61,489 bases of DNA, taken from NCBI GenBank assembly GCA_913056395.1, contig CAJXMG010000016.1, positions 1 through 61,489 of the forward strand, given 5' to 3'. The position numbers and the translations under genes are program-made. Of this stretch, positions 1 to 61,489 are shown one piece after another. This stretch comes from an uncultured bacterium. GTDB lineage: Bacteria > Planctomycetota > UBA8108 > UBA1146. The notes beneath the pieces are model-generated. The model had not been told where the DNA came from and did no database searches. It was given only the letters and a program-made list of their open reading frames with translations. Every line of letters starts with the position of its first letter. The stretch's first letter is position 1.

Positions 1-519
1 CCAGCAGACATGCTCTTCGTCAGTGAAAATCCGATTTACGTTCAGGGAGATTTCAATACCACTGATTTCGGAACTTCGAACCAGAAGACTGTGGCTGTCA
101 TCAGCGATGCCGTCAATCTGCTTTCAAACACCTGGGATGATGATAAAGATCCGGGCGACTCCGCGTCAGACATCGACAATGCGACGGAGACCACCTTCAA
201 TATGGCGATGATTACCGGGAATGTTCCAACGCCCGACGGCGGCGGTAACTATTCCGGTGGACTGGAAAACCTTCCCCGTTTCCATGAGCGCTGGTCCGGT
301 GTCGACTGCAATATCAATGGAGCATTTATCAATCTGTTCCAGAGCCGTCAGGCTACCGAACGCTGGGGCAAGTCCGGGGTCTACAATCCTCCGGTCAGGG
401 CATGGGGTTACGATCAGGGACTTCTCGATGCCAGTGTTCTCCGCGACCTCTTCCCTCAGGCGGTTTCCATCGATCGCCTCGTGTGGGAGGAAGGGCAGCC
501 GATCCTTCCTGGAACCTGA
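1..519 (+). CDS. C-terminal part of a pilin-accessory-like protein (5' partial)
   Basis: The frame is open from the first base of the window, so the gene very likely begins upstream; the first ATG is at 10. The visible 172 residues end at two consecutive UGA stops (517-522). The segment with GLENLPRFHERW, then NINGAFINLFQSRQATERW, then YNPPVRAWGYD resembles the conserved C-terminal region of planctomycete proteins annotated as PilX-like or DUF7305, which are thought to be minor components of a type IV pilus or type II secretion pseudopilus. That family match is from memory and not tested. No membrane segment lies in the visible part. The next gene, fdhD, starts 94 nt later and is probably unrelated. 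Confidence 0.6.
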   Translation, partial: PADMLFVSENPIYVQGDFNTTDFGTSNQKTVAVISDAVNLLSNTWDDDKDPGDSASDIDNATETTFNMAMITGNVPTPDGGGNYSGGLENLPRFHERWSGVDCNINGAFINLFQSRQATERWGKSGVYNPPVRAWGYDQGLLDASVLRDLFPQAVSIDRLVWEEGQPILPGT

Positions 520-613
520 TGAGACGAGGGCGAGCCGCAGTCGATTGACTCCGGGTGCATTTCGGCACCCATGAGGTATCCTGTTTACCAACAGGAAGGG
601 CAGGATCACGGCA

Positions 614-1507
614 ATGGCACCCGATTCACAGGATCAACCGACTCCCCGCCCAACTCCCCGCAATGCCGCGGTCCATCGACCGACACAGAAGCTCTCCGTC
701 AAAAGGACACGTCCCGGTCGCTCGCCCAGAGGTCTCGATGAAATCGCCGTCGAGGAACCTCTCGAGATTCGCCTGCGCTGGTCCGAAGATGGAGAATCCA
801 GAGATCAAAAGGTCGGCACGACGATGCGGACTCCCGGAGATGATTTTGATCTGGCTCTGGGATTCCTCACCGCCGAGGGAATCCTCGGTCTTTCAGAAAA
901 GCCGGCAGGGATTTCCCATTGCACCGATGGTCAGGCAGAAGACCCTCTCAACGTGGTGACCGTGACTCTCAGGGAGGGCTCGACTCCCGCCATAGAACAT
1001 CTGGAGTCCCTGGGACACGGAACCAGTGCGTGCGGCATCTGCGGGCGGACCCGACTCGACGATGTGGTCCAGCGGGTTCCGGAACGGGCGGAGTCCCCCA
1101 CCCTCGACCCTGATTGGTTGGCGACCCTTCCCAATCTCCTGCGTGCTTCGCAAAGCCTCTTTGAATCCACCGGCGGTGTTCATGCGGCCGGTGCCTGGCC
1201 TGCCGGGGGTGAACTGATCACACTTCGGGAAGATGTGGGCCGCCACAATGCCCTCGACAAACTGGTGGGAGCTCTGGTAACGAGAGAAATGTTGCCGGCA
1301 GATCAACTCGTCTGCACCGTCAGCGGACGGGCCAGTTTTGAGTTGGTTCAGAAGGCCGCCGTCGCAGGCTTCGCAGCACTGATTGCGGTGGGTGCTCCAT
1401 CCAACCTCGCCGTGGAAACCGCCCGGGAGGCGGGAATGGTGCTGTGTGGATTTGCCGGAGAGTCCGGTCTCAACTGCTACGCCGGTTCAAAGTCCCTCGG
1501 ACTTTGA
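614..1507 (+). CDS. fdhD: Formate dehydrogenase accessory sulfurtransferase FdhD
   Basis: FdhD moves sulfur from a cysteine desulfurase to the molybdenum cofactor of formate dehydrogenase, which is essential for that enzyme. The 297-residue protein is of normal length. It carries the hallmark motif CGICGR (Cys140 and Cys143), the pair of cysteines that carries the persulfide, preceded by HGTSA. The REDVGRHNALDK block (about residues 205-217) and VSGRASFELVQKA near the C terminus are also typical. The ATG start follows an AGGAAGG ribosome-binding site. The N-terminal 35 residues are rich in proline and polar and look disordered. No formate dehydrogenase gene is in the window. Such dehydrogenases are often selenoproteins, which fits the two UGA-containing genes described below. 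Confidence 0.95.
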   Translation: MAPDSQDQPTPRPTPRNAAVHRPTQKLSVKRTRPGRSPRGLDEIAVEEPLEIRLRWSEDGESRDQKVGTTMRTPGDDFDLALGFLTAEGILGLSEKPAGISHCTDGQAEDPLNVVTVTLREGSTPAIEHLESLGHGTSACGICGRTRLDDVVQRVPERAESPTLDPDWLATLPNLLRASQSLFESTGGVHAAGAWPAGGELITLREDVGRHNALDKLVGALVTREMLPADQLVCTVSGRASFELVQKAAVAGFAALIAVGAPSNLAVETAREAGMVLCGFAGESGLNCYAGSKSLGL

Positions 1508-1514
1508 AACCCGT

Positions 1515-1562
1515 TTCTGAAACTCTGCGGTTCTGAAACTCTGCAATTCTGGAACTCTCAAG
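1515..1562. repeat. 16-bp tandem repeat, three copies
   Basis: Three consecutive units at 1515-1530, 1531-1546 and 1547-1562 share the core TTCTGAAACTCT. The first two differ only in the last two bases and the third is more diverged. The array begins seven bases after the fdhD stop, in the short gap between convergent genes. No function can be assigned. Confidence 0.75.
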
Positions 1563-1589
1563 GATTTCCCCTCGCAGTAAACCCCTGTT

Positions 1590-2477
1590 TTATTCCCCGG
1601 CGAGTTCATCCTCTGAAACAGGGACCGCTTTGAAGCGGCCCTTCTCCTCGATGATCCGTGCCCACGGGTGTACCGGGTCGTGTTCCAGTGCCAGCAAGGC
1701 TTGCTCTGCTGACGCCGCCTCCAGCAACTGACGCTTCTCCTCGACCACTTTCAGGGCATGAACGTCGTATCCCATCGTCCATGCAGCTCGCAGGTGGTGA
1801 ATCGTTGGGGCCAGATCCGCCAGATATCGGATCACCCGGCCTCCCCCTTCGATCCGAATCGTCTGCATTCCGGTCGTGTGACCATCCACCTCTTCGACAG
1901 AGATTCCGGGCATGATTTCTCCGGGTCCATCGAGTAACTGCAGATCCGTTCCTTCGAGGGGCTCGATGTTGGGGCGAAGATAGGAAGCCCGCTCCCGGGG
2001 ATTGGGTTGAAGCCCATTTTCCCAATTCCGTTTCTGGACCCAGTGCCGGGCATTGGGCATCACCGGTATGGAACTGCCAGAAGAGTCCAGTCGGGTTGCA
2101 CCGCCGACATGGTCAAAGTGGAGGTGAGTGACGATGACGTCGGTCACCTGATCCGGATCGGTTCCTGAATTGCGAATCGCCCTCTCGAGGGGGCAATGAC
2201 CTTCACCGTTTGGCAATCGGACATCAAAACGCTCCCGAAAAGCTTCTTCCTCTTTGTCGCCCACACCGGCATCGATGACGACGATCCGGTTCTCATCCGC
2301 GTTTTTCGCCAGCAGCAATCGGGTTGCGAGTGGGATCCGGTGGGCGTCATCCGGGGGGATACACCCCTCCCAAACTACCCTGGGAACGGAGCCAAACATG
2401 GCTCCCCCATCGAGATATAATCCACCCCCATCGAGAGTGGTGATTTCCCAGCTGCCCGCCCGTATTTTTGCAGTCAT
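1590..2477 (-). CDS. Metallo-beta-lactamase-fold hydrolase
   Basis: A 295-residue MBL-fold protein. The metal-binding motif HLHFDH is at residues 118-123, preceded by a run of hydrophobic residues and an Asp (VIDAGVGD, about 68-75) as in this fold. A later VDGHTTG (about residues 199-205) supplies the next metal-binding His. The architecture resembles AttM/lactonase-like and other quorum-quenching-type hydrolases, but the substrate cannot be told from sequence. The start chosen is the ATG at 2477 because a GGGAGAG ribosome-binding site precedes it by five bases; an ATG five codons upstream lies within that site. No signal peptide, so cytoplasmic. It is convergent with fdhD. Confidence 0.85.
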   Translation of the reverse strand: MTAKIRAGSWEITTLDGGGLYLDGGAMFGSVPRVVWEGCIPPDDAHRIPLATRLLLAKNADENRIVVIDAGVGDKEEEAFRERFDVRLPNGEGHCPLERAIRNSGTDPDQVTDVIVTHLHFDHVGGATRLDSSGSSIPVMPNARHWVQKRNWENGLQPNPRERASYLRPNIEPLEGTDLQLLDGPGEIMPGISVEEVDGHTTGMQTIRIEGGGRVIRYLADLAPTIHHLRAAWTMGYDVHALKVVEEKRQLLEAASAEQALLALEHDPVHPWARIIEEKGRFKAVPVSEDELAGE

Positions 2478-2843
2478 CAAAACTCTCCCCACGCAAGATG
2501 ATTTTGTCCTGATTTATATCCGATCTTGACTCACCTGACCCCGATAATTCGCTGGTCCTGATTGCTTCCGCAGTCCCCCACTCCTACCATGAAACAGGGG
2601 AAAAATGACACCGGTTACCGGTGGACATCCGGTTGCCACTGGCCTTTCGAGGCCCGGTAGCCCGCTGTCGCAGGATTTGCCGACTATGGGGTCATCTTTC
2701 CACCGCCGATTCCGAATTCGTCTCCGAAGAGTGTACTGAAGAGACAGTGCACCCTAGAGACAGAAAAGGAATCGGTCTGAACCAAAGTGGACCTGCAAAA
2801 GATTACCTGCGCACTTTCGACGATCGAAAGGATTCGAACCCGA
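2478..2843. other. Intergenic region of about 366 nt between divergent genes
   Basis: This region separates the leftward MBL gene from the rightward DUF2203-like gene and must hold both promoters. A short palindromic stretch, CACCGGTTACCGGTG, lies at about 2611-2625. A 76-codon open frame at 2621-2851 has no recognisable features and was not accepted as a gene. No convincing -35/-10 pair or riboswitch was seen. Confidence 0.4.
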
Positions 2844-3293
2844 ATGAGTGACCAGCAAGCATCGATTCCGATTCTCGAACTCGACGACATTTCCGCCAGG
2901 ATTCCCCTTCTGGAGAAGATCGGCACCGATGTTCTCAAACTGATCCAGAGACGCGATGAAATTCTGGGTCAGACCCGCTCACCTGGACGCGGAGTGGAGG
3001 AAAAATCCCCCACACTGGTCGAGCTGAAGGAAGAGTTGAGAACACTGTCCAGAAAGCTCGAGGCCTACCGCGAAGAGGTCAAGGAGTTGGGCGGAATTCT
3101 GGCTACACCGGATGCTGCCACCATGGAGTTCCTCGGGGAAATCGACGGCTGCCTTGCATGGTTTTCATGGCAGCCGGGCGAAAATTCCATCGACCACTGG
3201 CGCCCGGTAGACGGGGATCCCGGAGAAAGAATACCCCTGCTCGTCAAGCAGGATGATTTGGATACGGACGATTTGATTTACCCCCTCGATTGA
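2844..3293 (+). CDS. DUF2203-like small protein
   Basis: A 149-residue soluble protein of unknown function. The N-terminal half is helical and looks able to form a coiled coil (LLEKIGTDVLKLIQRRDEIL, then LVELKEELRTLSRKLEAYREEV). The C-terminal half, with ELGGIL, MEFLG, CLAWFSWQPGE and HWRP followed by RIPLL, follows the order of conserved blocks in DUF2203 (elG, vDF, W.pGE, yWH, R.pi). The ATG at 2844 has GAAAGGA upstream; a GTG at 2787 in the same frame is an alternative start that would add 19 residues. It lies 17 nt before the trxA start and is probably co-transcribed. The family call rests on motif order only. Confidence 0.65.
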   Translation: MSDQQASIPILELDDISARIPLLEKIGTDVLKLIQRRDEILGQTRSPGRGVEEKSPTLVELKEELRTLSRKLEAYREEVKELGGILATPDAATMEFLGEIDGCLAWFSWQPGENSIDHWRPVDGDPGERIPLLVKQDDLDTDDLIYPLD

Positions 3294-3310
3294 GGGAAGG
3301 GAGAAGAAGA

Positions 3311-3640
3311 ATGTCAGACAAACTGTTGAACATCGACGATACTAATTTTGAAACTGAGATTGCCAGCGGCGGACTGGCCATGCTCGATTTCTACGCCACC
3401 TGGTGCGGTCCCTGCAAAACTCTGGAACCCGTGGTTTCTCAGTTGGCAGACGAGTACGCCGACAAGGGGATCAAAATCGGCAAGGTCGACATCGAGCAGG
3501 CTGAAGGCCTCGCCGTCAAATACGGCATTCAGGGTGTTCCGACCCTGCTCTTTTTCAAGGACGGTGAAGTGGTGAACCAAATGACCGGTGCCCACCCCAA
3601 GCCGACCCTTGAGCAGGCACTCGACGCCATCAGCAGCTGA
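3311..3640 (+). CDS. trxA: Thioredoxin
   Basis: A 109-residue classical thioredoxin, the usual length for the family, that reduces disulfides in cytoplasmic proteins. The active site WCGPC is at residues 31-35 and the cis-proline loop GVPTLLFF is around residue 75. There is no signal peptide. The ATG at 3311 follows a purine-rich GGGAAGGGAGAAG site. It sits between the DUF2203-like gene and a lipoprotein gene followed by resB-ccsA. In organisms with DsbD, cytoplasmic thioredoxin is the electron donor to the membrane domain of DsbD, and a DsbD-like protein is encoded 9 kb away, so this could be its donor (inference). Confidence 0.96.
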   Translation: MSDKLLNIDDTNFETEIASGGLAMLDFYATWCGPCKTLEPVVSQLADEYADKGIKIGKVDIEQAEGLAVKYGIQGVPTLLFFKDGEVVNQMTGAHPKPTLEQALDAISS

Positions 3641-3671
3641 TTTCACTGCTGAAAACACCTGGAGGAGTAGC

Positions 3672-4793
3672 ATGAAAACCGGATCGGGATCATTCGCTTT
3701 CGAATCAATGTTTTCACGGATCACCGGAGTGATCTTGATTCTGTTTTCGTGCGGCTGCCTTTCAAACAGCGGCCCACCCCAATACCAGAATCGGGTCATC
3801 CCCGAGTCTGCCCATCCTGTTCTGGTCGACGCCGATCTCTCGCAAAGGTTCGGAGCCCGCAGGGCACAACCGGAATCTTCCCCCTCCCCGGAGCTGAGTT
3901 ATGAACTTCCGGAAGGGTGGGTCGAACTTCCGGTGACCTCGATGCGTCGCATGAACTTGCGTATCGCCGGGAACCCGCAAACGGAATGCTACCTGACCGT
4001 CTTCCAGGGTGGTGGATCCCTCCGTGACAATGTGGATCGCTGGTGTCAGCAAATGGGAGTAGAACCGATCTCCAATGAAGCGCTGGCCGCTTTGCCAAAA
4101 GCCAATCTTTTGGGAATGGAGGGGGTTCGCTTCGAAATCGATGGTGATTTCGATGGCGGCATGAGTTCGTCTGCCGTCGCAGATGCCCGCATGATCGTCT
4201 ACGTCCTCCCCCTCGGTGGAGCAACAGTCTTTCTCAAGGCGACAGGCCCCAAAGATCTCCTCATCGCCGAAGCGGACAACCTGAGTCAGTTTGTTGAAGG
4301 TCTGAGCCTCTCGCAGGCGACCGCAGCACAAAACCCTGCACCCACCTCTTCCTCGCCCCCGGCTGCTTCTCCCCTTTCATGGGAGACCCCCGAGGGCTGG
4401 ACTGCCATGGGCAGGAAGCCGATGCGCGAAGTCACCTTTGCTGCAGGAACCGAGGCCCGTTGCTGGATCACCATTCTCGGGGGCGATGGCGGTGGCACCC
4501 TTGCGAATGTGAATCGCTGGCGCAATGAGATGGGACAGCCTCCTCTCAAGGAGGGTGACCTTGCCGCTTTGCCGACCATGCCCATGCTGGGCGGTCAGGC
4601 CTACGTGGTCGAGGCAGAGGGCTCCTATTCCAGCATGGGTTCCGCTGCGGAATCGGACTGGGGCATGATTGGTCTGATTCGAAACCTCGACGGAAAAGCG
4701 GTCTTCATCAAACTGGTCGGGCCCAAGCCTGAGGTCGAAGCGGCCCGGGAAGGGATCCAGTTCCTGGCCCAGTCCCTGAAGGAGAGATCATGA
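3672..4793 (+). CDS. Lipoprotein with two tandem copies of an uncharacterised domain
   Basis: A 373-residue predicted lipoprotein. The start at 3672 has a strong GGAGGAG site; the open frame extends further upstream into the end of trxA but without a start signal. A hydrophobic segment ends in LFSCGC, giving Cys27 as the likely lipidated residue. Two related halves follow: one begins LPEGWVEL with NVDRWCQQMG and LAALPKANLLG, the other begins TPEGWTAM with NVNRWRNEMG and LAALPTMPMLG. A low-complexity Ala/Pro/Ser linker separates them. The stop overlaps the resB start (ATGA), so translation is probably coupled to cytochrome c biogenesis genes. The domain is not one whose function I can name. 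Confidence 0.8.
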   Translation: MKTGSGSFAFESMFSRITGVILILFSCGCLSNSGPPQYQNRVIPESAHPVLVDADLSQRFGARRAQPESSPSPELSYELPEGWVELPVTSMRRMNLRIAGNPQTECYLTVFQGGGSLRDNVDRWCQQMGVEPISNEALAALPKANLLGMEGVRFEIDGDFDGGMSSSAVADARMIVYVLPLGGATVFLKATGPKDLLIAEADNLSQFVEGLSLSQATAAQNPAPTSSSPPAASPLSWETPEGWTAMGRKPMREVTFAAGTEARCWITILGGDGGGTLANVNRWRNEMGQPPLKEGDLAALPTMPMLGGQAYVVEAEGSYSSMGSAAESDWGMIGLIRNLDGKAVFIKLVGPKPEVEAAREGIQFLAQSLKERS

Positions 4794-6001
4794 GTTCTTC
4801 CAACCCATCTTTTTGGGATTCCAGATTCATCAAATCTCTCGGTTCGCTGGGACTCGCAGCGCTGATGATGACATTTCTTCTGATTCTCACCTTTCTGGGA
4901 ACGATGGATCAGACCAACATGGGCATCTATCAAGCCCAAAAGAAGTATTTTGAATCCTGGGTCGTCCTTGATGCCTGGGCTCCCTGGGGCCTGCCGATGA
5001 TCCCCCTGCCCGGTGGAATGCTGTGCATGATCATCTTCACTGCCAATCTTTTGGTGGGCGGTATTCTGAGGTTGCGACTGAACAAGAACAATCTCGGCGT
5101 CTTTGTGATTCACGTCGGTATCGCCCTCATGATGAGTGCGGGTCTGGTGAAGCTGCTTGCAGGTCAGGAAGGCTACCTCCGTCTTTGGGAAAACCAGAAG
5201 GCCTCCGAATACATCAGTCACCACGAGTGGGAAATCTCTGTCTTTGAAGCGGATACGGGCGAGGTGACCGAGAAGACCCTGCACGAGCGATTCTGGCGTG
5301 GGCGTGACACTCTCACCGTTGCTCCCGCTGAAGGAGTCCCCTTCTTTCTGAACCTTGAATTCCTTCATGGAAACTGCAGGCCACAACAAGTGACGGCTGG
5401 CGAAGCGATTCCAAAAGGAACCGTGGTCATCGATGACTGGTACCTGAAATCAGAAACGATGGATCCGGAAAATGAACGCAATATGCCCGGATTGGTCGCC
5501 TGGATTCACAAGGGTCCCGAAGACAGGGAAGCAGGCAGGGAAGGCAAAACATTCCTCTGGGGTGGTCAGAACTATCCCTGGGCTTTCCAGCATGAAGGCA
5601 AAACCTGGGTGGTGGCGATCCGAAAAGTCAGACACTCGATGCCTTTCACCATCCAGCTCGACAACTTTGAGAAAGTGGACTACCCCGGCATCACCATGGC
5701 CAAGGAGTTCCGCAGCGATGTCACCCAGATCTCCGAGGGTGGCCGCCGAAATGTCCGTATCGAAATGAATGATCCCCTCAGGGATCAGGGACTGATTCTC
5801 TTCCAATCTTCATGGGGTCCCCCGGATGCCAAACCCGGCGATGAACTTTTCAGTGTCTTCGCTGTCGTTCACAACCCCTCTGATCACTGGCCCCTCTATT
5901 CCTGCATCATCATCGCACTCGGAATGGGCCTTGCCTTCGTTCAGAAATTCCTCGCCTACGGGCGCAGGCAATCGAAGAGATTGCAACAGGAGGCCGCATG
6001 A
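4790..6001 (+). CDS. resB: Cytochrome c biogenesis protein ResB
   Basis: A 403-residue membrane protein of the ResB/Ccs1 family, which with CcsA forms the system II haem lyase that delivers haem to apocytochrome c outside the cytoplasmic membrane. Hydrophobic segments occur near residues 15-38, 73-92 and 99-117, then a long soluble domain, and one C-terminal segment (about 362-382). This matches ResB topology: three N-terminal helices, a large periplasmic domain and a last helix. The C-terminal part contains EFRSDV and LFQSSWG, blocks typical of ResB. The gene overlaps both the preceding lipoprotein and the following ccsA by four bases (ATGA), indicating an operon. Confidence 0.9.
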   Translation: MSSSNPSFWDSRFIKSLGSLGLAALMMTFLLILTFLGTMDQTNMGIYQAQKKYFESWVVLDAWAPWGLPMIPLPGGMLCMIIFTANLLVGGILRLRLNKNNLGVFVIHVGIALMMSAGLVKLLAGQEGYLRLWENQKASEYISHHEWEISVFEADTGEVTEKTLHERFWRGRDTLTVAPAEGVPFFLNLEFLHGNCRPQQVTAGEAIPKGTVVIDDWYLKSETMDPENERNMPGLVAWIHKGPEDREAGREGKTFLWGGQNYPWAFQHEGKTWVVAIRKVRHSMPFTIQLDNFEKVDYPGITMAKEFRSDVTQISEGGRRNVRIEMNDPLRDQGLILFQSSWGPPDAKPGDELFSVFAVVHNPSDHWPLYSCIIIALGMGLAFVQKFLAYGRRQSKRLQQEAA

Positions 6002-8103
6002 ACATTTTCCTCCAAAGATCTTTACTGCTGATTCTGCTCGCCCTCTTGAGCTTGCCAGCAACGGCTTTCCCGGTCCTTGCACAGGACGCCCCAGCGTCTG
6101 ACTCACAAGCCGCTGACCCACAAGAGCCTGCCAGCACCTATGGAGAACCCGCGGCTCCCACTGCCAAGCGGGCTGCATTGTCTCGTGCACCATGGTCTCA
6201 GGAGATTCTGGATGAAGTGGCTCGCTGGCCGATCCAGCACGGTGGACGTGTAAAACCGTTCCAGACCTTCGCCGGCTTCCTGATGCTCAAGGCCAACGGC
6301 AGAAGAACCCTGAAACTGGAAGACGAAAAACTGGATCCGGTGGCATGGGCTCTGGATTTCATGTTTTACCCCGAAGTAGCCAAACAGTACCGCTGCATTC
6401 ATGTCCCCAATGCTGAGGTTCTTACCGGCATCGGTTTCGATACCACGAACTTCCGTCGCAGTGATCGCTACAGTTTTGACCAGTTGGAGTCGGTCTTGCC
6501 AACACTCTTCGAGAGTGCACGCAGAACCATGCAGGCGAAGCCGGAATCCAAGGAGTGGACCCTCGTCGAGCGTCAAACCATCCAGCTGATGCAGGACATC
6601 CGCGAGATGGAAGTCCTCCTTTACTCGATGGATTCTGCCCGCAAGACCTTTGGGCTTAACGCCGTCGAAGAATTGACGGCAATCTTCGGTGAGAACCCGG
6701 CACCGGGATACTCCCCCATTCTCCAAAACATCGACCAGATGGCAGAGTTGACCGATCGCGAAAACCTTCTCGCAATTCCTGAAGATCGTCGGCCTGCTGT
6801 CATCGAAGCCTTGCGCAGTCTGCAGGAAGACCTGATCCGTTCCCTGGAAATTTCGGGGATGGGATACAACTGGTTTCCTCCGGAAGAAGTGATTCAGACC
6901 GAGGAAAATCTGCCTGTCGTCTGGACTACTTCTTCGGAAGTGATCCAGGAAGCCCTGGTGATGAAAAGCACTGAAGAGCGCGGCAAGGCACTCTACAGTC
7001 TGGAAAGGTTGCCCTACCTCCTCGATGACCGGCCCCAGTTTCTGGTGGAGGCCACCAACTTTGGTGCGACCTTGAGAAATCTGGCCGCAACGCAGGATTC
7101 GGGAAGACACATCTCCACTGAAGTCTCCTTCTACAACATGGATTACTTCACCAAGGCGCTGGTCCTCTTCCTCCTCGGCTTTATCGTGAGTTGCCTGGGC
7201 TGGCTTGCACCCCAGAGTGGAGCACCCAAAAAGCTGACATGGATTCTGAGTCTTTCAGGGGTGGGAATGTTGATCGCCGGTGTCACCATCCGCTGTGTGA
7301 TTCAGGGGCGTCCCCCGGTCACCACACTGTACGAGACGATCCTCTTTATCACCGGCTGCTGCGTGCTGACGGCCCAAGCCCTTGAGTACTACGATCGACG
7401 CAATATCGCCCTGACAGTTTCCACCTTCCTCGGAGCACTGGGCTGCTTCCTCAGCAACCGCTATGAGTTGAAGGAGGCGGTCACCGCAGGCGATACGATG
7501 CCGAGCCTGGTCGCGGTTCTCGATACGAACTTCTGGTTGTCAACTCACGTCACCACCGTGACTCTCGGTTATGCCGCCGGATTGCTGGCTGCCGCCATCT
7601 CCCATGTGTGGATCTTCTCCAAGATGCTCGGAGTCAAAAAATCGGACCCGGGTTACTACAAGAGTCTGACTCGAATGGTTTACGGAACACTCTGTTTCGG
7701 CCTCTTCTTCAGTATCGTCGGCACGATTCTGGGTGGTATCTGGGCCAACTACTCGTGGGGTCGGTTCTGGGGTTGGGATCCGAAGGAGAATGGCGCACTG
7801 ATGATCTGCCTGGCAGAGCTGATCATCCTTCACCTGAGAATGGGTGGCTACATCCGTGATCGCGGTGTTCACGTCCTCAGTGTTCTCAATGCCATGATCA
7901 TCGCCTTTTCCTGGTGGGGCGTGAACCTGCTGGGGGTCGGTCTTCACAGTTATGGATTTACCGACGGCATCTTCAAGCTTCTTGCGGGCTTCTTTGCCCT
8001 CGAAATGATCGTCATGGGTATTGGCCTGTTGCAAAAGAGCGGCGGTGGCAAGGAACCTCCTGCTCCCCCTGCCCCTCCTGCTGAATCCGCAGCCACAGGT
8101 TAA
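5998..8103 (+). CDS. ccsA: Cytochrome c assembly protein CcsA (long form)
   Basis: A 701-residue partner of ResB in system II cytochrome c maturation. It begins with a signal-like hydrophobic segment, then a soluble N-terminal extension of about 370 residues, which is much longer than classical CcsA (about 320 residues) but usual for planctomycete homologues. The C-terminal half has about eight membrane segments and the tryptophan-rich WWD motif WGRFWGWDPKEN at about residues 587-598, the external haem-binding site. Conserved histidines flank it (STHVTTVTLGYAAG before, LHSYGF after). A proline-rich tail ends the protein. Its start overlaps resB and its stop overlaps the next gene by one base (TAATG). 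Confidence 0.93.
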   Translation: MNIFLQRSLLLILLALLSLPATAFPVLAQDAPASDSQAADPQEPASTYGEPAAPTAKRAALSRAPWSQEILDEVARWPIQHGGRVKPFQTFAGFLMLKANGRRTLKLEDEKLDPVAWALDFMFYPEVAKQYRCIHVPNAEVLTGIGFDTTNFRRSDRYSFDQLESVLPTLFESARRTMQAKPESKEWTLVERQTIQLMQDIREMEVLLYSMDSARKTFGLNAVEELTAIFGENPAPGYSPILQNIDQMAELTDRENLLAIPEDRRPAVIEALRSLQEDLIRSLEISGMGYNWFPPEEVIQTEENLPVVWTTSSEVIQEALVMKSTEERGKALYSLERLPYLLDDRPQFLVEATNFGATLRNLAATQDSGRHISTEVSFYNMDYFTKALVLFLLGFIVSCLGWLAPQSGAPKKLTWILSLSGVGMLIAGVTIRCVIQGRPPVTTLYETILFITGCCVLTAQALEYYDRRNIALTVSTFLGALGCFLSNRYELKEAVTAGDTMPSLVAVLDTNFWLSTHVTTVTLGYAAGLLAAAISHVWIFSKMLGVKKSDPGYYKSLTRMVYGTLCFGLFFSIVGTILGGIWANYSWGRFWGWDPKENGALMICLAELIILHLRMGGYIRDRGVHVLSVLNAMIIAFSWWGVNLLGVGLHSYGFTDGIFKLLAGFFALEMIVMGIGLLQKSGGGKEPPAPPAPPAESAATG

Positions 8104-8771
8104 TGGAGCGACTGTCCTTTACACCGAAGCTCGTCGTCTTTGATCTCGATGGAACCCTCATCGATTCCATCGGCGATATCGCCTCGGCAGTGAACCGGTT
8201 TCGCACTGCCCGAGGTGGATCGGTTCTCACAGAGGAGACGGTCAGAGGTGCTGTGGGCCATGGGGCCCGAGAATTATGCAAAGTACTTCTGACAGACCTC
8301 GCCATGGCTGACGAGAGCAATGAAGATCTCTATCAGGCATTCAGGGCCATCTACATTGAAGAAGCGGGACTCCCTGACCACCAGATTCGCTGGCTACCCG
8401 GGGCTCTCGAGTTACTCCAGCATTTGAATCAGCGACAGATCGCCGGTGCCATTCTGACCAACAAGCCGCGTAGGGTCACCGAAGTGCTGATGCCTCAACT
8501 GACGAAGGCGTTTCCCTGGAAACAGATCTTCTGTCCCGAGGATACCGGCACTCCCAAACCCGATCCCGCAGGACTACACCAGCTGATGGATTTGAATCAG
8601 TGCCGGGTCGACCAGACCGTTTATGTCGGCGACTCTGCCGTCGATTTTTCAACCGGAAAAGCGGCCGGAGTCCTGACACTGGGTCTCCGGGGAGGTTATG
8701 GTCAAATCACGCCTCCAGAACCGGATCACTGGATGGCCGAGATTTCAGAAATGATCCCGCTCATCGACTGA
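8103..8771 (+). CDS. gph: HAD-family hydrolase, phosphoglycolate phosphatase-like
   Basis: A 222-residue HAD superfamily phosphatase. Motif I is VVFDLDGTLIDS near residue 11 (nucleophile and acid/base Asp), motif II is ILTNKP in the middle, motif III Lys is in the GTPKPDP region, and motif IV is VYVGDSAVD. The small helical cap after motif I is the subfamily 1 cap found in phosphoglycolate phosphatases, which remove 2-phosphoglycolate arising from DNA repair or photorespiration. That role would fit the next gene, endonuclease IV, since repair of oxidised DNA ends can release phosphoglycolate. Other HAD substrates remain possible. It is one base overlapped with ccsA. Confidence 0.82.
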   Translation: MERLSFTPKLVVFDLDGTLIDSIGDIASAVNRFRTARGGSVLTEETVRGAVGHGARELCKVLLTDLAMADESNEDLYQAFRAIYIEEAGLPDHQIRWLPGALELLQHLNQRQIAGAILTNKPRRVTEVLMPQLTKAFPWKQIFCPEDTGTPKPDPAGLHQLMDLNQCRVDQTVYVGDSAVDFSTGKAAGVLTLGLRGGYGQITPPEPDHWMAEISEMIPLID

Positions 8772-8792
8772 CTTCCTGCGAAAGGAACGACG

Positions 8793-9701
8793 ATGCCCAC
8801 CGCCACCGCTGGACAGAGAAAACTGCGCAAAAGTTTCAAGAACACTGAGGACCGAAATTGCCTTGGCAGCCATCTGTCAGTTTCCGGAGGCCCCTGGAAA
8901 GCCGTGGAGGAAGCGATCGAGCTGGAGATCCGGGCCCTGCAGATCTTCACCAAAAATGCGAGCCGCTGGGTGCAGAAACCCATCGACCCCAAGCATGTCG
9001 ATAAATTTCATGCCGCTGTCGAAGAATGGGGTGCCCACCCCCTCCTCAGCCACGACTCCTACCTGATCAATCTCGCCTCTCCCAAGGAGGAACTGTTCCA
9101 GAAATCCATCGCAGCCTTTGCCGATGAACTGGAGCGGGCGGAGTTGCTCGGCCTGGATTTCCTCGTCATGCACCCCGGAGCCCATGTCGGCAGTGGAGTC
9201 GAAGCAGGCATCGAACGCATCGCCGCAGGGATGCGCGAGGCCTTTGACCGGGTCCCCCATGTCAAAACCCGGGTCCTCCTCGAAAATACCGCCGGTGGAG
9301 GATCCACCATGGGAAGATCCTTCGAGGAACTGCGAGATCTCCTTACCGCCATAGATACGCCGGAAAGAACTGGAACCTGTATCGATACCTGCCACATGTT
9401 TGCCGCCGGTTACGAACTTCGAACCGAAGAAGGCTACCAGGAGACGATGAAGCAACTCGACAAGGTACTCGGTGCCCGTCGCGTCTTTGCCCTTCACCTC
9501 AATGACAGCAAGGGAGATCTCGGCAGTCACCTCGATCGCCATATGCACATCGGCGACGGCCTGATCGGCAAAAAGGGGTTCCAGTTCGTCATGCAGGACG
9601 ACCGTTTCGCTGGTATTCCGAAGATTCTCGAGACTCCCAAGGTTGAAGACATGGATCAACAGAACCTTTCATTGCTGGAAAAACTGGCGAAAAAGAAATG
9701 A
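8793..9701 (+). CDS. nfo: Endonuclease IV (AP endonuclease)
   Basis: A 302-residue apurinic/apyrimidinic endonuclease of the Nfo family, which cuts the backbone 5' of abasic sites during base excision repair and uses three zinc ions. Recognisable blocks are LGSHLSVSGG near the N terminus, IFTKNASRW, HPGAHVGSG, LLENTAGGGSTMG (metal Glu), CIDTCHMFAAGY (metal Asp/His), LHLNDSKGDLGSHLDRHMHIGDG, and the final LETPK (metal Glu). All expected metal ligands appear to be present. A GAAAGGA site precedes the ATG. The first 22 residues are a basic extension. Followed after seven bases by the small selenoprotein gene. Confidence 0.95.
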   Translation: MPTATAGQRKLRKSFKNTEDRNCLGSHLSVSGGPWKAVEEAIELEIRALQIFTKNASRWVQKPIDPKHVDKFHAAVEEWGAHPLLSHDSYLINLASPKEELFQKSIAAFADELERAELLGLDFLVMHPGAHVGSGVEAGIERIAAGMREAFDRVPHVKTRVLLENTAGGGSTMGRSFEELRDLLTAIDTPERTGTCIDTCHMFAAGYELRTEEGYQETMKQLDKVLGARRVFALHLNDSKGDLGSHLDRHMHIGDGLIGKKGFQFVMQDDRFAGIPKILETPKVEDMDQQNLSLLEKLAKKK

Positions 9702-9708
9702 GGCTTTC

Positions 9709-10035
9709 TTGAACGAGGAACTTCAACCGGAGGACTGGGTTCCCATCGGCAAAGGTGGCCCCTCCGAGATTCGAGCTTTGGCCCAGGCACTCGAAAACGC
9801 CGGTATCGCCCCCATGGTCCAGACGGTTCCCGGAGGCTGAGGAACCCAGCTGATTCTCGCGGTCGCGAGAACTGATCTTCCAGCCACCCAACAGGTTCTT
9901 GCAGCTCTCGCCGCTGAGAATGCTCCAGAAGGATCACACGAACCGGAAACTGACGGCTCTGCCTGCCCCGCCTGCATGACCAGCATTCCTGCAGAAGCAG
10001 AAGAGTGCCCCGATTGCGGGATTCGACTTCGGTAA
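9709..10035 (+). CDS. Putative selenoprotein: DUF2007-like domain plus zinc ribbon, Sec encoded by UGA at 9838-9840
   Basis: Read with UGA at 9838-9840 as selenocysteine (residue 44), this frame gives a 108-residue protein. The N-terminal half (DWVPIG, then EIRALAQALENAGIAPMVQTV) matches the start of DUF2007-type small proteins. After the Sec in PGG-Sec-GTQ comes LILAVARTDLPATQQVLAAL, the expected second strand-helix unit, and then a zinc ribbon CPAC...CPDCG ending at a TAA. Codon use is alike on both sides of the UGA, so this is one reading frame. The start is a TTG with GAGG five bases upstream, just after nfo. A hairpin with a GGUC apex lies 20 nt past the UGA. The alternative is a nonsense mutation or sequencing error. 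Confidence 0.8.
9854..9871 (+). promoter_or_regulatory. Candidate bacterial SECIS hairpin of the small selenoprotein
   Basis: An uninterrupted inverted repeat, TTCTCGCG at 9854-9861 and CGCGAGAA at 9864-9871. If the innermost pair is left open, the stem has seven pairs with the four-base loop GGUC. The loop starts 20 nt after the UGA at 9838-9840. This position and a G at the first loop places are what bacterial SECIS elements show; the E. coli fdhF element also has a GGUC-containing apex. It would bind SelB and direct Sec insertion. Confidence 0.72.
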
Positions 10036-10070
10036 ACCTCCGCCGATGACATCCTGTTCTTGCTGATGCT

Positions 10071-11429
10071 TCATTTCTCTCCCCCAGGTCCGTAATACTT
10101 CTCACGGGTCCCATGGAATAAACCTTGAGCCTGATTCAACTGCTCTGGATTGACTCCGGAGAGTTGGGCCAATGCAGTCCACTCCTGCTCAGAGCGCTGC
10201 CCCCATCCCATGGCACACAAACGCAACGCCAGAAACCTCACTCCCTGGGATGGATCGAGCCGTGCCGTCTCCTCCAGAGTCTGCATCCACTCCAAAGGAT
10301 AGGTCCCCGAAGAATCTCTCCCACCCAAAGCCCCATAGAGAACCCACAACCGGTAGGACTCCGAACGAGCGTCGTCACCCCTGCGATAGAGGAGCGGTTT
10401 CAAACGCTGCTCTCTGGCTCGATGGAAAGCGGTCAGTAATTCACTTCCCCGATACTCGTTACGGATGAAAAAATCTGCCCATTCATCCATGACCGCAACC
10501 AGTTGCTGTCCGTCCGCTTGCAGAAGGATTCCTTTTCCGACTTCCAACTGGGTCGGAATGTCCCGGGTACGGATTCTGGAGAGTACCTTTTTACGGAAAC
10601 CTGTGTCTTCGATTGAGTACAGGTTGGCGACGATACCCTGGGCAATTTTTTGAAACTCGGCATCATCCGATTCCAGCCAGTCGAGGGTCCATTGCTCCAA
10701 CCATGCAGGGGTCTTCTCTCTCATCTCGGATTTCAGGCCGCGGAGAACCACCTCTCTCCAGCGAGTTCGCATCGCCGATTCCTCGGGATATTTCTCCGGA
10801 TTCGACAGGAAGTCGTCGATGAGTGAGAAGGACAGATTCCCATCGATTCCCAACGTCGAATCGAACCAGCGATCCAACTGATCGAAGTCTTCCAATCCCT
10901 CTATCCACAGATCCACCGCCCATTCGAGAGCTCCTCGACGGTCGATCCAGATTCCGGGAGGAACCGGATCCATCGACAGGGCTGTTCCCAAAGCAACTAG
11001 CAGCGCTCTCTTCTCGAAGAGACTTCCCTGCCCTTCTGCAAGAAGTTGGAGCAGTTGATCCCCGATACCATTTTGACACTCGAACAGGGCTGTCAGTTCC
11101 TGCGCCACATCGGAACTGTGCTTGCCCTTTGCGATCAGTCGCTGAAGTGGTTCGCTCCAGGGGCCGCTTCGCAGGATGGATTCCATCATGGGATTCGGAG
11201 CCGAGATAACGGGCCTATCTGGAACGGCTGATTCCATCTCTTTACTGATCCGATTCCCGGATTCTCCCGAAGGCTCCACACCGTGTTCACTTTGGATCAT
11301 TTCAAGATTGCCTTGAGCAGAATTCGTCAAAACGGATCCGACCCTGTCGTGATCCTTGCCGATGTCGATGAGCATCCACAGGGCGAGGATCATTACCACT
11401 GTCATCATTAGGAGAGGAAGCCGTTTCAT
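10071..11429 (-). CDS. Membrane-anchored or exported helical protein of unknown function
   Basis: A 452-residue protein. The N terminus MKRLPLLMMTVVMILALWMLIDI is a signal anchor or signal peptide, so most of the chain lies outside the cytoplasm. The remainder is rich in Leu, Trp, Glu and Arg in repeated helical patterns, somewhat like HEAT-type solenoid proteins, but no family is recognised. The ATG at 11429 has a clear GGGAGGACACC site. It overlaps the stop of the upstream Cys-rich gene as ATGA, so the two are probably translated together. It converges with the small selenoprotein gene; only 35 nt separate them. Confidence 0.72.
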   Translation of the reverse strand: MKRLPLLMMTVVMILALWMLIDIGKDHDRVGSVLTNSAQGNLEMIQSEHGVEPSGESGNRISKEMESAVPDRPVISAPNPMMESILRSGPWSEPLQRLIAKGKHSSDVAQELTALFECQNGIGDQLLQLLAEGQGSLFEKRALLVALGTALSMDPVPPGIWIDRRGALEWAVDLWIEGLEDFDQLDRWFDSTLGIDGNLSFSLIDDFLSNPEKYPEESAMRTRWREVVLRGLKSEMREKTPAWLEQWTLDWLESDDAEFQKIAQGIVANLYSIEDTGFRKKVLSRIRTRDIPTQLEVGKGILLQADGQQLVAVMDEWADFFIRNEYRGSELLTAFHRAREQRLKPLLYRRGDDARSESYRLWVLYGALGGRDSSGTYPLEWMQTLEETARLDPSQGVRFLALRLCAMGWGQRSEQEWTALAQLSGVNPEQLNQAQGLFHGTREKYYGPGGEK

Positions 11430-11929
11430 GGTGTCCTCCCGATGCAATCAGTACCTTCCCCACTTCCTGGACAGGGCAAAGAGGTCCAATGATCGACGCT
11501 GTTCCACTGAATCGCTTCGCCTGAAGGAAGACAGGCCCGACTCCAGCAAAAGATAAAAAAGCTGGTGCACTCACAGTGCAGTTTTTGCTGAAGCACCGCA
11601 CGGGTCTGCCTCTCGAACAGACAGCAGCCGTTACGGGGAGCCGGGACCGCATGGGCCGGAGTCAGCAAAACCCACAGTGGACACTGGGGCTCGGGGAAGG
11701 TCACCGTGGATCCCCAACGATCGAGCAACAGTTTGAGTGGCATGTCAGAACAGGGGTTACTGACCGGTGAAACCACCTGATCCACAGCAATCTGACGCGT
11801 TCCCATATTCGGACATTCCTGCTGACAATCCATTCCCCCGGGAATCTGTCCCTCCAGCAAATCACACAAGACAAACAGGAAGACGACAGCAACTAGGCCG
11901 TGAACCCCTCCCCGACTGCGAAAACTCAT
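11426..11929 (-). CDS. Small Cys-rich exported protein of unknown function
   Basis: A 167-residue frame starting at an ATG at 11929 with AAGAG just upstream. The N terminus MSFRSRGGVHGLVAVVFLFVLCDLLEG is a likely signal anchor or signal peptide. About fourteen cysteines follow, many close together (CQQECP, CC, CEC, CLP, CPG). No family is recognised. Evidence that it is a gene is the ATGA overlap with the next gene's start and the signal-like N terminus. It begins only about 17 nt after a strong terminator hairpin, so expression would need readthrough or a promoter inside that hairpin region. An alternative is a longer start at 12010, upstream of the hairpin. Confidence 0.5.
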   Translation of the reverse strand: MSFRSRGGVHGLVAVVFLFVLCDLLEGQIPGGMDCQQECPNMGTRQIAVDQVVSPVSNPCSDMPLKLLLDRWGSTVTFPEPQCPLWVLLTPAHAVPAPRNGCCLFERQTRAVLQQKLHCECTSFFIFCWSRACLPSGEAIQWNSVDHWTSLPCPGSGEGTDCIGRTP

Positions 11930-11945
11930 CTCTTGAAACAAAAAC

Positions 11946-11983
11946 AAACTCCTCCCTTCGGGCGGTACCGAGGGGAGGAGTTT
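11946..11983 (-). terminator. Rho-independent terminator after the Sec-DsbD gene
   Basis: Arms AAACTCCTCCC at 11946-11956 and GGGAGGAGTTT at 11973-11983 are fully complementary, with an extra inner TCGG/CCGA pairing. On the minus strand the stem is followed by GTTTTTGTTTC. It lies 64 nt past the true stop of the DsbD gene at 12047, which supports 12047 as the real 3' end of that transcript. Confidence 0.8.
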
Positions 11984-12046
11984 GCGGTGAATCACATCAA
12001 CTGTCAGCAATCAGGTCTTGCAAGTCGTCCGTGAAAGGTCAGCGAT

Positions 12047-14947
12047 TCACGATTCTTCCCGTTCATTTCCTTCAACATTGAGTCTCAACTTCAGGGGGAT
12101 GGCAAAGGTGCGCAGACGATCATCGCCGTCGTAGATACCACCGACCACCCGCGCCCTGAGAACGTACTCACCCTGCAAATCATCGCCGACCCGGAAGGTG
12201 GCAAAAGCGGAGAAATCTCCGTTGAGGGCAGCGACTTCGGTTCCCTGATAGGTCGCCTTCTCTTCCCCCTGATAAGTCCAGGCACTCTCACGGGTCAATA
12301 CCGTGTAATCCTTGCCCTTCTCGCGGATCTCCAATCCTTCGATCTGAATCCGACTCTCAAAAGCAGGACGGTCCGTCAGGCCCTGCTCGAGGAAGGAGAT
12401 GAACTGCTCAGAACTGTTGGTGAATGATTCCCGAGCCACTTCTAATTGGTCGCGACTGTCGAGGACGATGTAGGTCGGGTTCGCATAGTATCCGGTGATG
12501 CGGATCTGTTGCTCCCGATAGGTCGCCTCAATCTCACTGGTGGCGTCGTCGGTGTAGATCTCGAAGAGTTCGTATTGGCTGAGCAACTGCTCAACTTCAG
12601 ACTCGCGGAAAATACCATTTTCCATGAGTCGACAATTCTGTCAGGTGTGCCCCGTGAAATTGAGGAACAGCGGTTTGCGCGGCCGCTCCCCTGACTCCAT
12701 CTCCTGACGAACTTTTTCGAGCTCGGCGACAAAGTCCACATCCCCTTCCCGGTCGAGGTGCTTCCACGGCAGGGATGCTTTCTGGTGAAGACTCGGCACC
12801 AGCAGCTGGGCTTCGATGTTTTCATTCATGCGCCAGCCGGTGACGGCGTAGAAGCAGCTGCCGGCCCCCAGCAGGGTCAGCAACAGCAATCCGCCACGCC
12901 CCGCCGAAATCGATTTGACGGGAGAGTCGTGGGGAAAGCGCAACTTGCCGATGATATTGAGTGCCATCGCAACCAGAGTGAGCCCCCAGATCGCCATAAT
13001 CACTTCACGGTTGACGATGTGACCAAAGCGCCAGTAGGTCGCCACGGCACTGAAGAACTTCCACGCCGCCAGCAGTTCGATGAAACCGAGGACCACTTTG
13101 ACGGTGGAGAGCCAACCCCCGGAGCGGGGCAAACCGGTGAGCATCTTCGGGAACAGTGCCAAAAGGACAAAGGGGAAAGCGATGGTTGAGCTGAAAGCGA
13201 GCATGCCCACCGCAGCGAAGCCGGGCCCCTCTCCTGCTGCGAGGGCCAGCAGTGCCGCCACGATCGGTCCCACACAGGTAAAGGTGGTCACGGCAAAGAC
13301 GAGGCCCATGACCAGAACACTGGCGGCTCCGCCTCCTCCTCCACCACCGCCGACGCGATTGCGAATGAAGGCAGGCAACTGGATGTCGTAGTACCCGAAA
13401 AGGCTGAATCCAAAGACGATGAAGAGCACACCGATGGCCAGATTGACGTAGCCATTGGTGGCCATGAAGTTGGCACCCTCCTCACCGAGGAGAGCGGACA
13501 ACAAGAAACCGAGAGAAGTAAAGGAGACGACGATGCCCGCACCAAACAGGGCGGCCAGACCGATGACCCGTGAACGACTCTCATGGGCCTGCTTGGTGAA
13601 CACGCTGACGGTGATCGGAATCATCGGGTAGACGCAAGGAGTCACCAGGGCGAGGAACGCTCCACTGATGGCCAGCAGAATCACGCCGAGCAATCCCTGA
13701 TCCTCGGTTTCAGACTGAATGTCCCCTCGGAATGCGGGGATTCTTTTCTCCGGGGAAACCTTGCCATCGATCCGCAGGGTGACGATGTCTCCGATTCCGA
13801 TCGTAGAACCGGCTTCCAGAGTTGCGGTCAACTGCAAGTCATCATTGGCAAAGGTGGCCACGCGCGGGTCGCTCTCCTCAGCCAGCCCTGTGGCGGAACT
13901 TTCCTCTGCCCCAGACCCGCTTCCCACCGAAAGGTCGAGGTTCAACCTCTCTTCAGGCAGACACATCATGGCATCGCACGACATCGATTCGACGATCAGC
14001 GGCAGAGTGCCCGAGGTCAGTTCTTCTTCGCCCTCATACTGGAGGGTGACCTCGAAGCGGGCCTTGCGCTGGTGCTTGATACTGTTTCCGCCGATCAGGG
14101 GATCAAAACCCTTGTAGGGCGCGGTCAACTCCTTGACCTCCACCACTTTCAGGGAAGAACCATCCGCAGTGAGGAATCGGGTCGGGGTGCCATTTTCGGG
14201 ATTCATTTCAAGGCCGTAGATGTGCCAGCCCCGTTCGATCTCCGCTCCGACTTCCACCTTGAAGGTTTCACCCGGGATCACTTTCCCTAGAGTGGGAACG
14301 GTCCATTTCACGGGTGAATCATCCGCCTGGAAGGTCGCTGTCGCCGACTCTTTTCCGGGGGCCTCTGTTCCCACCGTGACTTCTGTACTGAGTACGACCG
14401 TATTGGGCAGCAAACACTCCTTGGCATCGCAGGCCTGGTAGGTCACCGAAACCGTTACCGTCCGCGGTCCCGGCTGCGCATCCTCCGGCGCACGCAGAGG
14501 GATCCTGAAGATCGTCTTTCCTTCGTGTTCGAGATAATACTCTTCACCGACTTCACGCTCATGGGGCTCGGGCTCCGAGATCTCTCCGTCAAAGAGCAGG
14601 TCCTTCGATTCGAGAACCACGATGGAGGTCGCCACCCCCCACTCCGGGTCCTGATTCAGGCCATAGATGTGCCAGCCCCGCTCCATTGCGGCCTCAAGTT
14701 CGAGCTGGACGAGTCCCCCTGGAGCGAGACCCTCTGCTTTTTTGAGGCTCACGGTGACCGGGTTGTCCGATCCGAAGATGGCATCACCAAATCCGCCATC
14801 TCCAAATCCTCCAGCCCCCAATCCGTCCTGCTCCAGTTGGTCGAGCAATCCCCCTCCCGCCCCGGGCTGGGCCGGCAGGGTTTGACTGAAGCCTGGCAGG
14901 GTTAACATCGTGATCAGGGTCAGGATCCCCAGCAGGATATTTTTCAT
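12047..14947 (-). CDS. dsbD: Selenocysteine-containing DsbD-family thiol:disulfide interchange protein (Sec at 12643-12641)
   Basis: Read through one in-frame UGA (12643-12641) this gives a 966-residue protein. It has a signal peptide (1-22), a Gly-rich stretch, and two DsbD-alpha-like domains with cysteine pairs (173/178 and 324/329). About eight membrane helices (420-700) carry the redox cysteines TPC438VYP and TC558VGP. The C-terminal thioredoxin domain has KPLFLNFTGHT followed by Sec769-Gln-Asn-Cys772, where Cys homologues have C-x-x-C, and a cis-Pro NPTYIV. About 90 further residues follow that domain. DsbD passes cytoplasmic thioredoxin electrons to periplasmic thiols. A GGAG site precedes the ATG at 14947. 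A stop-based annotation gives two pieces (12641-14947 and 12047-12625), neither with a complete active site. Confidence 0.93.
12600..12630 (-). promoter_or_regulatory. Candidate bacterial SECIS hairpin of the Sec-DsbD gene
   Basis: On the minus strand: outer arms GACTC (12630-12626) and GAGTC (12604-12600), a 2x2 internal loop, inner arms GGAAAAT (12623-12617) and ATTTTCC (12613-12607), and the apex GGT (12616-12614). The apex begins 24 nt after the UGA. Stem, internal bulge, distance and G-rich loop all fit bacterial SECIS elements, and the GGU apex is shared with the hairpin at 9854-9871. Confidence 0.8.
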
Positions 14948-14987
14948 CGGTGGAATCTCCTCAGAGTGATCTCGGATCGGCGGAAAA

Positions 14988-15269
14988 TCAGCGGCTCGAT
15001 TCGCGGGGGCCTTCGATGGCTCGAACGATGTCCTCCTCGGGGAATGCACCTCCACCGGGGGTGTAGGCACGGACCCACTGGTCACCGACGACGAGGAAGG
15101 GAATTCCCTTCTTGCCGGTTTCCTGCTCGAGGCGTTCGGCGGCACCTTCCACTTCGTCGATATTGACGACGTCGTATTCGACTCCGAGTCCGTCCAGAAA
15201 GCGGACAGCAACGGTGCAATCAGGGCACCAGGGTGCGCTGTACAACTGGATCTTGGCTTGTTCACTCAT
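14988..15269 (-). CDS. Glutaredoxin-like protein
   Basis: A 93-residue small glutaredoxin of the NrdH/GrxC type. The active site is APWCPDC (Cys15 and Cys18), followed by the VEYDVVNID strand, GIPFLVVGD with the cis-proline, and YTPGGG near the C terminus. It lacks a signal peptide and should act in the cytoplasm, reducing disulfides with glutathione or thioredoxin reductase. Its stop is 40 nt before the start of the Sec-DsbD gene on the same strand, so the two probably form one transcript. The pairing suggests a common role in thiol reduction (inference). Confidence 0.92.
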   Translation of the reverse strand: MSEQAKIQLYSAPWCPDCTVAVRFLDGLGVEYDVVNIDEVEGAAERLEQETGKKGIPFLVVGDQWVRAYTPGGGAFPEEDIVRAIEGPRESSR

Positions 15270-15582
15270 CTCAGCCTCTTTTCAACACAAGAAATGCGGA
15301 AGAGGGCTCAAAACGACGTCGAGCCTGCCGCATCGGTCATGAAATGCTAGCACAACGGCCCTTCAAGGGCGACTAAAGGTGGTGTGCTGCAATCCCTCTC
15401 CAGCCCTGAAAATCCTCTGAATTCGTTGCTCAGGCGACTTGGACTCCGGTGCTTGAGGACGATATCCTGACGCCAGAGGTGAGGCTTCGGTTCCCGGTTC
15501 ACTTCAGAGTCAGGAATGATCGGGCAGCGCGCCCTTTCACCGCAGATATTACCCCGCCTTGAAAGGTGGTCCCTTGAGAGAC
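15270..15582. other. Divergent intergenic region of about 310 nt
   Basis: It lies between the glutaredoxin gene (leftward) and kdsA (rightward), so it must hold promoters for both. I see no confident -35/-10 pair, no riboswitch and no small gene. A short inverted repeat, GCCCTTCAAGGGC, is at about 15358-15370. Confidence 0.4.
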
Positions 15583-16413
15583 ATGCGACAGACTTTTCGG
15601 ATCGGTGAGAAGGAATTCGCTGCTCCCCTGTGGATCATCGGTCCCGACGTCATCGAGGATGAAGGCTTCGCCGTCGAGGTCGCCCACGTCATCGCCGAGG
15701 CGGCCCAAAGGCGAAACCTTCCGGTCATCTTCAAGGCCAGTTATGAAAAAGCGAATCGTTCCAGCACCGATTCCTTCCGTGGCCCCGGACTGGAAAAAGG
15801 CTTGCCCATTCTGGCTCGAATCGGTGAAGAGACCGGGCTTCCGATCACCACCGACATTCACGACAATGAGCAGGCGCAACGTGCCGCAGAAGTGGTCGAT
15901 GTTTTGCAAATCCCCGCATTTCTCTGTCGCCAGAACTCCCTTCTGGAAGCCTCTGCCGCCACGGGGAAAATCGTCAATCTCAAGAAGGGGCAATTTCTTT
16001 CCCCCTGGGACATCGCCAGCCGCGTCAAGGTTCTCAACACCGCTGGAGCAGCCGACGTGTGGATCACGGAACGCGGTTCATCTTTTGGCTACCAACGCCT
16101 GATCAACGATTTCCGGGCAATCCCCATCACTCAGGAAACCGGTGCAGCCCTGATCTTCGATGCGACACACAGCGTGCAGACACCCGGTGGTGCAGAGGGA
16201 GTCTCGGGAGGAGAACGTCACTTCATTCCTGTTCTTGCCCGTGCGGCCGCAGCAGCCGGAGCGGACGGTTTCTTTTTTGAGGTTCACCCCGATCCGGAGA
16301 AAGCTCTCTGTGATGGTCCCAATGCCCTGCCTCTGGATCAGCTGGATGCCCTCCTCGACCAACTGGAGCCGATCGCTCGGGTGACACGGGAAATCCCTCC
16401 TCTGGACCTTTGA
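15583..16413 (+). CDS. kdsA: 3-deoxy-8-phosphooctulonate synthase (KdsA)
   Basis: A 276-residue enzyme that condenses phosphoenolpyruvate with arabinose 5-phosphate to make Kdo 8-phosphate, the precursor of the inner-core sugar of lipopolysaccharide. Family blocks visible are IIGPDVIEDEG, FKASYEKANRSS (substrate-binding Lys), GLPITTDIH, LQIPAFLCRQ, ITERGSSFGYQRLINDFR and FDATHSVQTPGG. Length agrees with the family. The start is uncertain: ATG at 15583, or a TTG at 15574 that is better spaced from AAAGGTGG. It implies an LPS-type outer membrane. The next gene, a glycosyltransferase, starts five bases after the stop. Confidence 0.96.
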   Translation: MRQTFRIGEKEFAAPLWIIGPDVIEDEGFAVEVAHVIAEAAQRRNLPVIFKASYEKANRSSTDSFRGPGLEKGLPILARIGEETGLPITTDIHDNEQAQRAAEVVDVLQIPAFLCRQNSLLEASAATGKIVNLKKGQFLSPWDIASRVKVLNTAGAADVWITERGSSFGYQRLINDFRAIPITQETGAALIFDATHSVQTPGGAEGVSGGERHFIPVLARAAAAAGADGFFFEVHPDPEKALCDGPNALPLDQLDALLDQLEPIARVTREIPPLDL

Positions 16414-16417
16414 TCCC

Positions 16418-17152
16418 ATGGTCACTCCCTCACGGCAGTGGGAAGTTCGAGTCGTCATCCCCGCATTGAATGAGGAGCTCTCTTTGGGAAAGGTGCTTCG
16501 AGCCCTTCCTGATGATCCGGTGTCCTCAATTCACGTCGCCGACAATGGATCGACAGACAGAACCGCAGATATCGCCGCTAAGTACGGCGCCAGAGTCGTT
16601 CACGAATCCCGCAAGGGTTACGGATCAGCCTGCATTGCCGCCCTCGAAGATGTGCGATCCGTCATCGAAGATCCCGAAAATGAAATCATCGTCTTCCTCG
16701 ATGGTGACTTTTCCGATGACCCATCCTGCCTGCCAATTCTGATCGAGCCCCTGATTCAGGGAGAAGCGGATCTGGTCCTCGGCAATCGGGCACATCGTGG
16801 AATCTCGAAGGGGGCTCTGACCCCCCAGCAACGATTTGGAAACCGCCTCGCCACCTGCCTGATTCGTTTGATTCACGGAACGAGCTTTCAGGACCTGGGC
16901 CCCTTTCGCGCCCTTCGTTGGGAAACTCTGGAAGAAATGAAGATGCAGGATCCTGATTTTGGCTGGACTGTCGAGATGCAAATCAAGGCTGCTCGCATGA
17001 ACTTGCGCATCAGGGAAATCGATCTCCCCTACCGTCCCCGAATCGGAACCTCCAAAATTTCCGGTACCCTGAAAGGCTCATTTCAGGCCGGAGTGAAAAT
17101 CATGTCCTGGATACTCCGTGACCTCTGGGCAGGTCCTCGCAATCAAACGTGA
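16418..17152 (+). CDS. Family 2 glycosyltransferase (dolichyl-phosphate-glucose synthase-like)
   Basis: A 244-residue GT-A fold transferase. It opens with VRVVIPALNEELSLGKVL, continues with VADNGSTDRTADIAAKYGARVV, and has the metal/nucleotide-binding VFLDGDFSDDP. LGNRAH and QDLGPFRA match the family of polyprenyl-phosphate sugar transferases that use UDP-glucose or similar donors. No C-terminal membrane segments are present, so it is peripheral or cytoplasmic. Directly downstream of kdsA, which suggests a role in building a cell-envelope glycan, though the exact sugar and acceptor cannot be told. Confidence 0.88.
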   Translation: MVTPSRQWEVRVVIPALNEELSLGKVLRALPDDPVSSIHVADNGSTDRTADIAAKYGARVVHESRKGYGSACIAALEDVRSVIEDPENEIIVFLDGDFSDDPSCLPILIEPLIQGEADLVLGNRAHRGISKGALTPQQRFGNRLATCLIRLIHGTSFQDLGPFRALRWETLEEMKMQDPDFGWTVEMQIKAARMNLRIREIDLPYRPRIGTSKISGTLKGSFQAGVKIMSWILRDLWAGPRNQT

Positions 17153-17191
17153 ATCGGTGCACACTGAACCCTGACAACTGGGATTAATCTC

Positions 17192-17530
17192 TTGAATCGG
17201 GGACTCTTGGATGGCATCTCCTGTGACCGCTGCGGAAAAAGCCTGCTGATCGACGAAGAGGTTCGTTATCAGGTTAAGGTCGTCGTCCAGGCCGCCTATG
17301 ATCCCATGGAAATTTCAGCGGAAGACTTGCAGGGTACCGGTCCCGAATCCTGGAAAAGCCTGATCAAATCCCTCGAGAATCTCAGCGCCGAGGAAGCACA
17401 GGATCAGGTTTACCGGGAGATTCGCTTCGATCTCTGTCCCCCGTGCCAGAAGATCTATCTGACCAATCCCATCCCCGGAACAGATGTCAGCGGGTCTTCC
17501 AATTCTAGCGGTTCGGGAATCTCTACGTAG
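17192..17530 (+). CDS. Small protein with two CxxC pairs, zinc-ribbon-like
   Basis: A 112-residue protein from a TTG start. It contains CDRCGKSLL near the N terminus and CPPCQK near residue 83, two CxxC pairs that probably bind one zinc, separated by an acidic helical segment. The tail is Ser/Gly-rich. I do not recognise a named family. It lies 39 nt after the glycosyltransferase gene. Its last 76 bases overlap the 3' end of the asparaginase gene on the other strand, which is a large convergent overlap. No clear ribosome-binding site was seen for the TTG, so the start may be wrong. Confidence 0.65.
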   Translation: MNRGLLDGISCDRCGKSLLIDEEVRYQVKVVVQAAYDPMEISAEDLQGTGPESWKSLIKSLENLSAEEAQDQVYREIRFDLCPPCQKIYLTNPIPGTDVSGSSNSSGSGIST

Positions 17531-18522
17531 ATCTCTCCCACCTGTTTTCCTGCCACGTTTGTCACACGGGGAGGGTGATCGGTGATCCAGCGATCAAAGG
17601 TGGTTTCGTCGATCCAGTGAGCCCTTTTCAACAGGTGCGGAATCACATGGATCAGTCCACGATCCGCACCGTCATGACTTTTGATGACCAGTGATCCTTT
17701 TTTGCCCCAGATCACCATGACCCCTTCCGCCCCTTCCTTGGCCCGAAACTTTCCGGCCAGGTAAGGTCTCCAGAGGAGAGGGAGCCGCCCCTCACCACTG
17801 AATGCCTTGGGGTGGGAATCGATGGCGTCGTGAACCCTTTGCACCCTGTTTTCCAGGCCACAACCTTTGAGAAACTCCGTGTGATGCAGTCTGTAAAACG
17901 CCCTTGCGATCGAAAGCAAAGGCATGTGGTAAGTGGGTGCTCCACAACCATCGGTGCCGTAACGCTCCTCTGTGAGTACCTCACCACTGAAGAGTTCAAT
18001 CATTGCACGAATCGCACGCTGGAGGGGATGCCTGAACTCCAGATAGCCAGATAACTCGAACTCTTGGTGGAGGGCTGCCAGCAACATGCCACTGTGTTTG
18101 CCCGAGCAATTGTTGCAGGTCGCATCCAGGGGTTCCTTCTCAGACAACATTCTTTGTCTCTGCCTGCGCGAGAAGGGAGCATGAATTCCACACTTCAGAT
18201 CCCCGATGGACAGATCACCCTTGGCCAAAAGCCCTCTGACAAGATCCCTGTGGAGATCTTCTCCCGCATGACTGGCACAAATGACGGCCAGTTCGCGAGG
18301 TGTCAGCGTGTACGCCTCATCGATTCCGGCGCGCAGCAGAGAAAGGGCCTGAAAGGGTTTCGCAACAGAACGAAGAAATGTCCCCCTGTCGGCGGCTCCA
18401 AACAAAAGGGGCGCTCCACCATGGGGGTACATAATTGCGGTGGCCGCATGGTGGGATTCCTCACAGGTTCCCCTGCCAACAATCGTTTGAATCTGGAATA
18501 CATTTTCAGTGTGACCGGCCAA
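17455..18522 (-). CDS. L-asparaginase II family protein
   Basis: A 355-residue protein of the asparaginase family PF06089 (Rhizobium AnsA type), unrelated to E. coli AnsB. Visible family blocks: RSVAKPFQALSLL, CASHAGEDLHRD, CNNCSGKHSGMLLAA, YGTDGCGAPTYHMPLL and VMVIWGKKGSLVIKSHDG. Enzymes of this group deamidate asparagine to aspartate in the cytoplasm. The start is a TTG at 18522 with a GGAGG site five bases upstream; no ATG near the N terminus fits better. Its 3' end overlaps the convergent zinc-ribbon gene. It starts 17 nt past the stop of the large HEAT-like gene, so it may share that transcript. Confidence 0.9.
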   Translation of the reverse strand: MAGHTENVFQIQTIVGRGTCEESHHAATAIMYPHGGAPLLFGAADRGTFLRSVAKPFQALSLLRAGIDEAYTLTPRELAVICASHAGEDLHRDLVRGLLAKGDLSIGDLKCGIHAPFSRRQRQRMLSEKEPLDATCNNCSGKHSGMLLAALHQEFELSGYLEFRHPLQRAIRAMIELFSGEVLTEERYGTDGCGAPTYHMPLLSIARAFYRLHHTEFLKGCGLENRVQRVHDAIDSHPKAFSGEGRLPLLWRPYLAGKFRAKEGAEGVMVIWGKKGSLVIKSHDGADRGLIHVIPHLLKRAHWIDETTFDRWITDHPPRVTNVAGKQVGEIYVEIPEPLELEDPLTSVPGMGLVR

Positions 18523-18539
18523 TAGTGCCTCCGCGGCGA

Positions 18540-21164
18540 TTACTCCCTGACCGGCTCCTCACTGACTTCTTCGACAGGGGCCGGATCGGTTTCTTTTTCA
18601 ATAGGCTCCGATCGAGCTTCCAGCGCATCGATACGGTTCAGTATAGTTTCCCGTTCAGATCGCTCTTCCGCCAGTACTCTTAGGCCCCGAATCAGTTCCG
18701 CTTCTGCAGTTTCGAGACTTCTCTGCTCCAATTGATCCAGTAACCATGTCCATGGATCCCGGGAGAAATAACTTTTGACTGCTGGAGCCCCACTTCTGGT
18801 GGTCACGGCCTCTAGATAGACTGTGAAAGACTGGATGATTCTGGGAGCCGCGCCGGCACCCAGTGCTTCGGAGACAACCGCACGGCCGTCGATTTCACGG
18901 GCCAGTTGGCGTAATTGGGCGACAGCTTCTGCATGAGGACCTATGACCGGATCATTACCCATCAACGCCAATGAATCGACCAACTCCTGTTTCATTTCAT
19001 TCCAGGCAGTTTCATCCGAGCCCGCTTCCGACTGAGCTCCAGCAGAAGCCTTGGTCAGGAAATCTTGAACAAGAATCTCAAACCGCTTCGCCTGTAATCG
19101 GGCCCAGCGCTCAAACCTCTGTGGATCGCGATCACGGAGATCTGTTGGCTGCACCTTCGCCCGAAGCAGATCAATCACCGAAGATGATTTCAGCAGGTTT
19201 GATCCCCATGGATTCAGCTCACCTTCCTCGTTGAGAAGGAATGACTGAGCCAACTGCAGCGATTCATCCCCCACCACCTGTGTCGTCGCTAATTTGAGAG
19301 CGGACTCCCGGAGCGTATCGGAAGGAGAGATCTCTCCCAGAATCCTGACGATTCCACTGACCGCCTCACTTCCGCCAATCGAGCCAATCATCGCCAATGC
19401 GGCACCGCGTTCCGCCTCGCTCTCACCTGCTCCTTGCAACACCATAGAAACGAGGATGGGAATCCCCTCTGGAACACCCAATCGTCCGATGCCATTGATG
19501 GCCAGTGAGCGGATATTGGACTCTTTTGTCGCCTTGATCAGTTCGTCGTAATACTGCAATACCTGACCCACGGAAGACTGCGGTACCTGACCATAGACCA
19601 GAGCTTCGAGAACCACTTCTCCAAGAGCAGGATTCAGGCGGGCAACGCGGAAGAGAATACCCACCGTATTTTCAGAGAAACCGATGGATCGGGCAGCCCC
19701 TACCAGGCGCCTGATTTCAGCACCATCGACTTTTTTATCCACACCGGGAATAAACCGGATGATGGCGGCATCAACTTCGTCGGACACTGGAGCACGCAGG
19801 GCCATCGCAGTACTCAATGCCTCCCGGGCCAACCTTCGGGATCCGTTGGTCAGATCCGGATTCAATCGGGAGATGTGGAATCGAAGGATCTGAAGAAGGT
19901 CCGAGTCATCCCTGAAATCCGCAAATTCCCTCAAGGCAGAGAGGCTCAACAGAGCGAGTTGCTGAAACTGAGAGGAACTTCTGGCACTGTTGGATCTTTC
20001 CTGAAGTACCGCAATCAAACGCTCAAAAATGGGGCGAAAGAGGCGAAGTCGGTTTTCAACTCCTCCATTTGAATCGGAGGAGGAAAAGTCCTTGAAATAC
20101 TCACCAGCCCGACTAATTGCTGCAGAACGGATTCGGTGAGCTTCCGTGTTTGCCATCGATTCGATCAGCCAGTTGAGGTATCGCTCGGGGTTACTTCCCA
20201 TGCGGAGGTATTGATCCGCACGATTCCACATCGCCAATTCACGCTCTTGGCCAGCCGCTTCGGTTCTTGCAACGATGCCATCCAGAATCGGCAAGTCACC
20301 ATTGGCTTCCCACCAAGCGATCCAACCTGCCTGATCGAGATCCAATTTCATGAACTCAGCCAATGATGACAAAATAGTAGGGGCCGCAGTTTCAGAGGAA
20401 TCCCTCAATCGATCGATGGCCACCTCGATCACCGCTCGGGGGTCACCGACTGTCAAAACATCGAAGAGACGAGCCACTTGCAGTGGGTCGGTGGCGACTC
20501 GAAACTCTGTGATCAATCGATCACGAACCGCCTCATCCATCGACCACTTGCGAAAACTGTTTTCGACTTCCTCAAGGAAGGGCCAATTCGCTTCTTGTTG
20601 CAACAATACGGTCAGGATCAAAATTCCGGTGTTACTGTTCGTGATCAATTCATCCTGAAGAATAAATCGGGTGCGCACGGGGTTCTCAAGGGCACGATCG
20701 GTCAGCATTTCGAGGATCAGTGGATTGATCCATTGAGGCGGGTTTTCCCGTTCCAGGCGAGCTCCCAGAAGCGTCATCGCCCGAACCCAGTCCGAGTTAT
20801 CAGCGGAATCGAAGAAACTGCGAACCTTTTTGAGCAGCTGGTCGTCAGGATCTTCCTCGACTACTGGGTCCTGGGAATCCTGTTTTTGACCTGGGTCCGC
20901 TGAAGGGATCGTCACCGGAGGGTCTTGAACTTCCTGACTCTGAATCTCCTCAACTGGCAGAACCACGCCCGATTCAACCTTTGTCGATCCATCAGTAGAG
21001 CCATTGCCAGAAGAGTCTTGGGAAAACACATGATTCGGAGCGAAAGCAATGCCGAGCATCGACAAGAAAAAGACCCCTACAGAGAGAAGGCCAGACCTGA
21101 ATGCTCTTCCCTCTCGAATGAGAAGGATCACATCATCCACCCATCGGATTCCATTGATCGACAA
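18540..21164 (-). CDS. Large exported HEAT-repeat-like protein
   Basis: An approximately 874-residue protein. The N terminus carries a hydrophobic stretch (SGLLSVGVFFLSMLGIAFA) ending near VFSQ, a likely signal peptide, then a Ser/Asp/Pro/Gln-rich low-complexity region of about 80 residues. The bulk is helical with repeated units such as GIPILVSMVLQGAGESEAERGA followed by IGSIGGSEAVSGIVRILGEI, which look like HEAT repeats. A coiled-coil-like Glu/Arg-rich tail ends with RSEPIEKETDPAPVEEV. I chose the TTG at 21164 because AGGGGA precedes it; a GTG at 21185 is an alternative. Function unknown; a binding or scaffolding role outside the cytoplasm is an inference. Confidence 0.78.
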   Translation of the reverse strand: MSINGIRWVDDVILLIREGRAFRSGLLSVGVFFLSMLGIAFAPNHVFSQDSSGNGSTDGSTKVESGVVLPVEEIQSQEVQDPPVTIPSADPGQKQDSQDPVVEEDPDDQLLKKVRSFFDSADNSDWVRAMTLLGARLERENPPQWINPLILEMLTDRALENPVRTRFILQDELITNSNTGILILTVLLQQEANWPFLEEVENSFRKWSMDEAVRDRLITEFRVATDPLQVARLFDVLTVGDPRAVIEVAIDRLRDSSETAAPTILSSLAEFMKLDLDQAGWIAWWEANGDLPILDGIVARTEAAGQERELAMWNRADQYLRMGSNPERYLNWLIESMANTEAHRIRSAAISRAGEYFKDFSSSDSNGGVENRLRLFRPIFERLIAVLQERSNSARSSSQFQQLALLSLSALREFADFRDDSDLLQILRFHISRLNPDLTNGSRRLAREALSTAMALRAPVSDEVDAAIIRFIPGVDKKVDGAEIRRLVGAARSIGFSENTVGILFRVARLNPALGEVVLEALVYGQVPQSSVGQVLQYYDELIKATKESNIRSLAINGIGRLGVPEGIPILVSMVLQGAGESEAERGAALAMIGSIGGSEAVSGIVRILGEISPSDTLRESALKLATTQVVGDESLQLAQSFLLNEEGELNPWGSNLLKSSSVIDLLRAKVQPTDLRDRDPQRFERWARLQAKRFEILVQDFLTKASAGAQSEAGSDETAWNEMKQELVDSLALMGNDPVIGPHAEAVAQLRQLAREIDGRAVVSEALGAGAAPRIIQSFTVYLEAVTTRSGAPAVKSYFSRDPWTWLLDQLEQRSLETAEAELIRGLRVLAEERSERETILNRIDALEARSEPIEKETDPAPVEEVSEEPVRE

Positions 21165-21315
21165 TTTCTTTCCCCTGCACTTCACCCGCCTGCGCTAATC
21201 ATATCGATTCCATGAGGTCTATTCGTGAATCCCGAAAGGAATCAGCGGTCAAACCCTACAAGGAAAACGGCCCAGTCAATGGAAGCGATCCCATGAAGCA
21301 CGAAGGCCCTCAACC

Positions 21316-21333
21316 CTGTTCAGACTTGAACAG
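21316..21333. other. Perfect inverted repeat
   Basis: CTGTTCA at 21316-21322 and TGAACAG at 21327-21333 with a four-base spacer, in the 218-nt gap between spoVG and the HEAT-like gene. There is no adjacent T-run, so it is a poor intrinsic terminator. It could be a protein-binding site or a weak terminator for the spoVG transcript. Confidence 0.4.
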
Positions 21334-21382
21334 TGTACTCCCTGACAGGGATCTTGACTGCCTGATTCTCCGAAGAACCTGA

Positions 21383-21961
21383 TTAGAAAATTCCGGTACT
21401 GAAATTGTCCTCCGGAGGAGGCATCGACTCCTCCGACTCTGTCGAGTCCGGCTTATTGAGGAATTCTGCTTCGGAAGCTCGCTCGCGCTCGACATCCTCC
21501 AGGGGGCCTCTCGGTGCAGGCTGCTCCTGGCGCTCCCGTTCCTGAGAATGATTCTGCTCCTCAAAGGAACGCTCACCCTCGTAGCCTTCCTCTTCATCGA
21601 GGAAATTGTCGTAGGCGTCCAAAACCGAATCCTGAATTTCTTCGCGGAAGTTGGTCACGATGGGATGGGCGATGTCTGCGTGCAGCTTACTGCGTCCCTG
21701 CTCTACCTGATCGGAAAGAGCGCGATCGATGGAATTCCCACATTGATTACAATAATTGCTGCGAACCACGTTTTTGAAATTACAGCCTGGACAGCGGACC
21801 GTCAGCTTGCGGCTCGGCATGGCGATAAATAGCCCTTTGCTGCCTTCGATCACGCGAATGTCGCGAACCACAAAGCAGTTATCGAAAGTGACGCTGCAAA
21901 ATGCTTTGAGCTTGTCTTCCTTGGACCCCGCAGGGCTGACTCGAATTTCAGTAATCTCCAA
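21383..21961 (-). CDS. spoVG: SpoVG-family protein with zinc ribbon and acidic tail
   Basis: A 192-residue protein. Residues 1-55 are a canonical SpoVG domain (MEITEIRV, KAFCSVTFDNCFVVRDIRVIEG, FIAMPSRK), a small nucleic-acid-binding regulator best known from Firmicutes. Unlike the short classical form, a CPGC...CNQCG zinc ribbon follows the AMPSRK motif, and then HADIAHP, the usual end of SpoVG. A tail of about 80 Glu/Asp-rich residues is added. It is the last gene of the psd-pssA-folK-panC-ispE run, with 119 nt between it and ispE. The ispE-spoVG neighbourhood is also seen in Bacillus. Confidence 0.9.
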   Translation of the reverse strand: MEITEIRVSPAGSKEDKLKAFCSVTFDNCFVVRDIRVIEGSKGLFIAMPSRKLTVRCPGCNFKNVVRSNYCNQCGNSIDRALSDQVEQGRSKLHADIAHPIVTNFREEIQDSVLDAYDNFLDEEEGYEGERSFEEQNHSQERERQEQPAPRGPLEDVERERASEAEFLNKPDSTESEESMPPPEDNFSTGIF

Positions 21962-22080
21962 GGGGCCTCACCTTCCTGTCTCCGACCGAACTGGTGGTCA
22001 ACAAATTTGCAACAACTTGAACGATAGAAGTCCCATATCCAAAGGACACACGACTCATTCGATGGCAAGGCGAAGACTCG

Positions 22081-23031
22081 TCAGAAACCGGTCAGCAACG
22101 AAACCACATGAATCTCGTCGCCCTGGATTCCGCTAACTGAGGAGTCATCTTCCGCCCGGAATCTGGAAGCGATCAACCCTCTCAGAAGGGTGGCGTCCGC
22201 CTCAGAAGCCTCAGGGCCAGTAGCAAAAATGACAAAACCAGAGCCACTCCCGGTCATGATCCATCGACCGGAAAATCGATCTTCCAGCAGATCGGAGATC
22301 TGGGCGATTCTGGGATCCAGCCTCTTCGCCCCATCAAGGAGTCGATTGAACAGATGCTGGAAACCTTCCTGCCCATGCCGGAAGTTCTTGATATCGAAAT
22401 TGCGACACATATGACCGGATGTCAAGGGACCGCCCAATTGCTGATAAACTTCCGCGGTACTGAGACCAAAGCCGGGATACCAGATGCATGCATAGGGGGA
22501 GAGTCCCGTAAACAATGGCTCCTGCATAGGTTCGAGAATTTCTCCCCGCCCCCTGACCACTGCAGGTCCGTCCCCAAGAAAGAAGGAAATATCAGATCCC
22601 AGAGCCTCCGCATCCGCTATCACCCCGGTCCATCCACGAGGATCAGGAAATTTCCGATGGAGGCACTTCAGGATAGCAGCCGCATTTCCACTCCCTCCAC
22701 CCAAACCGGCTTGGGCCGGGATTCGTTTATACAATTCGAAGTGCACGGGTGGAATTGGTCGACTATGGCGAGCGAGATGAAGCGCTTTGAGAACCAAGTT
22801 TGAACCGTCCTCGGGAGCCCCTCCATTAGGTACTTCCAAAAGATCTTCCTCGACACCGAATTTCACCGAAATGTGATCCACCAATGTGGTCGGTGCCATC
22901 AGTGAAACGAGTTCATGAAACCCATCGTCACGGCGCCGGAGAATTTCCAGCCACAAATTGATCTTGGCTGGAGAAGTAACGGTGATGGCATCTTTCGTTT
23001 CTTCCAGCACCGGGATCATGGGGGTATTCAT
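22081..23031 (-). CDS. ispE: 4-diphosphocytidyl-2-C-methyl-D-erythritol kinase
   Basis: IspE phosphorylates CDP-methylerythritol in the MEP pathway of isoprenoid synthesis. The 316-residue GHMP-type kinase has PAKINLWLEILRRRDDGFHEL near the N terminus and the ATP-binding glycine loop RIPAQAGLGGGSGNAAAIL around residues 105-123. A third motif near the C terminus, IMTGSGSGFVIFA, also fits. Length is normal. The start ATG overlaps the panC stop by four bases. It indicates that the organism makes isoprenoids by the MEP route. Confidence 0.95.
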   Translation of the reverse strand: MNTPMIPVLEETKDAITVTSPAKINLWLEILRRRDDGFHELVSLMAPTTLVDHISVKFGVEEDLLEVPNGGAPEDGSNLVLKALHLARHSRPIPPVHFELYKRIPAQAGLGGGSGNAAAILKCLHRKFPDPRGWTGVIADAEALGSDISFFLGDGPAVVRGRGEILEPMQEPLFTGLSPYACIWYPGFGLSTAEVYQQLGGPLTSGHMCRNFDIKNFRHGQEGFQHLFNRLLDGAKRLDPRIAQISDLLEDRFSGRWIMTGSGSGFVIFATGPEASEADATLLRGLIASRFRAEDDSSVSGIQGDEIHVVSLLTGF

Positions 23032-23918
23032 GAAAAAAACTCCAGAGTGATGTTGTCGATGAGACGTACCTCACCAGCACGTGCTGCAATGCACACTGCC
23101 ACATCGCCCTTGGCTTCTCCGACAACAGGAGAGAGGTCGTTGCGATCGACCATCTCGAGGTACTCCAATTCCAGATCAGGATCGAGAACGCTCATCGCCC
23201 CTTCGATCAGGGAATGGACCATGCGATCTCCCCCTCGCCATGACTCTTCGATGGCAAACAATGCCTTTGAAAGACTGAGAGCCCGTTGCCGCTCTTCGGC
23301 AGTCAGTCGAACATTTCGACTCGACATCGCTAGCCCATCGCTCTCGCGTACCATAGGGCAGCGAACAATCTCTGTATCAACATGCAAATCGGTCACCATT
23401 CTCTCAATGATGGTGACCTGCTGCAGATCCTTCTCGCCAAAGAAGGCTTTCGTCGGTTGAAACAACTGGAACAGCTTGAGCACGATGAGGCAGACACCGC
23501 CAAAGTGATGGGGTCTGGATTTGCCACAAAGACGATCGGCCAGTTCCGGTACCGCTACCGTGGTGGCGAATCCTGTGGGATACAGGTCCCGGGAATTTCC
23601 CAGCCAGACCAGATCCGCCCCTTCCTGTTCCGCCAGTTGCAGATCCGAATCCAGAGTTCTAGGATAAGAATCCAGATCTTCACCCGGTGCAAACTGTGTC
23701 GGATTGACGAAGATGGTCAAGGCGACGACGCCACACTCCCGACGAGCCTGGCGGATCAGTGACAAATGACCTTCGTGGAGAGCTCCCATCGTCGGAACGA
23801 GTCCGATGACTCGCCCTGATTGCTGAGATTTCCGCCACTGCTGCAGCTCTGCAACGATGCTCTGGGAAGATCGAAGGCTTTTTTCTGTCCCTTGCTGATC
23901 TACGCCGATGATCTGCAT
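23028..23918 (-). CDS. panC: Pantothenate synthetase
   Basis: PanC joins pantoate and beta-alanine using ATP to make pantothenate, the coenzyme A precursor. The 296-residue protein shows the nucleotidyltransferase-fold motif VPTMGALHEGHLSLI, then SIFVNPTQF-type sequence (TIFVNPTQFAPGEDL), YPRTLDSD, FFGEKDLQQ and CPMVRESDGLAMSSRNVRL (KMSKS-like). I chose the ATG at 23918, which follows AAGGGG and overlaps the folK stop by one base (TGATG); a longer open frame upstream has no start signal. It overlaps ispE at the other end. Confidence 0.95.
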   Translation of the reverse strand: MQIIGVDQQGTEKSLRSSQSIVAELQQWRKSQQSGRVIGLVPTMGALHEGHLSLIRQARRECGVVALTIFVNPTQFAPGEDLDSYPRTLDSDLQLAEQEGADLVWLGNSRDLYPTGFATTVAVPELADRLCGKSRPHHFGGVCLIVLKLFQLFQPTKAFFGEKDLQQVTIIERMVTDLHVDTEIVRCPMVRESDGLAMSSRNVRLTAEERQRALSLSKALFAIEESWRGGDRMVHSLIEGAMSVLDPDLELEYLEMVDRNDLSPVVGEAKGDVAVCIAARAGEVRLIDNITLEFFS

Positions 23919-24397
23919 CACGCAGTCCCCTTCAGCGAAGAAGGCAACGCGGCCAACAAGTCGCCCACTGATCGACACAACACCGGAACCACAAAGTCCG
24001 GTTCGAGATCTGCCCATGGAGCAAGGACGAAGGATCTCTCGGCCAATCTGGGATGGGGGATCGTCAACTTCGGCTCAGAAACCTGCTGATCACCAAAGGT
24101 CAGGATATCGATATCGATACTCCTGGGCCCCCACTGCTCCATTCGTTCACGCCCCATCTGCAATTCAATTCCCAGGCAAATCCTCAAGGCTTCCAGTGCA
24201 GACACAGTGCATTCTCCGCGGATGACCTGATTCAAATATCTTCCTTGCGGAGGACCGACAGGTTCGGTTTCGTGAATCGGCGAACAGCAGAGATTTGTGA
24301 GCAGTCGCTCTTCGATCATTTCTCTCGCCTGCTGCAGTAACCGCTCCCGGTCACCGAGGTTGGAACCCAATGCCAGCCTGACGGGAACGAGCTTCAT
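23918..24397 (-). CDS. folK: 6-hydroxymethyl-7,8-dihydropterin pyrophosphokinase
   Basis: HPPK transfers pyrophosphate from ATP to hydroxymethyldihydropterin in folate synthesis. The 159-residue protein opens VRLALGSNLGDRERLL and has NQVIRGEC, then GPRSIDIDILTFGDQQVSEPKLTIPHPRLAERSFVLAP, in which the two Asp bind magnesium. Length matches E. coli FolK. The ATG at 24397 follows GGAGTCGG and overlaps the pssA stop (ATGA). The neighbours are membrane-lipid and pantothenate genes, a mixed operon of core metabolism. Confidence 0.94.
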   Translation of the reverse strand: MKLVPVRLALGSNLGDRERLLQQAREMIEERLLTNLCCSPIHETEPVGPPQGRYLNQVIRGECTVSALEALRICLGIELQMGRERMEQWGPRSIDIDILTFGDQQVSEPKLTIPHPRLAERSFVLAPWADLEPDFVVPVLCRSVGDLLAALPSSLKGTA

Positions 24398-25296
24398 TCC
24401 GACTCCGGATCTGAACCTGATGGAGCTGACGGGTTCTCTGCTTCCACTGACTTCTTGCGCGAAAAAGGTCGCCACAGAAACGCAAGAATGGGTGAGATCC
24501 CATAAATCACAAATCCCAGAAGAATCACCGGTTCAGCGAAGAAAACCAGCAGTGTTGCGCCGAAGACCATACTGGTGAAGCGATCGAAGTTCATTCCCCG
24601 GCGCATCAGAACTGTCCCCATATGGGTATAGCAGATCCTTTGCGAAACCATCAGGTATCCCAGGACAAAACAGGTTACGGGAAGGTAGGAAGTGACACCC
24701 TGATTGAAGAGATCGACCCAGCCCGGTTTCTCCGCGGCCAAAAACTTCAGATCCCATGAATCCCAGTCGCTCAGCCAGAAAAAACAGATCACCAGACCTG
24801 AGACCACTCCCGCGGCACCCGGTGTGGGAAGTCCCACGAAAGCTTCTGCTTCATCAGGATCGTCCTTCTCGGCCTTGACCGAGTTGAAACGGGCGAGACG
24901 AAGCAATGCCCCCAGAAAATAGGCGAGGGAGAAGAGCCACATCATTTTGCCGAGTGGGGTCACGAAGTCGTTCGCCTCAGAGTGATGGAACATCGCCAGA
25001 GCAAGGCCTGCGGGTGCCAATCCGAAACTGACCAGATCCGCAAGAGAGTCCAGCTGTGCTCCCAGAGTGGTCCCACCACCGGTAACCCGGGCCACCTTGC
25101 CATCAAAGACATCAAAGAGCATGCCTGCGAGGATAAACCAGGCTGCTTGCTCAAGTCGTTCGAGGGGATCGGAGGATCCGCCCTCGAGGCTCCCGGCGAT
25201 CAGGGTCAGTGCAATGAAGCCACAAACGGCATTGCACAATGTGATCGTGTTGGGAATAAAGGCGACTCGCCTGTTTGTCTCAGTCGATCCAATCAC
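24394..25296 (-). CDS. pssA: CDP-diacylglycerol-serine O-phosphatidyltransferase
   Basis: PssA makes phosphatidylserine from CDP-diacylglycerol and serine; Psd next to it then makes phosphatidylethanolamine. The 300-residue membrane protein has several hydrophobic segments and the CDP-alcohol phosphotransferase signature: DGKVAR, then G at eight residues, then DSLAD, where the four Asp bind metal and catalyse. The start chosen is the GTG at 25296, inside the end of psd (17-base overlap), because the first family-like sequence (RRVAFIPNTITLCN) begins soon after. The tail is Ser/Glu-rich. Confidence 0.92.
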   Translation of the reverse strand: MIGSTETNRRVAFIPNTITLCNAVCGFIALTLIAGSLEGGSSDPLERLEQAAWFILAGMLFDVFDGKVARVTGGGTTLGAQLDSLADLVSFGLAPAGLALAMFHHSEANDFVTPLGKMMWLFSLAYFLGALLRLARFNSVKAEKDDPDEAEAFVGLPTPGAAGVVSGLVICFFWLSDWDSWDLKFLAAEKPGWVDLFNQGVTSYLPVTCFVLGYLMVSQRICYTHMGTVLMRRGMNFDRFTSMVFGATLLVFFAEPVILLGFVIYGISPILAFLWRPFSRKKSVEAENPSAPSGSDPESE

Positions 25297-26008
25297 CCAG
25301 CACCGTCTTTCCGCCGTGAACCTTGTCTCCGACCTTGACCGCAGATTTGAACGCCACTCCATCTCGCGCGGGAATGATGATTTCAGTCTGGGATCCAAAA
25401 CGGATCATTCCGAAATCGAAACCTCTCTTCACCGACTCACCCACTTCCAGCGGGCAGACGATGCGTCGGGCGATCAAGCCGGCAATCTGACGCACAAGAA
25501 TCGGCACTCCCGAGGTACTTCGAAGTCCTATCTCCTGACGTTCGTTAACCTCCCGGGCTTCTGCTCCCACCGCATTGCGAAATTCGCCGGGGATGTAACG
25601 CAAATGTTCGATCTCTCCATCCACAGGAATGCGATTCACGTGAACATTGAAGACGGACAAAAAGATGTGGATTCGCAGAGCTTGACCGTCGACGTAGTTT
25701 TCGTCGTCGACCACATCGACTCCGATGACCTTGCCATCTGCAGGGGAAATCGGTTGGTCTCCCTCCGGAGCAACCCTGCAGGGATTGCGGAAGAAGTTGA
25801 GGCAGAATAGCCACAAACCGCCGAAGAATGCCCAGCCGCCTATACGGACCTGCTCATTCTGCAGGAGGATCAAAGACAGGGACCCGGCGACACAGAAAAA
25901 TGTGATCCACGCGATAACTGGGGTGCCATGGCGGGTCAGTCGATTGCCGAACCAACCCCTGGCGGAGCTGCGATTTCCGGATGTGGTTTCGCTCACTTCG
26001 GTTTCCAA
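25280..26008 (-). CDS. psd: Phosphatidylserine decarboxylase
   Basis: A 242-residue Psd of the short archaeal/bacterial type, which turns phosphatidylserine into phosphatidylethanolamine with a pyruvoyl group made by self-cleavage. The likely cleavage site is the Gly-Ser in GMIRFGSQTEI, near residue 202. Upstream are two hydrophobic segments (VIAWITFFCVAGSLSLILL and WAFFGGLWLFCLNFF), then FFRNPCR, SPADGKV and FLSVFNVHVNRIP, all typical. The TTG start at 26008 has AGGAG upstream. First gene of the run down to spoVG, divergent from eno. Confidence 0.94.
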   Translation of the reverse strand: METEVSETTSGNRSSARGWFGNRLTRHGTPVIAWITFFCVAGSLSLILLQNEQVRIGGWAFFGGLWLFCLNFFRNPCRVAPEGDQPISPADGKVIGVDVVDDENYVDGQALRIHIFLSVFNVHVNRIPVDGEIEHLRYIPGEFRNAVGAEAREVNERQEIGLRSTSGVPILVRQIAGLIARRIVCPLEVGESVKRGFDFGMIRFGSQTEIIIPARDGVAFKSAVKVGDKVHGGKTVLGDWID

Positions 26009-26159
26009 TCTAGAAACTCCTGACTGCCCGATCGGTTGACACGTGGGGTCCCGGACAAGGACAATCCACTGCCTCCATCGTGAAGCATCCCGAAGGTGGA
26101 GGCAACTGACCCGAAGAAGTGGGAATCGGCATTTTCCGACCGCTGGAATGGAAGATCAG

Positions 26160-27428
26160 ATGAGCAATATCGCACAACTTCACGGACGAATGGCCCTCGA
26201 CAGTCGTGGATTTCCCACGGTTGAAGCGGAGTGCATTCTTGAAGATGGCAGCCGCGGGGTCGCTTTGGTGCCCTCCGGAGCTTCGACCGGAGAAGCAGAA
26301 GCGCTCGAACTTCGGGACGGTGGCAAGGAGTGGGGCGGCAAAGGCGTCGAAAAAGCTCTCAGTCACCTGCGCGGTGAAATCTGCGAACTCCTGACGGGGC
26401 AAGATGCCCGTGATCAGGAGGGGATTGATCGTCGACTTTGTGATGCGGATGGGACCGAGAACAAGGCCCGACTCGGGGCCAACTCGATTCTCGCTGCCTC
26501 GATGGCGGTCTGCAGGGCCGCAGCCCAAAGTTGTCAGTTGCCCCTCTACCGATACATCGGTGGTCCGTCATCCGTGCGCCTTCCGATCCCCCTGCTCAAT
26601 GTGGTGAACGGCGGAGCACATGCTGACAACTCCGTCGACGTTCAGGAATTCATGCTCGCCCCCACCGGCTTCAAGGATTTCACCTCCGCCTTGAGGGCCG
26701 GAGTGGAGGTCTACCACATTTTGAAGAAGAGATTGAAAGGTGCGGGACTTGTCACTGCTGTGGGAGACGAGGGCGGATTCGCCCCCGACTTTGACAGTGA
26801 CGTACAAGTGCTGGAAGAGTTGAGTGCCGCCATACACGAGGCAGGTTACACCCTGGGCCATGACGGTGATTTCACCTTCGCTCTCGATGTTGCTGCCAGC
26901 GAACTGTGTCAGGGGGGCAGTTACAGCATGGGAGGATCGGGTGAATCCCTGACCTCCTCCCAGATGGTCGACCATTGGGTTCAACTGGCGAGCCAGTTCC
27001 CCTTCACCAGCATCGAGGATGGACTCGATGAGGAGGACTGGTCCGGCTGGAGCCAATTGACCTCAGCCCTCCCGCAAATTCGCATGGTGGGAGACGACCT
27101 TTATGCAACTGACCCCAAGCGGATCCACCGCGGAGTCACAGAGGGCGCAGGCAGTGCTCTACTTGTCAAACTGAACCAGATCGGAACCGTCTCTGAAACT
27201 CTTCAGGCCATCGACATCGCCTCCGAAGCAGGGTTCAGAATCATCGTTTCCCATCGATCCGGAGAGACCGAGGACGACTTCATTGCCGATCTCGCAGTGG
27301 CCACCGGGGCCGGCTGGATCAAGACCGGTGCTCCGTGCCGATCAGAGCGAAATGCCAAATACAACCGGCTCCTGAGGATTGAGGAAGAGCTCGGTTCTTC
27401 GGCGGTTCTGGGACCCTTGAAGTTTTGA
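26160..27428 (+). CDS. eno: Enolase
   Basis: Enolase converts 2-phosphoglycerate to phosphoenolpyruvate in glycolysis. The 422-residue protein contains ALDSRGFPTVE, VPSGASTGEAEALELRD, GANSILAASMAVCRAAA, NVVNGGAHADN, VGDEGGFAP (catalytic Glu), SIEDGLDEEDW, VGDDLYATDPKRI, LVKLNQIGT (catalytic Lys) and VSHRSGETEDDFIADLAV. All catalytic and metal ligands are present. The ATG at 26160 follows GGAAGA; an upstream in-frame ATG at 26043 lacks a binding site. Followed by an ftsB-like gene, a common arrangement. Confidence 0.97.
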   Translation: MSNIAQLHGRMALDSRGFPTVEAECILEDGSRGVALVPSGASTGEAEALELRDGGKEWGGKGVEKALSHLRGEICELLTGQDARDQEGIDRRLCDADGTENKARLGANSILAASMAVCRAAAQSCQLPLYRYIGGPSSVRLPIPLLNVVNGGAHADNSVDVQEFMLAPTGFKDFTSALRAGVEVYHILKKRLKGAGLVTAVGDEGGFAPDFDSDVQVLEELSAAIHEAGYTLGHDGDFTFALDVAASELCQGGSYSMGGSGESLTSSQMVDHWVQLASQFPFTSIEDGLDEEDWSGWSQLTSALPQIRMVGDDLYATDPKRIHRGVTEGAGSALLVKLNQIGTVSETLQAIDIASEAGFRIIVSHRSGETEDDFIADLAVATGAGWIKTGAPCRSERNAKYNRLLRIEEELGSSAVLGPLKF

Positions 27429-27496
27429 GCCAATCCTGATCTACTGCGTTTGTCGGATTCATCCGCCTGCCCAGCAGAGTAAGGAGCTCGGAGCTT

Positions 27497-27871
27497 TTGT
27501 TCGCAACGATCACTGCCCGCATACAAGCTTTTTCAGAACCTTTGATTCGTTGGGCTTCTTCACCGCTGAAGAGTCTGGGGTTCAGTCCTCTGCAAGCACA
27601 ACTCACATGCATCGGTTTGTCTCTGGTATTTTTTCACCAGATTGCCGCTCCCCGAATTGATCAGATGAATCAACTGCGAAATAAGGTTGAGGAGATCAGT
27701 GGTGATATCCAGATACAGGAATTGACCAATGAGCAACTGGCTGAATGGAATCGCCTGTTGGAGGAAGACCCCCACTTCCGTCTGGTGCAGTACCGAAAAC
27801 TGACCGGATATCGGCTTTTCGAAGAATACACCCTCGAAGAGTTCCTGCAGGGCCAGACTCCCCAATCCTGA
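27497..27871 (+). CDS. FtsB/DivIC-like septum-formation protein
   Basis: A 124-residue protein with one membrane segment (LTCIGLSLVFFHQIAAP, about residues 36-52), followed by a short coiled coil (RIDQMNQLRNKVEEISGDIQIQELTNEQL) and an RLLEEDPHFRLVQYRKLTGYRLFEEYTLEEF tail region. This topology and a location directly after eno match FtsB/DivIC proteins, which bind FtsL and FtsQ in the divisome. The coiled coil is shorter than usual. The TTG start has GGAGC close upstream. The call is by architecture and synteny; sequence match to FtsB is weak. Confidence 0.62.
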   Translation: MFATITARIQAFSEPLIRWASSPLKSLGFSPLQAQLTCIGLSLVFFHQIAAPRIDQMNQLRNKVEEISGDIQIQELTNEQLAEWNRLLEEDPHFRLVQYRKLTGYRLFEEYTLEEFLQGQTPQS

Positions 27872-27904
27872 ACAAAGGATCGCTCGTCCTGCTCTCTTCC
27901 CCCT

Positions 27905-27956
27905 CTCTCTGTACCCGCTCTCTGTACCCGCTCTCTGTACCCGCTCTCTGTACCCG
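27905..27956. repeat. 13-bp perfect tandem repeat, four copies
   Basis: Four identical consecutive units of CTCTCTGTACCCG at 27905-27917, 27918-27930, 27931-27943 and 27944-27956, flanked by CT-rich sequence. It lies after the ftsB-like gene and before a terminator of the convergent LysM gene. Perfect identity suggests recent expansion by slippage, so copy number may vary between strains. Confidence 0.95.
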
Positions 27957-28023
27957 CCCCTCTCTCCACCTCATGAGTTTCACGGCGACATCAGGATTCA
28001 TCTTCCAAAAAGAGAGTACTCCC

Positions 28024-28062
28024 AAAAAAAGCAGGCCCACAGTTCATGAAACTGCGGGCCTG
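28024..28062 (-). terminator. Rho-independent terminator of the LysM gene
   Basis: Arms at 28032-28044 and 28050-28062 (CAGGCCCACAGTT and AACTGCGGGCCTG) pair over 13 bases with one G-U. On the minus strand the stem is followed by seven T residues (28030-28024). It is 31 nt past the stop of the LysM gene. Confidence 0.9.
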
Positions 28063-28092
28063 AGGGATGACTTTATGAAATGTGTCTTTCGA

Positions 28093-28992
28093 TCACTGCT
28101 TGGGTAACTGAATCACCTTGCCGATGCTCAGTACCTGAAGATTCACTCCAGGGTTGGCACTCTCGATTTCTTTCCAGCGCGTCCCGTCACCCAGCTGATC
28201 GCTGGCGATCCTCCAAAGGGAATCACCATCCTGAATCTGGTAACTGCGACCACTGCGTGCCACAGCAGGTGCTGCGGCTGCGGCAGTACTCTTCTTTTCC
28301 GCATTCACGGGTATCTTCAGAACGAGACCCGCAGAAAGAACCGTGTCCTCTGTCAGTCCCTTGTTCGCCTCGATGATTCTTTTGTAGGCGATTCCCGAAC
28401 CGAGGTGACGCTCAGCAAGTCTCCAGAGACTGTCTCCTTCTTCCACGACCACCTTGTTGAACTCTCTTCTGGGAGCCACCGGACGGGGAGGGGTCGCGGT
28501 GTTTCTGCGAGCTCCCTCATTGCGGTTGACCGAAGAGACTTTTCCTGGGATCGGCTGGCGATCAGGGGAGAGCTGCTTTCTCACTGGGTCGTTGCTCAAG
28601 ACTCCGGTGGTTCGCTGGATATCCACACTTTCGAGACGAGCGGTCCCTCTGCGAGGTTGTCCGGCGATCGGCGGATTACCTGAGTTGGATTCCGCGGTTG
28701 CACCGTTGTTCCCAGACGGAGTGAGCGGCGTCTTCTGATTCCTGACGGGACGCTGCAACCTTCCGGTTGAAGTCGTCGTCACAGGTCGGGTGGTTTCCTT
28801 CTTCACCGCTGCAATCGGTTTGTTCTTGCCGATTCTGTTGGAAGTCGTGTTGGAAGTGGATCTTCCGGTGACCTGCTCTGCCCCGCTGGGTCCCTCCTGA
28901 ACCTTATTGTCCAAAAGGTTCGCGATGACGATCACAACGAGAATCGAAATCAAAATGAAACCGATTTTTGTGCCTGTACCCATGCCACTCAT
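28093..28992 (-). CDS. Membrane-anchored protein with two LysM domains
   Basis: A 299-residue protein. A single membrane segment near the N terminus (IGFILISILVVIVIANLL) anchors it, with the rest outside. A long low-complexity Ser/Thr/Arg/Pro linker follows. Two LysM domains end the protein: VEEGDSLWRLAERHLGSG...KGLTEDTVLSAGLVLKIP and IQDGDSLWRIASDQLGDG...IGKVIQLP. LysM domains bind peptidoglycan, so this is likely a wall-bound protein. The ATG at 28992 has GGGGGAA upstream. Its own terminator follows, so it is a single-gene transcript. Confidence 0.88.
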   Translation of the reverse strand: MSGMGTGTKIGFILISILVVIVIANLLDNKVQEGPSGAEQVTGRSTSNTTSNRIGKNKPIAAVKKETTRPVTTTSTGRLQRPVRNQKTPLTPSGNNGATAESNSGNPPIAGQPRRGTARLESVDIQRTTGVLSNDPVRKQLSPDRQPIPGKVSSVNRNEGARRNTATPPRPVAPRREFNKVVVEEGDSLWRLAERHLGSGIAYKRIIEANKGLTEDTVLSAGLVLKIPVNAEKKSTAAAAAPAVARSGRSYQIQDGDSLWRIASDQLGDGTRWKEIESANPGVNLQVLSIGKVIQLPKQ

Positions 28993-29205
28993 GGTGTGTT
29001 CCCCCTGTTCCCGAATCATCCTTCCAGAGTGCAGGTCCCCCGACCTGTTGAATCACCCTGCAGAGCGGATTCTCGTCCAGCTCGAAGTTAGATTGGGCGA
29101 GCCGAATACTGTTGCCGGAGGATAACCCGGAAAAAATCGTGAATCCACGACCCGTTACCGGATTTACAGGGGATTTACGAGGTTTGACTCCACTTTTGCC
29201 CTGGC

Positions 29206-29244
29206 AAAAAAACAGGCCCGCACCCCTGTCGGGGTACGGGCCTG
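29206..29244 (-). terminator. Rho-independent terminator of yajC-secDF
   Basis: Arms CAGGCCCGCACCCC (29213-29226) and GGGGTACGGGCCTG (29231-29244) pair except for one position, with a TGTC spacer. Minus-strand T-run at 29212-29206. It sits 26 nt past the secDF stop and resembles the terminator at 28032-28062 in its GGCCCG stem base. Confidence 0.92.
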
Positions 29245-29269
29245 AAGCGACTCCGCTGAAAGTACGAAA

Positions 29270-32005
29270 TCAGGCCTTTTTGGCCAATGCGGTCTCCACA
29301 CGGGCTTTTTCGATTCTGCGACGGGCCGCTTCCTGAAGTCGGATCAGGGTCGGACTGGCGACGAAGATCGACGAGTAGGTACCGATGAGAACACCGACAC
29401 AGAGGGCAAAAGCGAAGGAGTGCAGCGCTTCACCGCCGAAGACGAGCAGGATCACGACCACGACAAAGGTGGTCAAAGAGGTCAGGATCGTTCGACTCAG
29501 GGTCTGGTTGATCGACTTGTTGACCAGTTCGACGTAGTCCGCATCCCGCCGTGCATCGCGAAGGTTTTCACGAATCCGGTCGAAGATAACGATGGTGTCA
29601 TTCAAGGAATATCCCACCACCGTTAACAATGCGGCGACCACCGGCAGGTTGATCTTCAGGGAAAGTGCATCTCCCAGAAGGAAATCTCCCAGAGCCAACG
29701 CACCGAGGGTGAAACAGATATCGTGAACCAGAGCCGTAATCGCTGCGGCACCGTAACTGAACTCGAAGCGGATACTGATGTAGAAAATGATCGCCAGGAA
29801 ACTGATCATCAATGCGATGATGGTATTCCCCTGCATGTCCTTCGCAACGCGACCACTGATACTGCTGACTTCGGGGAAGGGCTCGGAGAAATCGAGTCCA
29901 TCGACATTCTTCAGTGCCAGACTCAACTGGGACTGCAATGCCAAGGCCGCTGCCTGATCCAGTTGCGGTGCACTGACCAATTCAAAGGAAACGATGCCGG
30001 CTGATTCCCCGGGGCCACCACTGATCTCGCGAATCTCTTCCACCGGGAACTCGGTTGCAAGCAGGCGATCCTTGACAGAACTGCTGGTCACTCCGACATC
30101 TTCAGTGGTGCCAAGACCCTTGATGACGTGGACGTTGGCGTTGAAGAGGTAGGTGCTGATCCCATCCTGGACATTGTCAGTGATCTTCACATCTGTGATG
30201 GCATTCGGTGCGAGAATGTTGGCTGCACCAATCACACTCTCCAGTTGTGACTTGAACTGTTCCGTCTGTTTTTCCCCTTCGATGAGGGTACTCGTGCGGA
30301 CCGAATAGCGGGCAGCCCCTGCATCGCTGAGTTCCCCCACAGCCTGCAATTGGAGGTCGGCGTATTCGAAGGAATTCGGATCCGCTGCAACTCCATCGGT
30401 GATGATCTTGCGAATCTCCGATTCGGGGGTCGGCTGGGAAAGATTGACCGTCAGACGGGTTCCACCGGTGAAGTCGATACCGAGGGCATCAGAACCACGC
30501 CAGCCAAGAACACCGATACCACCGACCACGAAGACCCAAAAGAGAACCCGGGTCGCTTCACGCAACTCCATGAAGTTGATATTCGGCTTCTGAATGATCC
30601 GACCCATGCTCAAGTCATTGATAATTCCCTTCGAGATCAGGAAGGAAAGGACCATGCGACTGAAGAAAACGGTCGAGAAGAAGGAGGTCAGAATACCGAT
30701 ACTGAGCACAACGGCGAAGCCCTTGACCGCACCGGTTCCGAACTGGAACAGCACGAAAGCGGTGATCAGCGTCGTCAGGTTGGCATCAAAGATGGTCCAG
30801 AAGGCTTTCTGGAAACCCACTGAGAAGGCCGCAGGCAATGCCTTGCCCCGATCCCTCTCCTCACGGATTCGCTCGAAGATCAGAATGTTGGCGTCCACAG
30901 CCATACCCACCGTCAACAACAGGCCTGCCATTCCCGGGAAGGTCAGGGTGTTGCGGAAGACGATCAACAGGGTAACGACCAGCATCAGGTTCATAACGAG
31001 GGACAGATCCGCGACGATTCCCGCAGCGCGGTAGTAGAGCAGCATGAAGATGGCCACCAGCATCAATCCGAAGATCATCGCCTGCGTTCCACGATCCACC
31101 GACTCTTTACCCAGCAGCGCTCCTACCGTCTGCTGATTGACCAGGAACGGTTTCGCAGGCAGTGAACCGGCTCTCAGGATGGAGACCAGATCGTTGACTT
31201 CATCGTTGGTAAAGTTGCCCTCGAGGATTCCGTTACGGGAGATCCGTGCATTGATGGTTGCGATACTGCTCGCCTTGCCATCGAGAACGATGGCCATGCT
31301 GCGATTGATGTTCTCGCCGGTCATATCGGCGAAAAGGGTCGCTCCCATTCCACCAAACTCGAATCCCACCGCAGGCTGTCCCGTTTCATTGGTGGTCGGG
31401 AAGCTGTTGCTCAGAAGTGAGGCACTGACCAGATTCGGAGCACGGTTTTCCACCACCACCTTGCCGGCAGTCAGGGTGTCATCGGCACTGGGACGCTCGA
31501 CCACAATCTGACGCGGGGATTCTGGGGCCGTTTGTGAACCACGCTCCGCATCGGACATGTTGTTGAAGGCGATGAGAGCCTGCTCGTACTGAACCGTTTC
31601 CGCCTCGATGCGGGCGATATTGGCTTCAGTCTGCTCCGAATCGGGTGCCACGAGCTGGAAGTTCAGCTCACCGGCACGCTCGATCTGCCCCTTCAACCGC
31701 TCCAGTTCGTCATTATCAGATCCCGGCAACTGAATCAGCAGTCGGTTGCGGCCAGAGATGGCCACACTGATCTCTTTCAGGCCGTAGTTGTCGAAACGGC
31801 GTGAAATGACGTCCTTGATGTCTGCAGCCACAGTCGATCTCTGACTGGGATCGATCTGATCAAGGGGAATCTCGTAAAGCAGCTCGGTGCCGCCCTCGAG
31901 ATCGATGCCCTTCTTGATGTCGTTCTGGTAGTCCTGAAGAGCTGCAAGGCAGGCTGCAATGAGGAGGGCGATAAAAACAAATCCCCTACCGAAATTCTGC
32001 ATCAT
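29270..32005 (-). CDS. secDF: Fused protein-export membrane protein SecD-SecF
   Basis: A 911-residue fusion of SecD and SecF, which use the proton gradient to help pull proteins through the SecYEG channel. SecD half: first helix, GIDLEGGTELLYEI (about residue 34), a large P1-type periplasmic domain, then MAVDANILIFERIREE in the membrane part. SecF half begins near residue 485, with GIDFTGGTRLTV and later DTIVIFDRIREN. Twelve membrane segments in two sets of six are expected. The fused form is found in Bacillus, planctomycetes and others. Overlaps yajC by ATGA. Confidence 0.95.
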   Translation of the reverse strand: MMQNFGRGFVFIALLIAACLAALQDYQNDIKKGIDLEGGTELLYEIPLDQIDPSQRSTVAADIKDVISRRFDNYGLKEISVAISGRNRLLIQLPGSDNDELERLKGQIERAGELNFQLVAPDSEQTEANIARIEAETVQYEQALIAFNNMSDAERGSQTAPESPRQIVVERPSADDTLTAGKVVVENRAPNLVSASLLSNSFPTTNETGQPAVGFEFGGMGATLFADMTGENINRSMAIVLDGKASSIATINARISRNGILEGNFTNDEVNDLVSILRAGSLPAKPFLVNQQTVGALLGKESVDRGTQAMIFGLMLVAIFMLLYYRAAGIVADLSLVMNLMLVVTLLIVFRNTLTFPGMAGLLLTVGMAVDANILIFERIREERDRGKALPAAFSVGFQKAFWTIFDANLTTLITAFVLFQFGTGAVKGFAVVLSIGILTSFFSTVFFSRMVLSFLISKGIINDLSMGRIIQKPNINFMELREATRVLFWVFVVGGIGVLGWRGSDALGIDFTGGTRLTVNLSQPTPESEIRKIITDGVAADPNSFEYADLQLQAVGELSDAGAARYSVRTSTLIEGEKQTEQFKSQLESVIGAANILAPNAITDVKITDNVQDGISTYLFNANVHVIKGLGTTEDVGVTSSSVKDRLLATEFPVEEIREISGGPGESAGIVSFELVSAPQLDQAAALALQSQLSLALKNVDGLDFSEPFPEVSSISGRVAKDMQGNTIIALMISFLAIIFYISIRFEFSYGAAAITALVHDICFTLGALALGDFLLGDALSLKINLPVVAALLTVVGYSLNDTIVIFDRIRENLRDARRDADYVELVNKSINQTLSRTILTSLTTFVVVVILLVFGGEALHSFAFALCVGVLIGTYSSIFVASPTLIRLQEAARRRIEKARVETALAKKA

Positions 32006-32403
32006 TTTGTGACTTCCTCTTCCTGAATGTTGGAAGGCGTATCCTTGTTTTCTGAGGCACTGCTGACCGTCGACACAGAGGTCAAGGCGACCTTCATGCG
32101 AACTCCCTTGGACTCGTCGATCACCAGCACCACATGCCCATGATCCCGATCCACCAATGCCACCTTGCCGATGATTCCACCGGCTGTTCTGACTTCATCA
32201 TGTTTGGACAACCCTGCGATCAGGTTGTCATGCTCTTGCATCTGTTTTCTCTGGGGCCGGATGACCATGAAGTACATCACGAAGAAGATGATTCCCATCA
32301 GTGGGAGAAATTGAAAAAACCCCGGAGGCTGGGGAGCACTTCCCCCAGCAGCAGCGGCCCAGAAAATCAGGGCATCAAAGATTCCATTTACAAACGTTGT
32401 CAT
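32002..32403 (-). CDS. yajC: Preprotein translocase subunit YajC
   Basis: A 133-residue YajC, the small accessory subunit of the SecDF-YajC complex. The single membrane segment FLPLMGIIFFVMYFMVIRPQRK is followed by the conserved RPQRKQ and GLSKHDEVRTAGGIIGKV blocks. An Ala/Gly/Pro-rich N-terminal stretch precedes the helix. The tail is acidic. It overlaps secDF by four bases and is first in that operon. Confidence 0.94.
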   Translation of the reverse strand: MTTFVNGIFDALIFWAAAAGGSAPQPPGFFQFLPLMGIIFFVMYFMVIRPQRKQMQEHDNLIAGLSKHDEVRTAGGIIGKVALVDRDHGHVVLVIDESKGVRMKVALTSVSTVSSASENKDTPSNIQEEEVTK

Positions 32404-32555
32404 CGGTCATCCTGCTCCCTGACACGCCGATTCAATTCCATCCCACCGGGGAGGGGCTGAAGTCGACGTGGATGGGGCCCTTTCTTACGGCCGGTAAAAC
32501 CGCAAGGTGTGCCCATCAGCCAAGTTGCGGATCTTAGTCCGATGGCCCTCAGGAT

Positions 32556-33722
32556 TCAACCGGACCGGGAGGATAATGCACCCAGGAACTGGTCCCTGAA
32601 TCGGCTCCAATCGCCGGATTTGATCGCTTTACGGGACTTTTCAAGAAAGCGATGAAAGACCCGAATGTTGTGCAGGGAACCCAGTGTATAGGCGAGAATC
32701 TCTTTACGCTGGTACAGGTGGTGCAGGGTACCACGGCTGTATTTCTGGCAGGCGTAGCAGTCACACCCCTCCTCGATGGGGCCCGCATCCTGTTTGTGGC
32801 GGGCATTTTTCATGTTGAGACTGCTTCCATCGCTCAGGAACAGGCTCGCATTGCGGGCATTTCGGGTCGGGATGACACAATCGAACATGTCGATTCCCTG
32901 ATCGACAGCAACGACGAATTCCTCCAGCCCCCCCACCCCCATCAGATAACGGGGCCGATCGAAAGGAAGCATCGGCGCACTGATTCCGATGGTCGAAAGC
33001 AAAGCCTCTCTGCCCTCACCGACACTTACTCCACCGACGGCATAGGCATCGAATGGCAACTCCAGAAGTTGCTGGGCCGATTCCCGACGCAGATCTTCAT
33101 GAGTTCCCCCCTGCATGATTCCAAACACCGCCATCGGTTCAAACAACTCGAGTCGCTGGCGATGTTCATGGGCACGCAAAGCCCAGCGATGAGTTCTCAC
33201 CACCGCCTTGGCAACCTCATCTTTCGAAACTCCTCCTGCGGGACATTCATCGAGAATCATGGCGATGGTCGAACCGAGTCGCGCCTGAATGTCGAGAACC
33301 GATTCGGGGGTGAGCAACAAAGGGCTGCCATCGATGTGGTTGCGAAACTCCACCCCCTGCTCACTGATTCGGTTGCGGTGACCGAGGGAGAAAACCTGGA
33401 AACCGCCCGAGTCTGTCAGAATCGGTCGATCCCAACCCATCACCTGATGGAGTCCACCCAAATTCCTGACCGTATCCACTCCGGGCCTTACCGCGAGATG
33501 GTAGGTGTTGGAGAGGATGATCTGTGTTCCACAATCGGTGAGCTGATCGGGAGTAACCCCTTTGACCGTGGCCTGTGTTCCCACCGGCATGAAAACCGGA
33601 GTCTGAATCTTCCCACGCGGGGTCGTCAACAGACCGGCGCGGGCGGAGTCGCAGGACGCTTCGACTTTGAAAGCGAAGCCCTCCGTCATGGGGTGACGGG
33701 CCATTACTTCCGAATTCACCAC
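32556..33722 (-). CDS. tgt: Queuine tRNA-ribosyltransferase
   Basis: Tgt exchanges guanine-34 of certain tRNAs (Asp, Asn, His, Tyr) for the queuosine precursor preQ1. The 388-residue TIM-barrel enzyme has TPVFMPVGTQATVKG, LSNTYHLAVRPG, TDSGGFQVFSL (catalytic Asp), GGVSVGE, YLMGVG, FDCVIPTRNARN (catalytic Asp), and the zinc site CDCYAC...H. Start at GTG 33722 with GAGGA upstream; a second GTG at 33719 overlaps the spoIID-like stop (GTGA). Last gene of the ruvB-spoIID-tgt run. RuvB and Tgt are also neighbours in other bacteria. Confidence 0.96.
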   Translation of the reverse strand: MVNSEVMARHPMTEGFAFKVEASCDSARAGLLTTPRGKIQTPVFMPVGTQATVKGVTPDQLTDCGTQIILSNTYHLAVRPGVDTVRNLGGLHQVMGWDRPILTDSGGFQVFSLGHRNRISEQGVEFRNHIDGSPLLLTPESVLDIQARLGSTIAMILDECPAGGVSKDEVAKAVVRTHRWALRAHEHRQRLELFEPMAVFGIMQGGTHEDLRRESAQQLLELPFDAYAVGGVSVGEGREALLSTIGISAPMLPFDRPRYLMGVGGLEEFVVAVDQGIDMFDCVIPTRNARNASLFLSDGSSLNMKNARHKQDAGPIEEGCDCYACQKYSRGTLHHLYQRKEILAYTLGSLHNIRVFHRFLEKSRKAIKSGDWSRFRDQFLGALSSRSG

Positions 33723-34945
33723 AAAGTCCTCAATTCAGTCCCGCGATAGTAATGCTGGAGAATCTCCTCATACTTCTTGTCTGACTTGGCATAACCCTTG
33801 GCTCCGTGCTGGCACATACCCACCCCGTGTCCCCAACCGCGGCCATGGAAGACGAACCTGTTCTTTTCAAGAGAGACTTCGAAGGCGGACGAGCGCAAGG
33901 TCACCTTGGGGGTTAGTTTTGCCAGGCTCCCTCGCAATCGACGGGTATTGATCTCCAAAGACCCCCCGTCGTGAACGATTCGCAAATAGGGCACGTATCC
34001 GGAATCAGACACATCCACGGGAGTGACCTGACGAATCGTCCCCACACGAATGCCGCTTTGCCCTGCCACCCGTGCGACCGCCGACCTCAAGACCGGTTCA
34101 GCCAGTTCCAGTTTCCAGCGAAAGAAGGGGGCCTGCCTGCAACCATTGCAGACAACACTGCTGAGAGCACTCATGGGAATCAGGTTGTATCCCGTTTCCC
34201 CGGAACAGGTCACCCCCCCACAGGTGGAATGAAAGAAAGATTCGAAGACAGCACCGCCGGTCATCAATACCTGCCCACGGGTTTCGGCGACTGCTTCCAG
34301 AATTTTTTCATCGATCCCCCCCACACCCTGATAAACCTGACTGCGTGTCGAAGAGTGCACGTGCCAGCGTCTTCCGGGGCGTGTCAGAATCTGGAAGAGG
34401 GCGTAGGTTCTTGCGGCAACCGCTTGAGCTTTCAGAGCCGCCATGGGAAAAGAGCTCGCCGAGACCTCTTTGTCGACAACGCCGGGAAGATACTTTTCCA
34501 GTGAAGTGCGCTCGAAAAGATCCCAACCTACATTGGCATTCTTCCAGCACTCTATCTTGCCGGCGAGCTCCATCCCATCACAGATGAGTGGGCCTTCCTC
34601 GGCATGGAATCGAATCTCTTCATCAAACATCTTTCCGGAAACCTTGAGGACACCCTCCCGAGCCTGAACAACGATGGGTGAAGGCAGGGACCATTGGGCG
34701 GTCTTGGTCTGCAAACGGATCTTCGCCCCTTTCCTCGTCCCAAAGGTCATGTCCCATTGGCCGGTGGAGAATCGGATGCCGATCAGCGGTCCATCCTCCC
34801 CCGTCTCCGCAAGGCCTGCTGTTGACGAATTGAAAGTGGTCTCTGAGTTGAAAGCTGGGGAAAGCCCCAAAGAGGTTTCGCTTGGGAACAATCCCGAAAA
34901 GAGGCCCAGAAGAAGGATGAACCGAGACGCAGCTGTAACCCTCAA
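33716..34945 (-). CDS. SpoIID/LytB-domain protein
   Basis: A 409-residue exported protein with a hydrophobic N terminus (FILLLGLFSGLFP), so likely secreted. The central part is a SpoIID/LytB domain: EKYLPGVVDKEV, FPMAALKAQAVAARTYAL, QVYQG, ESFFHSTCGGVTCSGE and, at the C terminus, GRGWGHGVGMCQHGAKGYA. SpoIID proteins are lytic transglycosylases that cut glycan strands of peptidoglycan after amidases remove the peptides. In non-sporulating bacteria they act in wall remodelling. Start is a TTG overlapping the ruvB stop (TTGA) with GGAGG upstream. Confidence 0.92.
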   Translation of the reverse strand: MRVTAASRFILLLGLFSGLFPSETSLGLSPAFNSETTFNSSTAGLAETGEDGPLIGIRFSTGQWDMTFGTRKGAKIRLQTKTAQWSLPSPIVVQAREGVLKVSGKMFDEEIRFHAEEGPLICDGMELAGKIECWKNANVGWDLFERTSLEKYLPGVVDKEVSASSFPMAALKAQAVAARTYALFQILTRPGRRWHVHSSTRSQVYQGVGGIDEKILEAVAETRGQVLMTGGAVFESFFHSTCGGVTCSGETGYNLIPMSALSSVVCNGCRQAPFFRWKLELAEPVLRSAVARVAGQSGIRVGTIRQVTPVDVSDSGYVPYLRIVHDGGSLEINTRRLRGSLAKLTPKVTLRSSAFEVSLEKNRFVFHGRGWGHGVGMCQHGAKGYAKSDKKYEEILQHYYRGTELRTLW

Positions 34946-36021
34946 ACGGAATCCTCCAGGTCGAGGGAACCCTGCTGACGTCCGCCCGTGGCGCCGTCCA
35001 CCACTTTGTCAGCGGCGGGACCGAGCACCCTTCCGCGCGTGGTTTTCTCAATGAAACCGGCACGGATCAGATAAGGCTCATGGACATCCTCGATGGTCCG
35101 TTCTTCCTCACCGACAGTGACAGCGATGGTTTTGACTCCGACAGGAGTTCCATCCGCTCTGGCCACCACTTCGAGGATTTTTCTGTCCACAGTATCGAGA
35201 CCAAATGGATCCACACCCAGACGATCCAATGCCGCACGGGCACACTCTTCATCGATCCTGTTGCTTCCATCGACATCGGCAAAGTCGCGAACCCTGCGCA
35301 GATATCGATTGGCGATGCGTGGAGTCCCCCGACAACGACTTGCCAACACCCGTGCACCCTCTTGATCAATTTCAACACCCAGAATTCGCGCACTGCGTTC
35401 CAGGATCCGGATCAGATCCTCCACCGCATAGGGTTCCAGCTTCTCATGGATGCCAAACCGGGCACGGAAGGGGGAAGTGAGATTGCCCTCACGGGTGGTC
35501 GCTGCGACCAGGGTGAACTTTGGCAGGTGAATCCGCATCGATCGGGCATTGGGGCCCGAGTCGATCAGAATATCGATCTGGAAATCCTCCATGGCGGTGT
35601 AGAGGTACTCTTCGACCACCCGACTGACGCGGTGAACTTCATCGATAAAGAGGACATCCCCCTCCTGAAGTTCTGTCAAAAGACCCACGAGATCCTTGGC
35701 CTTGTCGAGGACCGGACCACTGGTCGCGCGGAAATTGACGCCCATTTGCGCGGCAATCAGACTCGAGAGAGTCGTCTTCCCCAAACCGGGCATTCCGGAG
35801 AAAAGGGTGTGGTCGAGGGAGTCTCCGCGCTTCTTGGCCGCCTCCAGATAGACCTTGAGATTGTCCACCACGGCTCCCTGACCGACAAATTCCGTTAGGT
35901 CACCCGGGCGAATCTGCTCTTCCACCGCAGAAGAGTCTCCCGGAATGGCGGCAGGCTGGGTCTGGCGTGTGGGGTCCGAACCACTGCTCATCGGTTCATC
36001 CGTTTCCAATAAATCCCTCAA
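34942..36021 (-). CDS. ruvB: Holliday junction branch migration ATPase RuvB
   Basis: RuvB is the hexameric motor that drives branch migration of Holliday junctions with RuvA. The approximately 359-residue protein has RPGDLTEFVGQ, Walker A GMPGLGKTTLS, Walker B FIDEVHRVS, sensor I VAATTREG (usual ATTR), sensor II RGTPRIANRYLRRVRDFA, and the winged-helix C-terminal GVKTIAVTVGEEERTIEDVHEPYLIRAGF. The start is uncertain: TTG at 36021, TTG at 36009 (better spaced from GAGGGA), or ATG at 35991. No ruvA or ruvC is adjacent. Heads the run with spoIID-like and tgt. Confidence 0.96.
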   Translation of the reverse strand: MRDLLETDEPMSSGSDPTRQTQPAAIPGDSSAVEEQIRPGDLTEFVGQGAVVDNLKVYLEAAKKRGDSLDHTLFSGMPGLGKTTLSSLIAAQMGVNFRATSGPVLDKAKDLVGLLTELQEGDVLFIDEVHRVSRVVEEYLYTAMEDFQIDILIDSGPNARSMRIHLPKFTLVAATTREGNLTSPFRARFGIHEKLEPYAVEDLIRILERSARILGVEIDQEGARVLASRCRGTPRIANRYLRRVRDFADVDGSNRIDEECARAALDRLGVDPFGLDTVDRKILEVVARADGTPVGVKTIAVTVGEEERTIEDVHEPYLIRAGFIEKTTRGRVLGPAADKVVDGATGGRQQGSLDLEDSV

Positions 36022-36210
36022 ATCTCAAGGCGCACCGCCAGCATAATCGAATCCCCGATCCGGTGAAATGATGCGGCGGGCGGAGAAGAATTTTTCCAGC
36101 TTCTTTTTGTCGGGACTGAATCCTCCGTGAAATTGCCGAATCATTGGTTAGGCTGTCGTCAACTCAAATGAAGACCGGGGGTCTCGACCCCCCGGGAAGG
36201 GACGACGGGG

Positions 36211-37551
36211 ATGCCATCGCAGGCAGGGGAAAACACTCCGCCACCGGAGCAGGGGAAATCAGCGGACTCTGCGGGGAATCGCCGTCCCCTCGGTGCAGTA
36301 TTGCTGACCCTGTTTCTCGATCTGGTCGGGTTCTCCATCATCTTCCCCCTGTTTCCTGCGATCCTCGACTCGTATCCCGATGATGCTCTGCTCAAGGGCC
36401 TGCTCAGTTTCCTGCAATCCCTTTCGCCGGAGATCGGGTTGGATGACCCGCGACTGATCACCCTCTTCGGCGGGGTGCTGGGATCCCTCTATTCCCTGTT
36501 GCAGTTTTTGATGAGCCCTTTCTGGGGCAGTCTTTCCGACCGAATCGGTCGGCGACCGGTGCTGCTGCTGACGATCGGCATCAACATGCTCGCGGCCCTG
36601 TTGTGGGCCTTCAGCGGTACTTTTCTGATACTGGTCCTGTCGCGCATCATCTCGGGAGCGGCCGGTGGCAACATCGCCACCGCCACCGCAGCGGTGGCAG
36701 ATGTCACCCCCGGAAAAGATCGCGCCCGGGGAATGGGTCTCGTCGGTGCGGCCTTTGGTCTCGGCTTCATTCTCGGTCCCGCGATCGGTGGGTACCTGTC
36801 ACTCTTTGACCTCTCCCACCTCGGCTCGATTCCTCTGTTCAGTGGACTCGCCTTTACCCCCTTTACGGTGGCAGCACTGGGTGTGGTGTTGCTTCACTTC
36901 ATCAACCTGCTGTGGGTTTTCAAGGCACTGCCCGAAACGCGCCCCCCGTCAACGGAGCCCCGACCCATCCAATGGTCCGTCTCACTCGGAAGACAATGGG
37001 GCGACACCGTGCGCAACACCAACATGGCCAATCTTGTTTACCTGCTCGCATTCAGCGGAATGGAATTCACACTGGCATTTCTGGTACGCCAAAGACTCGA
37101 CTTTGGAACCACAGAAACCGCCACGATGTTTGTCGTCATCGGTCTCATCCTCGCCCTCGTTCAGGGGGGCCTGACCCGCAGACTCGCCCACTCCTGGGGA
37201 CCGGAGAAGACGGCGATTCGGGGAATGGTTCTGGTGGCACTCGGCCTCGTCGGCGTCGCCTGGACCCACGAGGATTGGCACCTCTGGGCATCACTCCTTC
37301 CCCTGAGTGCCGGTTCGGCAATGGCGATGCCGATGCTGTCGACCATCGTCAGCAGCAATGTTTCTGCTGAGGAACAGGGAGCCGCATTGGGGGTCTTCCG
37401 CTCGTTGGGCAGCCTTTCCCGGGCGATCGGCCCCTTCGCTGCCGCCATTCTCTATTGGCAAATGGGTTCTTCTGCGCCCTATTTTGCGTCAGCTCTCCTG
37501 TTGTTGATCCCGATGGCCCTGCTCTCGGGTGCTCTTGCCAGAAAACGCTGA
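36211..37551 (+). CDS. Major facilitator superfamily transporter
   Basis: A 446-residue membrane transporter with about twelve hydrophobic segments. The MFS signature between helices 2 and 3 reads GSLSDRIGRRPVLLL, and the first helix has LFLDLVGFSIIFPLFP, as in the TetA/DHA1 drug-efflux group. SRIISGAAGGNIATATAAVADVTP and FGLGFILGPAIGG (motif C of antiporters) support a drug:H+ antiporter. An insertion of about 40 residues between the first two helices (residues 45-85) is unusual. The ATG has GGAAGGGACGACGGGG upstream. Substrate unknown; resistance genes are not adjacent. Confidence 0.9.
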   Translation: MPSQAGENTPPPEQGKSADSAGNRRPLGAVLLTLFLDLVGFSIIFPLFPAILDSYPDDALLKGLLSFLQSLSPEIGLDDPRLITLFGGVLGSLYSLLQFLMSPFWGSLSDRIGRRPVLLLTIGINMLAALLWAFSGTFLILVLSRIISGAAGGNIATATAAVADVTPGKDRARGMGLVGAAFGLGFILGPAIGGYLSLFDLSHLGSIPLFSGLAFTPFTVAALGVVLLHFINLLWVFKALPETRPPSTEPRPIQWSVSLGRQWGDTVRNTNMANLVYLLAFSGMEFTLAFLVRQRLDFGTTETATMFVVIGLILALVQGGLTRRLAHSWGPEKTAIRGMVLVALGLVGVAWTHEDWHLWASLLPLSAGSAMAMPMLSTIVSSNVSAEEQGAALGVFRSLGSLSRAIGPFAAAILYWQMGSSAPYFASALLLLIPMALLSGALARKR

Positions 37552-37605
37552 ATTTCCTAACATCTTGTCACGCCGCGCGATCCTGGCCCGGGAAGGGGCT
37601 TCGTC

Positions 37606-38418
37606 GTGCTTCACCAAAACCCAACCACCTCCCCCGGGAGGTGTGCCCATACTTCTGCCTGCAGATCCGATGGCCCTCAGTTGCGGTCATCGATTGCTGT
37701 GCTGCTCCTCCTGCTTATCACCCTGCCGATCATCGGTTGCAGCAGCGCTCCCGCTCCCCGTGGAGAAAGCATCTCTCAGGATGAATCGATGACCCCCGCG
37801 GATGTGGGCGCGATGATGACGGGCAGCTGGTATGTCGAAAATGAGGATCGGAGAGGGATGGCCACTTTGGGCGGACTCCTCTCCTATGACATGACCACCT
37901 CACAGATCGTTGGCGGTCAAAAAGTCGGTGAAGAAAGGGTCACCGCCGGCCCCCTGTGGATCGCTGGCAGAACCGAAAGCCGGGCAACCAATTCCCAGGG
38001 AAGCGAAGGCCGCAGTAATTGGTTCTTCCCCTTCTGGCGCTATCGTGAAGTGGACGGCCAAAAAACTCTCTACCCGTTGATGGTGATCCCGATTCCCATG
38101 GGTTCGGTCGATACTCCTGAACTGGCGTTACAGGATGACAACTTCGATCCGTGGGCAGGAGTCGGTGAAAACACCCCCGTCACCGAAGTGGTGGAGACTC
38201 CCGTGACAGTCCCGGATCCCATCGATCCTGTGATTTCCGAGGTGATCGCACAGGCCCCCATGACTTACCAGATTCGCAAGGGAGATACCCTGTGGTCATT
38301 GGCGGTGCGCTTTTATGGAGATGGTCATCGTTACCCTGACCTTCTCGCCGCCAACCGCGGAACCCTCGCCGACCCAAGCCAGATGACGGTTGGCAGCACC
38401 ATCGTGATTCCGAACTAG
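37606..38418 (+). CDS. LysM-domain lipoprotein
   Basis: A 270-residue protein with a hydrophobic segment (AVLLLLLITLPII) ending in the lipobox IIGCSS, so it should be lipidated at about Cys45 and face outward. A central part contains WYVENEDRRGMATLGG and NWFFPFWRYREVDG, not recognised. The C terminus is one LysM domain, MTYQIRKGDTLWSLAVRFYG...GSTIVIPN, that binds peptidoglycan. The GTG start at 37606 follows GGAAGGGG; a later TTG would shorten the N-terminal region to a normal signal length but has no binding site. The stop shares CTAG with that of the convergent radical SAM gene. Confidence 0.82.
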   Translation: MLHQNPTTSPGRCAHTSACRSDGPQLRSSIAVLLLLLITLPIIGCSSAPAPRGESISQDESMTPADVGAMMTGSWYVENEDRRGMATLGGLLSYDMTTSQIVGGQKVGEERVTAGPLWIAGRTESRATNSQGSEGRSNWFFPFWRYREVDGQKTLYPLMVIPIPMGSVDTPELALQDDNFDPWAGVGENTPVTEVVETPVTVPDPIDPVISEVIAQAPMTYQIRKGDTLWSLAVRFYGDGHRYPDLLAANRGTLADPSQMTVGSTIVIPN

Positions 38419-39428
38419 GGATTTGTCTTTTCTGCGGCGGGGGCCTCTACCAGGCTTCCGCCGCAGGAGGATCCCTGACCGGCAGTACAGCCATAGCAGT
38501 GCTCTCCCGTGGCGATTTCCCGATCCACCAGCTGTTCCTCGGTCACCGTCCATAAATCGGGAACCTCCCCACTCTCCGAATCTGCGGTCAGCCCCATCGA
38601 CAACATCTGATTGAAATCGCAATCGTGCAATCTGCCGTTGTATTCGACGGAGAGAGTCTCTCGACACATGAGGCCGGGAAGTGTGGCCTCATTGAAAGAC
38701 TGTTCCAGCAACTGTCGGTAATCCTGCTCCTTGCCTTCCTTCCGCAGCTGACCCAGAAAACGGGAGATGGGCATATTGGTGATGGTGATCAGTCGGTCGA
38801 AAACGATGCCGAGGTCCTGCTTCAGAACCCTGCGATAATCATTTTCCAACACATGGGCTGGTGGTGGCAGAGTCGCTCCTCCGGGATTGAACACCAGATC
38901 GAGTTGCAGGTTGGAATCGTGATCTCTTCTTCCCTCGGCGGCCCCATAGCCGAGACGGTTCAGTCGTTTCAGGCCGCGAATACTGCCCTCAAAAACACCA
39001 TCCCCTCTTTGGCGATCCACATTGTCCCGGGAATAACAGGGCAAGCTGGCGACGACATGAACTCCCTGTTGAGCGAGGAACTCCGCCAGGGATTCCTGCC
39101 CCTTCTCTTGCAGAATTGTCAGATTGCAGCGATCGATCACTTCCAGTCCACGGGCTCTTGCCTGAACGACCAGATCCCGGAATCCGGAGTGCAGCTCCGG
39201 TGCTCCCCCGGTCAAATCCACCACCTGTAAATGGGGCAGACGGTCCATCAGCGACAGACAACCTTCGACCCCCTCTTCTGACAGTTTTTCAGTCCTCGTC
39301 GGACCGGCACCGACATGACAGTGAGCACAGGTCTGATTGCAAACCCGGCCCAAATTGATCTGCAGAACCCGGGTGTTGCCCCGGGTGAGGGGACTTTCCA
39401 ATTTTTGCCGAAAACAACCGGATTCCAT
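38415..39428 (-). CDS. ArsS-like radical SAM/Cys-rich protein
   Basis: A 337-residue radical SAM enzyme. The iron-sulfur motif CNQTCAHC sits near residue 32, and the C-terminal DUF3641-type region carries several Cys (CRETLSVEYNG, CDFNQM, HCYGCTAGQGSSCGG). This is the arsenosugar biosynthesis ArsS family (TIGR04167 type), in which ArsS attaches the 5'-deoxyadenosyl group to dimethylarsenic. No ArsM methyltransferase is next to it, so the role is not certain. The family is also known to include selenocysteine variants; here the positions are ordinary Cys. Start ATG at 39428, or a TTG three codons before. Confidence 0.88.
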   Translation of the reverse strand: MESGCFRQKLESPLTRGNTRVLQINLGRVCNQTCAHCHVGAGPTRTEKLSEEGVEGCLSLMDRLPHLQVVDLTGGAPELHSGFRDLVVQARARGLEVIDRCNLTILQEKGQESLAEFLAQQGVHVVASLPCYSRDNVDRQRGDGVFEGSIRGLKRLNRLGYGAAEGRRDHDSNLQLDLVFNPGGATLPPPAHVLENDYRRVLKQDLGIVFDRLITITNMPISRFLGQLRKEGKEQDYRQLLEQSFNEATLPGLMCRETLSVEYNGRLHDCDFNQMLSMGLTADSESGEVPDLWTVTEEQLVDREIATGEHCYGCTAGQGSSCGGSLVEAPAAEKTNP

Positions 39429-39661
39429 GCTCTTCAAGGGGTGGACCTCCCGTGTGTGAATGTCATTTCAGGCAATTTAGTCGGATTTTGGCCTCAACGG
39501 AAATGCTTACAAAAATATTCCAACCTGAACACTACACAACGCTTTGTTAATCAATAGAATGTATTTACATACAGGAAGACGACCCTGTCCCGATTTTTGA
39601 TCGGGCCAGATTCAGGCCCACCCCTGCGGCTTGGGCTAACGGCGAGAAAGGAATCTCATCC

Positions 39662-41011
39662 ATGTCCCTTCGTATCTATCTTGGTCTGTTCATGGCACTA
39701 CTTTGCGTGCTTGCTCCCACTGCGGACGCCCAGACCAACTACAAGTTGAGTGCTCCCAATACCAGCAGCCTCCCCGGTGGAACGCTGGCTGCGGACATTC
39801 TGATGACCAACCAGCCGGAACCCGCTCAGGGTTTCCAGTTTGGCCTCTCCTTTGATCCGACGTTGTTAACTCTCAACCTCGTCACTCAGGGTGCCGATCT
39901 GCAGAGTCTGGACAACGGTCAAGGTGCAGATTACTTCTTCCACACTGAGCCGAATGGCAGTGGCGGAGTGACCGTCGGCGCCATCGTCAGCCTTTCTCCT
40001 CCCCTGCTTTCGATTCCTGCAGGATTGGACCACAGTGTCGCCCGGCTCGAGCTTTCCGTCTTGCCGACCGCGCAACCCGCCCAGATTTCTGGATTGACCT
40101 TCACCAACACTCTGGGCTCGCCCCCGGTTCTCTGCGTGATTTCGGTCAATGGTGTTTCCCAGAGTCCAACCCTTGAGCACGGATCCGTGACCATCGAAAC
40201 TCCTGCTCCCTCGGGTCTTCAGGTCGTCGTTGACGATGCCTGTACCTGCAGCGGAACTGTTTCCTGGACCAATGGTGGAACTTACGACTCCGTCGTTGTG
40301 ACCGTCGACGGGATTTCGTCTTCCTACGCCGGCGACACCCAGAGCCTCGCACTCAACCTGAATGATGGTGCTCCGACCAACGTCGAAGTGTACGGAATCA
40401 GCAATGGCCAGAACTCCTCGGCCACCTCGACTGCCTACACCTGTAACACCACTCCGGCGAACGCTCCGATCTCCGATCTCTCCTGCTCCATCGATCATGA
40501 GACCTGCACGGCCACCCTCAGCTGGGTCAACAACAGCGCCAACTACCAGGCACTGGAACTGCGTGTGGACGGCCAACTGGTGGCAACTCTCGCCGGTACG
40601 GATTCCACCACCACCTACGTCCTTCCTGCTGAAATGACCCCCTACACCCTCGAAATCTCCGGGATCGGTGAGTGTGGTGAGAGTCTTGCCGGAATGGGCT
40701 GCACCCTTGAGTGCCTTCCTGAGCGCTTCCGTAGAGGTGACGTCAACTCCGATACCTTGGTCGATATCTCCGACGCCATCGGAACCCTGTCTTACCTTTT
40801 CCAGGGAATCCCCATGGTTTGCCTGGACGCCATCGACACCAATGACGACGGCACCATCGACATTTCTGACGCGATCTCAACCCTCAGTTACATCTTCGGC
40901 GGAGGAACTCCTCCTGCTGCCCCGGGACCTTCGACCTGTGGTGTCGACCCGGATAATGGCAATCCCGACAATCTGGATTGCACCGATTACAACACCGCTA
41001 CCTGTAACTGA
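39662..41011 (+). CDS. Exported protein with dockerin-like C-terminal repeats
   Basis: A 449-residue secreted protein. The signal peptide ends near ADAQ (residue 24). Residues 25-180 look like a cohesin/beta-sandwich domain (GGTLAADILMTNQPEPAQGFQFGLSF), followed by two fibronectin-like domains (STAYTCNTTPANAP, then LRVDGQLVATLAGTDS). The end holds two calcium-binding loops, GDVNSDTLVDISDA and DTNDDGTIDISDA, then CGVDPDNGN, a dockerin-like module abundant in marine planctomycetes. Its partner is not known; it may tether the protein to the surface. The ATG follows GAAAGGAA, and the upstream 220 nt is AT-richer and likely the promoter. A terminator follows. Confidence 0.88.
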   Translation: MSLRIYLGLFMALLCVLAPTADAQTNYKLSAPNTSSLPGGTLAADILMTNQPEPAQGFQFGLSFDPTLLTLNLVTQGADLQSLDNGQGADYFFHTEPNGSGGVTVGAIVSLSPPLLSIPAGLDHSVARLELSVLPTAQPAQISGLTFTNTLGSPPVLCVISVNGVSQSPTLEHGSVTIETPAPSGLQVVVDDACTCSGTVSWTNGGTYDSVVVTVDGISSSYAGDTQSLALNLNDGAPTNVEVYGISNGQNSSATSTAYTCNTTPANAPISDLSCSIDHETCTATLSWVNNSANYQALELRVDGQLVATLAGTDSTTTYVLPAEMTPYTLEISGIGECGESLAGMGCTLECLPERFRRGDVNSDTLVDISDAIGTLSYLFQGIPMVCLDAIDTNDDGTIDISDAISTLSYIFGGGTPPAAPGPSTCGVDPDNGNPDNLDCTDYNTATCN

Positions 41012-41039
41012 TTCTCGCCAAATCAAAGCGAAATGAAAA

Positions 41040-41068
41040 GGGCCCGCAGGGTAACCCCCTGCGGGCCC
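41040..41068 (+). terminator. Rho-independent terminator of the dockerin-like gene
   Basis: Arms GGGCCCGCAGGG (41040-41051) and CCCTGCGGGCCC (41057-41068) are perfectly complementary with a five-base loop. CTCCTTTTGG follows on the plus strand. As ribBA converges here, the stem could also serve the minus strand, where an adenine-rich plus-strand stretch before it gives CTTTTCATTTCG. Confidence 0.88.
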
Positions 41069-41130
41069 GCTCCTTTTGGTCAAGAGTTTCGCGTGATCAG
41101 TCTCACCCCTGTTCGATGGATCCTCCCGGA

Positions 41131-42357
41131 TCAGATCGTTTCAAAGGTGTGACCAAATTTGGTCTTCTTCGTTTTCAGATAGTTGACGTTCACAGGCCCC
41201 ACTCCCAACTCCAACGGGACTCTCTGGGTGACCTGAACTCCATTCTCTTCCAATCCCTCAACTTTGCCGGGATTGTTGGTCAACAGGCGCACCTGATTCA
41301 CGGACAACGCCCTGAGGATCTTTGCCGCAGCGGAATATTCGCGAAGGTCTGCCTCGAAGCCCAGATGCTCATTGGCCTCAACCGTGTCCAGCCCCTCGGA
41401 TTCCATCAGATGGTAGGCCTCAATCTTTTTGGCGAGACCAATTCCACGACCTTCCTGGGGCAGGTAGATCAGGGCGCCACGCTCTTTGGCTCCGATCATC
41501 TTGAGGGAGTGATCCAACTGCATTCCACAGTCACAACGCAGGGATCCAAAAACATCCCCTGTCATGCAAGCACTGTGAACACGCACAAGGGGATCTTCTT
41601 CCCCTTCACTCAGGTCTCCCATGCGCAGTACGGTCACCGGATCATTGTCAGCGGTCTTCCAGCACTCCAACTCAAAGACTCCATAGGGAGTCGGCAAGTG
41701 GGCGGCACTGAGCCTGACCGGGACTTCCGGAGCGGCCTCTTCAATCGTTTCGCGCTCGCGGCGGTACTCCACAAGGCTGTCGATGGTTCCCAACAACAGA
41801 CCGTGTTTCTCCGCAAAGACTTCCAACTCTGGCAGACGGGCCATGGTGCCGTCGTCATTCATCACCTCGCAGATGATCGCCGCGGGCTGCAAGCCGGCCA
41901 TGCGCGCCAGATCGACCGACGCTTCGGTGTGACCTGTGCGACGAAGCACTCCCCCCGGCTTGGCTTTGAGGGGGAAAAGGTGACCGGGACGATTGAACTG
42001 ATCCGGCCGGGAGTTGGGATCCGCAAGAAGACGAGCCGTATGGGCCCGATCTGCGGCGCTGATCCCGGTGGTGATGCCTTCGGAGGCATCCACCGAAACG
42101 GTGAACGCACACTCCCCTGGCAGGGTCGGTTTGTCGCTCATCGGCGGGAGTTCGAGTCTCTCACAGAACTCGGCGGCCATGGGGGCGCAGATCAGGCCTC
42201 GCCCCTCGAGGGCGCAAAACTTGATGTGCTCGTCGGTGACCAATTCTGCGGCCATGACGAGATCACCCTCATTTTCGCGGTCCGGGGCATCGATCAAAAT
42301 GACCATGCGCCCCTTGGCGATCTCCTGTACCAATTCCTCGACAGTGGCAAATGCCAT
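41131..42357 (-). CDS. ribBA: Bifunctional DHBP synthase / GTP cyclohydrolase II
   Basis: RibBA starts both branches of riboflavin synthesis: RibB makes 3,4-dihydroxy-2-butanone 4-phosphate from ribulose 5-phosphate and RibA opens GTP. The 408-residue protein has the RibB half (DAPDRENEGDLVMAAE, TGISAADRAHT, RPGHLFPLKAKPGGVLRRTGHTEASVDLARMAG) and the RibA half (VRVHSACMTGDVFGSLRCDCG zinc site, YLPQEGRGIGLAKKIEAY, LLTNNPGKV). Both catalytic parts look complete. No FMN riboswitch motif was found in the 130 nt upstream. Confidence 0.96.
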   Translation of the reverse strand: MAFATVEELVQEIAKGRMVILIDAPDRENEGDLVMAAELVTDEHIKFCALEGRGLICAPMAAEFCERLELPPMSDKPTLPGECAFTVSVDASEGITTGISAADRAHTARLLADPNSRPDQFNRPGHLFPLKAKPGGVLRRTGHTEASVDLARMAGLQPAAIICEVMNDDGTMARLPELEVFAEKHGLLLGTIDSLVEYRRERETIEEAAPEVPVRLSAAHLPTPYGVFELECWKTADNDPVTVLRMGDLSEGEEDPLVRVHSACMTGDVFGSLRCDCGMQLDHSLKMIGAKERGALIYLPQEGRGIGLAKKIEAYHLMESEGLDTVEANEHLGFEADLREYSAAAKILRALSVNQVRLLTNNPGKVEGLEENGVQVTQRVPLELGVGPVNVNYLKTKKTKFGHTFETI

Positions 42358-42491
42358 CGATGGCTCCCATCAAAACGGGGTGTCCCCTTGGGTAGATCTG
42401 GCCGGGAATTACCCAACTCAGCATTCAGGGGTATGGACACCATTGTCCCTATTTTAGAACCGATTGGGGCCTCTTGGCACTGAATCGGGTC

Positions 42492-43130
42492 TTATTGCGG
42501 AAGGAATTCCACCCCTTCGAGTCGACCTCCCAAGCGCTCTCCCACCTTCGAGACCTGCTTGAGGAGCCCCCGGGTGACCTCAGGGGCTTCCAGAGTACCC
42601 CAGATCTGAATCAGACAACGACGGGTCTGGGGGGCAGTTTTCGTTCTCTGGGAGTCTTTAACGGCATTGGCGCAGGGCCCCACAGAATCCGCGAGACAGA
42701 TCAAGCCTGCGATATCGATCTCCTGACCCGAAGCGTTGAAAATGTATTTCTGCCCCGATTCCCCGAGACCGATGGAGAGATCCCCCTCCACCCGATCCAG
42801 ATCGACCACACTGAGGGGTAATCCAGAAATTCTGGAGGCCGAGTTGCCAAGATCGACCAATGGGAAGATCGAAGCCAGTTTGCCCTCAGCGGCTGCCTTC
42901 TGGAGCCACTCGCTGGAGGGCTTGCCCCGTCCAGCCGGACGGTATCCCCCATGGCGAAGGAGAGATCGGACCGCCTTGCGCAATTCTTCTGTCATCGGCT
43001 CGCAAGGGAAATCGGCTGAAATCATCTCTTGTAGCCAGGGAGGACTCTCCTCACCTTGCGGAGCGGGAAGCTCGATCACGACGCCAGCAGCATCCAGCAA
43101 GGGATGCTCTTCCACATGAATCTGCAACAT
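42492..43130 (-). CDS. B3/B4-domain protein
   Basis: A 212-residue protein that matches the stand-alone B3/B4 domain (PF03483), related to the editing-site region of the phenylalanyl-tRNA synthetase beta chain. Visible blocks: LRKAVRSLLRHGGYRPAGRGKPSSEWL, FPLVDLGNSASRISGLPLSVVDLD, GLICLADSVGPCANAVKDSQRTKT and RRCLIQIWG. Stand-alone members are suspected to hydrolyse mis-charged aminoacyl-tRNA or act on related substrates; the exact role is unknown. AAGGG lies upstream of the ATG. Divergent from the LPS-kinase-like gene. Confidence 0.8.
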   Translation of the reverse strand: MLQIHVEEHPLLDAAGVVIELPAPQGEESPPWLQEMISADFPCEPMTEELRKAVRSLLRHGGYRPAGRGKPSSEWLQKAAAEGKLASIFPLVDLGNSASRISGLPLSVVDLDRVEGDLSIGLGESGQKYIFNASGQEIDIAGLICLADSVGPCANAVKDSQRTKTAPQTRRCLIQIWGTLEAPEVTRGLLKQVSKVGERLGGRLEGVEFLPQ

Positions 43131-43220
43131 TCTTGCACCCTTCTTCAGAGGACGTCACTCCAAGGACAGGCTATGGCCCACTTGCCCAACTGAGGCTCCC
43201 CGATATCATCCCGGAGAAGA

Positions 43221-44195
43221 TTGGATTTCAAAGCCACACCATGGCAGGGGGCCAGATTGCCACGGGACACCTCACCCGTCCACGGGAACATCTTCCTCGC
43301 TCCCGACATGGATCTTCAACAGGCTCACCAACTGCTCGATACTCCCGCCCATCGCGTCATCGCAGAAGGACGAAGAGGACGATTGGAAGAGATCCAGCTC
43401 GAAGGGACCTCTTACGCTCGTAAAGTCTATCGGGTGACCAAAAAGTCCATTCATGGCACGGCTGTACGCTGGCTACCGGCCTTCATGCGCTGGGGCCGGG
43501 TTCGCAGATCGTGGAACGCAATGCTTGAAGGAGAACAGAGAGCAATGCCCCTACCCCGAGTTCTTTGCCGAAGCGAAAATAGGCACCAGGCAAGACTCGT
43601 GACAACGTGGATTCCTGGAGAACCCCTTCATCATTGGCATGCCCGTCAACTGCAGCAATCCACTGCTGATGGTTGGGAGCGTCAATTTGCGGAGTGGATC
43701 GGTCCACAGTTGTTTCAATTGTTCGCTGCCGGCATGACCACCCGAGACCTCTCGCCCAATAATGTGCTCATCTCAGGGCCAAAGTCAGGCCCATGGCAGT
43801 TTCATCTGGTCGATCTCGATGAAGCCCGTCTCCAAAGATTTACCGAAGGGGAATCTTTTATCGATCAGGTGATCTATTCCCTTTCCCAAATCGGACATTT
43901 ACCGCCGACAATTTCACCGCGGTTCAGGATGAGGGCTTTGGTCGCATTTCTCGAAGCTGGCGGACAGCGCTGGGCTGATGGACAAGCCGAGTTCTCACCG
44001 CGCTCCACTTCCTTCATCGATCGCAGGGCCGCCCGCAAAAAGTTCATCCGACAGGTGATCGATGGAGTACTGCGGTTCGATCGGCGAAAAGAGAAACACT
44101 TGAAGAAGGCGGGAAGAACCGGCCGCTATGCCGGGTGGGGTCTCGACGACGACGGTCTTCCGGTTCCCTTTGACGGAGCCCGAGACGAAATCTGA
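43221..44195 (+). CDS. Kdo/WaaP-type lipopolysaccharide kinase-like protein
   Basis: A 324-residue protein of the protein-kinase-like fold. The catalytic loop TTRDLSPNNVLIS corresponds to HxDLxxxN and the metal site is FHLVDLDEARL (Asp of DFG). The N-lobe has GRRGRLEEIQLEG and YARKVYR with the probable ATP-binding Lys. This matches the Kdo kinase/WaaP family that phosphorylates LPS inner-core sugars. The catalytic His is replaced by Thr (TTRDL), a change to note. The TTG start at 43221 has GGAGAAGA close upstream; ATG 43308 has no such site. It fits with kdsA elsewhere in the window. Confidence 0.75.
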   Translation: MDFKATPWQGARLPRDTSPVHGNIFLAPDMDLQQAHQLLDTPAHRVIAEGRRGRLEEIQLEGTSYARKVYRVTKKSIHGTAVRWLPAFMRWGRVRRSWNAMLEGEQRAMPLPRVLCRSENRHQARLVTTWIPGEPLHHWHARQLQQSTADGWERQFAEWIGPQLFQLFAAGMTTRDLSPNNVLISGPKSGPWQFHLVDLDEARLQRFTEGESFIDQVIYSLSQIGHLPPTISPRFRMRALVAFLEAGGQRWADGQAEFSPRSTSFIDRRAARKKFIRQVIDGVLRFDRRKEKHLKKAGRTGRYAGWGLDDDGLPVPFDGARDEI

Positions 44196-44196
44196 A

Positions 44197-46458
44197 TCAG
44201 CTCGTCTGATCCGCGGACCTGCTCGACACTCCGGAACGGGGATTCAGCAGATCCAGCTCCACCGTAACCCCATCCTTCCCCAGTTTTCCAAAGCGGAGAA
44301 CATCCGTGGGGCAATCGTGAACACAAGCACCACAACGAACACATTGGGGATCAGCCATCGGTAACCCTTGGCGAGCAAAGGTCATGACGTCGATGCCCTG
44401 ATGACATTGGGTGGTGCAAACGTTGCACGAGATACAGCGGGATTTATCGGCGAAGATCCGGAAGCGGGAAAATCGGGCATAGATATTCATGAGAGCGGCA
44501 AGCGGACAAACGAAGCGGCACCAGGTTCTTCCCGAAAAATGCCAATAAAGACCGACTCCCAGAATCCCCGAAAGAAACAGATCCACAAACCACTCGTAAT
44601 TGATCAGGGGAATGCCGTTTTGAATTCCAAGGGCCAGAGACTGTCCCCACTGACCGAAGGTGGATTCCGGAAGAGTCCATGACATGACCCTTCCCACCAA
44701 CATCAACAGACACAGCAGAAGCATCCCCTGGCCGATCAGGTTCCACTTCTTGGGCCGATCCCCCCGCGGCATCTTGTGCCGGTGATCATCTCCCAGTGTT
44801 TCTGCCAACGCACCGCAGGAACAGATCCAGCCGCAGTAGACTCCCTTGCCCCATCGATGAATCGCCCACGGCAACAAGACAAAGGTCTGAATCACAGAAA
44901 TCACACACCAGACGATCAGTGGCTGCTCAGTAAAGATGTTCCAGAAGAAGAGAGGCCACGCGAGGATCAATCCGAACGCACGCCAATACTCGCGACCTTC
45001 CCCCGAAAACGGAAAGAGTGCGTCCGCCACGGTTTGCCCCACTCCCGCATCGAAGACTCCCTGAGCTCCCAGCCACGGCAGGATCCAATAGGGCAACAGA
45101 AACAGGGGAATCGCCTGAATCCAGAAGAGACACCAGGTCTGTCTGCGAATGTAGGGGGAAGGTCTCTTGCGCATTCGGCGCAAACCAAAGATTAATACCA
45201 GAAGCGTATAAAGAAGACTGTACCAGAATCCGGGTTGGTCCATCGCCGGCGTCAAAGCCCCCAGAAGACTGCTTCCCTGCGGAAACATATCACTCCACCA
45301 ACGGTCCAGACCTGCGGGGAAGCCACCGATGGATCGCCACTTCTCAGCGATGGGAATCGCCACTCCCGTGCGTTTCCAATGGTAGAGCAAAAAAAAGAAG
45401 ACCATGCAGCCCAACAGGGAAGCCCACCAGAACACACCCCGGTCGCCGAGCATCTTCAATCCGCAGCGTCGCAATAATTCGATGGGAGGTTTGCGCCCGA
45501 TCAGGGTGAAGACGGAAGTGGCAGGAAGGGTGATTCGTTTCCTGTCTGGCCCCTGCAACTCAACTTCTGTTTCATCAATTTTCTCGACTGTGGTCTCCGC
45601 CAAAACAATAAGGGATCCCTCTGTCACTGCATTCGCCACCCGCTGTTGCTGTGTGGCCGAGGCACTCTTGAGAGTGGGTGACCGATGGGAGAGATGAACT
45701 TTCGCTCCCCCTTCTGCGAGGGCGACTGCCACTTCACAGGCACTGTCCCCACCACCGACGACGAGAACATCCCGATCCCGGTAAGCCCCCGGGTCATGGC
45801 AGATGGGAGTGACATGATCAAGTTCCTCACCGGGCACTTGCAAACGGCGGTGTTCACCGCTGCGCCCGAGTGCAAGTACGACGCGGTGTGCGCAAATCGA
45901 ATCTCCATGACTCCAATTCAGTTGCAGGCTTCCGCCTTTCTGCTGAATCGAATCGAGAATCCCCTGCTGTGGTTTCAAATCCCGATCCAGTGCCTGCCTT
46001 TGCAAGGAATCCAACAGCCCTTCTCGATCGAGTCCCGCCTCTGATGGAAGTTCGAGGGTGGATTGGGGAGAATGCCCCGGAGGGTCGGTGAAGATCGGTT
46101 TCCCGATGGGATAGTTCTCTACCGTCTCCAACATGCGGGCGGCTTCAAACCACTGAAAATCGATGCCGAGACGACGCGCTTCCACCGCCGCTGAAAGGCC
46201 AGAGACCCCTCCACCGACGATCACCAGTGGAACGATTCCATCCGGACTCTGCTCGCACTCCGGCAGGAGACGACGGACAACCCGGGCCCCGGAATCGACC
46301 GCATGCTTGAGCAACGGGATACCGGTCAACTCACCCACCACAAAGAGGCCAGGAACAGCGGTCGAAAAATCCGCCTCCACCCGAGGAAGCGCCTCTTCCG
46401 ATCCCCCTGGCCATTGCAAGTGAAGCCAGTCGACGTATCGATTCAGCAGCGACAGCAA
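44197..46458 (-). CDS. Flavoprotein fused to a NapH/NosR-type polyferredoxin membrane domain
   Basis: A 753-residue protein. Residues 1-70 hold VPGLFVVGELTGIPLLK, the end of a TrxR-like FAD domain. An FAD-binding GGGVSGLSAA follows near 80 and an NAD(P)-binding VLVVGGGDSACEVAVAL near 230; there is no CxxC redox pair, only CHDP. From about 345 on come about seven membrane segments with YCGWICSCG and WCRFVCPLAALMN, then two 4Fe-4S clusters, CISCNVCTTQCHQG and CVRCGACVHDCPTD. The design suggests electron transfer from NAD(P)H through FAD and iron-sulfur clusters across or along the membrane. The TTG start (46458) is tentative. Downstream of an M32 carboxypeptidase gene by six bases. Confidence 0.88.
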   Translation of the reverse strand: MLSLLNRYVDWLHLQWPGGSEEALPRVEADFSTAVPGLFVVGELTGIPLLKHAVDSGARVVRRLLPECEQSPDGIVPLVIVGGGVSGLSAAVEARRLGIDFQWFEAARMLETVENYPIGKPIFTDPPGHSPQSTLELPSEAGLDREGLLDSLQRQALDRDLKPQQGILDSIQQKGGSLQLNWSHGDSICAHRVVLALGRSGEHRRLQVPGEELDHVTPICHDPGAYRDRDVLVVGGGDSACEVAVALAEGGAKVHLSHRSPTLKSASATQQQRVANAVTEGSLIVLAETTVEKIDETEVELQGPDRKRITLPATSVFTLIGRKPPIELLRRCGLKMLGDRGVFWWASLLGCMVFFFLLYHWKRTGVAIPIAEKWRSIGGFPAGLDRWWSDMFPQGSSLLGALTPAMDQPGFWYSLLYTLLVLIFGLRRMRKRPSPYIRRQTWCLFWIQAIPLFLLPYWILPWLGAQGVFDAGVGQTVADALFPFSGEGREYWRAFGLILAWPLFFWNIFTEQPLIVWCVISVIQTFVLLPWAIHRWGKGVYCGWICSCGALAETLGDDHRHKMPRGDRPKKWNLIGQGMLLLCLLMLVGRVMSWTLPESTFGQWGQSLALGIQNGIPLINYEWFVDLFLSGILGVGLYWHFSGRTWCRFVCPLAALMNIYARFSRFRIFADKSRCISCNVCTTQCHQGIDVMTFARQGLPMADPQCVRCGACVHDCPTDVLRFGKLGKDGVTVELDLLNPRSGVSSRSADQTS

Positions 46459-46464
46459 CTTGGA

Positions 46465-47994
46465 TCAGACTCCATGGATGGATTGGACTTTACGATCAAG
46501 GTGATCGACAAAGATGGCAGGATCGAGCCCTTTCCCCACCGCTCTCTCGAGCAGATCGAGGGGCATGAACTGCCGTCCCGGCTTGTGAATCCGCTCCCGC
46601 AGCCAATCGAGGATTTCCCCGAAACGCCCGGCAGCCACTTCCTGATCGATGTCGATCTCTTCAGAAATCGCCTGATGGAATTGGGCAGAGTAGAGCGATC
46701 CCAACAGATAGGTGGGGAAGTATCCAAAGGCACCGAAACTCCAGTGGATATCCTGCAGAACGCCATCCTTGAAGTTCGGCGGAGTCAGTCCGAGGTACGA
46801 TTCCATCTTTTCATTCCATGCGGAGGGCAGATCGGACACCTGCAGATCCCCGCTGAAGAGTGCCTGTTCCACCTCAAAACGGAGTGCGATATGCAGACCA
46901 TAGGTGACTTCATCCGCATCCACACGAATCAGTGACGGCTTCACGGGATTCACCGCGAGAGCCATGTCATTGGCACTCACATCTTCGAGAATCCGTGGGA
47001 AGTATTTCTTCATCAGCGGCAGGAAGTGAACCCAGAATGCTTCTGTCCTGCCGATGTCATTCTCCCAAAACCGCGATTGGGATTCGTGGATGCCCAGTGA
47101 GATCGCGTCGCAGAGGGGAGTGTGCACCCACTTTTCTTCAAAGCCCTGCTCATACATGGCGTGGCCGGCCTCATGGATCACCCCATACAGGTTACTCGTG
47201 AAGTTGTCCTCGTAGACCCGGGTCGTGATCCGCACGTCAAAGGGTGCCACGGGGGAGGTACAGAAGGGGTGGGAGGTCAGATCGAGTCCTCCCTTGTCGA
47301 GGTCATACCCCAATTGGGTGGCCACCTCTTTGGAGAACTCCAGCTGCTTGTTCTTGTCCCACGGCCCGCGGAAAAACTCCGGTTCCGGCAGGGCACGGGC
47401 GACGACCCGATCGATGATTCCCTTGAGACCGGGAACAACCTGACGACAGATCTCACTGAAGTTTGCGCTGGTCATGCCCCGCTCGTACTTATTCATCAGT
47501 ACGTCGTAGAGGCAGTCCTCATCATCGCGCAGGTATTCTGCTTCCGCCTTCTGAAGTTCAATCTGTCGCGACAGCATCGGTTCGAAGGCGGAGAAGTCGT
47601 CCTGCTCCCGCGCCGCTTGCCAGGCCATGATGGACTTTGAATTCACCTCTGCAGATTCGGTCGCATGCTCCACAGGAATTCGCAGGGATCGTTCGTAATC
47701 ATGGCGAACCTCACGCACCATCGCCTGGAGTGTTTCATCTCCTGCAGCAAAAGCTGCTTCCTCTGCTCGCTCGATACTTTCACCGAGTGCGGGCTGCTGC
47801 GATCGTTCGTGGGCAATCCCCGCCAGCTCGCCGAGAGCCTCTGCCCGGACTCCCCCACCGCTGGAAGGCATATGAGTCTCCTGATCCCAGGAGAGTACCG
47901 TCGAGGCGTGGCTGATGAGAGCGATCTTTCTCAAGTGTTCACGCAGTTCGGTGATGGCTTCATGTTCGGTTTCGGTCACGTTTTCGGTGGTCAT
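46465..47994 (-). CDS. M32 family carboxypeptidase (Taq type)
   Basis: A 509-residue metallocarboxypeptidase that removes C-terminal residues from peptides in the cytoplasm. The zinc motif HEAGH is in VIHEAGHAMYEQG, with the third ligand Glu in GIHESQSRFWEN about 30 residues on. The N-terminal SWDQETHMPSSGGGVRAEALGELAGIAHE and the late YLGSLYSAQFHQAI are family landmarks. Length is normal. Its ATG overlaps the thymidine kinase stop (ATGA). Confidence 0.95.
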   Translation of the reverse strand: MTTENVTETEHEAITELREHLRKIALISHASTVLSWDQETHMPSSGGGVRAEALGELAGIAHERSQQPALGESIERAEEAAFAAGDETLQAMVREVRHDYERSLRIPVEHATESAEVNSKSIMAWQAAREQDDFSAFEPMLSRQIELQKAEAEYLRDDEDCLYDVLMNKYERGMTSANFSEICRQVVPGLKGIIDRVVARALPEPEFFRGPWDKNKQLEFSKEVATQLGYDLDKGGLDLTSHPFCTSPVAPFDVRITTRVYEDNFTSNLYGVIHEAGHAMYEQGFEEKWVHTPLCDAISLGIHESQSRFWENDIGRTEAFWVHFLPLMKKYFPRILEDVSANDMALAVNPVKPSLIRVDADEVTYGLHIALRFEVEQALFSGDLQVSDLPSAWNEKMESYLGLTPPNFKDGVLQDIHWSFGAFGYFPTYLLGSLYSAQFHQAISEEIDIDQEVAAGRFGEILDWLRERIHKPGRQFMPLDLLERAVGKGLDPAIFVDHLDRKVQSIHGV

Positions 47995-48629
47995 GCCAAC
48001 TCCATGTCTTGCTCCCGTTGTGAATCGGAAGTTCCGCTGCGTCCACCCAACTCCTCATAGGATCCGAGTGACAATTGTTCCGTAAAGTGCACCGAACAAA
48101 CGGGCTGGAAGGTTTCATCCCCTCCGACCTGCTGACTCGGTCCATCCAGATAGGCCACGCCACCGATGGATTTGAGATTGAAGATGGCTTTGCTGTTGCA
48201 CTGGTGGCAGGTCGTTTTGACTTCTTCGATGGAATCCGCCAACTCCAAAAGGCGGCGACTTCCGGGAAAGAGTCGGGTTCGGAAATCGCTGCGCAAACCG
48301 TAGCAGATCACCGGCACCCTTTTCTGATCGACCACGTCCCTGAGTTGATCGATATGTTGCGGATGGAAAAACTGGACCTCATCGACGAGGACACAGTGAA
48401 TCCCATCGAAATCGCTGATTTCAATCCGATCGCCATCACCGATGACCATGTGGGCTTCACGGGTCAATCCCGCTCGAGAGGCGACATCCTTTTCACCGTA
48501 TCGATCATCAAAACCGGGTTTGATGACGACGATCTTTTTGCCCTGACGTTCGTAGTTGTGGGCGACGGCAAGGAGATTGAGGGTCTTGGCGCTGCCGACC
48601 GTCCCATGCCTGAAATAGAGTTTTGCCAA
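47991..48629 (-). CDS. tdk: Thymidine kinase
   Basis: A 212-residue type II thymidine kinase that salvages thymidine to dTMP. The P-loop is HGTVGSAKT near residue 8, in which Ala replaces the usual Gly before Lys; this variant occurs in some bacterial Tdk. The Walker B-type VLVDEVQFF and the zinc site CHQC...C...H (Cys, Cys, Cys, His) follow, with YLDGPSQQVGGDETFQPVC. Otherwise complete. Its stop overlaps the M32 carboxypeptidase start. Confidence 0.93.
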   Translation of the reverse strand: MAKLYFRHGTVGSAKTLNLLAVAHNYERQGKKIVVIKPGFDDRYGEKDVASRAGLTREAHMVIGDGDRIEISDFDGIHCVLVDEVQFFHPQHIDQLRDVVDQKRVPVICYGLRSDFRTRLFPGSRRLLELADSIEEVKTTCHQCNSKAIFNLKSIGGVAYLDGPSQQVGGDETFQPVCSVHFTEQLSLGSYEELGGRSGTSDSQREQDMELA

Positions 48630-48694
48630 AATGCCTCCATCCGGGATTTCCCTGACTCGCAGGGTAAACCCGGATGGAGAGTCATTCCATGCCC

Positions 48695-49795
48695 CTAGCC
48701 TTCTTCTGCAGGATTCGGCACTGGTATGGGGGTGGGAGCAGGGGTGGGTACAGGGGCGGGAGCCGGAATCGCGGGCTCGACCGCCTTGAGTTCCTCAAGA
48801 CCCTTGATCAGGCCGTCGCGAACCCAGTCACTGCAAACCGCAATCCGCTCATCCCCCCGTAGTCTGGCGGAGACACCCTCTCCCCCCAGAGGAAGGGGCT
48901 GAGCTGCTCCAAAATCGAGAATGATGCGCGAGTCGTCGACCAAAACGACTTCGATGGATGCAGACGGCTCTTCGAGACCCGCTGCTGCCGGGTCTGCGGG
49001 GTCCATCGGCGCTTCGCAACGAACGTTTTTCAGGGAAGAGAGCAGACCGCGTACTGTATTGGTATCAGCACGGACATTTTCCGGCTCACGGATCCACCAC
49101 TCGGGATCGGTCCCCGCCTTGACCAATTCTCCCGACTCCCCCGTCGCCGTCTCAGCAGGAGCTCCCGGTACCCACTCAAGAACGATGCGCTCGTCACCCC
49201 TGGTCAGGATGACTTCACGAGCTTCCGCATCCCCGGGCAATTGAAAGAGCACCTTGTGGAACCATTGTTGGGCGGAAAAGGTATCTCCCCCCAGGGCCGG
49301 CCTGCGCTTGAGATTCGGTGAGATACTGAAGACCCGATCCTGATCCGCCATGCGCATGAAGTTGCGACCCGGTCCATCCGCCTTGCCGATCACCAGATCG
49401 ATAAAGGGAGCCATATCCATATCCTTGAGGGTGACGCGGATTCCCTGCTCGGCATCGACTTCAAAAGTCTTGTGACTGGCGGCGCTTTCTCCGCGCTTCT
49501 CTGCTCCGGAGACCGCCTTCAGATCGTCGAGAAAACGAATCACCTCATCCCGATCAGCCGCGGAATCCCACAGATTGGGCAGGAACCACTCGCGTCCCTT
49601 GCGTCGGATCTGATAGGACTCCCCCCCCTTCTGAAACTCGATGGCATCAATCATCTCGGGATTGATACCGGCAAAGCGGGTCAACTCCACCGGAGTTTCC
49701 TCGATGGCGGTGTAATCCTCCTGCTGATTGATGAAGAGCAATCCTCCGGCTCCGAGGATCAACACAACCATGATCGTGAGACTGTTGCCTTTCAA
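48695..49795 (-). CDS. DUF4340-domain protein of a Gld-type ABC system
   Basis: A 366-residue protein with an N-terminal membrane segment (LTIMVVLILGAGGLLFI), then a DUF4340 domain (DAIEFQKGGESYQIRRKGREWFL, DLVIGKADGPGRNFMRMADQDRVFSI). DUF4340 proteins are regularly encoded next to GldG-like proteins and ABC-2 permeases, as here: it overlaps the GldG-like gene by four bases and comes last in that set. The Ala/Pro-rich tail is low complexity. It probably sits at the outer face of the membrane as an accessory part of the exporter; its biochemical role is unknown. Confidence 0.85.
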   Translation of the reverse strand: MKGNSLTIMVVLILGAGGLLFINQQEDYTAIEETPVELTRFAGINPEMIDAIEFQKGGESYQIRRKGREWFLPNLWDSAADRDEVIRFLDDLKAVSGAEKRGESAASHKTFEVDAEQGIRVTLKDMDMAPFIDLVIGKADGPGRNFMRMADQDRVFSISPNLKRRPALGGDTFSAQQWFHKVLFQLPGDAEAREVILTRGDERIVLEWVPGAPAETATGESGELVKAGTDPEWWIREPENVRADTNTVRGLLSSLKNVRCEAPMDPADPAAAGLEEPSASIEVVLVDDSRIILDFGAAQPLPLGGEGVSARLRGDERIAVCSDWVRDGLIKGLEELKAVEPAIPAPAPVPTPAPTPIPVPNPAEEG

Positions 49796-51621
49796 CTGGC
49801 CTCCTTCTTCTCGCCTGCATTGGCGGGAACCTTGAGCATGTGCAACGCCTCATGATGACGTGCACCGGAACGACGACTTGCAGAGATCAACCCGTAGATT
49901 ACCAACAGAAGCAGTGGGACTCCGGCCATGTTGCCGTAGGTCACCAGGGTTCTTTCATCCCGGGTCGTCTCCCGAAGGGCGCTCGCCAATTGAACCTTGC
50001 CACGGATCTTGGCCAGATCCGGGTCGAGGGCGAGTGCCTCGATGGATCCCATGAGGAAACCCACATTCTGGCGGTACATATTCAGGGAGGTGTACTTGGC
50101 CATGTCTGCTGAAGCGATCAGCAGAATCCGGGATTCGACCGACTCCGATGCTTCCACCAGAGGCGCTCCCTCTTCACCCCCTGTGACCTCGAGGGTCGGA
50201 TCCCACGAAGGAATCTTCGAGCCGACTTCAAAGGTGGAAGGAAACTCACCCTCTGCAACCAACGCCAGTACCCGGCTCTTTTGCATCCCCGGATCTTTTG
50301 GCGGGGTCACCATCGGTGCCGTGACCGCTGGCCCAAAGGGAGTCAACCACGCATCGCTATCCGACTTGGCCAGAGGTGTAATCTTGACCCCCGCCGCATC
50401 TGCCACCGCTTCATTGATGATCAACGGACTGGCGAAGGGGAACACCAACGCTTGCAATCCACGGGTAAAGGGAGAGGTGCCATCCAGATTGTTTCCGGCA
50501 GCTCCCGGGCTGACCGGGAATGGCTGTGGAACTCTCATGCGCATTCCGAGGGGACCTTCGGTCACCGTTTCAATGCTTCCGCACTGACGTTGACTGGAAA
50601 CGATCATGTTCGGCTGAATGTCGATGCCCCATTTTCCAAAGCTCTCGGAGAAGCCGGGATTCAACGGCGTCAGTTGGAAGCCGCGATCCATGCTGCCCGA
50701 GGTGGTCGAGGCAAGAATCATCGCCGGTCTGCCGGAACGAATCGAGTTCTCAATTTCGTAACGCTGACGCGGAGTCGTCCCGTCCGGTTCGGCGATGATC
50801 AGCAACTGGGCTTCTTCGGGAATCAGGGACTCTTCAGTGAGCATGATCTTGCGCACTTCAAAGCGGTCCCCCAAAGCATCCAGCAAGGGATCAAAGCGAC
50901 TCATGGGAGCGGGCAAGGGTGATCCATCCGGCCCCTGGGTGATCATGTCATCCGGGCGCCCCTGAAAGAAAGCCAGCACCGGCTTGCTCTCCAGGGTGAG
51001 CTTGGCGATGCGGCTGACCAGCTCGTACTCAAGACCCTCAAGGGTGGTGTGGACCGGAATCCCTTCCGATTCGCGATCGAGATACTTGAGAACGATGGCA
51101 CTGAAGAAGGGCACCACTTCGATGCCGTCTTCCTTGATGGAACGTCCCTGAAGCTCAGGGATTCCCTGCTGGGCCAACTCCGCCTTCTTGGTGTCCGCCG
51201 GTGAAGTGGGGCCACCCATGAAAGCGGCCATCGGATCCGGCTCTTCCTCTTCCCCATCTCCCGCCTGCTCCTTGACGTACTGCTCGATCACACGGGCAGG
51301 GTCGATCACCTTCACTTCGATGCGCCCACCGGCGTCGGCAGCAGCTCGCTGGAATTCATCGAGATAATCCACCGTATCGCGACGCAGGTTCTGCAGTCCT
51401 GATGGCAGTTTTTCACTGACCCAGTACTCAAGGATCACCGGCTCCTGAAGCCTGGACAGAATGTTGCCGGTCTCCGGGCTGATGGTGTGGGTGCCGGCGG
51501 CGGTCAGATCAAGACGGCGATCAAACTCCCGCGAGACACCATTGACGAGAACCAGTAATACGACGAGCACGACGATGGAGACGATCCAGCGCACCAGAAA
51601 TTGTCTTTTTCTTTCAACCAT
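49792..51621 (-). CDS. GldG-like ABC transporter accessory protein
   Basis: A 609-residue protein. An N-terminal membrane segment (WIVSIVVLVVLLVLVNGV) is followed by DRRLDLTAAGTHTISPETGNILSRL, the hallmark of GldG/ABC_transp_aux proteins, then a large outside domain and a C-terminal membrane segment (TYGNMAGVPLLLLVIYGLI). In Bacteroidetes GldG works with GldA and GldF in gliding and secretion; elsewhere the set is simply an ABC exporter of unknown cargo. The ATG at 51621 follows GGGGGACAC; the longer frame at 51663 overlaps the permease gene without a start signal. Confidence 0.88.
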   Translation of the reverse strand: MVERKRQFLVRWIVSIVVLVVLLVLVNGVSREFDRRLDLTAAGTHTISPETGNILSRLQEPVILEYWVSEKLPSGLQNLRRDTVDYLDEFQRAAADAGGRIEVKVIDPARVIEQYVKEQAGDGEEEEPDPMAAFMGGPTSPADTKKAELAQQGIPELQGRSIKEDGIEVVPFFSAIVLKYLDRESEGIPVHTTLEGLEYELVSRIAKLTLESKPVLAFFQGRPDDMITQGPDGSPLPAPMSRFDPLLDALGDRFEVRKIMLTEESLIPEEAQLLIIAEPDGTTPRQRYEIENSIRSGRPAMILASTTSGSMDRGFQLTPLNPGFSESFGKWGIDIQPNMIVSSQRQCGSIETVTEGPLGMRMRVPQPFPVSPGAAGNNLDGTSPFTRGLQALVFPFASPLIINEAVADAAGVKITPLAKSDSDAWLTPFGPAVTAPMVTPPKDPGMQKSRVLALVAEGEFPSTFEVGSKIPSWDPTLEVTGGEEGAPLVEASESVESRILLIASADMAKYTSLNMYRQNVGFLMGSIEALALDPDLAKIRGKVQLASALRETTRDERTLVTYGNMAGVPLLLLVIYGLISASRRSGARHHEALHMLKVPANAGEKKEAS

Positions 51622-51629
51622 GTGTCCCC

Positions 51630-52364
51630 CTACTGCTTTCTCAACTCGACCTGAAACACACACAGTGTCAGGAAGAGTGTGGTGCCAGAAAGAAAATAGA
51701 CGACGTCGCTCAGTGCGAGCACTCCCCGTTCGATGGCCTGGAAGTGCGATTGAACTCCGAGGGATTCAATCACCCTTGCCAGGACTGGCTGTGAAGAGGA
51801 GACGTAGGACGCAAAATCAGGACTGAGGGCCAATACCAGCAGGATTCCAACGGTCACTCCCACCAAAAGGGAGACGACCTGATTGCTGGAAAGGGCAGAG
51901 ACCCAACAGCCGAGTGCAAGAAACATCATGCCTGCGAGAACAGTACCGATGTATCCACCGACGATCGGTCCCCAATCGACGGGACTGGAAGCAAGCCAAC
52001 CCAGAGTTGCGGGAATACCGAGGCTCGCAGCGACACTGGCGAGCAGGACGACGACAGCCGCCAACCATTTTCCGATGACCAGATCACGGGACTCCACTGG
52101 CAAGGACAGCAACACTTCCGTGCTGCCGGTTCGAATCTCCTCGGACCAGAGGCGCATCGTCACCGCCGGAGCGAACACCATCATCATGAAGGGGGTCAAT
52201 CCGAACCAGACGCGCATGTCGGCGCTTTCGATGATGAAGAAGGGTGAGTACTGGAAAAAGAAGAAGGACATGATCGCCATTTGCAGGGCGATAAAGATCC
52301 ACGCGATGGGGGTGTGAAAGTAGGCTCCACATTCCCGTCGCATGACTACCATGATCGAACTCAT
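51630..52364 (-). CDS. ABC-2 type permease (GldF-like)
   Basis: A 244-residue membrane permease with about six hydrophobic segments. The N terminus IMVVMRRECGAYFHTPIAWIFIA and the central RLWSEEIRTGSTEVLLSLPVESRDLVIGKWLAA are typical of ABC-2/GldF permeases, where the second is the cytoplasmic loop that meets the ATPase. It overlaps the ATPase gene by four bases and lies eight bases before the GldG-like gene, so ATPase, permease, GldG-like and DUF4340 proteins form one operon. Confidence 0.92.
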   Translation of the reverse strand: MSSIMVVMRRECGAYFHTPIAWIFIALQMAIMSFFFFQYSPFFIIESADMRVWFGLTPFMMMVFAPAVTMRLWSEEIRTGSTEVLLSLPVESRDLVIGKWLAAVVVLLASVAASLGIPATLGWLASSPVDWGPIVGGYIGTVLAGMMFLALGCWVSALSSNQVVSLLVGVTVGILLVLALSPDFASYVSSSQPVLARVIESLGVQSHFQAIERGVLALSDVVYFLSGTTLFLTLCVFQVELRKQ

Positions 52365-53347
52365 CGCTGGCCTCCTCTCGCACCGGTCAGACGCAGATAC
52401 ACTTGCTCCAGTGTTTCACGGGATCTCTCGACGCTGACCAGCATTCCCCCTGCGGATTCAATCCCGGAACTGAGGGCGGAGATATCGGGTGTTCCCTCGC
52501 CCTTCCATGCGTGCACCATTTCTCCCGGCGCTCCCGAGATTCCCTGGCCGAGACTTAGATTCCCACAGACATCATCGTCGAGGGCCTTGCCCGCTGTCAC
52601 GATAAGCCAGCCTCCCTGCTCATCTCCCATCAACTCTTCCGGGGTGCCATCGGCGATAAGGCGCCCCGAGTTGATGACGATGATGCGAGTACAGATGGCG
52701 GCGATCTCCTGGAGAATATGAGTACTGAAGATGATCGCCCTCTCCTTGGCCAGGTCGGTGATCAAATCCCTGACCTCGATGATCTGACGTGGATCCAGTC
52801 CATTCGTCGGCTCATCGAGAATCACCACTTCCGGATCATGGATCAGTGCCTGAGCAAGCCCGACCCGCTGACGGAATCCCTTTGAAAGAGTTCCGCAGCG
52901 ACGACGCAGCATCGGACTGAGACTGAGCCGATCGGCAAGGCTGGCGATCCGGTCTTCCAGATCGCGGCCCGACAACCCGCGGGCTCCACCGATGAAACGC
53001 AGGTAATCGATCACTTCCATCTCGTCGTAGAGTGGAATGCTCTCGGGAAGGAAACCGAACCCCTGACGGGCGCTCTGCGGATCCTCACTGATTTCGATCC
53101 CCTTGATGCGGGCTTCACCGCGATCGGGGGCAATCAGTCCAGTGATCATCCTCAGCGTCGTGCTCTTGCCGGCACCATTGGGTCCGAGGAAACCGAGAAT
53201 TTCACCGCGGTGAACATTGAAGGAGACATCGTCCACCGCCAGCGTCGCACCAAAAGTGCGTCGCAAGCCGTTGGCTTCGATGAGGGGTGCCAGATTCCCC
53301 GGCGAAGGAGTTGGTGCCGGAGAATCGACTGGGAGTTCCGTCGACAT
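52361..53347 (-). CDS. ABC transporter ATP-binding protein (GldA-like)
   Basis: A 328-residue ATPase. Walker A is GPNGAGKSTT (about residue 54), the Q-loop is GFLPESIPLY, the signature is LSKGFRQRVGLAQAL, Walker B is VVILDEPTNGLDP and the H-loop is FSTHIL. A C-terminal extension of about 90 residues is the usual regulatory part in this subgroup (GldA/NatA-like). The N terminus is Pro-rich. First gene of the exporter operon. Energises transport through the permease at 51630-52364. Confidence 0.94.
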   Translation of the reverse strand: MSTELPVDSPAPTPSPGNLAPLIEANGLRRTFGATLAVDDVSFNVHRGEILGFLGPNGAGKSTTLRMITGLIAPDRGEARIKGIEISEDPQSARQGFGFLPESIPLYDEMEVIDYLRFIGGARGLSGRDLEDRIASLADRLSLSPMLRRRCGTLSKGFRQRVGLAQALIHDPEVVILDEPTNGLDPRQIIEVRDLITDLAKERAIIFSTHILQEIAAICTRIIVINSGRLIADGTPEELMGDEQGGWLIVTAGKALDDDVCGNLSLGQGISGAPGEMVHAWKGEGTPDISALSSGIESAGGMLVSVERSRETLEQVYLRLTGARGGQR

Positions 53348-53448
53348 GGAGGGACTCTTCCTTTCAGCAAAACAGGCCCATCAACAGGGCCTCTTCGAGT
53401 GCCACAGGATGAAAGAAAGAGTGGTCTAAAATCAAGTATTCTCGGGTG

Positions 53449-53931
53449 TTACGTGACCCACTTCTGCAGTTCTGACAGGTTTCGGATATCACGGCCATAC
53501 AACAGGGCCCGGGCCCCCACCCGTTTCGCCTCGACGACATTGGCGGCAGCGTCATCCACCAGAAGCACTTCCTTCGGTGTGATCACCACTCCAAGCCTTT
53601 GACGAATCTCAGCAAGGATCTCGAGGATCGCCTCCCCCTTCTCCTGCAACCCATAGCGGGGATAAAAAAAGCGGTCGCGAATCCCGAAAATTTCGAGAAC
53701 CTCATTGCAAGTTTTCTCTTGGGATCGGCACACCAGAGATGCGAAGCCACCACTCCGATGGATCGCCCGCAGCAGTTTACGAATCCCTGGTCTCAGCTGA
53801 ACTGTGGATTTTGCACTGCGCGCGACATGAGGCCCCTCCAACTCAAAGGGGCCTTCAAAAGGATCGACTCCCACCTGATCGGTACACCACAGGGTTTCAT
53901 CGAGGTCGAAAACGAAGAGACGAAACGTCAA
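53449..53931 (-). CDS. HAD phosphatase, MDP-1-like
   Basis: A 160-residue HAD hydrolase that resembles magnesium-dependent phosphatase-1: motif I FVFDLDETLWCTD, RPGIRKLLRAI, motif II SLVCRSQEKTC and motif IV VLLVDDAAANVVEAKRVGA. MDP-1 enzymes have no cap domain and act on protein tyrosine phosphate or glycated/sugar phosphates. I chose the TTG at 53931 since AGGGGG precedes it and motif I begins six residues later; an in-frame ATG at 54024 would add 31 residues of no family character. Separate from both neighbours by about 100-150 nt. Confidence 0.8.
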   Translation of the reverse strand: MTFRLFVFDLDETLWCTDQVGVDPFEGPFELEGPHVARSAKSTVQLRPGIRKLLRAIHRSGGFASLVCRSQEKTCNEVLEIFGIRDRFFYPRYGLQEKGEAILEILAEIRQRLGVVITPKEVLLVDDAAANVVEAKRVGARALLYGRDIRNLSELQKWVT

Positions 53932-54078
53932 CGGATCCCCCTTCCGGTATCGCCGGAAAGAACCCGCACTCAGAGATTCTCTAAATCGCTGCCATGAAGG
54001 AGTGTTTTCCGGCTTTACCCCCAAAAATCCGGATCCGAATTCGCATCGGACCGATCTTTTTCAGGTCCGGAAAAAAGC

Positions 54079-54597
54079 CTAGAAGGTAAAGCCCTGGTCG
54101 TAGGTGTCATCTTCCTGAATTGATGCTTCTGATTGCTCAACCCAGTTACGGGTTCCCGGACTCAGGTAGACTTCGACGTGCTCGAACACCTGACCGTGAA
54201 GCATTTCGGAGAGACGATTTTGGGCGCGCAGTTCGCAGGACTGTTGACGCAGTTCATCGCGAAGGAAACGGAAGCGCTGGGCCACTTCGTCCGCAACATG
54301 AGGAATCAAATCCTCCAGAGTCCACTCAGAAGGCACTTCGAGACCGAGGGCATCGCCGAGTTCCTCGCCGATGATCAAGCGCTGACGCTCCTCATCGATC
54401 ATACGCGAAAGAATGCGGTATTCCCGGTTTCCATGGTTGGCGACGGCGTCGTAATCGGCCTGCATGCGGGCCTCATCGAGATCTACCAGTACTTGACCCA
54501 GCTCTTCATGAAGCTGGTGCAGGCGATCCATGATCCCGGAGAGTTCACCCGCCAACTGGCGGATTTCCACTTTCTGGCGCTGATCGTCGTTCAACAT
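54079..54597 (-). CDS. FlgN-like or other helical coiled-coil protein
   Basis: A 172-residue, highly charged all-helical protein: QLAGELSGIMDRLHQLHEELGQVLVDLDEARMQAD, then REYRILSRMIDEERQRLIIGEELG, and later RFRFLRDELRQQSCELRAQNRLSEMLHGQVFEHVEVYL. The pattern, with an Asn near the end of the last helix, recalls FlgN flagellar chaperones, but no other flagellar gene is present. The ATG at 54597 follows GGAAG; a longer frame begins at 54639. Treat the family as tentative. Confidence 0.68.
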   Translation of the reverse strand: MLNDDQRQKVEIRQLAGELSGIMDRLHQLHEELGQVLVDLDEARMQADYDAVANHGNREYRILSRMIDEERQRLIIGEELGDALGLEVPSEWTLEDLIPHVADEVAQRFRFLRDELRQQSCELRAQNRLSEMLHGQVFEHVEVYLSPGTRNWVEQSEASIQEDDTYDQGFTF

Positions 54598-54782
54598 CGT
54601 CTTCCATGCCTTTCGGGGGCTCTCTGATAGGGATGACATCGGCCGTTGAGGGTTCCGACTGGAGGATTCTCCGAAATTTCCCTGAAATTAGCTCAGGAGC
54701 ACAATTTTGGCAGGTTTTCGAGCCCTCAAAGGCAGATGGGTCGATTGCCGTGGGTGAGTTGAAGCGGTACGGTTCGAGGAGT

Positions 54783-54864
54783 GGGCGGGTGGCGGAACTG
54801 GCAGACGCGCCAGATTTAGGTTCTGGTCCCGCAAGGGGTGGGGGTTCGATTCCCCCCTCGCTCA
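54783..54864 (+). tRNA. tRNA-Leu (anticodon UAG)
   Basis: A class II tRNA of 82 nt without encoded CCA. Acceptor GGGCGGG (54783-54789) pairs with CTCGCTC (54857-54863), discriminator A at 54864. T8-G9 and a D arm with GCGGAACTGGCAGACGC follow. The anticodon arm is CCAGA-TTTAGGT-TCTGG, giving UAG, which reads CUA codons. A long variable arm TCCCGCAAGGGG-type and the T arm GGGGG-TTCGATT-CCCCC complete it. It is not tRNA-Sec, which would have UCA. Confidence 0.95.
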
Positions 54865-54919
54865 CTCTCTCTTTCTTCTTTCCGGCACTCCCGCTCATGC
54901 GGTGTTCCTAAGGTCCGTC

Positions 54920-56065
54920 TCAGGAAGCCAATTCCGCCAGCGCACGACATACCGGATCGATGACGTCCGCCCCAGTCTCCTCACCGGGAGCGATCCGCAG
55001 TGTCCCCCCCGCTTCCAGAGTTCCCAGATGTTGATGGGCCAACGGAGCACACTGTAAACCGGAACGGCATCTCACTCCCAGACGGGCATCCAATTGTGCC
55101 GCCACTTCTTCCGGAGCCTTCCCAGGAAGATGCAAGGGAATCACCGGAGTCCGGGGAGCGGTCCCCATCTCACCAGGGATCTCCACCCCGGGGATGCTTT
55201 GCAATGCCTCGACCCACTTTTGTCGTTGGGCATGACCGGCACTGAAGCGATCACTGACCGCATGGTCCTCGAAAAACTCGAGCGCTTTGGCGAGGCCGGC
55301 GATGCCGGGAAGATTCGGTGTCCCCGATTCAAAACGACCAGGGCCCGATTCGGGAACTTTGGGCAAGGCGCTGTCGATGCCATTTCCACCGATCCATAAA
55401 GGTTCCGGTTCATACCCGGGGGCCATCCAACAGGGACCGATGCCCGGAGGCCCTCCCAAATGCTTGTGGCCCGCCATCGTATAAGCCTTTAGTCCCGGAC
55501 AACGGGAAACGGAAAAGGGAACCAGACCAGCGGCCTGCGCACCATCGACGATGAAGGGGATTCCATGCTGCTGGCACCACGCCCCGACCTCTTCCAGTGG
55601 TTGCAGGATGCCCGTGACATTACTGGCGTGCTGGAGCACCACACCGAGCACCTTGGAAGCATCGATCTCTTCCAGTTTTTCCGTCATCACTCGTCCGTCA
55701 TCGTCGGAGGGCAGAAAGCGCACCCGGTCTTCGCCACCGATGCGCACCGCCGGTCGCCAGACTGCATTGTGCTCGAGGACTCCCATGTAAAGGTGGGAAT
55801 CACCCTCCGCCTTCCCCAGCAGATCGGTGATCAGCGTCGAGAGAGCCAGCGTCGAGGAAGGAAAGAGACTAATCCGCTGATCGTCGACCGCTCCCAGCAG
55901 ATCGGCGAGACGCCCACGGCAATCCCCCACCAGATCTCCGGCGGCCCGGGCTCCGGCGTGTCCCCCACGACCGACACTGCCTGCGACCTCGAGGGCCTGC
56001 AGCATCGCCTCGGCCACTCCAGGATGTCGGGGATAGGCGGTAGCAGCATGGTCGAGATAGATCAC
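54920..56065 (-). CDS. Cysteine desulfurase-family PLP enzyme (EF2568-like)
   Basis: A 381-residue class V aminotransferase fold protein. Blocks: IYLDHAATAYPRHPGVAEAM, SVGRGGHAGARAA, LEHNAVWRP, HASNVTGILQP, VDGAQAAGLVPF, the PLP Lys in TMAGHKHLGGPPGIG, FESGTPNLPGIAGLA and, near the C terminus, VRCRSGLQCAPLAHQHLGT, the active-site Cys region. This pattern is the EF2568-like group (TIGR01977), which often accompanies selenium-metabolism genes such as selD in other genomes. It may mobilise sulfur or selenium from Cys/Sec. The GTG start at 56065 has AAAGGGAG five bases upstream; an ATG ten codons earlier has none. Confidence 0.85.
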   Translation of the reverse strand: MIYLDHAATAYPRHPGVAEAMLQALEVAGSVGRGGHAGARAAGDLVGDCRGRLADLLGAVDDQRISLFPSSTLALSTLITDLLGKAEGDSHLYMGVLEHNAVWRPAVRIGGEDRVRFLPSDDDGRVMTEKLEEIDASKVLGVVLQHASNVTGILQPLEEVGAWCQQHGIPFIVDGAQAAGLVPFSVSRCPGLKAYTMAGHKHLGGPPGIGPCWMAPGYEPEPLWIGGNGIDSALPKVPESGPGRFESGTPNLPGIAGLAKALEFFEDHAVSDRFSAGHAQRQKWVEALQSIPGVEIPGEMGTAPRTPVIPLHLPGKAPEEVAAQLDARLGVRCRSGLQCAPLAHQHLGTLEAGGTLRIAPGEETGADVIDPVCRALAELAS

Positions 56066-56207
56066 GGCGACTCCCTTTCTGATCTCAGGATCCATGCTAT
56101 CGCTGTTGCCTCAAGCAGAAAACAGTCACCGCAGACGGAAGAACCCCTTTCCTTCTTGCCCCCGGTCTCCGCTGAAGTCACCATCCCGTTTGGGGAAGGG
56201 AGACATC

Positions 56208-56825
56208 ATGTCCCGATCGATGCGACAGTGGCGACCGGAAGATCTCGACAAGGCGGGTCGCTACCACCTGATGACCGCCTGCGTGGTTCCACGACCCATC
56301 GCGTGGACTTCCACCGTCTCGAAAGACGGCACCACCAATCTCGCCCCCTTCAGTTTCTTTGGTGGAGTCAGCAGTGATCCGTGGACCGTCATGCTCAGTG
56401 TCGGCCGCCGCCGGGATGGCTCCCACAAGGATACTGCGCGCAACATCCTCGAATCGGGTGAAGCGGTCATCCACATCTCTACCCGGGAAAATGAACAGTG
56501 GATGGTCGCCAGCAGTGCGGGACTCGATCCGGATCAAAGTGAAATCGATCACCTGCAGATCGCCACCGAACCCGCCATCGAAGTTGCTCCACCCCGTGTT
56601 GCCGATGCGGCCATCGCCCTTGAAGCCAAGCGGGTTCACCATCAGGAAGTGGGCCGGACTCCCGTGGACCTCTTCCTGCTGGAAGTGGTCCGTGTTCATG
56701 TCGCAAAGGATGTCCTTGAGGGAGATCTTCCCGACGGGGCCAAACTGGGTGCGGTGGGACGCCTGGGTGGAACCGGATACTGCACCACTGACCAGACCTA
56801 CGAAATCGACCGGCCCCAGGAATGA
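56208..56825 (+). CDS. Flavin reductase-like FMN-binding protein
   Basis: A 205-residue protein of the flavin reductase-like split-barrel family. It contains VVPRPIAWTSTVSKDGTTNLAPFSFFGGVSSDPWTVMLSVG, HKDTARNILESGEAVIHI and the late LGAVGRLGGTGYCTT, all family blocks that bind FMN. Members reduce flavins or act as DIM6/NTAB-type oxidoreductases; the partner is not known. The ATG at 56208 has GGGAAGGGAG upstream. Its stop overlaps the start of the following lipoprotein gene (ATGA). Confidence 0.88.
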   Translation: MSRSMRQWRPEDLDKAGRYHLMTACVVPRPIAWTSTVSKDGTTNLAPFSFFGGVSSDPWTVMLSVGRRRDGSHKDTARNILESGEAVIHISTRENEQWMVASSAGLDPDQSEIDHLQIATEPAIEVAPPRVADAAIALEAKRVHHQEVGRTPVDLFLLEVVRVHVAKDVLEGDLPDGAKLGAVGRLGGTGYCTTDQTYEIDRPQE

Positions 56826-57517
56826 ATCTAGGCTTCTACTTGTCACGGGTTTTGAATCTTGTCTCGGCACTTCTACTTTTGGTGTTGGTATCGTGCCAAC
56901 AGGGAGGGACTTTCAGTGGCCCTGCCCCTGGTGAAGTCTTGCCGATAGAAGATCCCTGTGAGACCTCCCCCGAAACCGTCTATCCCCCTCAGTATCCCCT
57001 TACTCTTCTTGTGGCGGAAGCTGGAGTCGTCATCGACCCTTTGATTCCTGTTCTACCTGAGGGAAATGTCTGCCTTCCTCTGCAATACGCCATCGATCCG
57101 CCCCTTCCAGCGGGTTTGGTACTCAATCCATCGAATGGGCGGATCTATGGAACTCCCCTGTATGCCAACTCGGTGACGAGTCACACGATCACGACCCAAT
57201 TCCCCATCGAATCCGCATCCACTTCTCTACAAATCGTCATCCCTTCCGCCCCTCCCGCCTTCGAGTATCCCGTCGCATACCTGGAGTTGGATCCCCTCGA
57301 ACAATTCTGGTTGTTGCCCCTGCAACTGCCCGGTTCCGGTGCGGTAGAGGTCTGGTCCAGCCCCACGGACGACGCTCCCATCGGTGCTTTCCAACTCAAT
57401 GCACAGAATGGCACCCTGACCCTTCATGGAGTAGGAGACTATTGGGTCACCATCGTCGGACTGAATTCCTCGGGTGAGGCGACCTTTACCATCCAGGTGG
57501 AAACTGACTCCCACTGA
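56822..57517 (+). CDS. Lipoprotein with a putative-Ig (He_PIG-like) domain
   Basis: A 231-residue predicted lipoprotein: the hydrophobic stretch LNLVSALLLLVLVSCQQ ends in Cys at about residue 25. The middle part, LQYAIDPPLPAGLVLNPSNGRIYGTP, is the conserved core of He_PIG-type immunoglobulin-like domains, which occur in surface proteins. The rest is a beta-rich, Pro-rich domain. Overlaps the flavin reductase gene by four bases; a link between the two is not obvious. Confidence 0.82.
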   Translation: MNLGFYLSRVLNLVSALLLLVLVSCQQGGTFSGPAPGEVLPIEDPCETSPETVYPPQYPLTLLVAEAGVVIDPLIPVLPEGNVCLPLQYAIDPPLPAGLVLNPSNGRIYGTPLYANSVTSHTITTQFPIESASTSLQIVIPSAPPAFEYPVAYLELDPLEQFWLLPLQLPGSGAVEVWSSPTDDAPIGAFQLNAQNGTLTLHGVGDYWVTIVGLNSSGEATFTIQVETDSH

Positions 57518-57587
57518 ACTGATCTGCGAGCAGATATGGCGTGGATAGGATTCAGCGTCTAACATCCGGATTGGAAAGAGAGATCCC

Positions 57588-58421
57588 ATGGCCATGATCC
57601 CCCTTCTCTTCTGGTGCCTGCCGATTCTGAACGGACCGATGCTGAACGGAACTTCCATCGATGCATCACAGCCCGCAGGTCCCGCTCCACTGCAATCGAT
57701 CCTCGTCTTCAGCAAGACCGGTGGATTCCGCCACAGCAGTATTGAGCCGGGAAAAGCGGCATTCATCAGCCTCGGCAAGAAGCACCGCTTCAAGGTTTCA
57801 ACCACCGAGGACGCGGGTCAATTTACCGAGGCCAACCTGCGTCAGTATCAGGTCGTCGTTTTCCTGAACAGTACGCAGAATCTTCTCGATCCCAATCAAC
57901 AGAAGGGGTTCGAAGGTTACCTGCGCTCCGGAGGTGGATACCTGGGTATTCATGCGGCCAGTGATGCGGAGTACGACTGGCCTTTCTATGAACATGTGGT
58001 CGGTGCCTATTTTGTCGACCACCCCCCGACCCAAAAAGCAAAGATCAATGTCATCGACCGGTCCCACCCGGCGACCTCATTTCTTCCGGAAGTCTGGGAG
58101 CGTACCGATGAGTGGTTCAACTACCATCGTGTTCCTCCCCATGTGAAGGTTCTCGCCTGGCTCGACACCGACAGTTACGAAGGCTCTAAAATGCCCGGCA
58201 AACATCCGGCCATCTGGTGCCATCAGGTCGATCTGGGTCGAGCCATCTACACGGCGGGTGGACATACCGACGCCTCATTCAGTGAACCCCTCTTCCTGCA
58301 GCACCTGACCGGTGCCCTTTACTGGGCCGCCGGTCACGACGACTGGAAACCTTCCCAAAACGATTCGAAACCTGAAAAGAAATCCCCCACCCCCGAGAAA
58401 AAAGAAAAGAGCGGAGCCTGA
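57588..58421 (+). CDS. ThuA-like domain protein
   Basis: A 277-residue protein with a likely signal peptide or short hydrophobic N terminus (MIPLLFWCLPILNG). The ThuA-like domain shows ILVFSKTGGFRHSSIEPG, QYQVVVFLNSTQNLLD, GGGYLGIHAASDAEYDWPFYEHVVGAYFVDHP and AIWCHQVDLGRAIYTAGGHTD, a glutamine-amidotransferase-like fold found in trehalose-utilisation and planctomycete sugar-degradation gene sets. The C-terminal tail is Lys/Glu/Pro-rich. GGAAAGAGAG precedes the ATG. The following aldehyde dehydrogenase gene begins one base after its stop, so the pair is likely one operon. Confidence 0.92.
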   Translation: MAMIPLLFWCLPILNGPMLNGTSIDASQPAGPAPLQSILVFSKTGGFRHSSIEPGKAAFISLGKKHRFKVSTTEDAGQFTEANLRQYQVVVFLNSTQNLLDPNQQKGFEGYLRSGGGYLGIHAASDAEYDWPFYEHVVGAYFVDHPPTQKAKINVIDRSHPATSFLPEVWERTDEWFNYHRVPPHVKVLAWLDTDSYEGSKMPGKHPAIWCHQVDLGRAIYTAGGHTDASFSEPLFLQHLTGALYWAAGHDDWKPSQNDSKPEKKSPTPEKKEKSGA

Positions 58422-58422
58422 G

Positions 58423-59802
58423 ATGAACCGCATCGAAGACCAGACCCTGATTTCCCTGAACCCGGCCACCGGTGAAGAGGTCGGCCGACTGCCGATCACC
58501 CCGGTGGATGAGATTCCCGCCATCGTCGCCCGTGCCCGCGAGGCCCAGGTCGAGTGGGGACAGATGTCCCTGCAGGATCGGGCGGATGCCATCCGTCCAT
58601 TCGGAGCCGCCCTTGCCGAGGCCGCCGAAGAGGTGGGGATGCTGCTGCCCCGCGAGATGGGCAAGCCGTTGCCGCAGGGCATCGGCGAAGCGCGCAGTTG
58701 TGGGGAATCCATCGACCGTACCCTCGATGGCATGATCGAGGCACTGACCCCGGAACCGATGGAAGATGCCAATATCTCTTCGACGATGGTCTTCGACCCC
58801 CTCGGCGTCTGTGCCGGCATCACGCCGTGGAACTTCCCGCTGTCGATGCCGCACTGGACCGTCATGCCCGCACTGATGGCGGGCAACAGTGTCATCCTCA
58901 AGCCGTCGGAAAAAACCCCCCTCGTTGCCCAGGCCTACGCCGATCTGCTGATGCCCTTCCTCCCGGAGGGGGTCCTGCAAGTGATGCACGGCGATGGAGA
59001 ACAGGGTAAAGCACTGGTGCAGGCGGATGTGAATCTCATCGCCTTCACCGGATCCCGGGATACGGGAGCCCATATCCTCGAGGCCGCCGGCAGCAGCCTG
59101 AAGCGGGTCATCCTCGAGCTCGGTGGCAAGGATCCGCTGATCGTTCTCGACGATGCGGACATCGAGGCTGCAGCCCAGTTTGCCGCCGCCAACTCCTTCC
59201 GCAATGCCGGTCAGGTCTGTGTCAGCACCGAGCGCATCTACGTTCAGCCGCAGGTCGCCGATGCCTTCCGCGACCGCCTCGTCGAACTGGCGAAGGAAGT
59301 CAAGGTCGGCGATGGCTGTGACGACGGCATCGAAGTCGGTCCGATGATCGACGGCGGCCAGAAGGCCCACGTCGAGAAGCAGCTCGCCAGTGCCATCAGT
59401 GACGGAGCCCAGGTGGCGTTCCAGAGTGATGACCTCGGCGGCAACTACCATCCGCTGACGGTCCTCGATGGCTGTCAGGAAGAGATGGAAATCATCCGCG
59501 AAGAGACCTTCGGTCCCATCGCCTGCCTGATGCAGGTCGAGGATGATGCGGAAGCGGTCGTCCGTGCCAACAACACCCCCTACGGACTCGGAGCATCCAT
59601 CTTCGGCAGTTCGGAGAGAGCGCACCAGATCGCCCGTCAGATGACCGCCGGCATGGTCGGCATCAACAAGGGCTGTGGAGGTGCCAGCGGCACTCCTTGG
59701 GTCGGCGCTCGCCAGTCCGGTTACGGCTTCCACTCCGGCCGCGATGGTCACCGCCAGTTCGCGCAACTGCGGGTGATCAGCGAAATGCAGCCGGAGAGTT
59801 AA
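58423..59802 (+). CDS. NAD(P)-dependent aldehyde dehydrogenase
   Basis: A 459-residue ALDH, of the succinate-semialdehyde dehydrogenase (GabD-like) group by overall look. It has GITPWNFPLSMPHW (cofactor-binding Asn), KPSEKTPLVAQ, FTGSRDTGAHI, the general-base Glu in LELGGKDP, the catalytic Cys in NAGQVCVSTERI, and EETFGPIACLM. The exact substrate is not predictable. The ATG at 58423 has GGAG upstream; a longer in-frame ORF from 58312 runs over thuA. A 511-codon open frame lies on the opposite strand here but is a shadow of this gene. Confidence 0.93.
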   Translation: MNRIEDQTLISLNPATGEEVGRLPITPVDEIPAIVARAREAQVEWGQMSLQDRADAIRPFGAALAEAAEEVGMLLPREMGKPLPQGIGEARSCGESIDRTLDGMIEALTPEPMEDANISSTMVFDPLGVCAGITPWNFPLSMPHWTVMPALMAGNSVILKPSEKTPLVAQAYADLLMPFLPEGVLQVMHGDGEQGKALVQADVNLIAFTGSRDTGAHILEAAGSSLKRVILELGGKDPLIVLDDADIEAAAQFAAANSFRNAGQVCVSTERIYVQPQVADAFRDRLVELAKEVKVGDGCDDGIEVGPMIDGGQKAHVEKQLASAISDGAQVAFQSDDLGGNYHPLTVLDGCQEEMEIIREETFGPIACLMQVEDDAEAVVRANNTPYGLGASIFGSSERAHQIARQMTAGMVGINKGCGGASGTPWVGARQSGYGFHSGRDGHRQFAQLRVISEMQPES

Positions 59803-59848
59803 ATATGGTCGCAAATATTCTTAGACCAAGTGAAGGACAAACCTACGG

Positions 59849-60661
59849 ATGAGAATGTTAGCGAATCACGAAATAGAGCAAATTGCTCAAGAGATCACCG
59901 TTGGTTTAGATGAACCTACAAGAGGTTGGTCACTCCTGGAAGCTGCGACCGCATGTATTTATTGGTGCATCGTTCATAAAGGATGGCGTGACGGGACAGA
60001 TCTGGGGATAACAAAAAAAGACGCCAAGCAACAACTTCATGAAGGCCTCTTATCAAATCGGCCTATTGGTGCAATTGAGCCCAAGGTCATGAACGTCACC
60101 TCCGCCGCACAAAAGCTTCTCTCTTCAGGGACTCCAATCTTTCATTCCGGCCGGTACAAAAAACGAAACACTGGTGAAGATTTGGGTCCGATGGTGTGCA
60201 AAGGGTTTGCTCCCGCAGACAACTACCAAGATATTCTTAACGTTATCCTTCCGAATGCACTTGAGTATTTTGGGCTAATCGAACAAAAGGCAGAACCGTC
60301 AAATCTATACTTCATCGACCCTGCTCATGACGAAGTTCGTGAAAGTGACCATCAGGAGGGGAAAAAGGTACGATATTTAGGCACTCGTTATGAACGTGAT
60401 CACAAAGCAAGAAAAGCATGCCTCGACTATTGGGGTTACTCATGCCAAGTCTGTGATATGAAATTTAGTGATGTTTATGGGGAAATTGGTGATCAGTTTA
60501 TCCATGTTCACCACCTCAACCCGATTTCGGAGACCGGAAACACCTTCACTGATCCTGTTTCCGATCTCCGTCCGGTCTGCCCGAACTGCCACTCTATGCT
60601 CCACAAAAAACACCCACCGTATGGAATCGAAGAACTTAAAGAGCTTATGAAATTGAGTTAA
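59849..60661 (+). CDS. HNH endonuclease, probably acquired
   Basis: A 270-residue protein. The C terminus is an HNH nuclease: CLDYWGYSCQVCDMKFSDVYG, then VHHLNPISE, SDLRPVCPNCHSMLHKK, with zinc cysteines CxxC and CxxC and the catalytic His-His. Such domains form the cleavage part of McrA-type and related modification-dependent restriction enzymes. The N-terminal 170 residues are not recognised and may sense the DNA target. By eye the gene is clearly richer in A and T than its neighbours and uses codons such as TTA and AAA more freely, which points to transfer. No methylase is next to it. GAAGGA precedes the ATG at distance. Confidence 0.85.
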   Translation: MRMLANHEIEQIAQEITVGLDEPTRGWSLLEAATACIYWCIVHKGWRDGTDLGITKKDAKQQLHEGLLSNRPIGAIEPKVMNVTSAAQKLLSSGTPIFHSGRYKKRNTGEDLGPMVCKGFAPADNYQDILNVILPNALEYFGLIEQKAEPSNLYFIDPAHDEVRESDHQEGKKVRYLGTRYERDHKARKACLDYWGYSCQVCDMKFSDVYGEIGDQFIHVHHLNPISETGNTFTDPVSDLRPVCPNCHSMLHKKHPPYGIEELKELMKLS

Positions 60662-60683
60662 TCGGTTGTTTGAAGCACGCTTT

Positions 60684-61370
60684 TCACTGGACCATGCGGA
60701 ACTCGCCAGAGTTGTGGGCGGCAATATTCTCGAAGAGCCAGAGGGCGGTCTCCCAGGGTTCACCGATAAACAAGGTATCGATGGAAACCTCTTCCCAATT
60801 GGCAAGAAGGATGTTGGCGAGGGCCTCTTCATTGGCCTCCTCACCGTAAAATCCACATCCCTGGGCTCCGTCCCCGAGCAGGATCAATCGACGGCTTTCG
60901 GGCAGGATCAGTGAGGTCCGCAAAATCTCAAGACCATGAATGGTGCCGATATCGATGCAGGTGCCCCCATTCGCCACCAGCGAATTCACCCAGGCCACTC
61001 CGGCAACCTTTTTCGGCTCCGTCGCTTTTTCCATGACGATACTGAACTGATTCAAATTGGTGCTGAATGCGACGATGCCGAATTCGGCCTGACCGGAGAG
61101 GCTCATCAACGCTTGCGACAATTCCTCCTGCGCCGATTCCAATCTTCCATCCGCTGCCATCGATCCGCTGGTGTCGATGACAAACATGAAGGCATCCCCT
61201 TCATACTCACCGCCAAAGAACTGGATCGTTTCCGGATAATCTTCCGCATCTTCCTGCGGCCCCTTGCCTCCGGAAGGCAAATCGAGGGGACGACGACTGG
61301 GCAGTTCTGCCGAAAGCTCCGCCGCCATCACCATCAAAGATCCCAACAACAATACAAACACGCGCAACAT
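60684..61370 (-). CDS. Exported von Willebrand factor A domain protein
   Basis: A 228-residue protein with a signal peptide (MLRVFVLLLGSLMVMAAELSAEL) and a VWA domain whose MIDAS motif is DTSGSM (in FMFVIDTSGSMAADGR), followed by GIVAFSTN and the second-site region LLGDGAQGCGF. VWA domains bind metal and mediate protein contacts; in planctomycetes they are common in surface and BatA-like proteins. The ATG at 61370 follows GGGGAATC; the frame starts earlier at 61439 without a binding site. Convergent with the HNH gene, 22 nt away. Confidence 0.87.
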   Translation of the reverse strand: MLRVFVLLLGSLMVMAAELSAELPSRRPLDLPSGGKGPQEDAEDYPETIQFFGGEYEGDAFMFVIDTSGSMAADGRLESAQEELSQALMSLSGQAEFGIVAFSTNLNQFSIVMEKATEPKKVAGVAWVNSLVANGGTCIDIGTIHGLEILRTSLILPESRRLILLGDGAQGCGFYGEEANEEALANILLANWEEVSIDTLFIGEPWETALWLFENIAAHNSGEFRMVQ

Positions 61371-61489
61371 GATTCCCCATTCCCCACCTCCTCCAGCAGG
61401 GACCCGGGTTGTCGAAAGACGGATGGCTTGCCTGAGCAAGTCCTGATTTCTTTCTGTCTTGGGCGGAGTGGGTCACGGTGTGAGCGCGC

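Follow-up and report, generated by a model that had tools for sequence, protein, structure and literature searches.

DsbD-type proteins are a main bacterial route by which reductant reaches the periplasm. In the window analyzed here (61,489 nucleotides, contig CAJXMG010000016.1 of an uncultured member of the Planctomycetota), a minus-strand frame resembling such a protein is interrupted by UGA, which raised the question whether this codon is decoded as selenocysteine (Sec). The original prediction had read the frame as a complete DsbD with Sec in the active site of its thioredoxin domain. Translation confirmed one frame (14947-12047) in which the single internal stop is the TGA of codon 769 (12643-12641), with 768 residues before it and the claimed 197 residues beyond it. 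Since TGA is also the terminal stop of the gene, it is not simply reassigned. ORF calling of the window, which stops at UGA, splits or truncates this gene, referred to below as Sec-DsbD. The following features were assigned to it and to its upstream neighbor.

14988-15269, minus strand: glutaredoxin gene, separated by a 40-base gap from the Sec-DsbD gene downstream of it (ORF calls)
12047-14947, minus strand: Sec-DsbD gene of 966 codons, followed by a TGA stop; the UGA of codon 769 is taken as Sec
14393-14722, minus strand: first DsbD_N (alpha) domain, residues 76-185, with Cys173/Cys178 (Pfam)
13889-14290, minus strand: second alpha-type domain, residues ~220-353, with Cys324/Cys329 (weak DsbD_N match below cut-off, alignment, AlphaFold2 model)
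12848-13687, minus strand: transmembrane core, residues ~421-700, with Cys438 (TPCVYP) and Cys558 (FTCVGP) (Pfam, alignment, model)
12398-12790, minus strand: DsbD gamma-like thioredoxin domain, searched as residues 720-850 and containing Pro824 (Pfam, PDB matches)
12641-12643, minus strand: UGA codon in frame, in the place of the first Cys of the thioredoxin C-x-x-C motif (U769-Q-N-C772) (translation, alignment)
12050-12370, minus strand: C-terminal beta-rich extension, residues 860-966 (model; no Pfam match)

Searches of the predicted protein against Pfam yielded matches to DsbD_N (PF11412, 45.8 bits, cut-off 25) and DsbD_TM (PF02683, 82.6 bits). A second DsbD_N match was weak (21.1 bits, below the cut-off), and Thioredoxin_7 scored 27.6 bits against a cut-off of 27 with the isolated domain and 22.7 bits, below the cut-off, with the whole protein. 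From the proposed full DsbD architecture, the first alpha domain, the membrane core and the isolated thioredoxin domain were thus recovered by Pfam, while the second alpha domain is represented by its Cys pair and a match below the cut-off. All Cys pairs of the DsbD relay are present (173/178, 324/329, 438/558 and U769/C772), and Cys438 and Cys558 are conserved to at least 90% in 48 aligned Sec forms (alignment A1, 48 rows out of 81 references, in which the window's own gene stands for locus L019).

The AlphaFold2 model of the protein (mean pLDDT 82.7, pTM 0.62) contains a helix at residues 2-16. Its top PDB match by E-value in Foldseek was the N-terminal domain of ScsB from Proteus mirabilis (6c29, E 8.5e-6), a loose likeness to the N-terminal region of the window protein (TMt 0.39, 12% identity); ScsB itself is Cys-based. 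The thioredoxin domain matched DsbD gamma (2fwe, E 2.3e-3, TMt 0.78; also 1vrs_D), which we take to be cd02953. Most of the matches ranked between ScsB and DsbD gamma were Ig-like or adhesin proteins with low TM-scores, and we read them as a general beta-sandwich resemblance. With E. coli-type DsbD (PRK00293) the window protein shares an alpha N-terminal domain, a two-Cys membrane core and a C-terminal thioredoxin domain, but Sec takes the place of the first Cys of C-x-x-C, the alpha-type domain is present twice, and the protein is extended at its C-terminus. Against the NCBIfam model PRK00293 it reached 132.8 bits, below the cut-off of 330, and it is therefore assigned to the DsbD/ScsB family and not to the PRK00293 subfamily.

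In the genes of the taxonomic family of the window genome (f1), the extension runs for about 107 residues past the thioredoxin domain and is predicted to be all-beta. From the UGA on, f1 genes measure 191-199 codons, compared with 85-122 in 83 of 85 other distinct closed-frame Sec forms. A longer C-terminus (259 codons from the UGA on) was also seen in a different lineage (loci L049 and L122). Of 14 f1 loci, the window's own included, 12 have the glutaredoxin gene upstream, which suggests that both genes are perhaps co-transcribed as an operon; at the remaining two loci (L031 and L032) an open frame reaches the locus end.

In the context FTGHT-U-QNC, the UGA aligns with the first Cys of the C-x-x-C motif in the solved relatives 3f9u and DsbD 6dnu, which bears out the claim that it replaces the first active-site Cys. 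3f9u, a Bacteroides cytochrome c biogenesis-related thioredoxin domain, was the best PDB sequence match and has a similar active-site block (FTGYGCVNCRKME), but it carries Cys where the window protein has Sec. The window protein combines the thioredoxin fold and domain with U-x-x-C instead of C-x-x-C. Further downstream, Pro824 is invariant in the 48 aligned Sec forms and presumably represents the cis-Pro of this fold.

The window gene was subsequently compared with eight f1 relatives on both sides of the UGA. After the UGA, dN/dS was 0.02-0.36 in seven of the eight comparisons; synonymous sites were saturated in the eighth (L024). Before the UGA it was 0.01-0.23 and lower than after it in all seven usable comparisons, indicating that the downstream half evolves faster, yet is constrained. 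These ratios point to purifying selection on the sequence beyond the UGA and to translation of the downstream half, and together with the conservation of this half and the invariant Pro824 they agree with the proposed continuation of coding and homology past the codon. They also bear on the view that the UGA is mainly a stop or regulated stop, yielding a DsbD that lacks its thioredoxin domain, or that an ordinary residue is inserted there, full-length Sec protein being a minor product in either case. In favor of this view, some termination at Sec codons is common, and an in-frame ATG lies just past the UGA at 12625; a restart there, however, would leave a protein without the active-site motif, and the selection on the downstream half argues against a mere stop.

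Young pseudogenes, too, show one stop within an otherwise long open frame, and the TGA could have arisen by sequencing error or nonsense mutation, or mark a decaying gene. When the window genome and 58 relatives (59 genomes in all) were searched, a gene copy with one internal TGA was detected in 14 of the 16 f1 genomes, the window genome among them; the copy of genome G004 is split over two contigs, and no Sec-DsbD match was obtained in the f1 genomes G001 and G007. By context reading, the TGA lies at the same U-x-x-C site in those relatives' loci that match the motif. One further locus with a "TGA inside" (L039) was rejected, as its TGA is a terminal stop and no C/U-x-x-C-R motif was found.

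With the exact pattern F/W-T-G-x-x-UGA-x-N-C-R-x-M/V-E, 99 stretches were found in genome_contigs (84,980 species genomes), all with TGA in the motif, whereas by our own arithmetic about 0.35 matches are expected at equal base frequencies. Read on from the UGA, 97 of these frames close within the locus and are no shorter than 85 codons; the other two are cut by the locus end. One stretch (L104) belongs to CP036296.1, the complete genome of the cultured isolate Pla86. The titles name Planctomycetota for 85 stretches and no phylum for 12. The remaining two, L059 (Bacillota) and L097 (Proteobacteria), are identical around the codon to the f1 loci L025 and L031, and the titles of these public MAG records therefore look wrong. 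On these titles and identities, Planctomycetota look like the only phylum with the Sec form as defined by the exact pattern, which misses forms with other flanking residues. Among viral contigs the UGA active-site pattern had 0 matches, and tblastn gave no match in plasmids. Because the pattern itself fixes FTG/WTG, Asn at +2, Cys at +3, Arg at +4, Met/Val at +6 and Glu at +7, the invariance of these residues is not counted as evidence. Duplicates, identical over 180 nt around the codon, and rows too short to one side of it or the other were dropped before counting, so that the Sec totals below vary (94 for folding z, 95 for pairs, 97 for resampling, 98 for position -6 and 91 for the tree); L039, L046, L047 and L048 lie outside the pattern and were left out of the counts.

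Outside the pattern, L046 carries the Sec-DsbD variant GKPIFLEFTGFSULNCRTNE and, 488 codons on in the same frame, a second U in VVDFWGFWUPPCREM, which from its sequence is perhaps a separate Sec thioredoxin-like protein. Two Sec-DsbD stretches (L069 and L103) were located on different contigs of one MAG (Vin_7).

In 392 Planctomycetota genomes the UGA pattern was present in 61 and the corresponding Cys pattern (TGY) in 27, both patterns in none and neither in the rest; a backward control pattern gave 0 matches in the same phylum search. The 27 genomes match the earlier statement that Cys homologues have C-x-x-C at this site. A quick tree was computed for 118 proteins (91 Sec and 27 of 28 Cys forms, active-site residue masked). 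On it the Sec/Cys label required 8 changes, at least 5 of them on starred (well-supported) branches, compared with 24.5 for shuffled labels; several rows sit on long branches and their placement is unsure. Sec and Cys forms occur as sister pairs (L066 with L165 and L140 with L166, the Sec form named first), suggesting recent exchange. Many genomes that were assembled separately share this codon at this site, which is a strong argument against error or decay; a sequence error at 12641-12643 is not supported. Purifying selection on both sides of the TGA and the Cys of relatives at this site argue in the same direction, and we regard error, nonsense mutation or decay as having almost no chance of being correct.

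The window genome (2.77 Mb, 95.1% complete) was searched for Sec-decoding genes. All four that the prediction of a Sec codon implies, selA, selB, selC and selD, were found: profile matches were obtained for selA (529 bits), selB (364.6 bits) and selD (347.6 bits), and ARAGORN called a tRNA-SeC with anticodon TCA. Contig C5 holds selA, selD and tRNA-Sec close together; selB is on C13. The selD gene contains one in-frame TGA, giving SCAGUAAKL, and so appears to be a second Sec-using gene of this genome. Across the phylum, selA exceeded the cut-off in 238 of 392 genomes (275 at E 0.001), namely in 59 of the 61 Sec genomes versus 179 of the 331 others (Fisher 3.8e-12), with the over-cut-off status of some of the 59 inferred from E ≤1e-117 among the matches listed. 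In the search of the 61 Sec genomes none was detectable in G012 (91% complete) and G229 (67%). In the same-genus genome G001, the selA match (C70:13854-15215) contains one TGA and one TAA, perhaps an assembly fault. The co-occurrence of Sec-DsbD with selA is a further point against the UGA being mainly a stop.

Immediately downstream of the UGA a hairpin was predicted, with the following parts.

12600-12630, minus strand: hairpin predicted as a SECIS element of the bacterial type, spanning nt 11-41 downstream of the UGA (folding; codon-choice and Cys-form controls)
12623-12607, minus strand: apical stem within nt 18-34 after the UGA (folding)
12616-12614, minus strand: hairpin loop GGU, nt 25-27 after the UGA (folding)

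The predicted fold energy of nt 1-45 after the UGA in the window is -15.0 kcal/mol. A small apical loop containing G is described as a feature of bacterial SECIS elements in the available text of PMC1088965, and the window hairpin lies near the UGA and has such a loop. For the 54-nt stretch that follows the UGA in 94 distinct Sec genes, folding gave a mean z of -1.27 relative to synonymous recodings (57% below -1), compared with means of -0.08 to -0.52 at eight other sites of the same genes and of -0.47 in 28 Cys genes (Sec versus Cys, MWU p 1.2e-4), although these z-scores overstate independence because the sequences are related. The six pairs from 18-34 to 23-29 were complete in 53 of 95 Sec genes versus 1 of 28 Cys genes. 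When the protein was held fixed and codons were redrawn by each gene's own usage, 55 of 97 Sec genes had all six pairs where 27.2 were expected (0 of 400 replicates were as high), and 1 of 28 Cys genes where 2.0 were expected. Watson-Crick pairs deviated from the resampling expectation by +11 sd in Sec genes and by -0.9 sd in Cys genes, and without the window's family 47 of 84 genes were complete (26.1 expected). The relatedness of the sequences inflates these hairpin statistics, and 42 of the 97 Sec genes miss one or more of the six pairs. In a shuffle test on 80 non-f1 sequences, the percentage paired, the cells changed on both sides and the covariation score exceeded all 500 shuffles; pairs changed on both sides (484 of 500 as high) and further pair types (87 of 500) were unexceptional.

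The hairpin is favored by synonymous codon choice in Sec genes and not in Cys genes, and the proposed hairpin at SECIS distance holds under both the synonymous-codon and the Cys-form control. A covariance model (R1) was additionally built from the 80 non-f1 Sec hairpins. Its best match in the window was the hairpin itself (17.8 bits, the next match having 16.7), and a search of the selD locus with R1 gave no match. R1 was dropped as a test, since it gave Cys genes equal or better scores (up to 32.6 bits); shared coding sequence, we think, dominates the model, and the covariance check suggested with the original prediction was not diagnostic, our own model leaving Sec and Cys genes unseparated. 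With Rfam gathering scores as thresholds, one tRNA was the only match in the window. Since hairpin pairing beyond the codon-choice expectation is seen only in UGA genes, and in view of the selection and selA data given above, termination or ordinary read-through as the main fate of the UGA is very improbable. Decoding of the UGA as Sec is well supported by most of these sequence-based tests, with the covariance model as the exception, and we consider it highly probable that the gene encodes a Sec-containing member of the DsbD/ScsB family.

It was further asked in how far such a protein is new. A metagenome table from 2008 (GOS) lists a marine Sec family "Trx-like 2 (Thiol disulfide interchange protein)" with UxxC and cd02953, comprising 22 sequences as the columns of the accessible table were read (PMC2398784). 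A Sec thiol:disulfide interchange protein is named for Syntrophus and Geobacter in the available part of PMC1794560, and that of PMC4807772 reports selenoproteins in the planctomycetes P1 and P2. Sec-DsbD might therefore be a Sec protein already catalogued under this name. The marine family, also entered in PMC13188914 as PF13098 with UxxC, shares with the window protein Sec at the first UxxC position and a thioredoxin-type domain, and the isolated window domain weakly matches PF13098 (22.5 bits, cut-off 27). On the other hand, neither Syntrophus nor Geobacter occurs in the titles of the 99 stretches, and in the accessible descriptions, by which alone the families were compared, membrane architecture, DsbD identity and a distribution in Planctomycetota are not given for the catalogued family. 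We rate this reading a serious one, at somewhat below an even chance.

A second known relative is TsoB (NF045694, a rhodanese/DsbD fusion-like selenoprotein), whose model matches the membrane core of the window protein (residues 415-638). TsoB has two Sec in UxxxxU and, by name, a rhodanese part in the text available, whereas the window protein has one internal UGA. An identification as TsoB was rejected, with 117.1 bits against a cut-off of 805, no Pfam rhodanese match at E 0.001 and no UxxxxU. Apart from TsoB, the selenoprotein catalogue in Table 1 of PMC13188914 has no DsbD entry, and no Sec-DsbD model was matched in NCBIfam at E 0.001. A full-length membrane Sec-DsbD spread through one phylum was not found in the papers searched. 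The suggestion of a new selenoprotein family is therefore borne out in part: within the papers searched it stands for the full-length membrane form, and for the Sec thioredoxin-type domain PMC2398784 offers a partial precedent. Sec-DsbD is a Sec form of a well-known membrane reductase and apparently a speciality of the Planctomycetota.

Computation supports the frame, its conservation, the Sec machinery, selection on the hairpin and the interchange of Sec and Cys. In the mechanism that we propose, SelB and tRNA-Sec encoded in this genome would decode UGA 769, with guidance from the SECIS hairpin inside the reading frame just downstream. In E. coli, electrons pass from thioredoxin to the membrane domain, to cDsbD and to nDsbD, the hub for periplasmic clients (PMC7347389, available text). 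By analogy, electrons from cytoplasmic thioredoxin would reach the membrane residues Cys438/Cys558, then Sec769-Cys772 of a periplasmic thioredoxin domain and last, via the alpha-domain pairs 173/178 and 324/329, periplasmic clients. That Sec is actually inserted, which way the electrons flow, a location in the periplasm and any gain from selenium are what we infer.

The pKa of Sec is far lower than that of Cys, and by the original prediction Sec in the active site would lower the pKa and might speed electron transfer. In E. coli cDsbD the attacking residue is Cys461, whose pKa of 10.6, the highest reported for such a Cys, is raised by Asp455 and Glu468; a variant with a lower pKa is described as more prone to reoxidation (PMC3961690, available text). 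U769 occupies the place of Cys461, and the place of the buried Asp455 (position -6) is taken by Asn763, by counting along the sequence. Position -6 is Asn in 81 of 98 Sec forms and Asp in 21 of 28 Cys forms, and an acidic residue is found there in 15 of 98 Sec versus 21 of 28 Cys forms (Fisher 5e-9). A phylogeny-aware pair test of this position gave no association (5 usable pairs), and the Cys forms L165 and L166, sisters of Sec forms, also carry Asn. Co-evolution of position -6 with Sec is not claimed on this basis; a retuned active site is a lead and not a result, and the contrast between Asn and Asp may reflect lineage history.

Taken together, Sec-DsbD may be a long-lived, phylum-level selenoenzyme of the Planctomycetota at a point where reductant leaves the cytoplasm, with an active site retuned for Sec, a picture that we put forward tentatively and hold to be rather less probable than not. 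Annotation that ends at the UGA would split or truncate this gene. Sec at the place of Cys461 would amount to a natural experiment on the idea of a raised pKa of the attacking Cys. If the picture is true, periplasmic thiol homeostasis of Planctomycetota would depend on the supply of selenium.
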